DNA of 56,699 nucleotides. Origin: Bacteroidota bacterium (GTDB lineage: Bacteria; Bacteroidota; Bacteroidia; NS11-12g; UBA955). The notes under the pieces were generated by a model. That model was not told the origin of the DNA, made no database searches, and saw only the letters and a program-made list of their open reading frames with translations. Position 1 is the first letter of the stretch. Every line of letters starts with the position of its first letter. This document shows, one piece after another, positions 1 through 56,699 of the stretch. The stretch is taken from positions 1-56,699 of the forward strand of contig JAURGZ010000006.1 of assembly GCA_030833525.1 (NCBI GenBank), in the 5' to 3' direction. Both the position numbers and the translations under genes were made by a program.

Positions 1-1
1 A

Positions 2-1324
2 ACTGCACCGGGAGAGGAATACGACGATGCGGCCCTCAAGAAAATGGAGGAAATACGCAATCAGATCGTCAGTGGACAGGCTTCTTTCGAAGAAATGGCC
101 CGCAATTACAGCGAAGACTATAACTCTCGCTACAACGGCGGCATCATGGATTACGTGAATACTACCCAGTACATTGGAGATCCCGATCGACAGTTGTGGG
201 TGGACAAGGCTTTTTCGATGACGGAGAAGGGGGAAATCAGTTCTGTTTTTCGCACGAATTATGGGTACCACTTGCTTCAGTTGGTAGACGTGCGCCCCAT
301 GGCCTCCTTCGACCAAATGCGCAGCAGTTTGAAGCAGCAAGTGCAGCAAAATGCTCGCTCGAAAGTCAGCATCGATGCCTTGGTCGAGAAGGTAAAGCGC
401 GAGAATAACTTCACTGAAAATCCTCAGGCTTATCAGGCATTCTTGTCAGTTTTGGACTCGAGTTTTTTGAACGGTTCATTTGACATGGATGCTCTGCCTA
501 AATCTTATGACAACAAGGGAAAGCGTTTCAATTTGCTCGACATGGAGCTGTTTCGTTTGGGCAATGAAAGTTATACCGTTGAAGACTTTGCCTTGTTCAT
601 TCAGAACAATCGCCGAGCCATGAACTCAGGCAAGGCAGAAGCCTTTGCCAGTGAATATCAGCAATGGGTAAGCGAGAGTTGCGTAGCCAATCAGAATGAA
701 CATTTGGAAGAGCGTTCAGAAGAGTTTCGCGACATCTATCAAGAGTACCGCGAGGGTATTTTGATGTTCAATCGCATGCAGCAATTGGTTTGGGATCGTG
801 CCAACAATGATTCAGCCGGTCTGGCGCAGTATTTTGCTGAGCACCGCGATGCCTATCGCTGGGACGACCGTTACCACGTAGATATTTACTACTGCAGCGA
901 CGCCAAAATGATGAAGACCGTCGCCAAGCAGGTTAAAAAAGGGGTTCAAGCCGATAGCCTGCTCCGCATGCACACGCGCAACAATCCGCTGGGATTCAAT
1001 TACCGCATGGGCTACTACCAATGGTCTGATACAGGCCTCGTTCCCAATCCCGCTGTATTGAATACCTTGTTCAGCAACAGCGCTTACAAGAGCCAAACCG
1101 GTTTGGTCAAGCTGAATCAAGTAGGCGAAGATTGGATTTTGGTGAACATTCACGGTTTCTTGCCAGCGGGTCCCAAAGCCTTGAGCGAATGCCGCGGTCC
1201 CGTTACTTCCCGTTACCAAGAAGAGTTGGAGCGCCGCTGGATGGATGAACTAGAGAATCGCTACGAAGTTTCAATCAACTACGAAAGCGTCGAGGCCTTG
1301 AAAAAAGAATTGAACGCCCGATGA
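2..1324 (+). CDS. PpiC/parvulin-type peptidyl-prolyl isomerase, 5' truncated by the window edge
   Basis: Periplasmic folding-helper protein of the parvulin (rotamase, PpiC) family. The reading frame is open from base 2 with no stop, so the true start lies upstream; 440 residues are visible. Near the visible N-terminus is a parvulin half-domain: a SFEEMARNYSED segment, an asparagine/glycine turn (RYNGGIMDY), then the FRTNYGYHLLQLVDVRP strand that closes such domains. The remaining ~300 residues are a poorly conserved helical/beta region without a motif I recognise, as expected for the large Bacteroidota PpiC proteins. The stop codon overlaps the start of surA (ATGA at 1321-1324), so the two are translationally coupled. 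The family call is secure from the parvulin fold signature; the client range cannot be told. Confidence 0.8.
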   Translation, partial: TAPGEEYDDAALKKMEEIRNQIVSGQASFEEMARNYSEDYNSRYNGGIMDYVNTTQYIGDPDRQLWVDKAFSMTEKGEISSVFRTNYGYHLLQLVDVRPMASFDQMRSSLKQQVQQNARSKVSIDALVEKVKRENNFTENPQAYQAFLSVLDSSFLNGSFDMDALPKSYDNKGKRFNLLDMELFRLGNESYTVEDFALFIQNNRRAMNSGKAEAFASEYQQWVSESCVANQNEHLEERSEEFRDIYQEYREGILMFNRMQQLVWDRANNDSAGLAQYFAEHRDAYRWDDRYHVDIYYCSDAKMMKTVAKQVKKGVQADSLLRMHTRNNPLGFNYRMGYYQWSDTGLVPNPAVLNTLFSNSAYKSQTGLVKLNQVGEDWILVNIHGFLPAGPKALSECRGPVTSRYQEELERRWMDELENRYEVSINYESVEALKKELNAR

Positions 1325-2694
1325 GAAAATTGGCCATTTGGGTAATGGGCCTGTTTGGGTTCGCTGGCTCCCTGCTGGCACAGCCTGACCTTCAAGGCCC
1401 TACTTTGCCTCCCCAACGGGTAGATGGAATTCTAGCCGTGGTGGGCGATAAAATCATTCTGCGTTCAGAATACGAGACGGAGAAAATGCAGTTGTCCCGC
1501 GGCCGTGAATTGCCCGATTCGTCCATGGCATATTGTGCCTTGCTCGACCAACTCATCATTGACCGTTTGTTGCTCAATCAAGCCGAAATCGATTCCATTC
1601 CCTTGACCGACGATCGGGTGGAGGCAGAAATTGACAACCGCATTCGGGAATACCAGCGCATGGCTGGAAGTTTGACCGAATTGGAGCGATACCTGGGGAA
1701 AACCATTCCCGAATTCAAAGATGAGATTCGCCCCAAGATGCGCAACAACTTGTTGGCGCAAGAAATGCGCAGCACCATCACCGACCCGGTTCGCATTTCG
1801 CCCCAGGAGGTGAAGCAGTACTACGAATCCATTCCTGAAGATTCGCTGCCCATCATCAACACAGAAGTAGAGGTAGCCCAATTGATTTTGGAGCCGCCTG
1901 TATCAGAAGTGGCCCGCAACTATGCCAAGGAGCAATTGGAGGACCTGCGTGCCCGAATATTGCGAGGAGAGAGCTTTGAGCGTTTGGCCAAGGCCTACTC
2001 CATGGACCCAGGCTCTAAAAACAACGGCGGTTTGTTGCCTGAATTTGGTCGTGGCGAAATGGTTGGGGCTTTTGAACGCATGGCTTTCAAGTTGAAGGAA
2101 GATAGTTTGAGCCCAGTGTTTGAAAGCGATTATGGGTTTCACATCATGAAGCTGATCAAGCGCAAAGGCGACCGAATCATTGCGGCGCACATTTTGATTC
2201 GCCCCGAGTACACCAGCAACGATTTCATACGGGCCTCTGCCCTGGCCGACTCTTTGTTTGCCGAATTGAGCGCAGGCCGCATGGAATGGTGCACAGCCGT
2301 CAAAGGATTTACCAGTGAAACCTACGGTGATAAGGCTTATTGCGGCTTTTTGAGTGATGAGGTAACGGGTTTGCAGAAAACTTCGTTTGATGAACTTCCC
2401 ACCGATATCAAGCAAATGGTGGAGAAGATGGATGCCGGTCAATACTCGGCGCCCAAGTTGACAGTCACCCCAGATGGTCGTTCGGTTTACCGCATTCTCT
2501 ATGTGAAGTCGTTCATTGCCCCCCACGAAGCCAATTTGATCCAGGATTACAGCCGCATTCAAATGGAGGCCGAAAATCAAAAGAAGCAAGAAGCCCTAGA
2601 TGCCTGGGTCGACAAGTTCAAAGCCCGTACCTACATTCGGGTGAATGATCCTGGTTTTGATTGCCCATCTATGCAAGAGTGGAACCACCCATGA
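1321..2694 (+). CDS. surA: SurA-like periplasmic chaperone/peptidyl-prolyl isomerase
   Basis: Periplasmic chaperone for outer-membrane protein assembly, 457 residues. Residues 1-20 are a clear signal peptide ending at SLLAQ. A SurA N-terminal helical domain follows (GILAVVGDKIILRSEYE), then two parvulin domains at about 180-280 (LAKAYSMDPGSKNNGGLLPEF, YGFHIMKLI) and 285-400 (IAAHILIRPEY, weaker and more divergent). The order signal-chaperone-parvulin-parvulin is that of SurA. It overlaps the upstream parvulin gene and the downstream moxR gene by ATGA, so three genes are read as one coupled unit. A second parvulin gene beside surA is usual in Bacteroidota. Which outer-membrane proteins it serves is not visible. 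Confidence 0.9.
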   Translation: MRKLAIWVMGLFGFAGSLLAQPDLQGPTLPPQRVDGILAVVGDKIILRSEYETEKMQLSRGRELPDSSMAYCALLDQLIIDRLLLNQAEIDSIPLTDDRVEAEIDNRIREYQRMAGSLTELERYLGKTIPEFKDEIRPKMRNNLLAQEMRSTITDPVRISPQEVKQYYESIPEDSLPIINTEVEVAQLILEPPVSEVARNYAKEQLEDLRARILRGESFERLAKAYSMDPGSKNNGGLLPEFGRGEMVGAFERMAFKLKEDSLSPVFESDYGFHIMKLIKRKGDRIIAAHILIRPEYTSNDFIRASALADSLFAELSAGRMEWCTAVKGFTSETYGDKAYCGFLSDEVTGLQKTSFDELPTDIKQMVEKMDAGQYSAPKLTVTPDGRSVYRILYVKSFIAPHEANLIQDYSRIQMEAENQKKQEALDAWVDKFKARTYIRVNDPGFDCPSMQEWNHP

Positions 2695-3653
2695 ACCCCA
2701 GCGAATCGTTGAATAAAGCCCGTGCCTTTGCTCCTGAAGTTCAGCGTGCAAAGCAAGAGATTGCCCGTGTTGTGATCGGTCAGGAAGAGGCCGTAGAAGC
2801 CCTGCTGAATGCTGTTTTTTGCAACGGACACGTGCTGATGGTGGGTGTTCCAGGCTTGGCCAAAACCTTGTTGGTGAAGACCATTGCAGTGGCATTGGGT
2901 TTGGATTTTAAACGTGTTCAGTTCACCCCTGATTTGATGCCCAGTGATATTTTGGGCGCTGAAATTTTAAATGCTGAACGCCAATTCAGCTTTAGCAAGG
3001 GCCCTGTTTTTACCCAGGTTTTGCTAGCCGATGAGATCAACCGTACCCCTCCCAAAACGCAGGCTGCTTTGCTGGAGGCGATGCAGGAAAAGCAAGTCAC
3101 AGCGGCAGGTACTCTCTACTCCTTGCCCCATCCTTTTTTCGTGCTGGCCACCCAAAACCCCATTGAGCAAGAAGGTACTTACCCCTTGCCTGAGGCGCAG
3201 CTGGATCGTTTCATGTATCAAGTGGTGCTGGGCTATCCCAGTTTTGAGCAGGAACAAGCCATTTTGAAGCGTACGACTTCGGCCGAACAAAGTGAGGCCA
3301 CTGCGGTACTTGATGCCAAGAACATTCTGGAATTCCAGGAAGCGGTTCGCTCGGTTCCTGTGGTCGACCAGGTTTTTGAATACGCGGTTCAATTGGTGCA
3401 TAAAACACGACCCGATAGCCCCACAGCGGCAGCCATGGTCAAGGATTATCTTCGATTTGGTGCCGGTCCCCGAGCCGGGCAAAACCTCATTTTAGGGGCC
3501 AAATGCCATGCCTTGATGAACGGGAAGTTGACGGTTGATCGTGAAGATATTCAGCGAGTGGCCCCTTGGGTGTTGGCCCACCGATTGGTGCCCAATTTCC
3601 GCGCAGAGGCAGAAGGCATTAGCCTGGTAGATTTGGTTCGCAGCCTTTATTGA
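2691..3653 (+). CDS. MoxR-family AAA+ ATPase
   Basis: AAA+ ATPase of the MoxR family, 320 residues from the ATG at 2691. I chose this start because ATGA overlaps the surA stop and the family N-terminus (ARVVIGQEEAVEALL) then lies at the usual distance; an in-frame ATG at 2661 would add ten odd residues inside surA. Walker A is the MoxR variant GVPGLAKT (about residue 55), Walker B is LLADEINRTPPK, and sensor 1 is ATQNPIEQEGTYPLPEAQLDRF. MoxR proteins act as chaperones that mature enzymes or metal centres, normally with adjacent DUF58 and von Willebrand A genes. None of those follow here: the next gene is the convergent nth. Coupling to surA suggests an envelope-related role, which is inference. 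Confidence 0.9.
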   Translation: MNPSESLNKARAFAPEVQRAKQEIARVVIGQEEAVEALLNAVFCNGHVLMVGVPGLAKTLLVKTIAVALGLDFKRVQFTPDLMPSDILGAEILNAERQFSFSKGPVFTQVLLADEINRTPPKTQAALLEAMQEKQVTAAGTLYSLPHPFFVLATQNPIEQEGTYPLPEAQLDRFMYQVVLGYPSFEQEQAILKRTTSAEQSEATAVLDAKNILEFQEAVRSVPVVDQVFEYAVQLVHKTRPDSPTAAAMVKDYLRFGAGPRAGQNLILGAKCHALMNGKLTVDREDIQRVAPWVLAHRLVPNFRAEAEGISLVDLVRSLY

Positions 3654-3659
3654 AAACCT

Positions 3660-4301
3660 TTAAGCGGGTCGATTGCCTGGACGGCATCCGACCACTGAGC
3701 AAATGGGGCATTGACTGGGCTCATGCGTTCGGGCTGAGCAGTATTCCCGACCGAAGAAAATGATTTGAAGGTGTGCTTTGTTCCAGCGCTCGCGGGGCAC
3801 CCATCGTTTGAGGTCTTTCTCTACCTGATCGACATTGCGGGCTGGACTCAAGCCCCAACGCCAGGCCAACCGGTGAATGTGGGTGTCAACCGGGAAGGCC
3901 GGTACTCCAAACGCTTGACTCATGACCACCGATGCGGTTTTGTGACCGACTCCAGGCAAGGCCTCGAGGGCTTCAAAGCTGGCGGGCACCCTGCCCTGAT
4001 ATTGTGAGTTGAGAATGTCTGAAAGTCCCCATATGGCCTTGCTCTTGGCGGGCGAAAGCCCACAAGGCTTGATGATTTCCCGAATCTGCTCAACCGAAAG
4101 TTCAACCATGTCCTTGGGGTTGTCGGCTTGTTCAAATAACAGGGGTGTGATTTGGTTGACACGGGCATCGGTGCATTGTGCGCTCAGCAACACGGCAATC
4201 AATAAGGTATAAGCATCTTTGTGATCCAGTGGAACCGGGGTTTCGGGGTAAAGGCGTTCCAAGGTTTCCAGAATGAAGGCTACTTTTTCGATTTTTTTCA
4301 T
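3660..4301 (-). CDS. nth: Endonuclease III (DNA glycosylase/AP lyase)
   Basis: Base-excision repair enzyme that removes oxidised pyrimidines and cleaves abasic sites; 213 residues from the ATG at 4301, matching the family's ~211. That start lies 1 nt after the lplA stop; a longer frame exists but would overlap lplA. The helix-hairpin-helix is LPGVGHKTA with the catalytic lysine, and the catalytic aspartate sits in PVDTHIHRLAWR. The C-terminal iron-sulfur loop keeps four cysteines (YCSARTHEPSQC, PIC, SVVGC), but the spacing is Cys-X9-Cys-X2-Cys-X4-Cys rather than the classical X6-X2-X5. Last gene of the minus-strand lptB-lplA-nth run. Confidence 0.93.
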   Translation of the reverse strand: MKKIEKVAFILETLERLYPETPVPLDHKDAYTLLIAVLLSAQCTDARVNQITPLLFEQADNPKDMVELSVEQIREIIKPCGLSPAKSKAIWGLSDILNSQYQGRVPASFEALEALPGVGHKTASVVMSQAFGVPAFPVDTHIHRLAWRWGLSPARNVDQVEKDLKRWVPRERWNKAHLQIIFFGREYCSARTHEPSQCPICSVVGCRPGNRPA

Positions 4302-4302
4302 G

Positions 4303-5262
4303 CTAGATAAATTGAAGATAGGCTTGGTGCTTGTTCCAGTCGGTGAAGGCAAATTGTTCACAGAAAAGGGCCTCGCTCAGGGCTTTTCCCAAGCATAATT
4401 GAGTTTGGGCTTTCCAAGGTTCTCGGTCACCTGCTGTCAATCGAAAGTCTCTTATGAAGCCTCTTTCAACGTTCAGCAAAAGCTCGATGCTTTGTTCATT
4501 TATATGCAGGGTTCGCTGGTGAGTGTAGCTGGGTGAATATCCCAAAATCCAAGCCTCGCTGCCTATTTTCTCTCGCTGCAATGCGTCGATTTTCTCTTCT
4601 TCTTCAGCACTCAGAGTCGAAATGCGATAGCTGAATTGTTGTTGGAACTCTGCGGCTAGCTGATCCCGAAACTCCTCAGCGGTCCAAGGGGTTTGCAAAG
4701 CCTCTTGAATGTTGACAACTGGGCTTGGCCTAGAGGCAATGGCTTTGCCTTGGTATTGGCCTTTAGTTTTCAAGGCTGCCGATAAATGGCCCAAATCGGC
4801 GTTGTACAACAAGGTTCCGTGGTGCAAGGCCCATTTGCGGCGCTGATCGATGTGTTGTGCATTGCCACTGATTTTCAAACCGTTTAGCAATAGGTCGTCT
4901 TTGTAACTGTAGGTAGTTTCTATGCCCAAAGCGCGCAGTGCAGCGCGCATGGGTTCCAGGTACCGCTTGTAATCAATGGCTTTTTCCAGCCCTTCTGGAA
5001 GGGGTTGTATGAAGCTAAAATTCAGATTTCCAGGGTCATGGTAAACGGTTCCACCCCCTGAGATGCGGCGGGCTAGGGCAATTCCTTTCGTTCGGCAAAA
5101 AGCGTAATCGACTTCTGCCGCCAAATTTTGATGTTTGCCACACACAATGCTCTCAGAAGAAAACCATAACATGAGAATGGGCTCCTCGGCTTCTTGAAGG
5201 CAAATGGCTTCAGTAGCCAGGTGTCGGTGCACGTTCAGGTGATCGGGTAAGAGTAGCCTCAT
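4303..5262 (-). CDS. lplA: Lipoate-protein ligase A
   Basis: Cytoplasmic ligase that attaches lipoate to the E2 and H proteins of 2-oxoacid dehydrogenases and the glycine cleavage system; 319 residues. The biotin/lipoate-ligase fold is marked by [20 protein letters not shown] (about 63-82), the substrate-carbonyl and adenylate loop of LplA. A lysine-containing [15 protein letters not shown] segment (about 122-136) fits the second catalytic motif, and the C-terminal accessory domain is present. The start codon overlaps the lptB stop (ATGA at 5259-5262). No lipoate or octanoyl synthesis genes are nearby, so I cannot tell whether it salvages free lipoate or acts in a relay. Confidence 0.92.
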
Positions 5263-6020
5263 GGCTCTGGAGTTCCGGCAGCGGGGTGGGTTTTGCGTTT
5301 GAGTTCAAAATTTTGCCCCAAATAGACCTTTCGCACCAAGGGGTCGCTGGCCAGTTCTTCTGCACTGCCTTGCTTGAGCAACTTGCCTTCAAACAGCAAG
5401 TAGGCCCTATCGGTGATGCTCAAGGTCTCTTGCACATTGTGGTCTGTGATCAGTATCCCAATGTTCTTCTCTTTGAGTTTGGCTACAATTCCCTGAATGT
5501 CTTCAACGGCGATAGGGTCTACTCCTGCAAATGGCTCATCGAGCAAGATGAATTTGGGATCCGTGGCCAAGGCACGGGCAATTTCAGTACGGCGCCTTTC
5601 TCCCCCGCTCAGTACCTTTCCTAAGTTCTTGCGAACGCGACCCAGGCCAAATTCCTCTATCAAGGATTCCAAGCGTTGTTCTTGTTCAGATTCACTCAGC
5701 GAAGTCATCTGGAGAATGGCGCGTATGTTGTCTTCTACGCTCAATTCACGAAAGACCGATGCCTCTTGGGGCAAATAGCCAATGCCCAATTGGGCCCTTT
5801 TGTACATGGGAAGAGATGAAATATCCTGGTCATTCAGGTAGACCTGCCCAGCATCGGGTTGAACCAGGCCTACGAACATGTAAAAACTCGTGGTTTTGCC
5901 AGCGCCGTTGGGCCCTAGCAAACCCACAATTTCCCCTTGTTCCACGAATACGCTAACCTCGTTGACGACGCGTTTGGCACCGTACTGCTTGACCAGCTTG
6001 TCGGAACGGAGTTTCATCAT
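5259..6020 (-). CDS. lptB: LPS export ABC transporter ATP-binding protein LptB
   Basis: ATPase of the LptBFG complex, which extracts lipopolysaccharide from the inner membrane and pushes it along the Lpt bridge. About 253 residues from the tandem ATGs at 6020/6017. Motifs: Walker [10 protein letters not shown]-loop [14 protein letters not shown] (typical of LptB), signature [15 protein letters not shown], Walker [14 protein letters not shown], switch histidine TDHNV. The frame stays open upstream across the SRP RNA region, but those residues are not protein-like. An exact TATATTTG box lies 4 nt before the first ATG, so the mRNA should be nearly leaderless. lptF, lptG and lptC are not in the window. 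Confidence 0.93.
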
Positions 6021-6024
6021 CTTG

Positions 6025-6032
6025 CAAATATA
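6025..6032 (-). promoter_or_regulatory. -7 promoter box (TATATTTG) of lptB
   Basis: Exact match to the Bacteroidota -7 consensus TAnnTTTG on the minus strand, 4 nt before the ATG at 6020. Transcription would start at or next to the start codon, giving a leaderless mRNA. It shares a short intergenic region with the divergent SRP RNA promoter. Confidence 0.6.
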
Positions 6033-6069
6033 CCCGCTTTGTTCGTTGGGCACTTCGCTGCGTGAATCG

Positions 6070-6077
6070 TATCTTTG
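6070..6077 (+). promoter_or_regulatory. -7 promoter box (TATCTTTG) of the SRP RNA
   Basis: Exact TAnnTTTG box 4 nt upstream of the first base of the SRP RNA stem, with a TTGG that could be the -33 element near 6046. Its position places the RNA start at about 6082, where the closing helix begins. Confidence 0.7.
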
Positions 6078-6081
6078 AGGC

Positions 6082-6169
6082 GGCGGTACGGTCAGCTCCC
6101 TGCAAACTCCCCCAGGGCCGGAAGGCAGCAAGGGTAGTAGGTTGTAGCGACGCGATACCGCCTTTTTTT
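6082..6169 (+). ncRNA. ffs: Signal recognition particle RNA (small bacterial type)
   Basis: RNA scaffold of the signal recognition particle; it binds Ffh and targets nascent membrane proteins. The diagnostic apical part is seen directly: CCAGGGCCGGAAGGCAGCA at about 6111-6130, containing the GGAA tetraloop and the conserved asymmetric AGCA bulge. The RNA is closed by GGCGGTA (6082-6088) pairing with TACCGCC (6156-6162), followed by seven T residues that complete a rho-independent terminator. Length (~85 nt) fits the short SRP RNA without an Alu domain. It lies between divergent lptB and a convergent helicase gene whose stop codon falls inside the T-tract. Confidence 0.95.
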
Positions 6170-7586
6170 ATGCCCGTTTTCTGGAGCTTTTGCCTGCGAA
6201 ACGACTTTTTCCTCCTCCTGAATGGCGATTGCCACCTGAATGCCCTCCTCGGCGACCTCCACCTGAAGAATGTGAGCCACCTGAACGATCATCAGTGGTG
6301 TAAGCGTAAGGGTTTTTGGTCGTTTTAAAAGGCTTGGCAGGCCCGCTTATCACGCGAACGTTTCCGTAAGCCGGTTCACCCTTGCCACTTTCTTGTCTAG
6401 CATTGGGACGTTCCAGGCCGCCGCGTTTGTTGCGCGATCCTGATTTGCGGAAAATCAAATCAATGCGCCAGTCGTGTTCCATCTCAATCATGCACTCTTT
6501 GCCGTGCACCTTGAAGATCTGTTCCAGCAGGTTGACCTCGTCTTGAGCGCAAAACGAAACCGCAATGCCATTAGCACCGGCGCGACCGGTACGGCCAATG
6601 CGGTGGGTGTGCGTATCGGCATCTTGGGCCAAATCGTAGTTCAAGACATAATTGAGTTCTTTGATATCAACCCCGCGAGCTGCCACGTCGGTAGCGACCA
6701 AAATGCGGGCACGACCTGTTTTGAATTTGTCTAGGTTGAAGCTGCGTTCTTTTTGGCTCTTGTCTCCGTGAATGGCAACGGCAGAAAACTCGTTTTGCTT
6801 GAGGAATTTAACCAGCTTATCAGCCCCGAATTTGGTGCGGGTGAAAATCAGCATTTGGTCGATTTCTTCGCCCAACAACAACTCGGTCAACAAGGTGTTT
6901 TTGTTGCTCTTGTCAACGGCAAACAACCATTGGGTGATGTTGGGTTTATCTTGTTCTTGGGGCAGAATATCAATGTGTTCAGGCTCATGGAGCATTTCGG
7001 CTGCCAATTGCTTGATTTCATAGGGAGCGGTCGCCGAGAACAAAAGGGTTTGACGCTTTTCTGTCAAGATCAAGCGTCCAATTTTGCGAATGTCGCCAAT
7101 GAAACCCATGTCCAGCATGCGGTCGCATTCGTCCAATACCAAGGTTCGAATGCCGCTCAGGTCGATGAATCCTTGCTCAATCAAATCCAGCAATCGACCA
7201 GGGGTGGCAATGATGACTTGGCAGCCGCGTTGAATGGTTTTGACTTGTTTGTACTGAGAAACGCCACCGTAAACCAAGGCAATATTCAAATCCACGCCAC
7301 TGGCGTACTGATGAAAATTATCTGAAATCTGGTGGGCCAATTCACGGGTGGGAGCTAAAACCAATGCGTGAGTTTTAGTCTGAGGCTCTTCGATGATTTG
7401 TTGCAGAATGGGAATCGCAAAAGCGGCGGTTTTACCGGTGCCAGTAGGGGCGGTGGCGAATAAGTCGCTGCGATTGAGAATAACGGGAATGGATGCCGCT
7501 TGAATGGGGGTGGGTTGAGTGTAACCGCGCTCGCGCACAGCCTCAACCAGGGAGCTGTGAAGCCCCAGGTCTTGAAACGATGTCAT
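6168..7586 (-). CDS. DEAD-box-family ATP-dependent RNA helicase (RhlE-like, DECD variant)
   Basis: Superfamily 2 RNA helicase, 472 residues from the ATG at 7586; the frame continues upstream, but the family start MTSFQDLGLHSSLVEAV defines the N-terminus. Motifs in order: Q motif GYTQPTPIQ, motif I APTGTGKT, Ia PTRELAHQ, motif II DECD instead of DEAD, III SATAP, V ARGVDI, VI HRIGRTGRAG. The last ~60 residues form a Gly/Ser/Arg/His-rich basic tail, common in RhlE/DeaD proteins and used for non-specific RNA binding. It likely acts in ribosome assembly or mRNA unwinding. Its TAA stop lies in the terminator of the opposing SRP RNA. A ~105-nt 5' leader with a hairpin precedes it. Confidence 0.93.
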   Translation of the reverse strand: MTSFQDLGLHSSLVEAVRERGYTQPTPIQAASIPVILNRSDLFATAPTGTGKTAAFAIPILQQIIEEPQTKTHALVLAPTRELAHQISDNFHQYASGVDLNIALVYGGVSQYKQVKTIQRGCQVIIATPGRLLDLIEQGFIDLSGIRTLVLDECDRMLDMGFIGDIRKIGRLILTEKRQTLLFSATAPYEIKQLAAEMLHEPEHIDILPQEQDKPNITQWLFAVDKSNKNTLLTELLLGEEIDQMLIFTRTKFGADKLVKFLKQNEFSAVAIHGDKSQKERSFNLDKFKTGRARILVATDVAARGVDIKELNYVLNYDLAQDADTHTHRIGRTGRAGANGIAVSFCAQDEVNLLEQIFKVHGKECMIEMEHDWRIDLIFRKSGSRNKRGGLERPNARQESGKGEPAYGNVRVISGPAKPFKTTKNPYAYTTDDRSGGSHSSGGGRRGGHSGGNRHSGGGKSRFAGKSSRKRA

Positions 7587-7643
7587 ATGGTTTGTCTTAC
7601 TATCTGTCGCGAAACACTTTTGGAGTTCGTATTCGCATGTTTG

Positions 7644-7663
7644 GGAACCTCGCTGTGGGTTCC
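7644..7663 (-). promoter_or_regulatory. Hairpin in the 5' leader of the helicase mRNA
   Basis: GGAACC (7644-7649) and GGTTCC (7658-7663) are perfect inverted repeats around an 8-base loop. Flanking TTTG and CCAAA can extend the stem with a bulge. It lies midway along the predicted leader (about 7691 to 7587). There is no T-run, so it is not a terminator; a role in mRNA stability or autoregulation is possible but unproven. Confidence 0.35.
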
Positions 7664-7696
7664 GCCAAAGACAGACTCGTAAAGAATTTTGCGCTG

Positions 7697-7704
7697 CAAA
7701 GGTA
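7697..7704 (-). promoter_or_regulatory. -7 promoter box (TACCTTTG) of the RNA helicase
   Basis: Exact TAnnTTTG box on the minus strand, 110 nt upstream of the helicase ATG. It predicts a leader of about 105 nt, unlike the many genes here whose box abuts the start codon. Confidence 0.5.
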
Positions 7705-7757
7705 ATCAATTAATTGGCTATTTGCGTTAAAGCCCTGAATCTATGCGATACATTGAT

Positions 7758-7765
7758 TAATTTTG
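7758..7765 (+). promoter_or_regulatory. -7 promoter box (TAATTTTG) of the carboxyltransferase gene
   Basis: Exact TAnnTTTG box 4 nt before the ATG at 7770; predicts a leaderless transcript. Confidence 0.55.
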
Positions 7766-7769
7766 GGCT

Positions 7770-9404
7770 ATGAGCGCAGCAAATTTGGCATTCAATCAGA
7801 ACGAAGATTTGAACAAGCAACTGTGGGATTCGGTTGAGGCCAAATTGGTGAAAATTCGGGCAGGTGGCGGCGAGAAATCAGCGGCCAAACAAAAAGCCAA
7901 AGGAAAGATGTTGGCGCGTGAACGAATTGATTATCTGAGAGATGAAAATTCAGAATGGATCGAAATTGGCGCTTTTGCAGGCTACGAAATGTACCAGGAG
8001 TACGGCGGTTGCCCAGCAGGCGGAGTGGTCGCGGGCTTGGGTCATGTGCAAGGTCGATTGTGCGTCATCGTAGCCAATGATGCTACTGTAAAAGCGGGTG
8101 CATGGTTCCCGATCACGGGCAAAAAGAATTTACGGGCACAGGAAATTGCCATGGAAAATCGCCTGCCCATCATCTATTTGGTTGACAGTGCCGGGGTGTT
8201 TCTTCCCATGCAAGATGAAATTTTTCCTGATAAAGAGCATTTCGGGCGCATGTTTCGCAACAACGCCAAAATGAGCGCCTTGGGCATCACTCAAATTGCG
8301 GCAGTGATGGGTTCTTGCGTAGCTGGGGGTGCTTACTTGCCTATCATGAGCGACGAGGCCTTGATTGTGGAAGGAAACGGGAGCATATTTTTAGCCGGGT
8401 CTTATCTGGTCAAGGCGGCTATCGGTGAATCCATTGACAACGAGCAACTCGGCGGGGCCAAAACCCAAACCGAAGTTTCAGGAGTCATCGACGATAAATT
8501 TCCAGATGATCCCAGTTGTTTGGATCGCATCAAGCACATCATGAGCATGCTAGGGTCGACTCTAAATGCGGGCTTCAACCGTGAGAAACCGCAATTGCCA
8601 GCTCGACCCATGAGCGATGCATTTGGCGTTTTGCCATACGATCGCACCAAGCCTTATTCCAGTCTCGAATTGATCGAAACCCTGGTCGATGCGGGCAGTT
8701 TTGCCCCATACAAGGCCGATTATGGCAAAACCATGATTTGTGGATACGGCCGCATCGACGGCTGGGCCGTGGGTATTGTGGCCAACAACCGTGAGATGGT
8801 CAAAAATGCCAAAGGTGAGATGCAAGTGGGCGGAGTGATTTACAGCGACTCGGCAGATAAGGCGGCTCGCTTCATCATGAACTGCAACCAGAAAAAAGTT
8901 CCCTTGGTCTTTTTGCAAGATGTGACGGGCTTTATGGTAGGCAGTCGCAGCGAGCAAGGAGGCATTATCAAAGATGGCGCCAAGCTGGTCAATGCCATGT
9001 CGAATTCTACCGTTCCCAAGTTCACGGTTATTGTGGGCAACAGTTACGGAGCCGGCAATTATGCCATGTGCGGTAAAGCATACGACCCTCGGTTGATAGT
9101 GGCTTGGCCAGGGGCTAAAATCGCAGTAATGGGGGGCGCGCAAGCCGCGCAAACCTTGCTTCAAATTGAAAAAGCCAGCCTCAAGGCCAAAGGCCATGAA
9201 TTGGATCCAGAGAAAGAAAAGGCCTTGTTGGATACCATTACCCAACGTTACGACAAACAGACTACCGCCTATTACGCAGCAGCTCGGTTGTGGGTTGACG
9301 CCATCATCAAACCCACCGATACTCGAACTTGGATATCCATGGGCATAGAGGCGGCCAATCAAGCCCCTGTTGAACCCTTCAATGTAGGAGTTTTGCAAAC
9401 CTAA
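7770..9404 (+). CDS. Acyl-CoA carboxylase carboxyltransferase (beta) subunit
   Basis: Carboxyltransferase subunit of a biotin-dependent acyl-CoA carboxylase, 544 residues, transferring CO2 from carboxybiotin to an acyl-CoA. Both crotonase-like halves are present. The first has GGCPAGGVVAGLGHVQG and the biotin/acyl-CoA pocket GSCVAGGAYLPIMSDEALIV. The second has VTGFMVGSRSEQGGIIKDGA and GNSYGAGNYAMCGKAYDPR. These sequences look closer to the methylcrotonyl/geranyl-CoA type than to propionyl-CoA carboxylase, but I cannot assign the substrate. A stand-alone biotin carrier protein at 30268-30756 could be a partner; a biotin carboxylase subunit is not in the window. The dtxR-like gene follows after 3 nt. 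Confidence 0.9.
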   Translation: MSAANLAFNQNEDLNKQLWDSVEAKLVKIRAGGGEKSAAKQKAKGKMLARERIDYLRDENSEWIEIGAFAGYEMYQEYGGCPAGGVVAGLGHVQGRLCVIVANDATVKAGAWFPITGKKNLRAQEIAMENRLPIIYLVDSAGVFLPMQDEIFPDKEHFGRMFRNNAKMSALGITQIAAVMGSCVAGGAYLPIMSDEALIVEGNGSIFLAGSYLVKAAIGESIDNEQLGGAKTQTEVSGVIDDKFPDDPSCLDRIKHIMSMLGSTLNAGFNREKPQLPARPMSDAFGVLPYDRTKPYSSLELIETLVDAGSFAPYKADYGKTMICGYGRIDGWAVGIVANNREMVKNAKGEMQVGGVIYSDSADKAARFIMNCNQKKVPLVFLQDVTGFMVGSRSEQGGIIKDGAKLVNAMSNSTVPKFTVIVGNSYGAGNYAMCGKAYDPRLIVAWPGAKIAVMGGAQAAQTLLQIEKASLKAKGHELDPEKEKALLDTITQRYDKQTTAYYAAARLWVDAIIKPTDTRTWISMGIEAANQAPVEPFNVGVLQT

Positions 9405-9407
9405 TCC

Positions 9408-10076
9408 ATGGCCTCGAGTACCGAAGAAAACTACCTCAAGGCCCTGTTGGCATTGGACTTAGAGCCCGGTAAAGAATCGGGCAGCATCTCCGTGTCTGAG
9501 TTGGGCCAGCGACTTGGGGTTTCGGTTCCCACGGCCAACAGCATGGTGAAGAACCTGCATTCCAAAGGTTTGGTCGACTACCAAAAATACAAGCCCGTTT
9601 CTTTGACCCAAGAAGGTCGTCGCCAGGCGGCCCTCATTGTTCGAAAACACCGCTTGACCGAAATGTTTTTGGTCGATGTCATGGGATTTGGCTGGGAAGA
9701 GGTGCACGAAATAGCTGAGCAAATTGAGCATATTGATTCCCAAGCCCTGTTCGAACGCATGGACCGCATGTTGAATCACCCTACGAATGATCCGCATGGG
9801 TCGCCCATTCCCAATTCAATGGGAGAATTGGAATCGAATACCTATGCCTCCCTTTCCAATTGCCAAGTGGGCACAGCCTGGGAAATCAAGGCCATTGGCG
9901 ATAGTTCTACAGACTTTCTCAAATACTTGAATCAACGCGGCATGGCTTTGGGTAGCCACCTGGAGGTGCTGGATCGAGAACCTTTTGATGCTTCCATGCG
10001 CGTTCGGTTGAATGGAGAAAAAGAGCATTTGCTCAGCCAGCCTGTTTGTCAAATGCTGCTGGTAGAAGCACGTTGA
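9408..10076 (+). CDS. DtxR/MntR-family metal-dependent transcriptional regulator
   Basis: Cytoplasmic repressor of metal homeostasis genes, 222 residues. Residues 1-65 form the winged helix (TEENYLKALL; recognition region LGVSVPTANSMVKNLHSKGLV; wing KPVSLTQEG). Residues 70-140 form the metal-binding dimerisation domain, with family residues HRLTEMFLVDVMGF, WEEVHEIAEQIEH and the HPTNDPHGSPIP turn. The C-terminal ~70 residues fit the FeoA/SH3-like domain. Iron and manganese sensors share this layout and I cannot separate them here. It starts 3 nt after the carboxyltransferase stop, so it is probably cotranscribed with it. No metal transporter is adjacent. Confidence 0.9.
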   Translation: MASSTEENYLKALLALDLEPGKESGSISVSELGQRLGVSVPTANSMVKNLHSKGLVDYQKYKPVSLTQEGRRQAALIVRKHRLTEMFLVDVMGFGWEEVHEIAEQIEHIDSQALFERMDRMLNHPTNDPHGSPIPNSMGELESNTYASLSNCQVGTAWEIKAIGDSSTDFLKYLNQRGMALGSHLEVLDREPFDASMRVRLNGEKEHLLSQPVCQMLLVEAR

Positions 10077-10133
10077 ATCAGCTTGCCGCTGAGGCATGGT
10101 GCTGTTGCGCACCTGGAATGCGATCTTTGCCCC

Positions 10134-12035
10134 GTGAACGTACTCTCAGCCGAAAATCTGCACAAATCCTGGAACGAAAAGACCCTGTTTTCAGGCATTA
10201 CATTCGGTTTGAGCAAAGGCGACAAGGTGGCGTTGGTGGCGGCCAATGGCAGCGGAAAGACCTCCCTCTTGAACATTTTAGCTCAGCGAGATAGCCCCGA
10301 CCAAGGTTTGGTGAGCATTCGCAAGGAGTTGCACTGGGCTTATTTATCTCAAGAACCTGAATTGGATGATGCTTCGAGCATTTTGGACAATGTGTTCTTG
10401 GGAGATGCACCCGCAGTGCGGGCTGTTCGCGATTACGAATGGGCTTTGGAGCAACACAGTCAATTGGCTACAGCGGCCAGCGAAAAAGCCTTGGATCAGG
10501 CCATGGAGGCCGTGAGCCGCTATGAAGCCTGGGATTTGGAGGCTCGTGCCAAAACCGTATTGGGTAAGCTGGACATTCACAATGTCAACCAGCCGGTGGC
10601 GACCCTCAGCGGTGGTCAGCGCAAACGACTCGCCCTGGCTCGAGTGTTATTGGAAGAGCCCGACTTCTTAATCTTGGATGAGCCCACCAACCACTTGGAT
10701 ATCGCCATGATCGAATGGCTTGAGGAGCAGTTGATGGCCAAATCCTTGACCTTGTTGTTGGTTACCCACGATCGGTATTTCTTGGATCGCATCTGTGACC
10801 GCATTCTGGAGTTGGATAAAGGAGAATTGTACGAGTATCCCGGCAATTACGAATCTTACATTGAGCAAAAGGAACACCGCTATGCGGTGGCTCAGTCAGA
10901 GCAAGAGAAAGCGCATAACATCTACCGCCGCGAGTTGGAATGGGTGAGGCGAATGCCCAAAGCCAGAACCACCAAGAGCAAATCGCGCTTGGAGGCCTTT
11001 GATGATGTAGCGCTTCGTGCCAAAAAGCAACACAGGGACGAGGCTAGTGAGTTTGGGGTCAAAATGGAGCGAATGGGCCGAAAAATTCTCGAACTCTATC
11101 ACTTGGAAAAAGCTTTTGGCGATGATTTGTGCATCCTAGAAGACTTTACATACACGTTCAAAAGAGGAGAGAAGATTGGCATAGTGGGCCCCAATGGGGT
11201 TGGAAAATCAACCTTTTTGAACATGATCATGGGCTTGGAAAAGCCCGACCAGGGTAAAATCGTGGCGGGCGAAACCATGGTTTTCGGTTATTTCGATCAA
11301 CAGCCCCTTCAAGTTCCCGATGACATGCGGGTCATTGATGTACTGCGGGAATTGGCCGAATTTTTACCCATGGCAGATGGTTCTCGACTGCCCGTAGCGC
11401 AATTTTTGCGCCGATTTGGCTTTGCAAATGAAACCCATTACCAATGGGTGGGCAAGCTCAGCGGGGGCGAGAAGCGCCGTTTGCAACTGCTTCGTGTATT
11501 GGTGACCAATCCCAATTTCCTCATTCTAGACGAGCCCACCAACGACTTGGATATTGTGACCCTTGCCACTCTGGAGTCGTTCTTGATTGATTATCCAGGC
11601 TGTGTTTTGATTGTGAGCCATGATCGCTATTTCATGGACAAGTTGGTTGACCACGTGTTTGTGTTTGAAGGTCAGGGCAAAATCAAAGACTATCCCGGTA
11701 ACTACAGCGATTACCGCAGCTGGGCTGACGCTGAAAAAGCCCGTCTCCAACAGGAAAAGCCCAAGGCAGCGGCAGCCCCCATTCCCGTCAAAGAAGATAA
11801 ACCCAGCCCGCAGGCGGGTTCAAAAAAACTCAGCTTCAAAGAGAAGTTCGAGTTGGAACAAATTGAACAGTCCATGCCCAAGCTGCAGGCCAAAAAAGCA
11901 GCCATGGAGGCCGAGCTTTCCACTCTGAGCAGTGAGTTTGAACGCATTCAATCCCTCAGCGCTGAATTGCAGCAACTGAATGAAGAATTGGACAGGCAAG
12001 AGCTGCGTTGGCTGGAATTGTCTGAAGGCCTTTGA
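10134..12035 (+). CDS. ABC-F family ATPase (Uup-like)
   Basis: Soluble twin-ATPase protein that acts on ribosomes rather than in transport; 633 residues from the GTG at 10134. I chose this start because VNVLSAENLHKSW is the family N-terminus and GATCTTTG, close to the -7 consensus, stands 4 nt before it. First ABC: AANGSGKTS, LSGGQRKRLALARVLL, LILDEPTNHLD. The inter-domain linker carries the basic RRMPKARTTKSKSR segment of Uup-type proteins. Second ABC: GPNGVGKST, LSGGEKRRLQLLRVL, LILDEPTNDLD. A C-terminal coiled coil follows (about 565-633, FKEKFELEQIEQSMPKLQ). No transmembrane segments. A second ABC-F protein is at 25582. Confidence 0.92.
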   Translation: MNVLSAENLHKSWNEKTLFSGITFGLSKGDKVALVAANGSGKTSLLNILAQRDSPDQGLVSIRKELHWAYLSQEPELDDASSILDNVFLGDAPAVRAVRDYEWALEQHSQLATAASEKALDQAMEAVSRYEAWDLEARAKTVLGKLDIHNVNQPVATLSGGQRKRLALARVLLEEPDFLILDEPTNHLDIAMIEWLEEQLMAKSLTLLLVTHDRYFLDRICDRILELDKGELYEYPGNYESYIEQKEHRYAVAQSEQEKAHNIYRRELEWVRRMPKARTTKSKSRLEAFDDVALRAKKQHRDEASEFGVKMERMGRKILELYHLEKAFGDDLCILEDFTYTFKRGEKIGIVGPNGVGKSTFLNMIMGLEKPDQGKIVAGETMVFGYFDQQPLQVPDDMRVIDVLRELAEFLPMADGSRLPVAQFLRRFGFANETHYQWVGKLSGGEKRRLQLLRVLVTNPNFLILDEPTNDLDIVTLATLESFLIDYPGCVLIVSHDRYFMDKLVDHVFVFEGQGKIKDYPGNYSDYRSWADAEKARLQQEKPKAAAAPIPVKEDKPSPQAGSKKLSFKEKFELEQIEQSMPKLQAKKAAMEAELSTLSSEFERIQSLSAELQQLNEELDRQELRWLELSEGL

Positions 12036-12043
12036 TCCCTGCT

Positions 12044-12051
12044 TATTTTTG
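12044..12051 (+). promoter_or_regulatory. -7 promoter box (TATTTTTG) of fabD
   Basis: Exact TAnnTTTG box 4 nt before the fabD ATG and 8 nt after the ABC-F stop. It implies that fabD has its own leaderless transcript despite the short gap. Confidence 0.55.
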
Positions 12052-12055
12052 AAGC

Positions 12056-12937
12056 ATGTCCAAGCATGCATTCGTTTTCCCCGGCCAAGGATCCCAGTTT
12101 TCGGGAATGGGTCAGGATTTGTACGCCCTAGGCGGTGAGGCCCGCGAGCGATTCCATCAAGCCAATGAAATTTTGGGATTTGGATTGAGCGATTTGATGT
12201 TTACCGGAAGTGCTGAAGATTTGAAAGAGACGCGTGTGACCCAGCCCGCCATTTTTGTGCATTCGGTCATACGGGCCATGGATGCAACTTTGCCTCAACC
12301 CGACATGGTGGCGGGACACAGTTTGGGCGAATTCTCTGCCCTGGTGGCCAACGGATGCCTGCGCTTTGAAGACGGCTTGAAACTGGTTTATCAGCGCGCC
12401 ATGGCCATGCAAGAAGCCTGTGAAATGCAGCCCGGAACCATGGCGGCTGTCTTGGCTTTGGACGACGCCAAGGTAGAAGAGATTTGTGCCTCCATTTCAG
12501 GCGTTGTGGTGGCTGCGAACTACAACTGTCCCGGTCAATTGGTGATTTCGGGGGCCGTTCCTGCTGTAGAAGAGGCTTGCGAAGCCATGAAAGCCGCAGG
12601 AGCCAAGCGCGCTTTGATTCTGCCCGTTGGAGGGGCTTTCCATTCTCCTTTGATGGAGCCCGCACGTGAGAAATTGGCCGCTGCCATTGAAGCTACCCAG
12701 TTTGCGACCCCGCGTTGTCCTGTGTATCAAAACGTGACCGCTTCTGCCGTTTCCAATCCCGATGAAATCAAGCGCAATTTGGTGGCCCAATTGACCGCTC
12801 CCGTTCGTTGGACGCAAAGTGTACAAGCCATGTGGGCTTACGGCGCCACTCGATTTACAGAACTAGGCCCTGGCAAAGTGTTGCAAGGCTTGGTGAAGAA
12901 AATTGCTCCAGAGGCAGAAGCCGAGAGCTTGGCCTAA
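12056..12937 (+). CDS. fabD: Malonyl-CoA:ACP transacylase
   Basis: Loads malonyl groups from CoA onto acyl carrier protein for fatty-acid synthesis in the cytoplasm. 293 residues, near the usual 305. The N-terminal oxyanion motif is FPGQGSQFSGMG (8-19), the nucleophile is in AGHSLGEFSAL (serine at about 82-84), and the active-site histidine is in GGAFHSPLM (about 196-204). No other fab genes are adjacent, unlike the usual fab cluster. Its TAA stop interlocks with the TAG stop of the convergent surface-protein gene over four bases (12934-12937). Confidence 0.95.
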   Translation: MSKHAFVFPGQGSQFSGMGQDLYALGGEARERFHQANEILGFGLSDLMFTGSAEDLKETRVTQPAIFVHSVIRAMDATLPQPDMVAGHSLGEFSALVANGCLRFEDGLKLVYQRAMAMQEACEMQPGTMAAVLALDDAKVEEICASISGVVVAANYNCPGQLVISGAVPAVEEACEAMKAAGAKRALILPVGGAFHSPLMEPAREKLAAAIEATQFATPRCPVYQNVTASAVSNPDEIKRNLVAQLTAPVRWTQSVQAMWAYGATRFTELGPGKVLQGLVKKIAPEAEAESLA

Positions 12938-15900
12938 GGCTCGCGAATCAAATTGACGGAACCGGCGATGAGCTTGTTCACCTCTTTTTGGTCTCTGGTT
13001 TTGATGTAAAGTTGGTAGAAATAGGTGCCGTCGGGCAATTCGGGCCCTCCGTTTTGCACCTTCCCGTTCCAGCATATGCTCAAGTCTTCGGTGTAGAAAA
13101 TGCGCTCTCCCCAGCGGTTGAAAATGCGCAACTCGGCCTCGTCGCATTCGGCTGAAAGACCGTATACCCGAAAGCAATCATTTTTGCCGTCACCGCTGCC
13201 ATCAATGGTTCCACGACCAGGGGTGAATACATTGGCCAGGTAGATTTCACCGCTCGAATCGGTGTTGACAATGAGCGGGAGTACGACGGTGTCTCGGCAT
13301 TGGGAAATGGCGTTTACCAAGTAGGCGGTTACGGTGTAGGAGCCGCTCTTGTAGGGGTGATTCAAGGGATTGGTTCCACTAACCCGTGGGCTGCCATCGC
13401 CCAAATCCCAAATCAGGGAATCGGCGTGTTGTCCCTCAAAGCGCAGCAGGGTAAAATCAATGCACGGCTCCAATACGGCGTCAATTTTACCCTTGGGTTT
13501 CAAGCCGACTTGGACCCACTGCCCTTGGGTGGCTTGGCGGTTGCAACTGTTGGAATCGACTACTTGAAGTTCGACCCAATAGCGACCCGTATCGGCATAA
13601 CGATGCGTTGGTTCCTTGTCCTGGCTGCCGTTCCCGTCGCCAAAATTCCAGAAGTACTGAGCGTTGTACAAGGTCTGTGGTCGAAAGAGAATGTCTTGAC
13701 CCTGGCAAGCCGGTTGAGGGCTGGCTGAAAATAGGGCATCGATGCTGTAATTGAGTCGAAAATCCAACTTGAAGCTCGCGTTGCTACAGCGAATCGAAAC
13801 GTTGTTGGGGAAGGCCGAACTCGCTGTTGTCGGAAAATCATTCAATCCCGGCGGATCATCGGGACAACTGGCACAAACCGATTGGTAGATCACCCCCTTT
13901 TTGTCAAATCGACTGGTTCCCCCATCGACGTGATCGGCACTTTGGCTGCCTCCAAAGTAGGAGGCATAGAGCAGGGATTTGGCATCTTTACCCAGTACCA
14001 ACAAGTAGAAATCATCGCCGTCGGTGGTGATTTGGTTGGCATTGGGGGTGGTGGGAAGACCCTGCGTTGTACCGCTATTTCCAACCCCTATCACTGAACC
14101 CCATCCGCTGAAATAGATGTTGAAACAGTCGTCTACCATAAAGGCAGACGGGCTCAATTCGGGATTGACATTCACCCGGTTTCCAAAGGTGGTGAAGAAT
14201 TCTTCTTGGCTCAAGTCGTTGTTCAAACGACCGATGAATTGACCGGTATTTGACTTGCCGTATATACCGTTGGTCAAGGTGAAGTTTCGACTCTTGGTTT
14301 GGCCCGTGAAATACAGTTTACCTGCCAGGTCGAGGTCGATGAAATAAATTTGGTCATAGGCCGATCCTCCAAAAAAAGTACCCACTTGATAGGCTCCTGT
14401 GGCTGCGTTGAATCGGCTGATGAAACCGTCTACTTTTTCTTGATTGGAAGCCCCGGCTGGGCTGTGGTAGTTGGGCCAAAGGCCACTGCCTTGCATGGGG
14501 AAATTAGGGCTAGCTGTACCTCCTCCCACAAACAAGTGTCCCGAGCCATCGAGTTTGATGCTGTAGGCGGCATCGTCGCTATTTCCACCCAAGCGAGTTG
14601 ACCATTGTATACCGCTGAGATCAGGCTTTAAGCAGACGATGGCAGCATCGGTAAGTCCCCCTGGGCTGCTTTGAAAGGCACCCGCGCTGGTTGGAAAATC
14701 ATTCGAGCGTGTGCAGGTGGCTAAGTAGACCTGACCGCTGGCATCTGAGAGTATATCGCCGCGGTAATTGTCGGCGTAGTTGAAGAGCAAAATGCTCTTG
14801 CTGGACCCATCGTCGCGCTGGAACCCATCGAAACTGCTACCGCCCAAGAAAGTTCCCGCCAACAAGCTGCTGCCATCGGCGCTGAGTTTGCTCACGGTAA
14901 TGTCGTAGGAGCCGTTGTGGCTAGCGTCGTATGCATTGCTGGCCACCGGGAAATTGGTCGACAGGGTGGTGCCTAAAACCAGCAATTCGTTTCGATGATT
15001 GACCACCAGGCTGTGGGGATACTCATCGTCGTCACCGCCCAAGTAAGAAGCCCACAATAAGGTTGAACCGTCTTTGCTGTATTTGCTTATGGAAATATCG
15101 CAGGGCAATTGAACGGGCGGCCCGCCGTTGCTGGAACCGCCGTAGGTAGTCTGAAAGGCCCCGGCCGTCACGGGGTATGTGGCACCATTGGCATCCACAA
15201 TGCCACCGGCATAAAGGCATTCGGCGGTATCATAAGTTGCTGTAAAGCCAAAGTTATCACCTGTCGAGCCCGAATAGGTAGAAAAGACCAGAATGGGGTC
15301 AATGAGCAGGCCGTTTTTCACCGATCGCTTGGGAGCATCCAACCCGATTGTACCATCGCTCTTGATGAAGTAGGAACAGGGAATGGCGGTCCCGTCCAAG
15401 GCGCTGAATGCTTGGGGTGCCGACAAGAATAGCAAACCGCAAGAAGTAGGCAATTGCAAGCTTCCATTTTCAGTCAATTCGGCTTGGGTTCCTGAAAAGT
15501 CAAGAGCAATGTCTTGAATGCGTGCCCCGGGGTGCAGAAGGAAGTCAAATTCCAATTGACCGTCTTTCTCGTAGAAGCGCAGGTCGATGTTGGGATAGAT
15601 TTGGCGCAGGTACAGGTGTTTTGTGGGGTACACGTGCGAACGCCAATGCTGAGGGTTTGCTCCCAGAAAGTAGTTTTCATACCAGGACGCCGAATCTTTG
15701 AATTCGAATTGGGCCTGAGTAGAAGCTCCCTGAAAGCGCATGAAAAGGGCATGTTGCCTCAGGATTTGCTGCTTCCCTTCAGACCGCTGGTGAAAGGTTT
15801 CGTGAATCACCGCTGCGTCTTTGGGGTGCTGGATCAGCAGGCGAAGTTCGTCCTTGTGAAAGAAAATGGTGGCTTGGGGCAGTTGCAGAAGGGCTTGTGC

Positions 15901-16011
15901 AGGGTTGTGGGGCCATTGACCCAGGTTGGGCTTGAACCACAATCCTGGGGCTTGGGCAGCGAGTACACTGCTCATCAAAGCGGCCCACAATGCGGTCAAT
16001 CCCTTTTTCAT
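12934..16011 (-). CDS. Large secreted surface protein: DUF7948-like domain, SBBP beta-propeller repeats, PKD domain, gliding-motility C-terminal sorting domain
   Basis: Predicted cell-surface or secreted T9SS cargo of 1025 residues from the ATG at 16011; residues 1-20 (MKKGLTALWAALMSSVLAAQ) are a signal peptide. The N-terminal ~230 residues (LWFKPNLGQWP, FYEKDGQLEFDFLLHPGA) match the domain that precedes SBBP propellers. About 250-700 are repeated YLGGDDDE / GTFLGGSSFDG / ATRLGGNSDDAAYSI type blades. A PKD domain has YFWNFGDGNGSQDKEPTHRY, and a second PKD-like unit follows. The last ~95 residues (NVFTPG, RVYGLSAECDEAELRIFNRW, YFYQLYIKT) are the CHU_C type B sorting domain used by T9SS. TACTTTTG stands 6 nt before the start. 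Adhesion is plausible but not shown. Confidence 0.9.
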   Translation of the reverse strand: MKKGLTALWAALMSSVLAAQAPGLWFKPNLGQWPHNPAQALLQLPQATIFFHKDELRLLIQHPKDAAVIHETFHQRSEGKQQILRQHALFMRFQGASTQAQFEFKDSASWYENYFLGANPQHWRSHVYPTKHLYLRQIYPNIDLRFYEKDGQLEFDFLLHPGARIQDIALDFSGTQAELTENGSLQLPTSCGLLFLSAPQAFSALDGTAIPCSYFIKSDGTIGLDAPKRSVKNGLLIDPILVFSTYSGSTGDNFGFTATYDTAECLYAGGIVDANGATYPVTAGAFQTTYGGSSNGGPPVQLPCDISISKYSKDGSTLLWASYLGGDDDEYPHSLVVNHRNELLVLGTTLSTNFPVASNAYDASHNGSYDITVSKLSADGSSLLAGTFLGGSSFDGFQRDDGSSKSILLFNYADNYRGDILSDASGQVYLATCTRSNDFPTSAGAFQSSPGGLTDAAIVCLKPDLSGIQWSTRLGGNSDDAAYSIKLDGSGHLFVGGGTASPNFPMQGSGLWPNYHSPAGASNQEKVDGFISRFNAATGAYQVGTFFGGSAYDQIYFIDLDLAGKLYFTGQTKSRNFTLTNGIYGKSNTGQFIGRLNNDLSQEEFFTTFGNRVNVNPELSPSAFMVDDCFNIYFSGWGSVIGVGNSGTTQGLPTTPNANQITTDGDDFYLLVLGKDAKSLLYASYFGGSQSADHVDGGTSRFDKKGVIYQSVCASCPDDPPGLNDFPTTASSAFPNNVSIRCSNASFKLDFRLNYSIDALFSASPQPACQGQDILFRPQTLYNAQYFWNFGDGNGSQDKEPTHRYADTGRYWVELQVVDSNSCNRQATQGQWVQVGLKPKGKIDAVLEPCIDFTLLRFEGQHADSLIWDLGDGSPRVSGTNPLNHPYKSGSYTVTAYLVNAISQCRDTVVLPLIVNTDSSGEIYLANVFTPGRGTIDGSGDGKNDCFRVYGLSAECDEAELRIFNRWGERIFYTEDLSICWNGKVQNGGPELPDGTYFYQLYIKTRDQKEVNKLIAGSVNLIREP

Positions 16012-16017
16012 GCCAAT

Positions 16018-16025
16018 CAAAAGTA
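16018..16025 (-). promoter_or_regulatory. -7 promoter box (TACTTTTG) of the surface-protein gene
   Basis: Exact TAnnTTTG box on the minus strand, 6 nt before the ATG at 16011 and just downstream of the terminator that ends the FecR gene, so the two genes are separate transcription units. Confidence 0.55.
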
Positions 16026-16030
16026 CCAAA

Positions 16031-16053
16031 GAAAAGGCCCGTTTGCACGGGCC
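16031..16053 (-). terminator. Rho-independent terminator of the FecR-like gene
   Basis: On the minus strand, GGCCCGT-GCAA-ACGGGCC (16036-16053) is a perfect 7-bp GC-rich stem followed by TTTTCTTT. It lies 18 nt after the FecR-like stop. Confidence 0.85.
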
Positions 16054-16071
16054 TTGGGTCAAGGTTTTATC

Positions 16072-17613
16072 TTATTCGCGAAACATGGGGGCTCCGGGTT
16101 GGCTCTCGTAGCGACCGGGCGCCTCTTCTTTGTCTGGAATTCCGTCACCGTCAGAGTCGGTATCCAAATAGTTGGGTTTTCCATCTCCATCAGCGTCGCT
16201 TGACCCTTCTAACTTATCGGGAATGGAGTCTCCATCGGCATCCAAGTCCAAGAAGTTGGGTTTTCCATCTCGGTCAAAATCGGCATAACCTTCGATTCGA
16301 TCCAAGATGCCATCTCCATCGGCGTCGGTATCCAAGTGATTGGGAATGCCGTCGCCATCGAAATCTTCTTTTCCTTCTATTTCATCGGGAATGCGGTCTG
16401 TGTCGCTGTCATAGAACTCGCTGCGCTGATTATCAGCCAAGCTGTTTTGGGTTTCTGCTTTTACTTCTGCCTCGATGGCTTGAGCCACTTGCTCAGCACG
16501 CTCCTTAACCTGCTCAAGTTGAGCGGTGCTCTGAGCGGCAGCTTCGGCTTCGATGTTCGCGGCCAATTTGGCTTTCAACAAGGCCTCTACTTTTTCGGCA
16601 TTCCAATACGGGGTGTTTAACAATACCCCTGAAAAACGCAGGCCTTTGGCGAGGTTGTTGGGAACTTCGATGTTCAAGGCAAATCGGCGTTCGAGGGATT
16701 TGATCACCTCATCCAGGCTGGCATCTTTGAAAACCAAGTCATTGCTCTTCCAATCTACGGCGGTCGTGTCCTTGTCGTAGGCGGCCAAATCGCCGTTCTC
16801 GGTGTGCGCACTCATGCCCTTGGTTAGGATCACGCGCTGCTCAGCATGCTTGACTTCTACTTTGCCGTGGCTAACAGTGACATCCAATTCGCCGTCGTTG
16901 TAAGCAATCACGTCAAAGCCGGTGCCCAGTACGCGTACGGTTCCTTGTTGAGTTTCGATCACAAAAGGAGCATTGGCATTGGGAGCTACTTCAAAGTGCG
17001 CCATGCCACTCAATTTGACTTTGCGCTGATCGGGGCTTTCGGTCCATTCCAAATGGCTGTTTCCATTCAGGATGATGGTAGACCCATCGCTCAGTTCATG
17101 CGTTTGAACTTCACCGGGCAAAGTGATGTATTCGTTCTGGGCCAAGACCTGGGGCAAATCGGCCGGCCGGTTGATTAAGAACAAACCGGCTGCCGCAGCT
17201 ACCAAGGCCAAACTAGCCGCAGCGGCCCATTGCATGGGTTTTCCAAAAGAAACCTTGAAGTAAGAGGGGCGCGGCTCTTCGGCCTTCTTTTCTTGAATGG
17301 CGGCTTTCATTCGCTCCCATGCGGCGTCGTTAGAAGCGGCTTCAGGGTGCTGGTATTGGCTGCCGAAGTTTTCAAATTCTTGGGCCTGAATGGCGGCTTT
17401 CATTCGCTCCCATGCGGCGTCGTTAGAAGCGGCTTCAGGGTGCTGGTATTGGCTGCCGAAGTTTTCGGTTTCTTTTGACTCTATAGCAGCGCGCATGCGT
17501 TCCCAAGCTGCATCGTTTGATGCAGCCTCAGTATGCTGAATGGAATCAGCCATGTCCCAGAATTCTTGGAATTCAGGGTCGATAGGGGGCGCTATGTTCT
17601 TTTTCGGTTTCAC
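16072..17613 (-). CDS. FecR-type anti-sigma protein with triplicated N-terminal repeat and thrombospondin type 3 (calcium-binding) tail
   Basis: Membrane-spanning regulator of 513 residues from a GTG at 17613. Residues 29-59, 60-90 and 91-~110 are tandem repeats of a 31-residue unit ([16 protein letters not shown] core) on the predicted cytoplasmic side, where FecR proteins bind ECF sigma factors. One transmembrane helix is at about 128-147 ([19 protein letters not shown]). A FecR domain follows ([36 protein letters not shown]), then a DUF4974-like STN region ([18 protein letters not shown]). An Ala/Glu-rich coiled segment leads to about 100 residues of Asp-rich thrombospondin type 3 repeats ([20 protein letters not shown]). 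FecR plus this tail is unusual. No ECF sigma or TonB receptor gene is adjacent; an orphan ECF gene lies at 43837. Confidence 0.82.
17294..17466 (-). repeat. 93-bp direct tandem repeat inside the FecR-like gene
   Basis: Two copies starting at 17294 and 17387 are identical over their first 80 bases; a third, diverged copy follows from about 17480. The period of 93 bp is 31 codons, so the duplication keeps frame and adds whole copies of the AAWERM-type motif. The identity of the two copies points to recent duplication. Confidence 0.9.
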
Positions 17614-17750
17614 GATTGAAACACGGGTTCAAATTACGGGTTTTCTATGCATTCGTTTTAGCGAACTGAAGTGGGCTGTTGGCGGCGGTGTTTTTATGAC
17701 ACTTTGTCGAACATGCTGTACTTCGCTCAGAGGTATAACACTTCTAGAAC

Positions 17751-17785
17751 GAGTATCCCCCAAAAAAAATTGAAAAAAATTTCCG
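17751..17785 (-). promoter_or_regulatory. T-tract/GGGGGG block upstream of the FecR-like gene
   Basis: On the minus strand a T7 and a T8 run are followed by GGGGGG and ATACTCG, 140-170 nt before the GTG start, inside the 175-nt gap after the oxidoreductase gene. I recall T-tract plus G-run blocks ahead of ECF sigma/FecR genes in Bacteroidota, and this may be an ECF-type promoter; the recollection is not verified. Confidence 0.3.
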
Positions 17786-17788
17786 CAT

Positions 17789-18796
17789 CTAGCGAAAACG
17801 AGCCAATTCGTGGGCTTTCTCAATGAAGGAAACCACGGCTAGGCCATCGCTGGCGGGGGTGGTAATGGGTGCGCCACGCAGCAGATGGTCAATGGCATTT
17901 TGAATCAGATGGTGGTGGTTGGCGGCGCTGCCTTGGTATAGGCCGTAGTCATTGGCTGGGGTTTCGGGGAATTCAGGATGTTCCTCCTGCCCGTCGAGAT
18001 GGGCGTAATGCACTTGATTCATGTATTGGCCGCCCAGTTTGATGGTTCCCTTTTCCCCAATGATGGAAAGTGTGCTTTCAAAATTCTTCCCGAATACGGC
18101 TGTGCTGTATCGAAAACTGCCTCGGCCTTCGAGCTCGCCTTGACCAAAGCGAAAGGCAATGCTACCGCTGTCATCCAAGGCGCTGGTGTTTTTGTGGTTG
18201 AACGATTCAGCCCAGGTAGGTTCCAAAGGTCCCAGGAGCCAGTGAATCATGTCGACGAAATGCGAAAACTGGGTGAACAAAACCCCTCCGTCCATGTGGG
18301 GGTCGCCGTGCCAAGGGTGGCCGCTGTAGTAGTGCTCATCGCGGTTCCAAAAACAATCGACTTGGACGCGGTAAATGCGGCCAAGGCGGCCGGCCTCCAA
18401 AATGGATTTCACATATTGGCTAGGAGCTGAGTAGCGGTTTTGCATGACCCCAATGATGCTCTTGCCGGTCTGATTGGCCACCTGCATCATGCGCGAAACA
18501 TCGGCAGCCTTCAGCGCCATGGGTTTTTCTACGATGCAGTGAAATCCCGCTTCCAAGGCGGCAATGGCTTGCTCGGCGTGCCATCCGTTGGGGCTGGCTA
18601 TGCTGGCTACTTCGCAGGGTATGCCGGCAGCCAGAAAATCAGACCAACTGGCAAAATGCGGAACCCCTTCGCGGGATTTGCGGGTATCGGGATCAATCGA
18701 AGCAACCCACTCGGCTTCAGGATGCAAGCGCAGCGTCTCCGCATGGCGGGAACCGATATGGCCGAGGCCGACAACGACGAAGCGCAGGGTTGACAC
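17789..18796 (-). CDS. Gfo/Idh/MocA-family NAD(P)-dependent oxidoreductase
   Basis: Sugar-type dehydrogenase, 335 residues from a GTG at 18796. Rossmann motif VGLGHIGSRHAE (8-19), the family lysine in VEKPMAL (about 90-96), and the C-terminal alpha/beta domain with GRIYRVQVDCFWNRDEHYY and the active-site region MDGGVLFTQFSHFVDMIHWL. The EHYYSGHPWHG segment resembles WbpB/WlbA-type UDP-sugar-acid dehydrogenases of O-antigen synthesis, but neighbours do not support a sugar cluster, so the substrate stays open. An exact TATTTTTG box is 4 nt before the start, which supports the GTG. The threonine-dehydrogenase-like gene diverges from this promoter region. Confidence 0.85.
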   Translation of the reverse strand: MSTLRFVVVGLGHIGSRHAETLRLHPEAEWVASIDPDTRKSREGVPHFASWSDFLAAGIPCEVASIASPNGWHAEQAIAALEAGFHCIVEKPMALKAADVSRMMQVANQTGKSIIGVMQNRYSAPSQYVKSILEAGRLGRIYRVQVDCFWNRDEHYYSGHPWHGDPHMDGGVLFTQFSHFVDMIHWLLGPLEPTWAESFNHKNTSALDDSGSIAFRFGQGELEGRGSFRYSTAVFGKNFESTLSIIGEKGTIKLGGQYMNQVHYAHLDGQEEHPEFPETPANDYGLYQGSAANHHHLIQNAIDHLLRGAPITTPASDGLAVVSFIEKAHELARFR

Positions 18797-18800
18797 GGCA

Positions 18801-18808
18801 CAAAAATA
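18801..18808 (-). promoter_or_regulatory. -7 promoter box (TATTTTTG) of the oxidoreductase gene
   Basis: Exact TAnnTTTG box on the minus strand, 4 nt before the GTG at 18796; this spacing helps fix the non-ATG start. Confidence 0.55.
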
Positions 18809-18860
18809 GGTCTATTTGCCCATTTTGCCGTTTGGCGCCAAGGCTGCAAATTTGCGGTGC

Positions 18861-19823
18861 ATGACGAAAGAAACGGTAATGGTCATTGGCTCCTGCGGCC
18901 AATTGGGAACCGAGTTGGTAGAAGCATTGAGAGGCATCTACGGCGATGCACAAGTGGTGGCCTCAGACATTCGAAAATCAGACAATCCTGTTTTTGAAGC
19001 GGGCCCATTTGAGGAGTTGGACGTTCTCGATTCAGCCAAACTGACCGACTTGATTCAACGTTACAAGCCTAGCCAGGTTTATCACTTGGCCGCCTTGCTC
19101 AGCGCCACCGCCGAAAAGAATCCTGAGTTCGGTTGGAAGTTGAACATGGATGGGCTGTTTCACGTGCTGAATGCCGCCCGCGACATGGGCATCATTCAAA
19201 AGGTCTATTGGCCTAGCAGCATTGCGGCTTTCGGCCCCAATACGGAACGGTTTGGTACGCCTCAGTACGGCACCATGGACCCCACTACTATTTACGGCAT
19301 TAGCAAACTTTCGGGTGAATTGTACGCCCAGTACTACTTCAATCGTTGGGGCGTAGACACACGCAGTTTGCGTTACCCCGGTTTGATTGGATACAAATCG
19401 GCCCCCGGTGGAGGGACCACTGATTACGCTGTAGCCATCTACCACGATGCATTGGAAAGCGGGCACCACGAGTGCTTTTTGGGAGAGGGCACAACGTTGC
19501 CCATGCTATACATGCCCGACGCGTTGAAGGCAACCTTGGACATCATGCATGCTCCCGCCGATCAAATCAAGATTCGCACCAGTTACAATTTGGCAGGCAT
19601 GAGTTTCGCTCCCGAAGAGATTGCTGCGAGCATTCAAAAGCAAATGCCCGACTTTAGCATTTCTTACCAGCCCGATTACCGCCAGGCCATTGCCAATAGC
19701 TGGCCAGCCGTGATTGACGATTCTCAAGCCCGTCAAGACTGGGGTTGGAAGCCTGATTATGATTTGGATCGCATGAGCGAAGACATGCTCAGCAATCTAA
19801 AGCGCATGAAATCGCAAGCTTAA
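18861..19823 (+). CDS. NAD-dependent epimerase/dehydratase, L-threonine 3-dehydrogenase-like (SDR type)
   Basis: Extended short-chain dehydrogenase of 320 residues from the ATG at 18861; an earlier in-frame ATG would add an unlikely tail. The NAD motif is [15 protein letters not shown], and the catalytic Tyr/Lys are in [12 protein letters not shown], with the serine in [11 protein letters not shown]. The segments [23 protein letters not shown] and [13 protein letters not shown] are those of the SDR-type threonine 3-dehydrogenase family, which oxidises L-threonine to 2-amino-3-ketobutyrate for cleavage to glycine and acetyl-CoA. The partner ligase (kbl) is not in the window. Its TAA interlocks with the miaB stop as TTAA (19820-19823). 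Confidence 0.87.
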
Positions 19824-21229
19824 AGACTGGCTAAGCCAATGGCTTTGCCCACCAGGGTTGAGGTAGATGCACGTTCTATTTGCACCTGCACCAATTGGCC
19901 CTTCTGGTAAGCCTCTTTGGGGAATACGCAGACGATATTTTGGTCGTTGCGCCCCATCCAATCTTGGTCGCTACGCTTGGAATTGGCTTCAATCAAAACG
20001 TCGACGATTTGGCCTACATAACGCTGATTCTTCTCGGTTGAGACGCGGTTTTGCAGCTCAATGATTTCCTTCAATCGACGGCCTTTGACCTCTTCGGGAA
20101 CATCGTCAACCAGCTTTTTTGCAGCCGGAGTGCCGGGCCGCTCGCTGTATTTATACATGTAGGAGAAATCAAATTGCGACCATTCCATAAGGCTCAAGGT
20201 GTCGGCATGTTCTTCTTCTGTTTCGGTGCAAAAACCGGCGATGATGTCGCAACTGATGCCGCAGTCAGGCAAAATGCCGCGAATCATTTCAATTTTATCC
20301 ATGTACCATTCACGGCTGTAATTGCGGCTCATGATGTCCAATACACGGGTATTCCCGCTTTGAGCGGGCAAATGGATGTAGTTGCAAATGTTCTTGTATT
20401 TGGCCATCGTATGGATCACCTTGGGGGTGATGTCCCGCGGATGAGAAGTGGAGTAGCGAATGCGCATCTGAGGCACAGCCAAGGCACACATTTCCAATAA
20501 ATCGGCAAAGTCAACCGATTGGGCTTGCTCTTCTTCGCTCAGTTTTTTGAAGTCTTTTTTGGCTCCACCGCCAAACCAGAGGTAGCTATCGACGTTTTGA
20601 CCCAAGAGGGTGATTTCTTTGTAGCCTTGTTCAGCCAATTGAACCGCCTCACGCACGATGCTTTCAGGGTCGCGGGAGCGTTCACGGCCTCGGGTAAAAG
20701 GAACCACGCAGAACGAGCACATGTTGTCGCATCCGCGCATGATGGAAATGAAAGCCGTCACGCCGTTGGAGTTCAAGCGCACGGGGTTCAAATCGCCGTA
20801 GGTCTCTTCGCGGCTGAGCAAGACGTTGATGGCACGACCTCCCTCGTCAACCTCGGCCACCAATTTGGGGAGTTCGCGGTAAGAGTCGGGCCCGGCCACT
20901 ACGTCAACCAGCTTTTCTTCTTCCAACAATTTGTCTTTCAAACGCTCGGCCATGCAGCCTAATACGCCAATGATCAAGTCGTTGTTGCGCTTTTTGTTCA
21001 TGCGCAAATGCTTCAAGCGCTCGCGAATGCGCTGTTCGGCGTTGTCGCGAATGGCACAGGTGTTCAGGAAAATGACATCGGCATCCAACTCGTCTTGCGT
21101 GCTGGTGAACCCGTGCTCACCCATGATGGAAGCGATGATTTCGCTATCTGAGAAATTCATGGCACAGCCATAACTTTCAATATACAGCTTGCGGACTCCC
21201 GCAGATTCGGCGACCTGAGTTTGCGACAT
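19820..21229 (-). CDS. miaB: tRNA-2-methylthio-N6-dimethylallyladenosine synthase MiaB
   Basis: Radical-SAM methylthiotransferase that completes ms2i6A at position 37 of UNN-reading tRNAs; 469 residues. The N-terminal UPF0004 domain binds the auxiliary cluster ([36 protein letters not shown]). The radical-SAM CxxxCxxC is in [17 protein letters not shown]. The TRAM domain is at the C-terminus ([20 protein letters not shown]). TATTTTTG stands 5 nt before the ATG. The partner MiaA is not in the window. The call is secure: all three cysteine sets are present and length is standard. Confidence 0.96.
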
Positions 21230-21234
21230 AGCTG

Positions 21235-21242
21235 CAAAAATA
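21235..21242 (-). promoter_or_regulatory. -7 promoter box (TATTTTTG) of miaB
   Basis: Exact TAnnTTTG box on the minus strand, 5 nt before the miaB ATG; predicts a leaderless mRNA. Confidence 0.55.
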
Positions 21243-21283
21243 CAATTTGCACGGCAGCCGCCCGTAGCCGCATCTTTGTTGAG

Positions 21284-23014
21284 ATGAAGTTTTTAAGCTA
21301 TGCCGCTGGCTTTTTGTTTGCTTCGGCGCTTACATCGCCTGCATTCGCTCAGCAAAACGAGGAAAAAGGGCAATTTTCGGGCAACTTGTTGCTCAACTAT
21401 CAGAAGTATGTTCGCGATGATAAAATCGGGGCCAATACCCGGGTATACCGTGAAAACACGGCCTCTACCGATGCCTGGTTGTACATGCAGTACCGAATAG
21501 GGGAATATAACTTCACCTTGCGCTACGACGCTTTCAACAATAGCCCTTTGTTGGATCCCCAAGATGCTTTTACCGATCATGGGGTGGGATACTGGCAGAT
21601 TCAAAAACAGGGAGAAAAGTTGGGCATTACCGTGGGTTCATTCTACGACCAATTGGGCAGTGGAATTTTATTTCGGGCTTATGAACAGCGTCAAATTGGA
21701 TTGGACTACGCCATGCAAGGAGCGCGCTTGACCTACAATTTGGGCGAATATTGGCGTTTGAAGGCCTTTGCAGGGAACCAAAAGGGTACTTTGAATAAGC
21801 GGTTCAGCTACAATCCGCAGGTGATCAGCGGCGCCAACATCGAAGGCTTCATTCCCTTGGGAGAAAACAGCCGCAGGGGTTCATTGACCGTGGGTGCCTC
21901 AGCCCTGAATCGAACCTTGGACAAGGCCACCATGAACAAGCTGGTTTCCATCATTGAAACCTATCAGCGCGACGATCAATTTTACCCGAAATACAACGTG
22001 TGGGGCTTCAATAGCTACGCGACTTGGTCCAAAGGTAATTTCAGCCTCAACGCCGAGGGTAACTGGAAAAGCCCCGAAGCCATCATAGATTTTGATGGCA
22101 AATTGAAACTCAAGCAGGGCAAGGTGTATTACACCTCGATCAGTTGGGGTAAATCGGGCATTTCCTGGCGCTCTGAGACGAACAAAGATGGTTCAGCCAA
22201 AACGGCCAAAGAGATCAAGGCTCAAAAGGCATCAGTCGGATTGAACATTCAGGCCCGCCACGTGGATCATTTTCCCATGCGAACCGACCCCACAGCAACC
22301 TTGCTCAACGGCTTGGTTTCTTACCTGCCTTCCATGACCCGCCAGAACACCTATCGCTTGCTCGCTCGGTACAACGCACCGGCCCAAGATTTGGGGGAGA
22401 ACGGCATACAAGGTGAGTTTCAAATCAACCCCCAGAAGGGTACTTACATTTTGTTGAACGGTTCTTATGTCATGAGTTTGGCCAGCAACGGCACGGGTGG
22501 TACCCCCGAGCATTTGTTTCGGGAATATTACGGAGAATGCCAGCAGAACATCGGTAAAAACCACAAGGTGAAACTGGGTGTTCAGAGCATTTATTACAAC
22601 CAGGCGCGCTACGAGCAGGAACTGGAATACGAACCTGTTCAAACCTTTACTCCCTTTGCTGAGTGGTTATACAAAGCTCCAGGTGGTCGCAGCATGCGCG
22701 TAGAGGCTCAGTATTTGAAAACCGATCGCGACCAGGGAAGCTTTGCCAATGCCATGGTCGAGTATTACTGGTCCAAGCATTTTTCCATGGCCGTGGGTGA
22801 TATGGTGAACATCGAGCCCCACCGCTACGAGCGCATGATCATTGCGGATGAGGTCTTGCACTACCCCACGTTTTTCTTGAGTTATATCGACGGTCCTACC
22901 TGGTATACCTTGAGCTTTTTGAAGCAACAGCAGGGGGTTAACTGCTCAGGCGGAGTATGCCGTGAGGAGCCTGCTTTCAGCGGGGTTCGCTTTACGGTCA
23001 ACAGCACTTTCTAA
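21284..23014 (+). CDS. Predicted outer-membrane beta-barrel protein (DUF6029-like)
   Basis: 576 residues from the ATG at 21284, with a signal peptide of about 23 residues ([20 protein letters not shown], then FAQ). The rest is a succession of amphipathic strands rich in aromatic residues ([50 protein letters not shown]), ending in a barrel-like strand with terminal phenylalanine ([12 protein letters not shown]). This agrees with the Bacteroidota DUF6029 family, whose function is unknown; porin or alternative barrel roles cannot be separated. CATCTTTG, one mismatch from the -7 consensus, lies 5 nt before the start. The gene diverges from miaB. Confidence 0.75.
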
Positions 23015-23127
23015 AGCTTGGAGCTCGTAAGCCAACCTGGGGGCAATCTGCTCAAACGAGCTGAAAAGCAAGGCTTTCGAAAACCAATTGTTTGGCTACT
23101 GCGTTATTAATGCATTACTTTGAACCT

Positions 23128-23346
23128 ATGCGTTTGATTAAATACAACTTGGAGAAATCCCTGTTTGGGGTTTGCGCGGAGTTGGCCGAGCGCATGGGTC
23201 TATCTACCCGCAGCGTTCGACTCTGGTTCATTTACGCCTCTTTCTTTACCCTGGGCTCGCCGATCATCGTATACTTGGTCAGCGCCTTTTGGTTCAACAT
23301 GAAACGCTATTCCAAAGAACGCCGCACCCGGGTTTGGGATTTGTAA
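23128..23346 (+). CDS. PspC-domain small membrane protein
   Basis: 72 residues from the ATG at 23128; an in-frame ATG at 23092 is less likely because the near-consensus box TTACTTTG lies 5 nt before the chosen one. The sequence NLEKSLFGVCAELAERMGL matches the start of the PspC domain, followed by one or two hydrophobic segments (LWFIYASFFTLGSPIIVYLVSAFWF) and a basic tail. PspC proteins sense or relay envelope stress with PspA/PspB. No other psp gene is nearby, so the role here is inferred only from the domain. Confidence 0.85.
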   Translation: MRLIKYNLEKSLFGVCAELAERMGLSTRSVRLWFIYASFFTLGSPIIVYLVSAFWFNMKRYSKERRTRVWDL

Positions 23347-23412
23347 CTCCTCATCATGTTTGAGCTGCAATGGGCATGCCGGCAGGGGCTGCCGTTGCGA
23401 GCTCGTCTGAAA

Positions 23413-23487
23413 TCAGTCAAGGGTATCTTCTTTTGGAGGCAGAGGCTGCCGTTGGGGGTTGAACTGAAAATAAGGGTCCTGCCCCAT
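23413..23487 (-). CDS. Possible 24-residue small ORF downstream of the TrmN6-like gene
   Basis: On the minus strand an ATG at 23487 opens a 24-codon frame (MGQDPYFQFNPQRQPLPPKE, then DTLD) with a soluble-protein-like composition, 73 nt after the methyltransferase stop. An in-frame stop lies only 12 nt before the ATG. The neighbouring frame upstream (GSRGFQQRLKSLHG) could join it by a frameshift, so this may be the remnant of a slightly longer small gene. The CAACGGCAGCC-CTGCC element recurs 51 nt away. No family is recognised. Confidence 0.2.
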   Translation of the reverse strand: MGQDPYFQFNPQRQPLPPKEDTLD

Positions 23488-23559
23488 GAAGAGACTTCAG
23501 CCGCTGCTGGAACCCGCGGCTACCCATTTGAATCCAATCCAAGCCGCTCAGACTCAGCC

Positions 23560-24282
23560 CTAGAAAGCCAGGTAAAACTCCTTGAGCAAGGCCTTCGTTT
23601 CTGGGCTGTAGCAGCCAGGCGATTCGTAGGTAAAGTGGGTGTCGAGAAGCAAGGCTTCTGCTGAATGTTCGCCGGCCAGCCCCAGTTCAAGCACGTACAA
23701 GTGCGGTTCTTTTTGCGGGTGCGGAGCCAAAGCGCGTTGGCTGATGGGTTGCCAGCCTTCCCAATGGTTGGGTACAGCACTGGGAGGCAGCAAGAGCCAC
23801 ATTCGGCCTTGGGGCTTGATCAGCTTGGCTGCACTTTGCAACAATTGTTTGAGGCTTCCTTCGGCTGCGTGGCGGGCCTGTCGTTTCAGGGGGTCAGGGT
23901 TCTCCTGATGATTTTCAAAAAACGGAGGGTTGCAGACGATGGTATCAAATGGCAGGGGCCAGGTAGGGGCCAGTTGGCTTAGATCTTGGTTCCAGTTGCC
24001 TTGGGTGATCTGCAGCCTGTCCTGGAAAGGGCTGGAGGCGGCGTTAGCCGCCGCTTGGAGGGCCGTATTGGGGTCGAGTTCCAGTCCATAGCCCTTTAGT
24101 TGTGGGTAACGCTGTGCCAACATGAGCAGCAGCAAGCCTGTGCCAGTGCCCAAGTCCAATACCGATGCAGCTTGGTTGAGGTCGATCCAAGCTCCGAACA
24201 AACAGGCATCGGTTGTTACCGGCAGGGTTACCTCGTTTTGCTCAATGCGAAATTGTTTGAATGCAAAGGGTTTGCGAGGCAT
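23560..24282 (-). CDS. tRNA1(Val) (adenine37-N6)-methyltransferase-like protein (TrmN6/YfiC family)
   Basis: SAM-dependent N6-adenine methyltransferase of 240 residues that in the characterised family modifies A37 of tRNA-Val. SAM motif I VLDLGTGTGLLLLML (about 40-54), the acidic end of strand 2 GLELDPNTALQA, and the catalytic NPPF tetrad in IVCNPPFFENH. The N-terminal FKQFRIEQNEVTLPVTTDACLFG segment is characteristic of TrmN6. Related NPPF enzymes such as RlmF/RsmC-type proteins are alternatives, but the length and N-terminus favour TrmN6. It lies 9 nt after an ABC ATPase gene on the same strand. Confidence 0.88.
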   Translation of the reverse strand: MPRKPFAFKQFRIEQNEVTLPVTTDACLFGAWIDLNQAASVLDLGTGTGLLLLMLAQRYPQLKGYGLELDPNTALQAAANAASSPFQDRLQITQGNWNQDLSQLAPTWPLPFDTIVCNPPFFENHQENPDPLKRQARHAAEGSLKQLLQSAAKLIKPQGRMWLLLPPSAVPNHWEGWQPISQRALAPHPQKEPHLYVLELGLAGEHSAEALLLDTHFTYESPGCYSPETKALLKEFYLAF

Positions 24283-24291
24283 ACGTACAGG

Positions 24292-25023
24292 CTAATCGTC
24301 CAGCATCCAATCGTCTCCCCGCAAGGTCTGGGGTTCATGGATCAGTTCATGCGACCCTTGTTTCAGGTGCAATACCGAATGGCAATGCTCCAAAGACAAG
24401 GCAATGTCATGGCTGGAATAAACGGCTGATTTGCCGCTGTCGCGGCAGAGTTCGGCCAAGGTGTTTAAAAAGGATTTGCGGCTCGGATAATCCAAGAAAG
24501 CCAAGGGTTCATCCAGCAGAAGCAAGGGTGTATCTTGAGCCAAGCAACGGGCGAGCATGACTTTTTGTTTTTCTCCATCGCTCAGGCGGTCAAACGGAGT
24601 ATGGGCTTCTAGGTTTAATCCCACTCGTTCCATGTGAGACAATGCGATGGGTCGATCGGTTTTGTAATGAGCCGCTCCTTGACCTGAGAAGCGAAAACGC
24701 CCACTCAAGATCACTTCCAGAACGCTGAGCCTGAGGTTCTGAGGAGGCGAGGCCAAGACTAAACTCACCAAACTGGCGCGGAACTTAGGGTCTATTAGGT
24801 CCAGCGCTTGGCCTTGCACCTTAACCTGACCTTTCAAGGGGTCTTGCAACCCGGCCAAAGTTCGAAGCAATGCCGATTTGCCTATTCCATTGCGGCCTAC
24901 CAAGAGCAATAACTTGCCAGTCTCTAGGCTCAATTCCAATCCCGAGTGCAATTCGCGCGATTCCCTTGAGCGAGAACTCCAGCCGGTAGAAAGGTTCGAG
25001 ATGTGTAACAAAGGCTTGGACAT
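24292..25023 (-). CDS. Orphan ABC transporter ATP-binding protein (FecE/BtuD-like)
   Basis: 243 residues from the ATG at 25023; upstream in-frame codons overlap the divergent acetyltransferase and are rejected. Walker A is GRNGIGKS, the signature is LSDGEKQKVMLARCL, Walker B is LLLLDEPLAFLD and the switch is SSHDI. The layout and the DPLKGQVKVQGQAL region resemble ATPases of siderophore/cobalamin importers. No permease or substrate-binding gene is nearby, so the partner must be encoded elsewhere or the complex is atypical. Second position of the signature is D rather than G, which several importers share. Function beyond ABC ATPase is unassigned. Confidence 0.83.
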   Translation of the reverse strand: MSKPLLHISNLSTGWSSRSRESRELHSGLELSLETGKLLLLVGRNGIGKSALLRTLAGLQDPLKGQVKVQGQALDLIDPKFRASLVSLVLASPPQNLRLSVLEVILSGRFRFSGQGAAHYKTDRPIALSHMERVGLNLEAHTPFDRLSDGEKQKVMLARCLAQDTPLLLLDEPLAFLDYPSRKSFLNTLAELCRDSGKSAVYSSHDIALSLEHCHSVLHLKQGSHELIHEPQTLRGDDWMLDD

Positions 25024-25059
25024 GCAGGTATTGCCATGCAAAAGTGAGAATTTCGAAGC

Positions 25060-25566
25060 GTGATATTGCAATTGAAAGCGGCAACTGAGGTTGAAATTCC
25101 CGAAATACACCGTTTGGCCCAAGCCAGTTGGCAGGCCCATTATCCCGCCATCATTGGCCAAGAGCAGGTCGATTACATGCTCGCCAAGTATTACAACCGG
25201 GAATCGCTGCAAGAGCAAATGCAGCAAGGTCAGGTCTTTTATTTGATTCACAAGGAGGGAGAAAACCTGGGATTTGTCTCCTTAAGCGGCCCTGGAAAGC
25301 ATTTTTTGGCCCCCGATTCGCACTTTCTGCACAAATTTTACATGCACCCGGGCTCTCAAGGGAAGGGACTTGGTGAGCAAGCTTTCGCCTTGCTGCTTCA
25401 AGAAGTTCCCGAAGCCATGAGCATACGTTTGCAGGTCAATCGCAAAAATTTCAAGCCCATCAACTTTTACTTCAAATTGGGTTTTAGCATCGAGACTGTG
25501 GGTGATTTTGCCATTGGAGACGGCTATGAAATGAATGACTTTGTGATGGTATGGCGGCGCGCCTAG
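25060..25566 (+). CDS. GNAT-family N-acetyltransferase
   Basis: 168 residues from a GTG at 25060. The acetyl-CoA-binding region is LHKFYMHPGSQGKGLGEQAFALLL (motif A, with the Q-x-x-G-x-G loop QGKGLG), and the C-terminal motif B is RLQVNRKNFKPINFYFKLGF. The acceptor substrate is not visible; proteins of this type acetylate small molecules or protein N-termini. The gene diverges from the ABC ATPase gene with 36 nt between starts. The non-ATG start is the first in frame with the family N-terminus and has no obvious ribosome binding site, as elsewhere here. Confidence 0.85.
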   Translation: MILQLKAATEVEIPEIHRLAQASWQAHYPAIIGQEQVDYMLAKYYNRESLQEQMQQGQVFYLIHKEGENLGFVSLSGPGKHFLAPDSHFLHKFYMHPGSQGKGLGEQAFALLLQEVPEAMSIRLQVNRKNFKPINFYFKLGFSIETVGDFAIGDGYEMNDFVMVWRRA

Positions 25567-25568
25567 CC

Positions 25569-25576
25569 TACCTTTG
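25569..25576 (+). promoter_or_regulatory. -7 promoter box (TACCTTTG) of the second ABC-F gene
   Basis: Exact TAnnTTTG box inside the 15-nt gap between the acetyltransferase stop and the GTG at 25582, 5 nt before the start; it supports both the GTG choice and a separate leaderless transcript. Confidence 0.55.
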
Positions 25577-25581
25577 CGCCC

Positions 25582-27492
25582 GTGTTAGCCCTGGTTGACT
25601 TTTCCTTCGAATTTGCGGGTCGTTATTTGTACCGCAAGGCCAATTGGCACATCAAGCCCGGTGAAAAAATTGGCTTGGTGGGCTTGAACGGTACCGGTAA
25701 GTCGACCTTGCTTCGATTGGTGGCCGGTGATTTTGAATTGCGGGAGGGCTCGCTGAGCAAGTCCAACGACCTGAGCATAGGCTTTCTCAACCAAGATTTG
25801 CTGAGCACGCATTACGAGGCCTCGGTGCGCGAAGTGGTACTCGGCGGCCGCGAAGATTTGGTCAAAATCGATCGGGAGATCAACGAGATCTTGGTCAAGA
25901 TTGAGACCGACCACAGCGAGCGATTGTTGCAGCGTTTGGCTGATTTGCAAGATGAATTCGGGGCCAAGGGTGGCTACGATTGGCAGGCCCAGGCCGACAA
26001 GTTGCTCGAAGGATTGGGCTTCCCTACGGCTGAATTATCCAAACCTCTGCACCTGTTCTCAGGCGGATGGCGCATGCGGGCCATGCTGGCCAAGTTGCTG
26101 TTGATGTCGCCCGATTTGCTGCTGCTGGACGAGCCCACCAACCACTTGGATTTGCCCACCATTGAATGGTTGGAGAACTACCTCAAAGATTACCAGGGAA
26201 CCTATGTGATCGTATCCCATGACCGATTCTTCTTGGATAAAACCGTGAACCGCATTGCCGAGGTGGCCCACCAGCAACTCTTTCACTTCAAAGGCAATTT
26301 TAGCAGCTACCTCGATCAGAAAGAGGAGCGCGATGAACTCATGCAACGGCAGTTTGACAACCAGCAAAGTTTCATTCGCCAGCAAATGCAGTTTATCTCT
26401 CGCTTTCGCTACAAGGCATCCAAATCAACGGCGGTTCAAAGCCGGGTCAAGATGCTCGAGCGCATGGATAAAATCGAGATCAAAGACAAAGAAACCCGCG
26501 CCTTCAACATTCGGTTCAACATTCGCCAAACCCCAGGAAAGGTGGTCAGTGAGATTGAAAATGTGAGCAAGTCCTATGGGGATTTGCGCATCATGAGCGG
26601 GGCCAGTGCTCAGCTGCTGCGCGGCGATAAAGTGGCCCTTGTGGGCGCCAATGGAAAGGGTAAATCAACCTTGCTGCGCATGATTTACGGCAGTGAATCG
26701 TATGAGGGAAAGGTTGAGTTGGGATGGAATGCCGAAGCGGCTTTTTTTGCTCAGCACCAGTTGGAATCGCTGAATCTTAAGCACAACTTGCTCGAAGAGA
26801 TTGCCACCGTTTCAGCCGAATACACCGAAAACGAATTGCGCACGGTTTTGGGCTGTTTCTTGTTTACCGGTGAAGAGGTGTTCAAAAAGGTCAAAGTACT
26901 CTCTGGAGGCGAAAAATCGCGCCTAGCGCTGGCCAAAACCTTGATTACCCAGGCCAACTTGTTGCTGCTGGACGAGCCCACCAACCACTTGGATATGTTC
27001 AGCACTTCGGTGTTGGCTGAGGCCCTAGAGAATTATACCGGTACCCTGCTGTTCGTATCCCACGACCGAACCTTTGTGTCGCGAGTAGCTACCAAAATTT
27101 GGTGGATTGAACATGGAAAACTGAAAGAGTTCCCAGGGAGCTTTGATGAGTACAACGAGTGGATGAAAACACGTGAGCCTATTGCCGCTCCGGTTGAACC
27201 AGAGCCCATGGCAACTCCTTCTCCCGCTGTATCGGTATCGAACGATTCAACCCTTTCGAAAAATCAAATCAAAAAGCGCGAAGATGATTTGCACGAGGCT
27301 GAAAAAGCCGTTGATCGACTCAAGGAAGCCCGCAAGAAACTCGAATGGGACATGGCCTCACCCGAACTATCTAGCGATGCCGAAGGCCTGCAGAAAAAGA
27401 TGGATGAGTATCAGATTTTGGAGCGCGAGTTGAAGCAAGCTCAATCCCATTTGGATGCTTGCTTCGAGCTTTGGATGGAAACCCAAGACTAG
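25582..27492 (+). CDS. ABC-F family ATPase (YheS/Uup-type)
   Basis: 636 residues from a GTG at 25582. Two ABC units: GLNGTGKST with the signature-like LFSGGWRMRAMLAKLLL and LLLDEPTNHLD; then GANGKGKST, LSGGEKSRLALAKTL and LLLDEPTNHLD. The first signature reads FSGGW, the usual form in this ABC-F subgroup. Between them is the long helical P-site tRNA-interaction linker (about 240-310, MQRQFDNQQSFIRQQMQF). The C-terminus is an acidic/basic coiled coil (KREDDLHEAEKAVDRLKEA). ABC-F proteins bind the ribosomal E site and rescue or tune translation; some protect against antibiotics, but nothing here points to resistance. Confidence 0.92.
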   Translation: MLALVDFSFEFAGRYLYRKANWHIKPGEKIGLVGLNGTGKSTLLRLVAGDFELREGSLSKSNDLSIGFLNQDLLSTHYEASVREVVLGGREDLVKIDREINEILVKIETDHSERLLQRLADLQDEFGAKGGYDWQAQADKLLEGLGFPTAELSKPLHLFSGGWRMRAMLAKLLLMSPDLLLLDEPTNHLDLPTIEWLENYLKDYQGTYVIVSHDRFFLDKTVNRIAEVAHQQLFHFKGNFSSYLDQKEERDELMQRQFDNQQSFIRQQMQFISRFRYKASKSTAVQSRVKMLERMDKIEIKDKETRAFNIRFNIRQTPGKVVSEIENVSKSYGDLRIMSGASAQLLRGDKVALVGANGKGKSTLLRMIYGSESYEGKVELGWNAEAAFFAQHQLESLNLKHNLLEEIATVSAEYTENELRTVLGCFLFTGEEVFKKVKVLSGGEKSRLALAKTLITQANLLLLDEPTNHLDMFSTSVLAEALENYTGTLLFVSHDRTFVSRVATKIWWIEHGKLKEFPGSFDEYNEWMKTREPIAAPVEPEPMATPSPAVSVSNDSTLSKNQIKKREDDLHEAEKAVDRLKEARKKLEWDMASPELSSDAEGLQKKMDEYQILERELKQAQSHLDACFELWMETQD

Positions 27493-27521
27493 TTTGGCCC
27501 CCAATTTGCTAACTTAGGGGC

Positions 27522-28808
27522 ATGCTTCGCGGCCTTATACTTTTCTGGACGTTTTTGGGAATTCATGCGGTGCAGGCTACGCGCGATAGTTCGCTGCGTT
27601 ATGCCAATGCCATTTACGAACCGGCCATACACACCGTGCGCTTGAATCAAATCGAGAGCGGGTTCAACGTTCCACTGGTTCAAGTGGGCGAATCAGAGGC
27701 CTTGCGCTTGGAATTTGATGAGTTCAACGAAAACCTGGATTACTACCAATACACGCTGATCCATTGCGATGCTCAGTGGCAACCCAGTGCCTTGAACAGC
27801 ACCCAATTCCTGAGTGGAATGGGCTATGAAGAACTGGGCAATCCGAGTTTTTCCACCCAAACACTCACCAAGTATGTGCATTACAGCGCGGCGATTCCCA
27901 GCGAGAATGTACTGCCCAAGGTGGGTGGGAATTATTTGCTGGTCGTCTATCGCAATTATGACCTGGAAGACATTGTCTTGAGTCGCCGCATTTTCGTCTT
28001 GGATACCAAAGGCCGTGTGGATCAGATGCTGGTCAGCCAAAGCAGTCAAATGGAGTTGCGCCGCACCCACCAAGAGGTAGATTTTAATTTCATTGCCTAT
28101 GACAATTACTTCATGCCCAATCCGTTGCAGGATTTGAAAGTGGTTATCATGCGCAACATGGAGTGGAATTCAGCCATAACCGATCTGAAGCCCCAGTATA
28201 TGATGGGCAAATCGTTTCAATACCAACATCAAGTGGGCAACCAGTTCCAGGGCGGTAACCAATACCGTGGTTTTGACATTCGCAGCACGCGCACCGCGCT
28301 GCTGGGTGTGGTCAAACGCTATGATTTTGCGGGTCAGAAACACATCGACTTGGTTACCGATCAAGCTCGAACCTACGAGCGTTATTTCAATTGGAGCGAT
28401 TACAACGGCCGCTATTTCCTCGATAGCCGCGATGTTCCATTGCCCGGAGGTGTTGCTTTTGAAAGCGATTATTGTTTCGTGCACTTCAGTTTGAAAGCCG
28501 ATGAGCGGGCGGAGCCCATTTACGTATATGGGGAGTTGAGCGATTGGCAATTGTTGGAGTCGCATCGCCTGTATTACAATCCCAGCAACGGATTGTACGA
28601 GGCTGTTCTGCCATTGAAGCAGGGCTATTACAATTACCAGTATATAGTACAAGATCCCAGTGGGGCATTGGATTTTAAGCCACTAGAAGGTAGCCACGGC
28701 GAGACGGAGAACAATTACATGGTCTTCGTGTATCACCGCAATGTTCAGTTGGGCTTTGATGAGCTCATTGGATATGGCTTGAAGAACCTGGTAACCAACA
28801 GCCGATAA
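27522..28808 (+). CDS. Type IX secretion system plug protein (DUF5103)
   Basis: 428 residues with a signal peptide (MLRGLILFWTFLGIHAVQA). The N-terminal part (YANAIYEPAIHTVRLNQIES, TLIHCDAQWQPSALNSTQFL, YRNYDLEDIVLSRRIFVLD) is diagnostic of the Bacteroidota DUF5103 family. In Flavobacterium johnsoniae that protein is the Plug which occludes the periplasmic face of the SprA translocon pore when no cargo partner is bound. The C-terminal ~100 residues contain an Ig/CBM48-like YVYGELSDWQ segment. No other T9SS gene is in the window, but the cargo-type protein at 12934-16011 shows the system should exist. The family call is confident; behaviour here is by homology. Confidence 0.85.
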   Translation: MLRGLILFWTFLGIHAVQATRDSSLRYANAIYEPAIHTVRLNQIESGFNVPLVQVGESEALRLEFDEFNENLDYYQYTLIHCDAQWQPSALNSTQFLSGMGYEELGNPSFSTQTLTKYVHYSAAIPSENVLPKVGGNYLLVVYRNYDLEDIVLSRRIFVLDTKGRVDQMLVSQSSQMELRRTHQEVDFNFIAYDNYFMPNPLQDLKVVIMRNMEWNSAITDLKPQYMMGKSFQYQHQVGNQFQGGNQYRGFDIRSTRTALLGVVKRYDFAGQKHIDLVTDQARTYERYFNWSDYNGRYFLDSRDVPLPGGVAFESDYCFVHFSLKADERAEPIYVYGELSDWQLLESHRLYYNPSNGLYEAVLPLKQGYYNYQYIVQDPSGALDFKPLEGSHGETENNYMVFVYHRNVQLGFDELIGYGLKNLVTNSR

Positions 28809-28824
28809 ATATCCCTAAAGCGGC

Positions 28825-30258
28825 TTATGGCTTGGGAATGAGCAAGTGCCAATCGTTTGCCTGTTTCAGGCGGTAGAGTTTCATCCCTTCGTAAGATTCG
28901 CCCGGCCATTGCCACGCGTTCAAGCGAGGCGGTTGATACGTGCCTAGAAGCTCGGCATTGGGAAGATGCAGGGTGTCGGGTCCCCGGTGTCGAGCCCCAA
29001 AATCCAACACATACACACAGCTAATGGAGTCGGGCCAATGTTCGAACGTTTGCAAGTAATCGGGCATTCCATACTCCATTTGAGGATGCCGATAAGCGGC
29101 ATAAGCCCCTAGGGCGCTGCCGGTGATAAGGCTTCCAGCTGGGGCGTCGATGAGGCATGAATCGAGCCATTCCAAGGCCGGGTCAGCCAATCGAGCCGGG
29201 CGGTCTGCGAGGGCAGCAACATGACGGGCAGCAAACAAGGCGAAACCGTTGAGAATGGCTAAGCCTAGCAGCCATTGAGGCTTCCAACGGGTGTATCGAG
29301 GGAATCCAATCTCTTGGGTGCCTTGCCCTGAAAATTCGCCGATGGCGAGAATGAGCAGCAAGCAAGCCATGGGCCAGTACCGGTGCAAGGGTTGAGCGAA
29401 CAACAGGGTAGCCGCATACGCGATGAAGGCCCAGAACCAAGGCCCTTTTTGATAGCTACGATTCACAGCCAAGCGGGCGAGCAGGCCTATGCCTAGCGCC
29501 CAAACCAAGGCTTGAAGGGGAGCCTGCTTGTAGGTGTATTGCAGTTCTTGAAACCAGGAAATAAAACCATTTTGACTGTGTTTTTCAATTTGGTAACTGA
29601 TCTGCTGAAAAGCGGTTACCCAATTTGAATGATAGTGATAGTTTAAATAAGTGAGAAGGAGTAGCGAAGGGGTCAGAAGCGCTATCTTCTGGACTATGGA
29701 ATCGGTTTTTCTCCACTCCCAAAACGCCAATATCAGCACAAAAGGCAGGTAGAGAAGGTGGCAGCTTGCCAACAGGGTTAAGCACCACGCGCGGCCCCAT
29801 CTGAGTGGCAGATTGTACAGGAGTAGAAGGGCCATGGCGATGGGTTCGACGCGCACACTTCGTGCGATTTCAAAGACAGAGCGGTCCCAGGCGAATAACA
29901 ATACAAGGCCTAAGGCCCATTCGGGCTTCATGTGTTTTTGAAGCAGACGAAACAACAAAACCAGGCTGAGACCATGGAAAAGCCAAAAGGGCAGACGCAT
30001 CCAAAAAGGGTGCAAGGGAAATATCGAAAGCCAGAGCCGATGCCAATGATGCAGAAAAGGGGGGTAAGAGGCAAAAAGCTCAGTGGCTCCCGGATTGGGC
30101 CACAGCCAGGAGGTCCATTGCCCTGTTCGCCAATGTCGAACCGCGGGATCCAGGTTCTGAATCTCATCGTTCCAGACCACGGGTAAGGTTTCCAAATTCA
30201 GGATACCCAAGCCCAGATACAAGGCTAGAAATATCCAGAAATACGAAACTACCCGCAT
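28825..30258 (-). CDS. GT-C fold membrane glycosyltransferase (ArnT/PMT-like)
   Basis: Integral membrane protein of 477 residues with roughly ten hydrophobic helices. After the first helix (FWIFLALYLGLGILNL) comes a periplasmic loop with the acidic WNDEIQNLDPAVRHW motif, as in polyprenyl-phosphate-sugar glycosyltransferases of the GT39/GT83 type. The helix-rich core includes WMRLPFWLFHGLSLVLLFRL and WALGLVLLFAWDRSVFEIARS (equivalent of the R-x-E family region), then a soluble C-terminal ~110 residues. It probably transfers a sugar from a lipid carrier to an envelope acceptor. TAAGTTTG is 4 nt before the start and begins at the stop codon of the biotin carrier gene upstream. Confidence 0.75.
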   Translation of the reverse strand: MRVVSYFWIFLALYLGLGILNLETLPVVWNDEIQNLDPAVRHWRTGQWTSWLWPNPGATELFASYPPFLHHWHRLWLSIFPLHPFWMRLPFWLFHGLSLVLLFRLLQKHMKPEWALGLVLLFAWDRSVFEIARSVRVEPIAMALLLLYNLPLRWGRAWCLTLLASCHLLYLPFVLILAFWEWRKTDSIVQKIALLTPSLLLLTYLNYHYHSNWVTAFQQISYQIEKHSQNGFISWFQELQYTYKQAPLQALVWALGIGLLARLAVNRSYQKGPWFWAFIAYAATLLFAQPLHRYWPMACLLLILAIGEFSGQGTQEIGFPRYTRWKPQWLLGLAILNGFALFAARHVAALADRPARLADPALEWLDSCLIDAPAGSLITGSALGAYAAYRHPQMEYGMPDYLQTFEHWPDSISCVYVLDFGARHRGPDTLHLPNAELLGTYQPPRLNAWQWPGESYEGMKLYRLKQANDWHLLIPKP

Positions 30259-30262
30259 GGGG

Positions 30263-30270
30263 CAAACTTA
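30263..30270 (-). promoter_or_regulatory. -7 promoter box (TAAGTTTG) of the GT-C gene, overlapping the upstream stop codon
   Basis: Exact TAnnTTTG box on the minus strand, 4 nt before the GT-C ATG. Its first three bases are the TAA stop of the biotin carrier gene, so the stop codon doubles as part of the promoter element. Confidence 0.45.
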
Positions 30271-30756
30271 ATCGAAACTCAGCAAGACCTGATTTTTGTC
30301 AACGGCTTGCCCTTTCTGGCATTTGATGGCCGAAATCGTCAGGTCGGCGGGGGCTTTGATGGCATTTTCCATTTTCATGGCTTCCAAAACCAGCAATTTG
30401 TCACCCTTTTTCACCTCTTGGCCTGGATTCACCAATACGTCCAATACGAGACCTGGCATGGGTGCTTTCAGTTCGGCAATTTTGGTTTGCATGGCATTGT
30501 CCAACCCCATGGATTTGAGCAAATCATCAAGGGGTTCACTCACCCGTAAACTATGCTTGATTCCTTTGTACTGAAGGACAACGGTTTTTTCGGTTCGATC
30601 GATGGAGATGATTTCAACGGCCATGGTTTTCTGGGGTCCAACCATGAGAGCACGCCCTTGGGTTTGGGGAATGAGTTCCCACAGCTCTCCATTCAATTCG
30701 GCGCGATTGTCCTGCAATTGAGGTTCAAATTGTTGATCCTTCCAGTGAATTTTCAT
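30268..30756 (-). CDS. Biotin carboxyl carrier protein of an acyl-CoA carboxylase
   Basis: 162 residues. The C-terminal biotinyl domain carries the canonical EAMKMEN tetrapeptide context with the biotinylated lysine (about residue 128), flanked by APMPGLVLDVLVNPGQEVKKG and the closing KGQAVDKNQVLLSF. The first ~85 residues form a small beta domain (VVLQYKGIKHSLRVSEPL) of the kind found in stand-alone carriers of Bacteroidota acyl-CoA carboxylases. Partner carboxyltransferase: plausibly the protein at 7770-9404, but not adjacent. The gene follows the polyprenyl synthase by 2 nt and precedes the GT-C gene by 9 nt, suggesting a three-gene minus-strand unit. Confidence 0.93.
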   Translation of the reverse strand: MKIHWKDQQFEPQLQDNRAELNGELWELIPQTQGRALMVGPQKTMAVEIISIDRTEKTVVLQYKGIKHSLRVSEPLDDLLKSMGLDNAMQTKIAELKAPMPGLVLDVLVNPGQEVKKGDKLLVLEAMKMENAIKAPADLTISAIKCQKGQAVDKNQVLLSFD

Positions 30757-30758
30757 GA

Positions 30759-31736
30759 TTATGCGTTTCGGTCGATGACAAAGTTAACCAAGGCCTCCAA
30801 ATGCGCGGCAGCCGATTCTTGGGTCTTCAATGACCGCAGAATCTGAAAAGCCTCGTTTCTCAATTCGTTCATTTTGTTTCGGGCATAGTACATGCCTCCA
30901 TATTGTTCAACGAAGGCGAGAACCCCTGCCATCTTTTGGGAATCGCTCTGCTTGCCTTTGATGAGTTTTTTTACGGCTTTGGCCTCAGACTTGGGAGCTT
31001 GCGACAAGGCGTAAATAATGGGCAGGGTCAGTTTCTTTTCTTTGATGTCCAGGCCGGCGGGTTTGCCGCTTTTGTTGTCTCCAAAGTCGAACAGGTCGTC
31101 GCGAATTTGAAAGGCCAATCCGATGCATTCACCAAAGCGAGCCATGGCTTTCAAGGTGTCTTCGTCGCTGCACGTGCTCACGGCTCCGATGTGGCAACAG
31201 GAAGCGATGAGAGAAGCGGTTTTTTTGCGAATGATTTCGAAGTAGACCTCTTCGGTGGCGCTCATGTTGCGAGCCCTTTCCAGTTGCAGCAATTCGCCCT
31301 CGCTCATTTCTCTTACCGAATCTGACAAGATTTCAAGCATGTCAAAATCTTTGTTCTGGACACTCAGCAACAGGCCCCTAGACAAGAGATAATCGCCCAC
31401 CAAAACTGCAATTTTGTTCTTCCAAAGGGCGTTGATGGAAAAAAATCCGCGGCGTTGAAAACTGTCGTCGACTACATCGTCGTGCACCAGGGTGGCGGTG
31501 TGCAAGAGTTCAACCAAACTAGCCCCGCGATAGGTGCGATCGTTGATCGATCCAAACAACTGGGCCGAATAGAGCACGAACAACGGCCGAACCTGTTTGC
31601 CCTTGCGCTTGACGATGTAGGTCATGATCGTATCGAGCAAGGGAACCGCTGTTTTCATGCTTTGGCGAAATTCACGCTCAAAGCGGTCCAGTTCGGCGGC
31701 AATGGGTTTTTTAATGGGCTCGATCGAAGCGCTCAT
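30759..31736 (-). CDS. Polyprenyl diphosphate synthase (octaprenyl-type)
   Basis: Trans-prenyltransferase of 325 residues from the ATG at 31736; an earlier ATG at 31769 is possible but adds non-family residues. First aspartate-rich motif LVHDDVVDD and second FQIRDDLFDFGDNKSGK bind the Mg-diphosphate; GKQVRP binds isopentenyl diphosphate; EGELLQLERA is the family helix. It extends allylic diphosphates by IPP to a long-chain polyprenyl chain, probably for menaquinone side chains. The chain length cannot be read from the sequence alone. First gene of a unit with the biotin carrier and GT-C genes. Confidence 0.92.
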   Translation of the reverse strand: MSASIEPIKKPIAAELDRFEREFRQSMKTAVPLLDTIMTYIVKRKGKQVRPLFVLYSAQLFGSINDRTYRGASLVELLHTATLVHDDVVDDSFQRRGFFSINALWKNKIAVLVGDYLLSRGLLLSVQNKDFDMLEILSDSVREMSEGELLQLERARNMSATEEVYFEIIRKKTASLIASCCHIGAVSTCSDEDTLKAMARFGECIGLAFQIRDDLFDFGDNKSGKPAGLDIKEKKLTLPIIYALSQAPKSEAKAVKKLIKGKQSDSQKMAGVLAFVEQYGGMYYARNKMNELRNEAFQILRSLKTQESAAAHLEALVNFVIDRNA

Positions 31737-31793
31737 GGGGCGTTGCGAAGTTACATCTTTTGCTTGCACTCACGGGGAATGTAAATTGCAGGC

Positions 31794-32459
31794 ATGAAGA
31801 AATGGCTTTCCATGGGTTTAGGGGCCTGCCTAGGCTTGGGTCAACTGGCTTCAGCCCAGAACATGGGTCCAAACGGCCGTGCCATGCAGGCGCTTTTGCA
31901 GCGCCATTTGAGCGAAGGGTTGCACTCGGCAGAAGATGCTTCTTTGCTGTATGAGTCGCCCGTTGAGGGTCCCGATTCTGCCTTTTTTGCCCAAAATCGC
32001 GAAAGAACCGATCAATGGTTGCGGCAGTATGAACAGACCTATTGGGCGTATCGCCCGCGCAAATCAGTCATTCGACGCTTGCAGAAGGCCGACTGGACTT
32101 CCATTCAGCTGCTGCTGGTGGGAGGCAATTGGTGTCCCGATACCCAGGCGGGAATACCGGCCTTGATGCGCGTGTTAGACCTGGCTTTTGAACAGAAAGA
32201 TTGCAATCCAGAATCCTTATGGAAATACCTGCCTGTTGACCGGAATAAGCAGGCTTTGCAGCTGCCTCAGACTCCCTTTGATTTTGAATCATTTTCCAAA
32301 AGACCGGGCATGCCAGCCGCCGAGCGCGTTCCTACGGCATATTTATACTTTCAGGGTCTTGAATTGGGATCCATTGTGGAATTTCCTACGCGCAGTTGGG
32401 AGGAAGATTGCTTGGACATCGTAGAAAAAGCAAAGTCCCTGCGCATATTTCATTTTTAA
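31794..32459 (+). CDS. Secreted thioredoxin-like protein with a single-cysteine motif
   Basis: 221 residues with a signal peptide (MKKWLSMGLGACLGLGQLASA). The centre is thioredoxin-like: IQLLLVGGNWCPDTQAGIPAL, where the usual CxxC is replaced by CPDT, so only the first cysteine remains. The C-terminal strand with the cis-proline equivalent is near ERVPTAYLYFQG. Bacteroidota encode a family of such proteins that are often annotated as thioredoxin family; without the second cysteine it is unlikely to act as a classical disulfide reductase. The substrate is unknown. It diverges from the polyprenyl synthase gene. Confidence 0.7.
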   Translation: MKKWLSMGLGACLGLGQLASAQNMGPNGRAMQALLQRHLSEGLHSAEDASLLYESPVEGPDSAFFAQNRERTDQWLRQYEQTYWAYRPRKSVIRRLQKADWTSIQLLLVGGNWCPDTQAGIPALMRVLDLAFEQKDCNPESLWKYLPVDRNKQALQLPQTPFDFESFSKRPGMPAAERVPTAYLYFQGLELGSIVEFPTRSWEEDCLDIVEKAKSLRIFHF

Positions 32460-32652
32460 CCTACTGTTTTCCAGCGGCCAAGGCCTAATCATTGCAAGCT
32501 TGTGTTGCCGCCCGGCGCACAGCCTGTAGCATGGCTCCTGTCAAATTGAGAAGAAGCGCTATGGGGGCTGCACCAACATCCACATACCCGGAATGCCCAT
32601 TTGCATGGCCCTCAAGATCTGTATTTGGAATCAGTCTGGGACCTGCTTAAGC

Positions 32653-33174
32653 CTAACGAAACAGAACCTCGGGCACTTGTTCCCGTTGAATGGTGCTGGC
32701 TTTGAAAAGGTTCAGGAAGTGTTGGAGGTTGGAATGGAGTCGTTTTTGATAATCCAAGCCCCGCCAAATCAACAGCCCGGCAAAAGCGGCGCAAACGATG
32801 CCCAGTGCATGTTGTACGTTGCCGGCCGGGGCGCTCAGGCTGGCCACCAAAATCAAGCCCAAAAAGGCGATGGCGATGGCCCAAATTCGGCGATGTTGAA
32901 AGGCGCCGCAGCGCAACACCACATACATGTCTCGCCCTACTCCTCGAAACTCTCCGTGTGCAAAAGGGGCTAGGGTTTCTTTGTTGCGTATGGTTTCCAA
33001 TTGAAAATCGAAGGCGCTAATGCGGCCGTAAAACGACTGGTCTTTGCGTTCGCTTCGGTAGCCCTCGTCGCTTAAAAAGCAGTCAGATTGAAGGGCTTGT
33101 GCGAGCTCTTCACGGGTGAGTTGGGTTTGGAGGTACCAGGTGTTGAAGGGGTAGATCCATGCGGTCTTCTTCAT
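32653..33174 (-). CDS. Small membrane protein of unknown function
   Basis: 173 residues from the ATG at 33174. The N-terminal ~95 residues are soluble (YPFNTWYLQTQLTREELAQA, FYGRISAFDFQL), followed by two hydrophobic segments (WAIAIAFLGLILVASL and ALGIVCAAFAGLLIWRGL) and a basic C-terminus. I recognise no family. The soluble part before a membrane hairpin suggests a cytoplasmic domain anchored to the inner membrane. GAAATTTG lies 4 nt before the start, resembling the -7 boxes seen at other genes but with the TA mismatched. Between this stop and the thioredoxin-like stop (32460-32652) I see no gene I can support. Confidence 0.55.
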   Translation of the reverse strand: MKKTAWIYPFNTWYLQTQLTREELAQALQSDCFLSDEGYRSERKDQSFYGRISAFDFQLETIRNKETLAPFAHGEFRGVGRDMYVVLRCGAFQHRRIWAIAIAFLGLILVASLSAPAGNVQHALGIVCAAFAGLLIWRGLDYQKRLHSNLQHFLNLFKASTIQREQVPEVLFR

Positions 33175-33310
33175 AAGACAAATTTCGGACAATTCCAGGC
33201 TTATGTGTTCATCTGTCTGCTGATTTACTTATTATTTTGATTTGTGTAAGAAAAGCAGAATAAACAGTAAAAAAATGGCTGTCCTAAATCATTGACATTC
33301 ATATAGATGT

Positions 33311-33341
33311 GCGAAAACCCTTGCTGCATAAGGGTTTGCGC
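33311..33341 (+). promoter_or_regulatory. Hairpin upstream of the nrdJ promoter
   Basis: GCGAAAACCCTT and AAGGGTTTGCGC pair over 12 positions with one mismatch around the loop GCTGCAT; GTTTTC follows. It could be a terminator of an unrecognised short transcript on the plus strand or a protein-binding palindrome. Confidence 0.4.
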
Positions 33342-33388
33342 GTTTTCAACACGATTAAGCCGCGTAAAACTTGGATTTTGCCCTGATC

Positions 33389-33397
33389 TGTGGATAA
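33389..33397 (-). promoter_or_regulatory. Perfect DnaA box upstream of nrdJ
   Basis: TGTGGATAA is the exact reverse complement of the DnaA box TTATCCACA. It sits 30 nt before the predicted -7 box, close to the -33 region. DnaA control of ribonucleotide reductase genes is known in other bacteria (E. coli nrdAB); here it is inference from one box. Confidence 0.4.
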
Positions 33398-33426
33398 CCG
33401 AGAAATTAAAATATCGTGGAGGAAAA

Positions 33427-33434
33427 TAGATTTG
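33427..33434 (+). promoter_or_regulatory. -7 promoter box (TAGATTTG) of nrdJ
   Basis: Exact TAnnTTTG box, giving a predicted 5' leader of about 44 nt that is A/C-rich and lacks a Shine-Dalgarno sequence before the ATG at 33484. Confidence 0.6.
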
Positions 33435-33483
33435 TTCCTCTACACCGAACTCTACTTTTTACCCAACCACAACGACTAAGAAA

Positions 33484-36400
33484 ATGGATCAAAAAACTAC
33501 CACCGTAAACACCAGCGGACTTCAGTTTGCCCGCCGCAACACCCTAGACCAAGTTTCCCCCTTTGATCAATTCGATTACGACTACCGTACCTCGGTGATC
33601 AAGAAGCCCGATGGCAGCGTGGTGTTTGAAATGAAGAACGTGGAAGTGCCCAAGGGTTGGAGCCAAGTGGCTACCGACATCATGGCGCAAAAATACTTCC
33701 GCAAGGCCGGTGTGCCTCAAGCCGATGGTAGTTTGGGTAGTGAGAATTCGGCTAAGCAGGTGGTACATCGTTTGGCCGATACATGGCGCCATTGGGGTCA
33801 GCAGCATGGATATTTTGCTTCTGAGCAAGATGCGAAGGTGTTCTACGACGAGTTGGTGTACTCGATGTTGAACCAAGAGTCGGCTCCCAATTCACCTCAG
33901 TGGTTCAATACAGGCTTGCACCACAGCTACGCCATCACGGGTAAACCTCAGGGCCACTACTACGTAGATCCCATCACCGAGAAGTTGATGAAGTCAACCT
34001 CGGCTTATGAGCGGCCACAACCCCACGCTTGTTTCATTTTGTCGGTTGATGATGATTTGGTGAACGAGGGTGGAATCATGGATTTGTGGGTTCGCGAGGC
34101 TCGTATCTTCAAATACGGCTCAGGTGTAGGTACCAACTTCTCTCGCATTCGCGGGGCCGGTGAAAAGTTGTCAGGTGGAGGAACCAGCTCAGGTTTGATG
34201 AGTTTCTTGAAGATTGGTGACCGCGCTGCCGGTGCTATCAAGAGTGGAGGAACGACCCGCCGTGCTGCCAAAATGGTTTGCTTGGACTTGGATCACCCCG
34301 AGGCTCTGGAGTTCATCAACTGGAAAAAAGAAGAAGAAAAGAAAGTAGCCGCTTTGATCGATGCGGGCTACTCGAACGACTATGAAGGCGAAGCTTACGC
34401 TACCGTTTCAGGTCAAAATAGCAACAACTCTGTGCGCATTCCCAACCGCTTCTTTGAAGCATTGAAGAAAGGCGAAGATTGGGGATTCACGGCTCGCTCT
34501 ACCGGCGAAGTGATGAAAAGCGTCCCCGCTGAGCAAGTGTGGGATAACATTGGTGCAGCTGCATGGGCTTGTGCCGATCCTGGTGTTCAGTACGATGATA
34601 CCATCAACCAGTGGCACACTTGCCCCGAAGGTGGTCGCATCAACGCCTCTAACCCCTGTAGCGAATACATGTTCTTGGACAACACGGCTTGCAACTTGGC
34701 ATCCTTGAACCTGCGTAAATTCTTCAACGATAGCGAAAAGACTTTCAACGTAGAAAGCTTGGAATACAGCGCTCGTTTGTGGACCACCGTATTGGAAATT
34801 TCAGTTTTGATGGCTCAATTCCCCTCCAAAGAGGTGGCTCAATTGAGCTATGATTACCGCACCTTGGGCTTGGGTTATGCCAACTTGGGTTCCGTGTTGA
34901 TGTGCGCTGGAATTCCTTATGACAGCAAAGAAGCCAGTGCCATTTGCGGTTCTGTCAGTGCTATCTTGACCGGTATTGCCTATGCTACCTCTGCAGAAAT
35001 GGCGGCTGTTAAAGGCCCCTTCCGCATGTACGAGAAGAACAAAAAGCACATGTTGCGTGTCATTCGCAACCATCGCTATGCTGCCTACAACACTCCTTTG
35101 GCCTTTGAAGGTTTGGATATCAAGCCTGTATGCATCGACGAGAAATATTGCCCTGATTACCTGTTGAAATCAGCCTGCAACTCATGGGACAAAGCAGTTC
35201 AATGGGGTGAAAAGTACGGTTTCCGCAACGCTCAGGCCACCGTCATTGCACCTACCGGTACCATTGGTTTGTTGATGGATTGCGATACCACGGGTATCGA
35301 GCCTGACTTCGCTTTGGTGAAGTACAAGAAACTTTCTGGCGGCGGATACTTCAAAATTGTGAACCAATCTGTTCCCGTGGCCTTGCGCAACTTGGGTTAC
35401 AGCGAAGATGAAACCGCTGCGATTGTGAATTATGCCAAGGGTCACCAGACCTTCAAAGGCGCCCCTCACATCAACCACGAATCTCTGAAGTCTTTGGGCT
35501 TCAATGATGAAGACTTGGCCGTATTGGAAAAAGAGGCTCCCATGGCATTTGAAATTGGATTTGTGTTCAACCAGTGGACCTTGGGTGAGGCATGCATGAC
35601 CCGCTTGGGCTTTACAGCTGATGAGTACAACAGCCCCAAATTCAACATGTTGAAAGCTTTAGGCTTCACGGGCTCTCAAATCAACGAAGCCAACATCTTC
35701 GTGGCCGGTACCATGACCATCGAAGGAGCTCCCTACTTGAAAGAAGAACACTACCCTGTGTTTGACTGCGCCAACAAGTGCGGTTCAACCGGTGTGCGTT
35801 ACATTCATCCTTTTGCTCACATTCGCATGATGGCGGCTGCCCAGCCTTTCATGTCTGGTGCCATTTCAAAGACCATCAACCTCCCCAACGAGGCTAGCGA
35901 AGATGACATCAAGGATTGTTATGAATTGAGCTGGAAGTTGGGCTTGAAAGCCAACGCCTTGTACCGCGACGGTTGCAAGTTGAGCCAGCCTTTGAGCAAC
36001 AAGTCTGAAAATGCTGAAGAGGTTGAAGAAACCACTGCCGAAGCCGCTCCCGTGGCCGCTAAGCCTGAGGAGTTGACTCCCGATCAAGTTTTGGAGGCCG
36101 CTAAGCGCATCTTGAGCGCGAGCCCTGATACCAAGTTCAAGCGTCAGTTGTCCAACATCGTGGAGAAGAAACGCTTGCCCAACCGCCGCAATGGGTTCAC
36201 CCAAAAAGGCCGCGTGGGTGGTCAAACCATCTTCGTTCGCACCGGTGAGTACGACGACGGAACATTGGGAGAAATCTTCATCGACATGCACAAAGAAGGT
36301 GCGAGCTTCCGTTCATTGATGAACTGTTTCTCTATTGCCATCTCTGTGGGATTGCAGTACGGTGTTCCCCTGGAAGAGTTCGTCGACAAGTTTGCCTTCA

Positions 36401-36804
36401 CCCGTTTTGAGCCTAGCGGCATGGTAGAAGGGCATCCCAACGTGAAGAATGCTACTTCCATCGTGGATTACATTTTCCGCCTGCTGGGATTCGAATACCT
36501 GCACCGCGATGATTTGGTTCAAGTGAAACCCTCTGACCTGCGCCCTGCTGAAACGCCAAAGGTAGAAGCCCCTGTGATCAGCGAGTTCCGCCCTGTATTC
36601 AACCCCGAGCCAGTTTCTGCCCAAACCAGCGCTCAAGCGAGCTTGAATTTGGAAGGTGTAACCCTGCAGAAAAAAGACGTTCAGGACCACATGCGTGAAA
36701 TTCAGTCTGACGCACCCGCTTGCAACGTTTGCGGCCACATCACCGTTCGTTCTGGCACTTGTTACAAGTGTTTGAACTGCGGCAACAGCTTGGGCTGCAG
36801 CTAA
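33484..36804 (+). CDS. nrdJ: Vitamin B12-dependent (class II) ribonucleoside-diphosphate reductase
   Basis: Adenosylcobalamin-dependent ribonucleotide reductase making deoxynucleotides with no oxygen requirement; 1106 residues. Features seen: [23 protein letters not shown] (first redox cysteine), [14 protein letters not shown], the substrate-site segment [20 protein letters not shown], and [20 protein letters not shown]. The C-terminal region contains a TSCBP-like domain ([20 protein letters not shown]) and ends with cysteine pairs CNVCGH and CYKCLNCG that resemble the thiol-relay/zinc tail of long NrdJ proteins. Codon choice looks strongly biased, as in highly expressed genes. A terminator follows at 36838. 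No class I or III reductase is in the window. Confidence 0.95.
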
Positions 36805-36837
36805 TCGAAAACAAACAACAACCCATACCAACGACTG

Positions 36838-36860
36838 GGGCCGCATTTTGCGGCCCTTTT
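36838..36860 (+). terminator. Rho-independent terminator of nrdJ
   Basis: GGGCCGC (36838-36844) and GCGGCCC (36850-36856) form a perfect 7-bp stem with an ATTTT loop, followed by TTTT; it begins 34 nt after the nrdJ stop. Confidence 0.85.
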
Positions 36861-36893
36861 CGTTTCGGAGCAGCGTAGCCCAAGCAAATCGGT

Positions 36894-36901
36894 TACCTTT
36901 G
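36894..36901 (+). promoter_or_regulatory. -7 promoter box (TACCTTTG) of proS
   Basis: Exact TAnnTTTG box 16 nt before the proS ATG and downstream of the nrdJ terminator, so proS is transcribed separately with a short leader. Confidence 0.6.
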
Positions 36902-36917
36902 CAGCGATACAATTGAC

Positions 36918-38396
36918 ATGGCTTTTGAGAAAGTAAAACGCAGCGATAACTACAGCGAATGGTACAACAACTTGGTTAAGCAAGCTGATTTGGCTGAACA
37001 CAGCGCTGTAAAAGGATGCATGGTCATCAAACCCTATGGTTATGCCATTTGGGAGAATATGCAAAAGGAATTGGACCGCATGTTCAAAGAAACCGGTCAC
37101 ACCAATGCCTATTTCCCGTTGTTTGTGCCCAAGAGCCTGTTTGAGAAAGAAGAAAAGAATGCCGAGGGCTTTGCCAAAGAATGTGCGGTGGTAACCCATT
37201 ACCGCCTGAAGGCAGATCCTGATAAACCCGGTGCCTTGATGGCCGATCCTGATTCGCGTTTGGAAGAGGAACTCGTGGTTCGACCCACCTCAGAGGCCAT
37301 CATTTGGAGTACCTATAAGAACTGGATCCAGAGCTACCGCGACTTGCCGATATTGATTAATCAATGGGCCAATGTCGTGCGTTGGGAAATGCGCACACGA
37401 CTGTTTTTGCGAACGGCCGAGTTCTTGTGGCAAGAAGGCCATACCGCTCACGCCACCAAAGAAGAAGCATGGGCAGAAACCCGTCAGATGCTGGATGTGT
37501 ACGCCCATTTCGCCGAGCATTTCATGGCCGTACCCGTAATACGCGGCATGAAAACCCCGAATGAGCGTTTTGCAGGAGCCGATGAAACCCTTTGCATTGA
37601 GGGTATGATGCAAGATGGAAAGGCCCTTCAAATGGGAACGAGCCATTTTCTGGGTCAGAATTTTGCCAAGGCCTTCGATGTGAAATACCAAAGCAAAGAA
37701 GGGAAGTTGGAATATGTATGGGCCACCAGTTGGGGTGTTTCTACCCGTTTGATGGGAGCCCTGATCATGACCCATAGCGATGATGAGGGTTTGGTATTGC
37801 CTCCTCGTTTGGCGCCCATTCACGTGGTTGCCGTACCCATCTATAAGACCGAAGAAGAACTGCAAGCGGCCAGTGAGGCCCTAGAGCCCATTTTGGGTAA
37901 CTTGCGCAAGGCCGGTTTGAATGTCAAGTTTGACAACCGCGACACTCATAAACCCGGTTTCAAGTTTGCCGAGTGGGAACTCAAAGGAGTGCCCGTTCGC
38001 TTGGCTTTGGGGCCTCGTGACTTGGCTGCAGGAACCGTAGAAATGGCTCGCCGTGATACCAAAACCAAGGAGATTGTTCCCTTGGAGGGGTTGGCAGAGC
38101 GCATTCAGGCTTTGCTTGATGAAATTCAAGAGAATTTGTTCCAGCGAGCCCTAGCCTTGCGCAGCGAAAAGAGTTTTGTGGTCAATACCTGGGACGAATT
38201 CATCGACGCCATTGAAAACAAAGAAGGATTCGCATGGGCCCATTGGGATGGAAGCTCAGAAACCGAAGAGAAAATCAAGGAATTGACCAAAGCCACCATT
38301 CGCTGCATACCCTTTGATGCTGAAGAAGAGGCAGGAGCCTGCATCTTGACCGGCGCTCCTTCGTCGCGCCGCGTGGTATTCGCTAAGGCCTACTGA
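36918..38396 (+). CDS. proS: Prolyl-tRNA synthetase (archaeal/eukaryotic-type, ProS type 3)
   Basis: Charges tRNA-Pro in the cytoplasm; 492 residues. The N-terminal segment [29 protein letters not shown] and motif 1 region [20 protein letters not shown] are those of the shorter archaeal-type ProRS that lacks the bacterial editing insertion between motifs 2 and 3. Class II motif 2 is [19 protein letters not shown], and [12 protein letters not shown] precedes it. The anticodon-binding domain ([18 protein letters not shown]) and the C-terminal zinc-domain-like tail ending in AKAY are present. Its last 14 bases overlap the 3' end of the convergent EamA gene. Confidence 0.95.
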
Positions 38397-39324
38397 TTCC
38401 TTTTCGCTTCTGGTACTGATCGATCAGAGGCGAGGCGAAGATGGCACCCAGAATCACAGCGGTTCCCACATAGAACCAACTGTTCAAATCTTCGTTTTCA
38501 TGAAAAATCAAGGCGCCCAATACAATGCCGTAAACGGGCTCCAAATTGACCGTTAAATTGGCTGTAAAGGCACTCAATTGGCTCAAAGCGCGGGTTCCCA
38601 ACCAGAAGGTGAGATTGGTGCACAACAAAGCCAAAAGCAGGGTCCAGATCCAATCGCTGGCCATTTGAGGCAATAAGCTGTCTTCGGGTTTGAGCCACAG
38701 GGGCATGAGCAGGCTCAGGGCAGTCGCACCAGAAACCATTTCCAACGTGCTGATAGCCCAAGCATCGGCCTCCTCAATGTATTTCTTGTTGAGAACGGTG
38801 AACAAGGCGGCTAAGGCAGCCGACAACAATCCGCTGATGACCGCTGCCCCAAATCCCGATCCATTCAAATGCTGGAACTCGGCGGCCTGCTCGGCAATCT
38901 GCGTTCCGTAAATCAACAATATGCCGCCAATGACAATGGCTCCCAGAACCAAGTCCTTCTTCGAAACCGGCTTGCGCAGCAACCAAGGCTCCATGAGGCT
39001 GGCAAAAAATGAAGCGGCGCTTAGGCAGGCTAGGGTCACCGAGGCGCTGTTGCCCAGTTTGATGCTTCCGTAAAAGGTGATCCAATGGGCGCAAACCACC
39101 AGGCCAATGCCCAGGAAAATGCGTATTTGCCTCCACGATAGGCGGGCCAGGCTTTTCCAAACCACGGGAAGGGCGAGATAGACCAAGCTGGTCAAACTCA
39201 TGCGCTGCCAAACCAGCAGAAAAGAGCCGTAGCTGATGAGCTTACCCAGTATGGCGGTGAAGCCCCACAAAAGCACAGCGATGTGCAGGTAGGCGAGGGC
39301 GCGGTTGCGGGAAATGTCGGGCAT
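38383..39324 (-). CDS. EamA/DMT-family inner-membrane transporter
   Basis: 313 residues from the ATG at 39324; the frame extends upstream through the leader region, but that part is not protein-like. About ten hydrophobic helices in two EamA repeats ([18 protein letters not shown] ... [15 protein letters not shown]; then [20 protein letters not shown] ... [20 protein letters not shown]). EamA carriers export or import small metabolites (amino acids, nucleotide sugars), and the substrate here cannot be inferred. CTCTTCG lies 4 nt before the start, similar to the box before the S41 peptidase gene. A candidate small RNA or attenuator precedes it. Confidence 0.9.
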
Positions 39325-39347
39325 GTTACGAAGAGTGGGGTACCTAT

Positions 39348-39379
39348 AAAAAATCAAGGCCGCACTTTGCAGCACGGCC
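39348..39379 (-). terminator. Rho-independent terminator just upstream of the EamA gene
   Basis: On the minus strand GGCCGTGC (39379-39372), loop TGCAAA, and GTGCGGCC (39365-39358) form an 8-bp stem with two G-T pairs, followed by TTGATTTTTT. It lies 24 nt before the EamA start and about 104-135 nt after the manC stop. Confidence 0.75.
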
Positions 39380-39436
39380 AGGATGTTGGTATATAAAAGC
39401 GCGTAACAGTTGGCGTTACCCAGATTAACGGGTAAC
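39348..39436 (-). ncRNA. Candidate ~90-nt small RNA or transcription attenuator upstream of the EamA transporter
   Basis: A -7 box (39441-39448) predicts a start near 39436. The transcript opens with a perfect 7-bp hairpin (GTTACCC, loop GTTAATCT, GGGTAAC; 39436-39415) whose 3' arm GTAAC can also pair with GTTAC downstream (near 39407). It ends at the terminator at 39348. Promoter, two hairpins and terminator in 90 nt are the layout of a small RNA or of a riboswitch/attenuator controlling EamA. No known riboswitch class is recognised by eye. Confidence 0.45.
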
Positions 39437-39440
39437 ACTA

Positions 39441-39448
39441 CAAATATA
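39441..39448 (-). promoter_or_regulatory. -7 promoter box (TATATTTG) of the candidate small RNA
   Basis: Exact TAnnTTTG box on the minus strand between manC and the EamA gene, 117 nt before the EamA start codon. Confidence 0.5.
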
Positions 39449-39482
39449 CAACTTTTCGATAAATCGCGGGCCGAAAATCAAA

Positions 39483-40565
39483 TTAATTGTATTTGCCCTT
39501 GTACTTGTCTTTGATCTCGCCGGCTATGGTTTTCAGCTCCTGTTCCCGGTCTTTGTCCATGATCACCAAAACATCGCCTGAATCAACTACAACCAGGTTT
39601 TCAAGGCCATTGATGACCACCAAACGACCTGTATTGGAGTAAACCAATGAATTTTGCGTGTTGTACAATTTTTGGGAAGTGCCGATTTGAGCATTGCCCT
39701 TATCGTCCTTTTGGCTCACATCCCACAGGCTTTTCCAAGTGCCTAAATCGCTCCAGCCAAAATTGGCGGGCAATACATGGACATTCTTCTCTTTTTCCAT
39801 GATGCCGTAGTCAATGCTGATGCTGGGGCAAAGACCGTAAGCCCGTTCCAAGTCAACCTTGAAGGAGCCGCCGTTGAAATTCAGTTTGTCGAACTGTTCG
39901 TAAATCTCAGGCAAATGTTGCTGGAAACGCTGCAAGATGGTTTTGAGATTCCAAATGAAAATACCGGCGTTCCACAAGAATTCACCGCTGTCAATGAAGG
40001 TGCGGGCGATTTCTTCGGTGGGCTTTTCGGTGAATGTTTTAACTGGGAATATGCCGTTTTCGCTCTTGTCAACGTGGAATTGAATGTAACCGTAGCCAGT
40101 ATCGGGACGAGTGGGTTTGATGCCCATGGTGAGAATGGCATCGTTGTTTTCGGCAAAATTCAGGGCTTTGGCGGCGTTTTCAATGAAGACCAACTCTTGG
40201 GTGATCAAGTGGTCTGAAGGAGCTACAATGCAAACGGCATTGGGGTTGAGCTGACGGAGTTTGAAGGTCGCCAAAGCAATGCAAGGAGCCGTATTGCGGG
40301 CCATGGGTTCTTCGATGATATTGTCCCCTTGGATGTTCGGAATGTGCTCCTTGACCAGGCCAACATAACTTTCGTTGGTGATGATGAAAATATTCTCACG
40401 GGGCACCAAGTGGGTAAAACGGCGGTAGGTTTGGGCCAGCAAAGATTCACCCGAGCCCATGATGTCCATGAACTGCTTGGGGAAACTCTTTTTGCTTACA
40501 GGCCAAAAGCGGCTACCAATGCCGCCAGCCATGATCAATACGTAATGGTTGGGATTGTGGGTCAT
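39483..40565 (-). CDS. manC: Mannose-1-phosphate guanylyltransferase
   Basis: Makes GDP-mannose from mannose-1-phosphate and GTP for cell-surface glycans; 360 residues. Nucleotide-binding signature VLIMAGGIGSRFWPVSKKSFPKQF (8-31), the sugar-phosphate loop FTEKPTEEIARTFI, and the metal/active-site aspartate region IAPSDH (VAPSDHLI). Only the guanylyltransferase domain is present: the C-terminal phosphomannose-isomerase half found in ManC of Gram-negatives is missing, which is usual in Bacteroidota. Its ATG overlaps the kdsD stop, so the two are translated from one mRNA. Confidence 0.93.
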   Translation of the reverse strand: MTHNPNHYVLIMAGGIGSRFWPVSKKSFPKQFMDIMGSGESLLAQTYRRFTHLVPRENIFIITNESYVGLVKEHIPNIQGDNIIEEPMARNTAPCIALATFKLRQLNPNAVCIVAPSDHLITQELVFIENAAKALNFAENNDAILTMGIKPTRPDTGYGYIQFHVDKSENGIFPVKTFTEKPTEEIARTFIDSGEFLWNAGIFIWNLKTILQRFQQHLPEIYEQFDKLNFNGGSFKVDLERAYGLCPSISIDYGIMEKEKNVHVLPANFGWSDLGTWKSLWDVSQKDDKGNAQIGTSQKLYNTQNSLVYSNTGRLVVINGLENLVVVDSGDVLVIMDKDREQELKTIAGEIKDKYKGKYN

Positions 40566-41542
40566 AGAATACCTTCTTGGTACAAGTCATGCAAATGTAC
40601 AACACCTGCGTAAACCCCGTTTTGCTTGACGATCAATTGTGTGATTTTGCGTTCCTGCATCAAGGCTGCCGCTTCCAAAGCCAAGGTATCGCTCTCGATG
40701 CAGCTGGGATTAGGACTCTGAATGTCGGCGGCTACGATGGCTTCCAAATCGCTGTGTTTTTCCAGCATGCGGCGCAAATCACCGTCGGTGATGATCCCGG
40801 CAATTTGATCCTGATCCAGCACGGCGGTCATCCCCAATCGGTGCTTGGTCATTTCCAATACAACATCGCGCCAAGCGGTACTCAATTGAACAGAGGGCTG
40901 GCCGTGTTTGGCCGCAATATCGCCACAGGTCAAATAAAGCCGCTTGCCCAATTGACCTCCCGGGTGATGATCCGCGAAATCGGCAGCGCTGAAACCGCGC
41001 ATGCGAAGCAAGGTAATGGCCAGGGCATCGCCCATCAGCATTTGGGCACTGGTGCTGGTGGTGGGGGCTAAGTTGTGAGGGCAGGCCTCGCGATCAACGG
41101 TAGCATTGAGCACAAAGTCAGCCCCATGGCTCAAAGGGCTGTCGGTGTTGCCGACCAGCGCAATCAAAGGGTTGCCCCGCATTTTCAGCAAGGGAAGCAA
41201 GGCCTGAATTTCAGGGGTATTGCCGCTCTTGGAAATGGCCAATACACAGTCGTTGGGTTGCACCATGCCTAGGTCGCCGTGAATGGCGTCGGCCGCGTGC
41301 ATGAAAACAGCGGGTTGGCCAGTCGAATTCAAAGTGGCCGTGATTTTTTGGCCTACAATGGCGCTCTTTCCAATGCCTGTAACGACCAATCGACCCGAAG
41401 ATTTCAACAAGGCATCTGCAGCACCCGCAAAACTCTCATCGATCTGATGGGCCAGGGGTGTTAAGGAATTCAATTGACTTTCAATCGCTTCACGAGCTAT
41501 GATTTGAATTTGATTAGGGTCACTCATTTCGCTAACGGCCAT
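40562..41542 (-). CDS. kdsD: Arabinose-5-phosphate isomerase (SIS plus CBS domains)
   Basis: Converts ribulose-5-phosphate to arabinose-5-phosphate, the first step of Kdo synthesis for lipopolysaccharide; 326 residues. SIS domain: VVTGIGKSAIVGQKITATLNS, HAADAIHGDLGM, SGNTPEIQALLPLLK, and the histidine/asparagine segment ADHHPGGQLGKRL typical of KdsD/GutQ. The tandem CBS pair occupies about 205-326 (MTAVLDQDQIAGIITDGDLRRML). An ATG five codons later (41527) is an alternative start. Kdo and GDP-mannose precursors are thus coupled in one operon with manC. Confidence 0.93.
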   Translation of the reverse strand: MAVSEMSDPNQIQIIAREAIESQLNSLTPLAHQIDESFAGAADALLKSSGRLVVTGIGKSAIVGQKITATLNSTGQPAVFMHAADAIHGDLGMVQPNDCVLAISKSGNTPEIQALLPLLKMRGNPLIALVGNTDSPLSHGADFVLNATVDREACPHNLAPTTSTSAQMLMGDALAITLLRMRGFSAADFADHHPGGQLGKRLYLTCGDIAAKHGQPSVQLSTAWRDVVLEMTKHRLGMTAVLDQDQIAGIITDGDLRRMLEKHSDLEAIVAADIQSPNPSCIESDTLALEAAALMQERKITQLIVKQNGVYAGVVHLHDLYQEGIL

Positions 41543-41647
41543 ACAAAGAAACCAAAATAAGAGCGAGGCAGAACAGACTTTCTGTCTTATTTTTACCTAA
41601 GCTCGATGAACGATTCTTGAAATCATTCGTTTGTATTGCTTTGAGTT

Positions 41648-43834
41648 ATGTCAGCGGTCCACACAGCTCGGTCCTTCCTGAAAGATTTTTTTGGGTTTGA
41701 TGCCTTCAAAGGCAATCAAGAGTTGGTGGTGGAATCCATTCTGCAAGGGGAAGATTGTTTCGTGATCATGCCCACGGGTGCCGGTAAATCGCTTTGCTAC
41801 CAGCTCCCCGCCTTGATGCTAGAAGGCACAGCCATTGTGATTAGCCCCTTGATTGCCTTGATGAAAAATCAGGTCGACAGCATTCGGGGGTTTTCCAAAA
41901 CGGCCAGCATGGCCCACTTCATCAACTCCTCTTTGAGCAAGGCCGAGATTGCCCAAGTCGTGGAAGACATGCTGAGCGGTGAGACCAAATTGCTTTATGT
42001 GGCTCCTGAGACCTTGAAAAAAGACGACACGTTGGATCTGTTGAGCAAGGTTAAAATTTCATTTGTGGCGGTCGACGAGGCTCACTGCATTTCAGAGTGG
42101 GGCCATGATTTTCGACCCGAATACCGCCGCATACGCCAGATGGTGAAAGCCATTGGTGATGTGCCTCTTTTGGCCCTCACCGCAACGGCTACGCCCAAGG
42201 TTCAACAAGACATTCAGAAGAATTTGGGCATGCAAGAAGCCAAGGTCTTCAAAAGCTCATTCAACCGTCCCAACCTCTATTACTCCATTCGTCCCAAGGG
42301 TCGAAAAGATGTGGTGCACAAGGAAATCTTGTCAGCCATAAAATCGCGCCCCGGTCAATCGGGAATCATTTACTGTTTGTCTCGAAAGAAGGTAGAAGAG
42401 GTAGCCCAGATGCTGCAAGTAAACGGCATTTCGGCTTTGCCCTACCACGCGGGCTTGGAGGCAAGGGTCAGGGCCCAGCACCAAGACGCCTTCTTGATGG
42501 AAGAGTGCCATGTCATTGTGGCCACCATTGCCTTTGGTATGGGCATCGATAAGCCCGATGTTCGATTCGTCATTCACTACGACGTACCCAAGAGTTTGGA
42601 GGGCTATTACCAAGAAACGGGACGTGCGGGTCGCGATGGGCTCAAAGGCGATTGCTTCTTGTTTTACAACCCCAACGACATAGAGAAGTTGGAGAAGTTC
42701 ATGAAGGACAAACCCGTAGCTGAGCAGGAGATCGGGCATTTGTTGATCAACGAGACGGCCGCATTTGCCGAAAGTGCCCAATGCCGTCGAAAGTTATTGT
42801 TGCATTACTTCGGGGAAGGGTTTAAGCAAGAAGATTGCGGGGCCATGTGCGACAATTGCGCGCATCCTAAGGAAAAGACTCGAGTCGACTCAGACATGGG
42901 AGCGATGTTGGCCGTGCTGAAGGATTTGAAAGGGGAATTCACCCTGAATCACCTGGTGCACATTTGCATGGGGCAGCGCTCTGATTCGGTCAAAGATTAT
43001 GGCCATGACCAGCTTCCTGGCTTTGGCTTTGGTCAAAATCAAGACAAATTGTACTGGAAATCCATGGTGCGTTTGGCCTTGGTAGAGAACTTGCTCAAGA
43101 AAAACATCGAACGTTACGGTTTGTTGAGTGTATCAGCCAAGGGGCACGAATTCATAGCCCATCCCTACAAATTGGAAATGGCAGTCGATACTGAGTTCCA
43201 AAATGTCAGCGAAGAAGCCTTCGAGAGCGTCAAGTTGGAGTCGGTTTCTGATCCTGTTTTGCTGCAGCATTTGAAGGATTTGCGTCGCCAAGTGGCCCGT
43301 GCAAAAGGGCTTCCCCCTTATGTGATTTTTGGCGATCCCAGTTTGGAAGACATGGCTACCAAATACCCCATCAGCTTGGAGGAATTGGCCAACATCAGCG
43401 GGGTTGGTAAGAACAAAGCGCAGAAATTTGGTGAGCCCTTTGTTCAGTACATTGAGCAATACGTTGAAGAGAATGAGATTGAACGCCCCTTTGAAATTGT
43501 GCTAAAGGGCAACTCTGAAAAATCAGCCAAACGCGTCAGCATCATTCTCAATATTGATAAAAAAGTCGACTTGCCCGAAATAGCCAAACAATTGGGCATT
43601 ACCTTTGAAAGTCTCATTGAAGAATTGGAACAAATAGTAGCATCGGGCTCCAAACTCAACTTGCACTATTTCTTGGATCAATTCCTGGAGGAAGAATTGC
43701 TCGAAGAGGTTTTTGAGTATTTGAAAACGTCTGAAGAGGGTGATTTAGAAGAAGCCAATCGCTATTTTGACGGTGACTTTGCTTCTGAAGAATTGCAACT
43801 GATTCGAATTCAATTCATCAGTGACCACGGTTAA
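41648..43834 (+). CDS. recQ: RecQ-family ATP-dependent DNA helicase
   Basis: 3'-5' DNA helicase for recombination and fork repair; 728 residues. Walker A MPTGAGKSLCYQLPAL, DEAH box VDEAHCISEWGHDFRPEY including the aromatic-rich loop, motif V/VI IAFGMGIDKPDVRFVIH and YYQETGRAGRDG. Zinc-binding cysteines are in CRRKLLLHYFGEGFKQEDCG and MCDNC. The winged helix follows, then an HRDC domain (ARAKGLPPYVIFGDPSLEDM). An acidic ~130-residue extension after HRDC (GLPEIAKQLGITFESLIEEL-like helices) is a Bacteroidota trait. The ECF sigma gene starts 2 nt after its stop. TTGCTTTG stands 4 nt before the ATG. Confidence 0.95.
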   Translation: MSAVHTARSFLKDFFGFDAFKGNQELVVESILQGEDCFVIMPTGAGKSLCYQLPALMLEGTAIVISPLIALMKNQVDSIRGFSKTASMAHFINSSLSKAEIAQVVEDMLSGETKLLYVAPETLKKDDTLDLLSKVKISFVAVDEAHCISEWGHDFRPEYRRIRQMVKAIGDVPLLALTATATPKVQQDIQKNLGMQEAKVFKSSFNRPNLYYSIRPKGRKDVVHKEILSAIKSRPGQSGIIYCLSRKKVEEVAQMLQVNGISALPYHAGLEARVRAQHQDAFLMEECHVIVATIAFGMGIDKPDVRFVIHYDVPKSLEGYYQETGRAGRDGLKGDCFLFYNPNDIEKLEKFMKDKPVAEQEIGHLLINETAAFAESAQCRRKLLLHYFGEGFKQEDCGAMCDNCAHPKEKTRVDSDMGAMLAVLKDLKGEFTLNHLVHICMGQRSDSVKDYGHDQLPGFGFGQNQDKLYWKSMVRLALVENLLKKNIERYGLLSVSAKGHEFIAHPYKLEMAVDTEFQNVSEEAFESVKLESVSDPVLLQHLKDLRRQVARAKGLPPYVIFGDPSLEDMATKYPISLEELANISGVGKNKAQKFGEPFVQYIEQYVEENEIERPFEIVLKGNSEKSAKRVSIILNIDKKVDLPEIAKQLGITFESLIEELEQIVASGSKLNLHYFLDQFLEEELLEEVFEYLKTSEEGDLEEANRYFDGDFASEELQLIRIQFISDHG

Positions 43835-43836
43835 GC

Positions 43837-44343
43837 ATGGAAAAGGATATACAACTCTTTGAAAAAGTATTTCGGCAGTACCGACCCGGTTTGCTGGCTT
43901 TTGCACGGAATATCCTGAACGATCATGAAGAGGCCGAAGAAGTCATTCACGACATTTTCCTTTCCATATGGGAAAAGCGAAGTGATATGTTCACCGATCC
44001 CGGTTTGAAAAGCTATCTGTTTCGAGCCGTCAAGAATCGTTGTTTGAATGTGCTAAGAAAGGCCAAATTGGATTTCGAGGAACTGCCCGACCAGGTGCCT
44101 GAGTTGGATACCTCGGCCATTGCGTCAGAATTGCTGGAGGCGAAAGAGACTGAAAAACTGTTGGCTCACCTTATAGAGCAGTTGCCCAAAAAGTGCAAGC
44201 AGGCATTTCTGTTGAGCCGCGTAGATGGTTTGAGCCACAAGGAAGTGGCTGAAATCATGGATATATCAGCCAAAACTGTCGAAAATCAAATTGGCATTGC
44301 CTTGAAGTTCTTCAAGGAAAATTTGGGTCATTTGCGCCATTAA
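43837..44343 (+). CDS. ECF-type RNA polymerase sigma factor
   Basis: Sigma-70 family member of the extracytoplasmic-function group, 168 residues. Region 2: YRPGLLAFARNILNDHEEAE, EVIHDIFLSIWEKRSDM (core binding and -10 recognition). Region 4: LPKKCKQAFLLSRVDGLSHK, EVAEIMDISAKTVENQIG (helix-turn-helix for -35). No cognate anti-sigma gene follows; instead bshA converges on it with interlocked TTAA stops. It begins 2 nt after recQ, so the two should share an mRNA. The only anti-sigma-type protein in the window is the FecR-like one at 16072-17613, which itself lacks a sigma neighbour. Confidence 0.92.
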   Translation: MEKDIQLFEKVFRQYRPGLLAFARNILNDHEEAEEVIHDIFLSIWEKRSDMFTDPGLKSYLFRAVKNRCLNVLRKAKLDFEELPDQVPELDTSAIASELLEAKETEKLLAHLIEQLPKKCKQAFLLSRVDGLSHKEVAEIMDISAKTVENQIGIALKFFKENLGHLRH

Positions 44344-45464
44344 CGCTTCATGGCCTGTTGATACAGAGTCTCGTATTGAATGAGAATGTTGGCCAAATCA
44401 AAACGTTGCGCTTGGGCCAATGCTTGGGCTCTGAAGGTTTGCAATTCTGATTCGTTTTGAAGCAAGTACAGGGCCTTCTCGGCCATGCGGTCAATGTCGC
44501 CTACTTCGGCTAAGAAACCCGTGACTCCGTCCAAGTTGACCTCGGGCAGGCCACCGGCGTTCGAAGAGATAACGGGCACTTCGCAGGCCATGGCTTCCAA
44601 AGCGGCCAGTCCAAAACTTTCGGTCTGGGAAGGCAGTAAAAATAGGTCACCAATGCTGAGTATTTCTTCTACAGCCTCTTGTTTGCCCAAGAAACTTACT
44701 TGTTCGCAGGTTTGAAGATCCCGGCATAGACCTTCAATGTGGCTGCGTTCGGGCCCATCGCCTATGAGCAGGAGTCGAGCGGGTATTTGATCCAGCACCT
44801 TGCGAAACACCTGCAAGACATCTCCCACGCGTTTCACTTTTCTGAAGTTGGAGGTGTGTACCAGGACCTTTTCTCCGTTGGGGGAGATGGCCTTTTTGAA
44901 ATGGTCCTTGGGCTTTTTGCTGAAGCGATCGAAATCAATGAAGTTGGGGACCACTTCAATCTCGCGCGTGACGTGAAAATGCTTGTAGGTATCTTCTTTG
45001 AGGCTCTGGGAAACCGCCGTTACTATGTCGCTTTGGTTGATGGACCAGCTGACCACCGGTTCGTAGCTCGATTCGCGGCCTACCAAGGTGATGTCGGTGC
45101 CGTGAAGGGTGGTGATCACCGGTATTTGAATGTGGTCTTGAGCCAAAATGGCTTTGGCCATGAGTGCGGCCGATGCGTGGGGAATGGCATAGTGCACATG
45201 CAGCAATTCCAAGTGGGCCGAACGCACGATATCGACCATTTTACCGGCCAATGCGGTTTCGTATGGGGCGTATTCAAACAGCGGATATTGAGGTATGCTC
45301 ACCTCGTGGTAAAAAATGCCGGGAGAAAAGAAATCGAGCCTTGCGGGCTGGTTGTAGGAGATAAAATGCACCTCGTGTCCTTTTGCGGCTAAGGCCTTGC
45401 CGAGTTCTGTGGCCAATACGCCGCTACCGCCAAAGGTGGGGTACAATACTATTCCTATTCGCAT
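44340..45464 (-). CDS. bshA: N-acetyl-alpha-D-glucosaminyl L-malate synthase
   Basis: GT4 glycosyltransferase for the first step of bacillithiol synthesis, joining UDP-GlcNAc to L-malate; 374 residues from the ATG at 45464. I chose this start because [20 protein letters not shown] is the conserved BshA N-terminus; the open frame further upstream is only the antisense of tadA. Family marks: [48 protein letters not shown], and the GT4 EX7[21 protein letters not shown]. bshB and bshC are not in the window. Its presence implies bacillithiol as the main low-molecular-weight thiol. Confidence 0.94.
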
Positions 45465-45509
45465 CAGTGAAGTAACAAAGTTCCTGAAAAAATGGCGTAA
45501 TCTCGCGTG

Positions 45510-45950
45510 ATGGAATTGTTCAGCGATGCGTATTTCATGCAAAAAGCCTTGGAGTTGGCCGAACAAGCCGCTGAAGAAGACGAGGTGCCCATTGGGGCGT
45601 TGGTGGTTCACGAACGTCGCATTGTAGGCAAGGGATACAACCAGACAGAAAAACTCAAAGACGTAACGGCCCATGCTGAGATGCTGGCGATTACGGCAGC
45701 TTCTCAGGCTTTGGACACCAAGTTCTTGGACGAATGCACCTTGTATGTGACCATTGAGCCTTGTCCCATGTGCGCGGGGGCCATTCAGTGGGCCCGCTTT
45801 GGCAAGGTGGTCTTTGGGGCCGGTGAGCCCAAATTCGGATACCAAGCCAAATCCATGGCCTTGATCGGTCCCAAAACAGAAGTGGTTCGCGGGGTGTTGG
45901 AAGAAGAGTGTCGAAGCGTCATGCAAGCCTTTTTCAAGGCCAAGCGTTAA
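45510..45950 (+). CDS. tadA: tRNA-specific adenosine deaminase
   Basis: Zinc deaminase that converts A34 to inosine in tRNA-Arg(ACG); 146 residues from the ATG at 45510 (a GTG one codon earlier is in frame). Zinc and catalytic residues: VTAHAEMLAITAA (HAE) and TLYVTIEPCPMCAGAIQWA (PCxxC). Length and the GYNQTEKLKDVTAHAE loop fit TadA better than guanine or cytosine deaminases, though other nucleoside deaminases cannot be wholly excluded. Its TAA interlocks with the stop of the convergent lipoprotein gene as TTAA (45947-45950). It diverges from bshA with 45 nt between starts. Confidence 0.9.
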   Translation: MELFSDAYFMQKALELAEQAAEEDEVPIGALVVHERRIVGKGYNQTEKLKDVTAHAEMLAITAASQALDTKFLDECTLYVTIEPCPMCAGAIQWARFGKVVFGAGEPKFGYQAKSMALIGPKTEVVRGVLEEECRSVMQAFFKAKR

Positions 45951-47341
45951 CGAAATTCATAGCAGCCCAAATCATTGGGCGCGGTGCGGGCAAAGCCCGT
46001 CAAGTCTTGCGAAACAGTCACCGTGCTGCTCCCTTTGTCTATAGCAGGAGAGCCCGCTTTGAGTCGGTAATTGCCAGCCAAAGGTGCTTCAAACAAGGGG
46101 TCTTGATTGAACAGGTGGTTCGAGGCGGGCAAGGTTCCACCTTCGTTTCGCGTGCGTATCAAGTTGAAACCGAAATTCAGGGAAAAGGGCACCCCAGCAT
46201 CGGCATCAAACTGCAATTCTTCCCATTGAGGACCTTCCACGATGCAGTTGGTCATGGTGCATTGAAGAGGCTGTGTTTTGACCACTCGGCCAAGCCCATC
46301 GCGCAAGCAATTGGTTAAGGTAAAATGCCCTTTTTGGCGCCCCCCAATGCGGCCGTTGTCGGCCAAAGTGCAATGCACCAAGTTGTACTGGCCTCCTAAA
46401 AGACCTAAAAAGGTATAGCTACCGGCATCGCTGAACAGGCAATTCACGGCGTTGATATGAGCTGAAATCCCGGCAACGCAAGCTTGCCCGCAATAACTGA
46501 TTCGGGTGTTTTCCAAACTCAGGTTGTAGCCTCCGGCAAGGGGCAAAGAATCGACGCGAATGCCCACGCTTGCGTTGCGCAGGTCGCAGTGTTTCAAAAT
46601 GCTGTTGCCTGAATTGCGTAACAAGTAAATGCCACCCCACTGATTGGGCAATGAGTCGGTTTTGTACGAGGGAATATCGCCCCGAATGCGAATGGGCGCC
46701 CCAGGGCTACCTTGCCAATCCAACTGGCCTGCTACATAGAGAACGGTGCGGGCTGAAGCGTAAATCTGAACCCCAGGGTCGATGCGAAAGGTGCAGCCAG
46801 AGCGCACCCATACATCTCCTACAATGACATAGGGTTTGTCGGTAAGGCTCCAACGCGTGTTGCAGGGTAAAACCGAATCTTGGACATAGTGTGCATCCCA
46901 GCCCCACGCGCTTAAGATGACCCTTGATTCTTTGCCCCCAACCCGAGCCAAGATGGAATCCAAGACAATGGCTGGTTGGGTGCTGTTATTGGGTTCCAAA
47001 CTGCATTGAACAAAGACAAAGACCGAATCTCTTGGGGCGATTTCGAGGCCTTCAATGAGGGTTCCGGCTACTCCGTCTACGTTGATGCGAAAGGGTGATT
47101 GCGCGCCACCAGCCAATTCAAAGTCGGCCTTGATCCAAGCGTTTTCGGGGTTGCGAATGGAAATGATTTTGGTAACCGAAATGGGGTAGGTGCTACCGGG
47201 TTTGCGTGTGAATAGGGTGTCGAACCAAAGGGTATCGGTAGAGGGTTTTAAGGATACAGGCCCTTCCAACCAGGGGTCGCGCTCACAAGAAGCTGCTAGC
47301 AATAATACCAGGGTCGCTATGAAGGAGGCAAACTGTTTCAC
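45947..47341 (-). CDS. Predicted lipoprotein with right-handed beta-helix repeats
   Basis: 464 residues from a GTG at 47341 that overlaps the rsgA stop (GTGA). The N-terminus is a lipoprotein signal with lipobox LLAASC (cysteine at about 19). The region after it (PVSLKPSTDTLWFDTLFTRK, PGSTYPISVTKIISIRN) is typical of Bacteroidota lipoproteins with a choice-of-anchor-like segment. The rest is parallel beta-helix: WGGIYLLRNSGNSILKHCDL, INAVNCLFSDAGSY, YNLVHCTLADNG, MTNCIVEG. It closes with a LKAGSPAIDKGSS motif common in polysaccharide-associated beta-helix proteins. Probable role is surface glycan binding or lyase activity; no catalytic residues are evident. Confidence 0.75.
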   Translation of the reverse strand: MKQFASFIATLVLLLAASCERDPWLEGPVSLKPSTDTLWFDTLFTRKPGSTYPISVTKIISIRNPENAWIKADFELAGGAQSPFRINVDGVAGTLIEGLEIAPRDSVFVFVQCSLEPNNSTQPAIVLDSILARVGGKESRVILSAWGWDAHYVQDSVLPCNTRWSLTDKPYVIVGDVWVRSGCTFRIDPGVQIYASARTVLYVAGQLDWQGSPGAPIRIRGDIPSYKTDSLPNQWGGIYLLRNSGNSILKHCDLRNASVGIRVDSLPLAGGYNLSLENTRISYCGQACVAGISAHINAVNCLFSDAGSYTFLGLLGGQYNLVHCTLADNGRIGGRQKGHFTLTNCLRDGLGRVVKTQPLQCTMTNCIVEGPQWEELQFDADAGVPFSLNFGFNLIRTRNEGGTLPASNHLFNQDPLFEAPLAGNYRLKAGSPAIDKGSSTVTVSQDLTGFARTAPNDLGCYEFR

Positions 47342-48261
47342 GCAAACATATCTTCTTCGTTGAGCATGCTCAAGTAACTGTGATAACGCTCAGCGGGTAG
47401 GGTTTCGTTTTCCAGGTCCCCTAAAACGGCGCAATCCGGTTCATTGATGTGTTGGCAATCGTTGAATCGGCAGCGGGAAAGTCGATTGCGAAGTTCGGGA
47501 AGGTATTGGGCGAGTTCTTTCTTGGGAATGTCTACGACCCCGAAATCGCGTATGCCAGGGGTATCGATGATCTCAGTTCCATCACTCATGGGAAAGAGCT
47601 CGGCGAAAGTAGTGGTGTGTTTGCCTTTTTCGTGGTGATCAGAAATGGCTCCCACACGGGCCTTGGCCTCGGGGAAAAGGCGGTTCAACAAGGTACTTTT
47701 GCCTACCCCTGAATGCCCGGCAAGCAATACCCGCTGACCTTGAATGGGGTCCAACAACCCATGAAGGCCTAAATCTTGAGTGGCCGATCCCCAAATCAAT
47801 TGGGCCTCGCTTTCGCGGTAAATGTGGTTGATTTCGGCTTGAAATTCAGCCGCCGCTTCTCCCAAGAGGTCCATCTTATTGAAAAATACAATGGCTGGAA
47901 CTTTATAGGCTTGGCAAATCAACAAGAAACGATCAATGAAACCCATCGAAGTGCGCGGGGCCACCAACGAGGCTACAAGCACAGCAGCATCGAGGTTACA
48001 GGCCAATATTTGACGGCGAGCACTGCTTTTATTGGCTCTGCGAATGATCCAATTGTGGCGTTCTTCTACCCATTTGATTTGTGCCGTTTGGGGGTAATGG
48101 GGATCGGGCTCTATGATGACAGAGTCGCCAACGGCCACGGGATTGGAAGTATCAGAAATCTGAAGCCGCAGTTTGCCTCTAATTCGAGCCTGCCACAAAT
48201 CACCTTCTGGAGTCAATACCTGATACCAGGAACCGGTTGATTTGATGACAAGGGCCTTCAT
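47338..48261 (-). CDS. rsgA: Ribosome small subunit-dependent GTPase A
   Basis: Circularly permuted GTPase that checks late 30S maturation; 307 residues from the ATG at 48261. Upstream in-frame codons overlap metF and are rejected. N-terminal OB fold (SWYQVLTPEGDLWQARIRGK). G-motifs in permuted order: G4 FFNKMDLL, G1 LAGHSGVGKSTLLNRL, G3 DTPGIRDFG. The C-terminal zinc site is CRFNDCQHINEPDCAV. All expected parts are present. It sits between metF (2 nt upstream) and the lipoprotein gene (4-nt overlap). Confidence 0.95.
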   Translation of the reverse strand: MKALVIKSTGSWYQVLTPEGDLWQARIRGKLRLQISDTSNPVAVGDSVIIEPDPHYPQTAQIKWVEERHNWIIRRANKSSARRQILACNLDAAVLVASLVAPRTSMGFIDRFLLICQAYKVPAIVFFNKMDLLGEAAAEFQAEINHIYRESEAQLIWGSATQDLGLHGLLDPIQGQRVLLAGHSGVGKSTLLNRLFPEAKARVGAISDHHEKGKHTTTFAELFPMSDGTEIIDTPGIRDFGVVDIPKKELAQYLPELRNRLSRCRFNDCQHINEPDCAVLGDLENETLPAERYHSYLSMLNEEDMFA

Positions 48262-48263
48262 GC

Positions 48264-49217
48264 TTAAAAAATGGCTTGGCAAATGGCTTGGGTCTGGGCG
48301 CTTTTGCCCATGGTATAAAAGTGCAGAACCGGTGCTCCTTTTTGCATCAATTCCTTGCATTGGGCAATGGCCCATTCGGTTCCAACCTGCTCAATGGCTT
48401 TCTCATCTTGGCAAGATTCAACGGCTTGGCTCAAGGCGTAGGGAATGTTGATGTGAAACAGTTTGGGTAGCATGAATAGCTGCTTGCTCGTTTTCAACGG
48501 CTTAATACCGGGAATGATAGGAACCGTGATGCCTTCGGCTCGGCAGCGATCGACAAAATCAAAGTAGACTTGGTTGTCGAAGAACATCTGGGTCACCAAG
48601 AATTTGGCACCGGCCTCGACTTTGCGTTTGAGAAACTTCAAATCGCTCTCCAGGTTGGGGGCATCCATGTGCTTTTCTGGATAGGCGGCAGCTCCTACGC
48701 AAAAATCAGAAGCAGCAGAATTGCTCAAGCCTTCATCCAAATAGATGCCTGAATTCATGTTCTGAATCTGGTGAATCAGGTCCAGAGCATTCTTGTTGCC
48801 ATCGGGCTCGGGTTCAAAGTGAGTATCGCCTTTGCGGGGGTCTCCTCGAAGGGCCAAGATGTTATCAATGCCCAAAAAATGCAGGTCAATCAGGGCGTTT
48901 TCGGTGTCTTCTTTGCTGAATCCGCCGCAAATGAGGTGAGGAACGGCATCGACCTTATAGCGGTTTTGGATCGCCGCACAAATGGCTACCGTACCGGGCC
49001 GCTTGCGCGTGGAAATGCGGTCAAACGAACCGTCCATGCGCTTTTTGAGCACATAATCTTCGCGGTGGTAGGTTACATCGATGAAGGAGGGATTGAACTC
49101 CATCAAGGGGTCAATGCCCTCGTAAATGCTCTCCATGCCCCTGCCTTTCAAGGGAGGCAGTATCTCAAAGGAGAATAGGGTATTGGAGGCGCCGGCTATG
49201 TGATCGGTGATTTTCAT
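48264..49217 (-). CDS. metF: Methylenetetrahydrofolate reductase
   Basis: Flavoenzyme reducing 5,10-methylene- to 5,10-methyl-tetrahydrofolate for methionine synthesis; 317 residues. FSFEILPPLKGRG at the N-terminus carries the catalytic glutamate. DNILALRGDPRKGD is the FAD/folate loop. GAKFLVTQMFFDNQVYFDF and PIIPGIKPLK are conserved strands. VPHLICGGFS replaces the common PHLTC segment in form but keeps the pattern. No methionine synthase gene and no SAM riboswitch are adjacent. It is embedded in the tight minus-strand run between the M28 peptidase gene and rsgA. Confidence 0.94.
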   Translation of the reverse strand: MKITDHIAGASNTLFSFEILPPLKGRGMESIYEGIDPLMEFNPSFIDVTYHREDYVLKKRMDGSFDRISTRKRPGTVAICAAIQNRYKVDAVPHLICGGFSKEDTENALIDLHFLGIDNILALRGDPRKGDTHFEPEPDGNKNALDLIHQIQNMNSGIYLDEGLSNSAASDFCVGAAAYPEKHMDAPNLESDLKFLKRKVEAGAKFLVTQMFFDNQVYFDFVDRCRAEGITVPIIPGIKPLKTSKQLFMLPKLFHINIPYALSQAVESCQDEKAIEQVGTEWAIAQCKELMQKGAPVLHFYTMGKSAQTQAICQAIF

Positions 49218-49218
49218 G

Positions 49219-51000
49219 TTAGAAGGTTAAGGAAAGGGTTAGGTTTTCTTCGCCGCGTTTCACTTTCACTTCTACTTGATCACCGGGTTGATGATGGCTC
49301 AGGGCTGTCATATAATCGCTCATGCCCCCAATGCTATCGCTGCCCACTTGCAACACGATGTCGCCGCGCTGAATGCCAGCGGCTTCGGCAGGTTTGCCGG
49401 CCGAAACGCCATCAATTTTAAGACCTGGACCCTCAAAAGAATAGTCGGGCATAACGCCCATGGTGACCTTGAATTTGGTACGGCCGGGTTGGGCGTCTTG
49501 GGTTTTGGTGAAAGTCAACCAACGGTTTTCGTTGATGCCTTCCAGGACTTCTTCCAGCAATTGAACGCCCTTTTCCATGCCCCAGTAGTTGATTTTATTT
49601 TCGTCGTCTTCAGGAGTGTGGTAGTCGGGGTGTTGGCCACTGAACGCATGCAGCACGGGAATGCCTTCCAAGTAGAAAGAAGCGTGGTCAGAGGGGCCTA
49701 AGCCCGATGAGGTGGTTTGAATGCGAATGGGTTGCAATTCTTCTTCTTCCAGATCCTCCAAAATACTGCCCCACGCGGGAGATGTCCCTACGCCGTTTAA
49801 GGTCAAAACCTTTTTCTCCAAATCAACCCGGCCCAACATGTCAATGTTGACAACCGCATTGACCCGGCCCAAGGCAGACAAGCTGCGTCCATATTTGGTT
49901 TTGGGTTTGCCGGCCAGAATTTCAGGGGCATGTTGAACGAAATATTTGGAGCCCAATAGACCCAGTTCTTCGCCGCTGAAGGCCAAAAACAGGTAGTTGT
50001 TTTTGCGGTAGTCACGGCCTTTTACGCTACGCGCCAGTTCCAGCATGGCGGCCACTCCAGAAGCATTGTCGTCTGCCCCGTTGTGTATGGCTTGAGGGCC
50101 TGTGTAGCGGCTATTTTCATATTCGTTCAGACCGATGTGATCGTGGTGGGCACAGATGACCACGGTTTTTCTGCGGTGGTTGTTTTTATAGCCGATGACA
50201 TTGTGGCCTTCGGCGCTGGCTTCGAAAATGCGAGGCACCATCAAGGCATTCATGCCCATGGGCCAACGATCCAGGTTGAAGAAATAGACGGGAATTCCAG
50301 CATTTTGGCTGCTTCGGCCCAGGTTTCCATCGGGCTTGGGGTCTTCCCGGTCGCCCAAAATGAAAATAACCCCTACCGCCCCGCGGGATTTGGCTTGTTG
50401 AACCTTGTAGGCCACGCTGCTGAATTCTGCTTGGTAGCTGTGTGGGTTCTCGTTCTGCCCGATGAATCCCAGGCGCATCACCACAATTTTTCCTTTGACT
50501 TCCAAGCCTTTGAAATCGTCGCGGCCCGAGTCAGGAATGACCAGGCCATAGCCGGCGTCAACCACTGGGGCATACACCGAGTCTTGGTTCACACAGGGCG
50601 CCAGCGGATAATAATCTGTAAACAACTGAAACTCGGTGGGCATGGGACCTTCGGGGCTCTCGTAAATCATCGCCATTCGGCTCTGGGCCGTAGCTATACG
50701 AAACTGAATGATGCTGAAACTTTGATAGCCTTCGTCTCCCAATAAGCTGAGGCCCGCTTTTCGAAATTCGTTTCGAATGTAATCGGCGCTCAGGGCCTCA
50801 CCCGTAGAGCCCGTTTGCCGGCCTCCCAAGTCATCAGAGGCCAGGTATTGAATGTCGGCCTTCATGCGGGCTTGACGTTCGGTGCTGGCGTTGTTGGCAG
50901 TAATTGGGTCAAGGGCACGTTGCACGCTGCCGCCCGGTTGAGCTATGGTTGTACCTGCACTCAGAAGAGCCAAAGCAGAAAGAATAAAACGCAGATTCAT
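49219..51000 (-). CDS. M28-family zinc aminopeptidase with PA and PDZ domains
   Basis: Secreted or periplasmic peptidase of 593 residues from the ATG at 51000, with signal peptide MNLRFILSALALLSAGTTIA. A protease-associated insertion is at about 170-275 (DFKGLEVKGKIVVMRLG, AKSRGAVGVIFILGD). Zinc ligands of the M28 core: VVICAHHDHIGL, HNGADDNASGVAAM, LAFSGEELGLLGSKYF, VNIDMLGRV and LGPSDHASFYLEGIP. A C-terminal PDZ domain follows (LKIDGVSAGKPAEAAGIQRGD). The family removes N-terminal residues from peptides; specificity is not evident. It is separated by 2 nt from tauE and by 1 nt from metF. Confidence 0.92.
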   Translation of the reverse strand: MNLRFILSALALLSAGTTIAQPGGSVQRALDPITANNASTERQARMKADIQYLASDDLGGRQTGSTGEALSADYIRNEFRKAGLSLLGDEGYQSFSIIQFRIATAQSRMAMIYESPEGPMPTEFQLFTDYYPLAPCVNQDSVYAPVVDAGYGLVIPDSGRDDFKGLEVKGKIVVMRLGFIGQNENPHSYQAEFSSVAYKVQQAKSRGAVGVIFILGDREDPKPDGNLGRSSQNAGIPVYFFNLDRWPMGMNALMVPRIFEASAEGHNVIGYKNNHRRKTVVICAHHDHIGLNEYENSRYTGPQAIHNGADDNASGVAAMLELARSVKGRDYRKNNYLFLAFSGEELGLLGSKYFVQHAPEILAGKPKTKYGRSLSALGRVNAVVNIDMLGRVDLEKKVLTLNGVGTSPAWGSILEDLEEEELQPIRIQTTSSGLGPSDHASFYLEGIPVLHAFSGQHPDYHTPEDDENKINYWGMEKGVQLLEEVLEGINENRWLTFTKTQDAQPGRTKFKVTMGVMPDYSFEGPGLKIDGVSAGKPAEAAGIQRGDIVLQVGSDSIGGMSDYMTALSHHQPGDQVEVKVKRGEENLTLSLTF

Positions 51001-51002
51001 AT

Positions 51003-51830
51003 TCACGGTAACAATTGATATACAGTTTTGATGAGCACAAGGCCCGATAGGCTTGCAAATATAATTCGCAGGGTAAGGGGAGACAGGTCTTTGGCCTTTT
51101 TCTGGCCAAAAGAGGAGAATACCAGTACCCCCACAGCCATGGGTAAGAAATAGGGCCACACCATGTAGCCACTCTGACTTAAGGCTTCTAGCGGTGTTTC
51201 AGGTGTTTCCCGCAGGTAATGAAACAGCGATAGGCTGGCCAGCATGGGCACAATGCTCAATGACAGCGAAGTGGCTTTGTGCATGGGCTTTTTCAGCAAC
51301 ATGCGAAACAGTGGCACCATGATGATGCCCCCGCCCAAGCCGCTCAATGATACCACGGCCCCGGCCAACAATCCTACTAAGGATCCTCGGTGCCATGACT
51401 CATGGGTAGCTTCACCTTCATGGCCTTGATCAGAACCTTTTGAGAATAGCATGTTTCCCATGGTCAAGATGAGAAAACCCAAAAAGACCAGGCTGAATCG
51501 ATCGGTGCTGTACCAGGAACCTTGGCGAATGGCCCAGCTCATGGCCCAAGAACTTAGTGCCCCGGGAATGCCGATGTGCAACGATTCTCGCCAAGCCCAA
51601 GAGCCCATGCGATACTGCCGAAAAATGCCAGAAAGCCCAGAAGCAAAGACCAAAAAGATGCTATTGGCCAGCGTATATCGAACCACTTCATCTGGACTCA
51701 AGGCTTGGTTGCGAAACAGGTAATCCAAAACGGGGATGAAAATCAAGCCGCCTCCTACACCCATGAGGCCAGCCAGGAAGCCCCCGGTGCATCCCAAAGC
51801 CAATAGGCCTATGATGGCAATGATGCTCAT
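51003..51830 (-). CDS. TauE/SafE-family anion exporter-like membrane protein
   Basis: 275 residues with about eight hydrophobic helices in two repeats. The first repeat has the family motif GFLAGLMGVGGGLIFIPVL; the second has AVVSLSGLGGGIIMVPLFR. Members export sulfite, sulfoacetate or related organosulfur anions. No sulfur-metabolism gene is adjacent, so the substrate is open. The ATG overlaps the stop of the S41 peptidase gene (ATGA at 51827-51830), and the M28 peptidase starts 2 nt after the stop. A membrane protein read as part of a protease operon suggests simple packing, not a shared pathway. Confidence 0.9.
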   Translation of the reverse strand: MSIIAIIGLLALGCTGGFLAGLMGVGGGLIFIPVLDYLFRNQALSPDEVVRYTLANSIFLVFASGLSGIFRQYRMGSWAWRESLHIGIPGALSSWAMSWAIRQGSWYSTDRFSLVFLGFLILTMGNMLFSKGSDQGHEGEATHESWHRGSLVGLLAGAVVSLSGLGGGIIMVPLFRMLLKKPMHKATSLSLSIVPMLASLSLFHYLRETPETPLEALSQSGYMVWPYFLPMAVGVLVFSSFGQKKAKDLSPLTLRIIFASLSGLVLIKTVYQLLP

Positions 51831-53500
51831 GGGACTAAGAATCGTTGGTAGCGTTCTGGGGTGCTGACAATGGCTCGAGCTTCTGCAATTTCTGGATCCA
51901 AGGCCAGGGCGGTCGCCGAATAAGAGGCCGAAGGCATCAGGCGCTTGAGTAAATCCAATTGAGCTTCTTGCAACAAGGCTTTCTTGGCAGCATTCATCTC
52001 GCTGAGCAGCGCACCTGTGTATTGTGCAGGGCTAGGCCAAAGGCCGCCGTATTGTTTCCATTGTACTTCGTTCAATGCCAGGGTTTCCAAAGCCTGGATC
52101 TGTTGTTTTTTAAATCGGTTATAGGCTTCGCTTTGCACATAATCCAAAAGGCTAGCCCATAAGCGGTTGGGGTCGCAGTGCGCCATGATGGCAGCAGAAT
52201 CAAAGGCCTGGTTGCGGTCGTGAGCTTTCCAATAGGCGTTTTGTTCAAAAGTGGCCCAATCGAACAAGAGGTGTTGGTCTTGCAGGCGTTTGACAACGGC
52301 AGCACCACCCGTGGGATCAAAAAAGGCGTCGGGCTTAATGCCCCCCGCTTCAAAAACGGTGCGCCCATTTTTGGTTTTGAACGATTGAATTTGAGAGGCC
52401 TCTTTGGTGGTGGCTTTGCCTTGTGCATCGCGGTTCCCGTAGTCCAGTTTTTGGATGCAGCGACCCGAAGGGGTGTGGTAACGGGCCGTGGTGAGTTTCA
52501 TTTGAGTGCGGTAAGGCAAGTTGACATAATTCTGCACCAAGCCTTTGCCGAAGCTCGTTTGGCCGGCGATGACCGCGCGGTCCAAGTCTTGCAGGGCCCC
52601 GCTGACAACCTCAGATGCAGAAGCCGAATGGTCGTCTATCAAAACCACCAGGCGAAGACTGGGAGCGATGGCCGGTACTGGGCTGCGCCATTCTTTTGGG
52701 CCTTTGTAGTTGCGGCCTTTTACGCTCACTACCACAGGTTCAGGGCCCACAAAGTGACCCACAATGGCCACGGCCTCGTTGAGCAAGCCCCCTCCATTGC
52801 CCCGTAAATCCAAAATCAATCCCGATAGCGATCCTTGTGACTGAAGTTGTTTCAATCGGTCACCCACCTCTTGGGCCGCTTTCTGGCCAAACTCATCGAG
52901 TTTGATGTATCCAACTGGGCCCGAACTAGCCGGTCCGGGTACCAGGCCCGAATAAGACGTACTCTTGGTTTGAACCGAAGCACGCACCACCGACTTGACC
53001 AGTGTTAAACCTTCTCGTTCAAGGCTTACATCGAAGCGGCTGCCGGGAGCGCCCCTGAGAAACCCTCTGAGCTCTTCCAAACTGGCATTTTTCAGATCGA
53101 TTTCGCCCAATTTCAGCAATTTGTCGCCACAGCGTACATCGGCTTCCCAAAAGGCATAACCGGGAAAAACTTCGCTTACCACGGGGTAACCATCTTCGCG
53201 CATTTCAGTGCGGCAACCCACCCCACCGTATTCTCCTTGACGTTCCATCAGGGCTTCTTCAGCTTGGAATTCAGAAAAGAAATTGGTGTACGGATCCAGG
53301 CGAGCCATCATGGCGTCAATGCCTGTTTTGATCAACTGCCCGCTGGGGATTTCGTCGACGTAATTGTCTCCCAATTCGCGAAACAGCTGATTGAAGATTT
53401 CCAGGTTCTTGGCGTATTCGAACAGCGTGGAAGAACTTTGCCAGCCCGTACTTAACACCAGGGCTAGGACGGGCAGAAATAGGGCTTTCTTCATGCGCAT
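51827..53500 (-). CDS. S41-family C-terminal processing peptidase (Ctp/Prc-like)
   Basis: Periplasmic serine protease of 557 residues from the ATG at 53500 (MRMKKALF), with an N-terminal signal-anchor. TATCTTCG, one mismatch from the -7 consensus, is 4 nt before it. The PDZ domain is at about 85-165 (GYPVVSEVFPGYAFWEADVR). In the catalytic domain the nucleophile is in IDDHSASASEVVSGAL and the general-base lysine in GQTSFGKGLVQ, with GLILDLRGNGGG upstream. The C-terminal ~190 residues are a helical extension seen in Bacteroidota members. It processes exported proteins at their C-termini; substrates are not identifiable. Confidence 0.92.
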   Translation of the reverse strand: MRMKKALFLPVLALVLSTGWQSSSTLFEYAKNLEIFNQLFRELGDNYVDEIPSGQLIKTGIDAMMARLDPYTNFFSEFQAEEALMERQGEYGGVGCRTEMREDGYPVVSEVFPGYAFWEADVRCGDKLLKLGEIDLKNASLEELRGFLRGAPGSRFDVSLEREGLTLVKSVVRASVQTKSTSYSGLVPGPASSGPVGYIKLDEFGQKAAQEVGDRLKQLQSQGSLSGLILDLRGNGGGLLNEAVAIVGHFVGPEPVVVSVKGRNYKGPKEWRSPVPAIAPSLRLVVLIDDHSASASEVVSGALQDLDRAVIAGQTSFGKGLVQNYVNLPYRTQMKLTTARYHTPSGRCIQKLDYGNRDAQGKATTKEASQIQSFKTKNGRTVFEAGGIKPDAFFDPTGGAAVVKRLQDQHLLFDWATFEQNAYWKAHDRNQAFDSAAIMAHCDPNRLWASLLDYVQSEAYNRFKKQQIQALETLALNEVQWKQYGGLWPSPAQYTGALLSEMNAAKKALLQEAQLDLLKRLMPSASYSATALALDPEIAEARAIVSTPERYQRFLVP

Positions 53501-53516
53501 TGTTCGAAGATAGTCA

Positions 53517-54074
53517 TCAATGGGCCTCGCCGCTGTTGAATACATAGGTGCATTCGCTCAGCGTGTAAATTTCATAGACCGATTTCTTGGCCTCGTCGCC
53601 TTTGGCCATTAAGTGCTTGCCAATAGCGGGGTAGCATATGAATGGACCTATCATGTAGGACAAGGGGTTGCTGGTCTTAAAATCGACATAAACCGCGTTT
53701 CCTGCCTCAATTCTCATGAGTTCAGCCTCATGGCCCTTCCCTTTGGCGAATCCTATAAAGGCCTTTGCTTGGGTAGAGTCTTTAATTACGATGCCGGCGA
53801 AGCTGCGCAAGGAGTCTTCGGCGACTTTTCCAGGTTCATCGAAATAAATGCCAATGGCAGAGTCTCGGTACATCATGAGCTCAGTGCCCAGCTCTTGGGC
53901 CAATTTGAACTTGTCGCCAATTTTGTGAAAGGGACCTTGGTGGCGAAAGCCTACGATTAAGTAGGCGTTTGAGCGACCTTCTTTCACTTCAATAGATTGA
54001 AAGCCACCACTGTAAGCATACAGGCCGAGCAGCAATGCAAACAGAAGGCCCAAGGCAATGGCCAATTTTTTCAT
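53517..54074 (-). CDS. Small membrane-anchored protein of unknown function (GyrI-like effector-binding fold possible)
   Basis: 185 residues from the ATG at 54074; a TTG three codons earlier is in frame but the box TAATTTTG stands 6 nt before the ATG. One N-terminal hydrophobic segment (LAIALGLLFALLLGLYAY) leaves the rest periplasmic. That part (YLIVGFRHQGPFHKIGDKFK, IGIYFDEPGKVAEDSLRSFA) resembles the GyrI/SOUL-type small-ligand-binding fold, which I mark as tentative. A hydrophobic SYMIGPFICYPAIGKHL segment lies near residue 140. First gene of the minus-strand run; the S41 peptidase starts 16 nt after its stop. Confidence 0.55.
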   Translation of the reverse strand: MKKLAIALGLLFALLLGLYAYSGGFQSIEVKEGRSNAYLIVGFRHQGPFHKIGDKFKLAQELGTELMMYRDSAIGIYFDEPGKVAEDSLRSFAGIVIKDSTQAKAFIGFAKGKGHEAELMRIEAGNAVYVDFKTSNPLSYMIGPFICYPAIGKHLMAKGDEAKKSVYEIYTLSECTYVFNSGEAH

Positions 54075-54080
54075 GCTGTA

Positions 54081-54088
54081 CAAAATTA
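54081..54088 (-). promoter_or_regulatory. -7 promoter box (TAATTTTG) heading the seven-gene minus-strand run
   Basis: Exact TAnnTTTG box on the minus strand, 6 nt before the ATG at 54074; predicts an essentially leaderless transcript for the run 54074-45947. Confidence 0.55.
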
Positions 54089-54110
54089 AGGCTTCTGCAA
54101 GGCTCTAGTG

Positions 54111-54118
54111 TTATCTTT
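54111..54118 (+). promoter_or_regulatory. -7 promoter box (TATCTTTG) of tRNA-Arg
   Basis: Exact TAnnTTTG box 35 nt upstream of the mature tRNA 5' end, identical to the box before the SRP RNA gene, as expected for stable RNA genes. Confidence 0.65.
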
Positions 54119-54153
54119 GCCGCCTGTTTCGTCGCTTGTAGGCGGTCAATCCA

Positions 54154-54225
54154 GGTCCCGTAGTAGAATGGATACTACGTGAGTCTCCGGAACTCAAGAT
54201 CCAGGTTCGATTCCTGGCGGGGCCA
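54154..54225 (+). tRNA. tRNA-Arg (anticodon CCG)
   Basis: Complete 72-nt cloverleaf read by eye: acceptor GGTCCCG/CGGGGCC with discriminator A (one G-T pair), D stem GTAG/CTAC, anticodon stem TGAGT/ACTCA around CTCCGGA (anticodon CCG, reading CGG), T stem CCAGG/CCTGG with TTCGATT loop. CCA is not encoded. A tyrosine integrase gene follows 170 nt downstream, so the 3' end of this tRNA gene is the probable attachment site. Confidence 0.95.
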
Positions 54226-54345
54226 CTAAGAGTGAGTTTATCCACATTCAGGGGTGTTCAAATGTGTTCATAACTTGCTTTGAACGCATTGATATAGTGC
54301 AAGTTGCGATTCAGATTTGTAAATTTGAGTTCACATGGGTAAAGC
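54226..54345 (+). promoter_or_regulatory. Putative attachment-proximal region between tRNA-Arg and the integrase
   Basis: Contains a TTATCCACA (54238-54246), two TGTTCA direct repeats (54255-54270), an inverted pair GTTCAAA/TTTGAAC (54256-54262 and 54279-54285) and a TAAATTTG promoter box (54320-54327). Short repeats next to an integrase gene are often its arm-type binding sites; the left attachment core is presumably the tRNA 3' end. The second copy of the core would lie outside the window. Confidence 0.4.
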
Positions 54346-54405
54346 ATGAAAAATGGCCTTTTTCTGCACGACCCCATGCAAGACTTGTACACAAATGAGC
54401 ATTAA
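54346..54405 (+). CDS. Possible 19-residue leader peptide overlapping the integrase start
   Basis: ATG at 54346 opens MKNGLFLHDPMQDLYTNEH, ending at TAA 54403-54405, with its stop overlapping the integrase start region (ATG 54395) by 11 nt in another frame. The predicted promoter at 54320-54327 would put it first on the mRNA. Such coupling would make integrase translation depend on it. It is based only on position. Confidence 0.2.
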   Translation: MKNGLFLHDPMQDLYTNEH

Positions 54406-55630
54406 AAACGGCCCTCTGAGGTGCTATTTGAGCCCCCGAAAATCCACCCCTAATTCCAAGGGAGAAGTACCCATCATTTTGCATTTGGTGCGCATGAATG
54501 ATTCGCGCATGCGTTTGAAAACTGGGTATTGGATTAAACCCGAGAATTGGGATTTTCAAAAGGAGAAGGTAAAGCCCATGGCTTTTGGGGCTATGGAGAT
54601 GAATATACTCCTTGGGCGGGTTTTGGAAGGAGCCCAACTGCTTTGCTTGAACTCAACTATTGATGGCAAGGAGGTGCGCAAGGAGATTATTGAGCAGCAG
54701 GTGCTTGGTAGAGTGCGCGAACCCAATTCGGGTAACTTTAATCCTGCCGAGTACATACGTGACTTTGTTGCCAAGCAAACAAACAACTTGTCTAGGCCAA
54801 CGCTGAGTAACTACTTGACTTTAGCCAAACACTTGGAAGCCTATTGCCAAGCCTCCAAGCAAAAGCTTAGTTATTCTTTATTTAATCATGATTTCGCTCA
54901 TCGCTTTTTGGCCTACTTGACAGCTAAGCAGATTGGTAATAATACGGCCAACAAGTACCTCAAACGACTGAAGACTATTTTAAAGAAGGCTCATATGGAT
55001 GGGTTACTGGAGAGTCGAGCTTTTGAAGAATACCAGAATCTGAAAGAACACGTTGATTTCATCTACCTGACTTCAGAAGAATTGGATCGACTTAAGGAGC
55101 TAGACCTTTCAAAGAGTCCGGAGTTGGAAAAAGCGCGTGATACCTTCTTGTTTCAATGCGGGTGCGGACTTCGATACAGCGATATATTGGCCTTGACCTG
55201 GGACGATGTAAAAAAAGACCATTTGCTTATCACTACCCAAAAGACCCATCAAGAAATCCGCATACCCATCAATACGATTACCCGACCCTTGCTGGATAAA
55301 TACGATGGTTACGAAAGACCGATTCCTGCCTACTGCAACCAAGCCCAAAACCGCTATCTGAAACAGATTGGAGCTTTGGCTGGGTTATACGAAAGACATA
55401 ACAAGGTTCGATTCTTTGGAAAAGACCGAATACAAACCCGGCAACACAAATGGGAATTGCTCTCTACCCACACGGCTCGAAGAACTTTTGTGATTTTAGC
55501 CCTTGAAAGGGGGATGCGACCTGAAGTATTGATGCGTATTACCGGTCACCGCAAACTCAGTACCCTTCAGCGCTACATTTCCATTACCGACAATGTGGTG
55601 GAACAGGAAATGAAAATGGCCTTTGGCTAA
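54395..55630 (+). CDS. Tyrosine site-specific recombinase (integrase)
   Basis: Phage/ICE-type integrase of 411 residues from the ATG at 54395; an in-frame ATG at 54353 is possible. The N-terminal arm-binding domain (SIKNGPLRCYLSPRKSTPNS, GEVPIILHLVRMNDSRMRLK) is the Bacteroidota integrative-element type, followed by a SAM-like core-binding domain (AEYIRDFVAKQTNNLSRPTL). Catalytic residues: Arg in CGCGLRYSDIL, Lys in TQKTHQEIRIPI, HxxR in STHTARRTFV, GH in ITGHRKL, Tyr in LQRYISITD. It lies just downstream of tRNA-Arg and points away from it. All signs indicate the left end of an integrated mobile element. Confidence 0.93.
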   Translation: MSIKNGPLRCYLSPRKSTPNSKGEVPIILHLVRMNDSRMRLKTGYWIKPENWDFQKEKVKPMAFGAMEMNILLGRVLEGAQLLCLNSTIDGKEVRKEIIEQQVLGRVREPNSGNFNPAEYIRDFVAKQTNNLSRPTLSNYLTLAKHLEAYCQASKQKLSYSLFNHDFAHRFLAYLTAKQIGNNTANKYLKRLKTILKKAHMDGLLESRAFEEYQNLKEHVDFIYLTSEELDRLKELDLSKSPELEKARDTFLFQCGCGLRYSDILALTWDDVKKDHLLITTQKTHQEIRIPINTITRPLLDKYDGYERPIPAYCNQAQNRYLKQIGALAGLYERHNKVRFFGKDRIQTRQHKWELLSTHTARRTFVILALERGMRPEVLMRITGHRKLSTLQRYISITDNVVEQEMKMAFG

Positions 55631-55671
55631 GACTTCGGTAAATTTTAAATTCCAAAAAGTAAATTGTTGGT

Positions 55672-56172
55672 ATGAAACAATTTACTTTCCTTTTTATGGC
55701 CTCTGTGATTGCCTTGGTGTCGTGCAACTCAGGACCCACCGGGGTCGGGACTGATAATGAGACCTTGGAGCCCAGCGAACAGTCTGAGGGATCAATAGAT
55801 GCGAATACCAGCGACGATTCTTATCCTTCCTCAACCAAAGAATCTTGTGTGGGTGATGTCAACTGCATCAATCAAGTTCGAAAATTGGTTAACGGAGCAG
55901 GATGGGAAATAGCCAATGAGGAATATGCGGGCGAGGGTACCTTTTACATTTCTGCCTTTCAATATGGCCCCGGGGAACCCATTTCCATGACTTATGTAAT
56001 GGATTGTAATTGCGAGCCCGTTGACCTCAATTTGCATAACAGTCGAAGTAATTCTTCCTCGGAAAACTTACACCGCTGTGGTCGCCGTTGGAACGGAAGT
56101 ACAAAATACTTGGATGGGCAATGGGGTGATTATTGTTCAGTAGAATGCTACGCAGAATTGTACCCCAATTGA
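55672..56172 (+). CDS. Predicted lipoprotein of unknown function in the mobile element
   Basis: 166 residues. The lipoprotein signal is MKQFTFLFMASVIALVSC with the lipobox cysteine at 18, followed by a Ser/Thr/Asp/Glu-rich linker (about 20-55). A compact C-terminal part has eight cysteines (ESCVGDVNCINQVRKLVNGA, VMDCNCEP, LHRCGRRWN, DYCSVECYAEL), suggesting a disulfide-stabilised secreted domain. No family is recognised. Base composition is lower in G+C than the region before the tRNA, in keeping with acquired DNA. The next gene starts 1 nt after its stop. Confidence 0.65.
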   Translation: MKQFTFLFMASVIALVSCNSGPTGVGTDNETLEPSEQSEGSIDANTSDDSYPSSTKESCVGDVNCINQVRKLVNGAGWEIANEEYAGEGTFYISAFQYGPGEPISMTYVMDCNCEPVDLNLHNSRSNSSSENLHRCGRRWNGSTKYLDGQWGDYCSVECYAELYPN

Positions 56173-56173
56173 T

Positions 56174-56407
56174 ATGAAATTCGGACTTCGCACCCCGTCC
56201 ATTCGCAAACGAATTTCGGCTCGAACTTCACCCAAACGATTCTTTCGTCATAATCTAGGTTTTAAAGCTCCACGTGGTTGGGGATGGATTACCAACCCCA
56301 AAAAGGCAGCTTACAATCGGGTATACAATCGCACAAGCAGAGGATGTTTGCTTTTGTTTTTGGGATGGGTCATCATATTTACAGGCGCACTAAATCTTAT
56401 TTTGTAA
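56174..56407 (+). CDS. Small basic protein with C-terminal membrane segment (mobile-element type)
   Basis: 77 residues: a strongly basic N-terminal half (RTPSIRKRISARTSPKRFFR, KAPRGWGWITNPKKAAYNRV, YNRTSRG) and a hydrophobic C-terminal helix (CLLLFLGWVIIFTGALNLIL). I recall the same RTPS-ARTSPKR-NPKKAAYNRVYNRT pattern in many small proteins of phages and integrative elements in other phyla, but its function is unknown to me. It starts 1 nt after the lipoprotein stop, so the two are coupled. Confidence 0.6.
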   Translation: MKFGLRTPSIRKRISARTSPKRFFRHNLGFKAPRGWGWITNPKKAAYNRVYNRTSRGCLLLFLGWVIIFTGALNLIL

Positions 56408-56455
56408 AATAATTTTTTCGGGTTCTCACCCCCATTTTAGTGCATCTTTCCTGAT

Positions 56456-56481
56456 TCGATGTAGTGTGTATTTTACATCGA
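56456..56481 (+). promoter_or_regulatory. Inverted repeat upstream of the last gene
   Basis: TCGATGTA (56456-56463) and TACATCGA (56474-56481) are perfect inverted repeats separated by 10 bases, 27 nt before the ATG at 56509. AT-rich surroundings and half-site spacing of about two helical turns suggest an operator for an element-encoded repressor. Confidence 0.4.
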
Positions 56482-56508
56482 TTTTATTAATATTCAGGTC
56501 AATTTGAC

Positions 56509-56699
56509 ATGAAAAAACCTTCAAAACGAGAGTTGAAAAAAGCAGATCCCAATCTCTATAAGTATGCACATTTCCCCATTCAATTCGATAAAAACTCAAA
56601 CTTATCGCCACTTCAAACTTTGCAATCATGGACCAAAGGTTTATCCATGTGTAATGTATACATATGGCATAGTTTGAAAAAGCCCTTAGGCCTCATGGA
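56509..56699 (+). CDS. Unrecognised lysine-rich protein, 3' truncated by the window edge
   Basis: An ATG at 56509 opens a frame that stays open to the window end (63 codons visible): KKPSKRELKKADPNLYKYAH at the start, then NLSPLQTLQSWTKGL. No signal peptide and no motif is recognised in the part that can be seen. It follows a 101-nt AT-rich gap with an inverted repeat, and is presumably cargo of the integrated element. Start choice is the first ATG with a matching frame; the coding call is moderate because no homology is recognised. Confidence 0.45.
   Translation, partial: MKKPSKRELKKADPNLYKYAHFPIQFDKNSNLSPLQTLQSWTKGLSMCNVYIWHSLKKPLGLM

Follow-up and report, generated by a model that had tools for sequence, protein, structure and literature searches.

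A probable small regulatory RNA between manC and eamA in an uncultured family of Bacteroidota

Closest described systems and the manC-eamA unit

GibS of Bacteroides thetaiotaomicron is an RNA of 145 nt with a conserved single-stranded seed at its extreme 5' end, followed by two hairpins (PMC7366714). Small RNAs derived from UTRs or lying within operons have also been reported in Bacteroides (PMC7366714). In Flavobacterium psychrophilum, Rfp18 is predicted to act on protease mRNAs by its third stem-loop, and the TAnnTTTG promoter box occupies positions -12 to -5 (PMC9723704). A further comparison is offered by the attenuators and riboswitches of 5' leaders, in which a promoter, a structured leader and an intrinsic terminator stand directly before a transporter gene.

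The unit considered here combines traits of these systems. It lies on the minus strand between manC and eamA in the window, which denotes the whole analysed stretch of 56,699 nt (Table 1). Compared by description only, it resembles GibS in being an intergenic element of Bacteroidota with its own promoter, an intrinsic terminator and a highly conserved single-stranded segment. It is likewise set apart by description, as the seed of GibS is at the 5' end whereas the present RNA is capped by a 5' hairpin and has its open stretch in the centre. The likeness to Rfp18, an independently transcribed and strongly structured small RNA conserved among flavobacteria, is also one of description, and so is the difference, namely the action by a third stem-loop and another architecture. 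With the 5'-leader systems the unit shares the order of promoter, structured leader and terminator before a transporter gene. The evidence given below indicates that the unit is almost certainly a real RNA family, and very probably a real, previously undescribed regulatory RNA.

Table 1. Coordinates of the unit and of its flanking genes, counted from the first letter of the window.
Feature	Position	Strand	Sequence, basis or remark
Whole unit	39448-39348	minus	TATATTTG-TAGT-(GTTACCC GTTAATCT GGGTAAC)-GCCAACTGTTACGCGCTTTTATATACCAACATCCT-(GGCCGTGCT GCAA AGTGCGGCC)-TTGATTTTTT
Sigma-A -7 box of Bacteroidota, type TAnnTTTG	39441..39448	minus	TATATTTG; consensus match
5' hairpin	39415..39436	minus	GTTACCC-(GTTAATCT)-GGGTAAC; first G = predicted +1
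5' hairpin arms	39436-39430 / 39421-39415	minus	perfect 7 bp
Linker, near-invariant, single-stranded	39380..39414	minus	GCCAACTGTTACGCGCTTTTATATACCAACATCCT, 35 nt; identity and folding
Intrinsic terminator stem	39353..39384	minus	ATC/GAT lower stem, 2x2 internal loop, GGCCGTGCT/AGTGCGGCC upper stem; covariation (upper), conservation (lower)
Terminator main stem	39379-39358	minus	GGCCGTGCT-GCAA-AGTGCGGCC; 9 bp by energy model
T6 tract	39348..39353	minus	predicted 3' end of ~89-nt RNA
eamA, DMT-superfamily transporter (downstream gene)	38383..39324	minus	Pfam PF00892, 1.8e-24
manC, mannose-1-phosphate guanylyltransferase (upstream flank, outside the RNA)	39483..40565	minus	Pfam PF00483, 5.6e-41; below the cut-off of NCBIfam TIGR01479

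Architecture, covariation and the linker

The original prediction had read a promoter box, a hairpin, a terminator and a T6 tract from the letters of the minus strand, and each of these features was found in place. The box matches its type exactly and the GTTACCC/GGGTAAC hairpin is perfect, as had been claimed. The terminator had been given as 8 bp with T6; both parts were found, but the energy model extends the stem by one pair, and TTGA lies between the main stem and the T6, spanned by the conserved lower stem. In 32 of the 33 aligned elements exactly 4 nt separate the TAnnTTTG box (a consensus match rather than a mapped start) from the hairpin's first base, the exception being the decayed copy of genome G089. 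As the box occupies -12 to -5 in F. psychrophilum (PMC9723704), the +1 is expected at the hairpin's first G (39436), and the invariant spacing likewise places the hairpin at the predicted +1.

The unit is more than a chance fold, since its z-score against dinucleotide shuffles is -3.58 and its homologues in other genomes covary. Compensatory substitutions in related genomes, whose absence had been set beforehand as the refutation of the proposal, are plentiful. Among 26 distinct sequences, aligned with a model that was fitted to the structure so that pair counts lean towards it, standard pairs occupy 99.2% of the pair cells, and double compensatory changes occur in 9 of the 15 pairs against a mean of 4.1 in shuffled alignments (none of 500 shuffles reaches 9). 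The doubly changed cells number 33 against 6.8 in the shuffles, and when the partner was slid by 1-3 columns as a control, at most two pairs retained double changes. In the 5' hairpin, 6 of the 7 pairs carry double compensatory changes and 98.9% of the cells are paired; the sets GTTACCC/GGGTAAC, GTTATCG/CGATAAC and GCTGCCG/CGGCAGC can be followed by eye, and the loop is free in length and sequence. The upper stem of the terminator covaries, the lower stem is conserved, and all homologues have a T-run at the 3' end. Identity between genomes is 71% in the hairpin arms, 40% in the loop and 54% in the inner terminator. The abundance of compensatory changes supports a functional RNA.

The most conserved part of the unit is unpaired. 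The linker has a mean pairwise identity of 96-99%, against 32% at the four-fold sites of manC, whose protein is 62% identical between genomes. It is predicted to be single-stranded in all 26 distinct sequences, save for the ATC that closes the lower stem of the terminator. An open stretch of about 35 nt that is kept near letter-perfect while neighbouring silent sites are saturated suggests a strong, shared interaction. Antisense partners of two linker 18-mers (up to 3 mismatches, 24 genomes) were in no excess over the control, a search which shorter or G-U-rich seeds would escape.

Distribution and genomic context

Of 108 genomes from the same order, 38 carry the unit according to the covariance model, and every one of the 38 belongs to the window's own family (7 genera). 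There is one copy per genome, save in two drafts that have additional ones at the ends of contigs. For example, the contig JALRKL010000027.1 (L108) has near its end a second copy that shows no difference through the linker as far as CCAAACATC and diverges thereafter, L104 being from the same MAG; this is probably an assembly break, although a rearranged copy is conceivable. When 84,980 GTDB genomes were scanned for exact matches to the core pattern, a search that misses copies with a changed core, 48 matches were obtained. Thirty-seven of these score 72-117 bits with the covariance model, the broken L108 copy at its contig end scores 46 bits, and the remaining 10 (Rhodococcus, Vibrio, Mucilaginibacter and others), at 18 bits or less or unreported by the model, are chance matches. 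The genuine matches are all on contigs of metagenome-assembled genomes, mostly labelled Bacteroidetes or Flavobacteriales. The titles of six loci (L100, L101, L107, L116, L113 and L090), which name Chitinophaga pinensis, Sphingomonadales, Chryseobacterium gleum and the like, appear to be mislabelled.

A refined model run over 395 genomes of the class returned family members only, plus one weak match and no credible relative. The weak match (G421, L146; 37 bits, E 4.8e-4) was rejected as a distant homologue and put down to chance, as what it fits is mainly the terminator that follows an unrelated gene. Carriage by phages was looked for in IMG/VR, which holds no sequence matching the core pattern exactly. 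Rfam 15 bears out the statement that the unit belongs to no known riboswitch class: locus 39300-39500 has nothing at gathering score and nothing credible at E up to 10, the best score being 15.3 bits for RsmY on the other strand (cut-off 57). Elsewhere in the window, Rfam matches were obtained for a Bacteroidales small SRP RNA (RF04183; 6075-6166, plus) and a tRNA (54154-54225, plus).

Wherever the contig reaches far enough, the unit is preceded by manC and followed by eamA, both on its own strand, and no element was seen in genomes whose eamA has no manC next to it. The T-run ends 6-32 nt before the eamA start codon across the relatives (23 nt before the ATG in the window). The exception is G013, in which a patatin gene starting about 66 nt from the terminator lies between the RNA and eamA; its stop codon abuts the eamA start, hence the unit still heads the operon. 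Two changes account for the element on the EamA tree, namely one gain, at the root of the clade with manC-eamA, and one loss, in the sister genomes G030 and G090, where the RNA is absent and manC and eamA are still adjacent. Each of the short manC-eamA gaps of these two genomes (L008, L178) has a short hairpin of its own with T5 behind it, which is terminator-like, and a TAnnTTTG box precedes eamA in G030 only. Genome G089 has an open and intact eamA, yet its promoter box (TATATTCG), its linker and its T-run, which is one T shorter, have decayed together; this joint decay favours a unit with a function of its own.

In the window, a GTG at 39438 (minus) opens a frame of 351 aa (38383-39438) through the whole RNA into EamA, and gene callers could thereby absorb the RNA into the eamA CDS. 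At its other end, eamA overlaps a convergent prolyl-tRNA-synthetase-like gene (plus, 36918-38396) by 14 bp (38383-38396).

Mode of action and its alternatives

The unit may well be an independently transcribed small RNA that acts in trans via its linker, with eamA expressed by read-through of the terminator; this reading is preferred with modest confidence, on sequence evidence. RNA polymerase would start from the TAnnTTTG promoter at the first base of the hairpin, copy the capping 5' stem-loop and the open linker, and stop at the intrinsic terminator. Protection of the RNA end is the probable role of the variable 5' hairpin. The invariant linker would be the working part, which probably pairs in trans with at least one mRNA, or else is bound by a protein. 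With its hairpin at +1 behind a promoter, its open invariant middle and its terminator, the unit is laid out like an independent small RNA such as GibS. As the fixed position directly before eamA allows no space for a second promoter of that gene, transcription of eamA must cross the terminator, presumably from the promoter of the unit, from manC or from both. A search of 57 relatives detected no Hfq, and a chaperone, if there is one, would have to be a different protein.

The original prediction had left the choice between a free small RNA and a ligand-responsive attenuator of eamA. The functional RNA common to both stands; the attenuator, in which the transcript is the 5' leader of eamA and a protein, metabolite or RNA on the linker decides between stopping and reading on, is a real rival but on balance unlikely. 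Its case is one of position. Every copy with enough flanking sequence heads the eamA operon, the element arose once, in the clade with manC and eamA side by side, and a terminator in the 5' leader of the gene to be regulated, so close to the start codon that no further promoter fits, is in the place expected of an attenuator, which counts against a free RNA. Against it, the GTTAC that had been proposed as the alternative partner of the 3' hairpin arm is present in the linker of the window but is lost in relatives whose arm is CGGCAGC, and no other antiterminator was found: folding the 26 distinct sequences without the 3' arm of the terminator gave no common alternative structure. The linker has no conserved aptamer-like helices, junction or loop, the hairpin loop is free, no Rfam riboswitch reaches its gathering score, and three genomes (G030, G090 and G089) have lost the element or let it decay while eamA is intact. 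Promoter, linker and terminator, taken together, favour a free RNA over an attenuator. A particular form of leader control, in which the linker would be the receptor of a previously unknown protein- or metabolite-sensing switch that governs read-through into the DMT transporter without a classical antiterminator helix, seems distinctly doubtful.

Less probable again is a dual use, in which a prematurely terminated eamA leader would also be released as a trans-acting small RNA, like the small RNAs derived from 5' UTRs. This would join the promoter/terminator unit and the open invariant linker with the fixed place before eamA, and the UTR-derived and intra-operonic small RNAs of Bacteroides are a precedent (PMC7366714). 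However, neither an antiterminator nor a target was found, and the sequence does not require both roles.

Plain punctuation, i.e. a manC terminator and an eamA promoter in either order, conserved by chance or recent ancestry, is very improbable: the position is intergenic and the terminator could also stop manC transcripts, but the promoter lies 5' of the terminator on the same strand, the linker is invariant beside saturated manC sites, and the helices covary. That the unit is not an RNA but a DNA site or a short reading frame for a leader peptide is hardly conceivable, since the GTG frame of the window is not kept relative to any start codon among the relatives (loop lengths differ, the linker has +1 and +4 insertions, and three elements have no NTG) and the compensatory base changes show pairing in RNA.

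The favoured reading, a free small RNA, would concern a host family that is uncultured and largely freshwater, a lineage known here solely from metagenome-assembled genomes. The unit adds to it a well-supported RNA family absent from Rfam, and does so in a phylum where the mapping of small RNAs is poor. In a lineage without detectable Hfq, the partner protein or the target network of such an RNA becomes a testable question.
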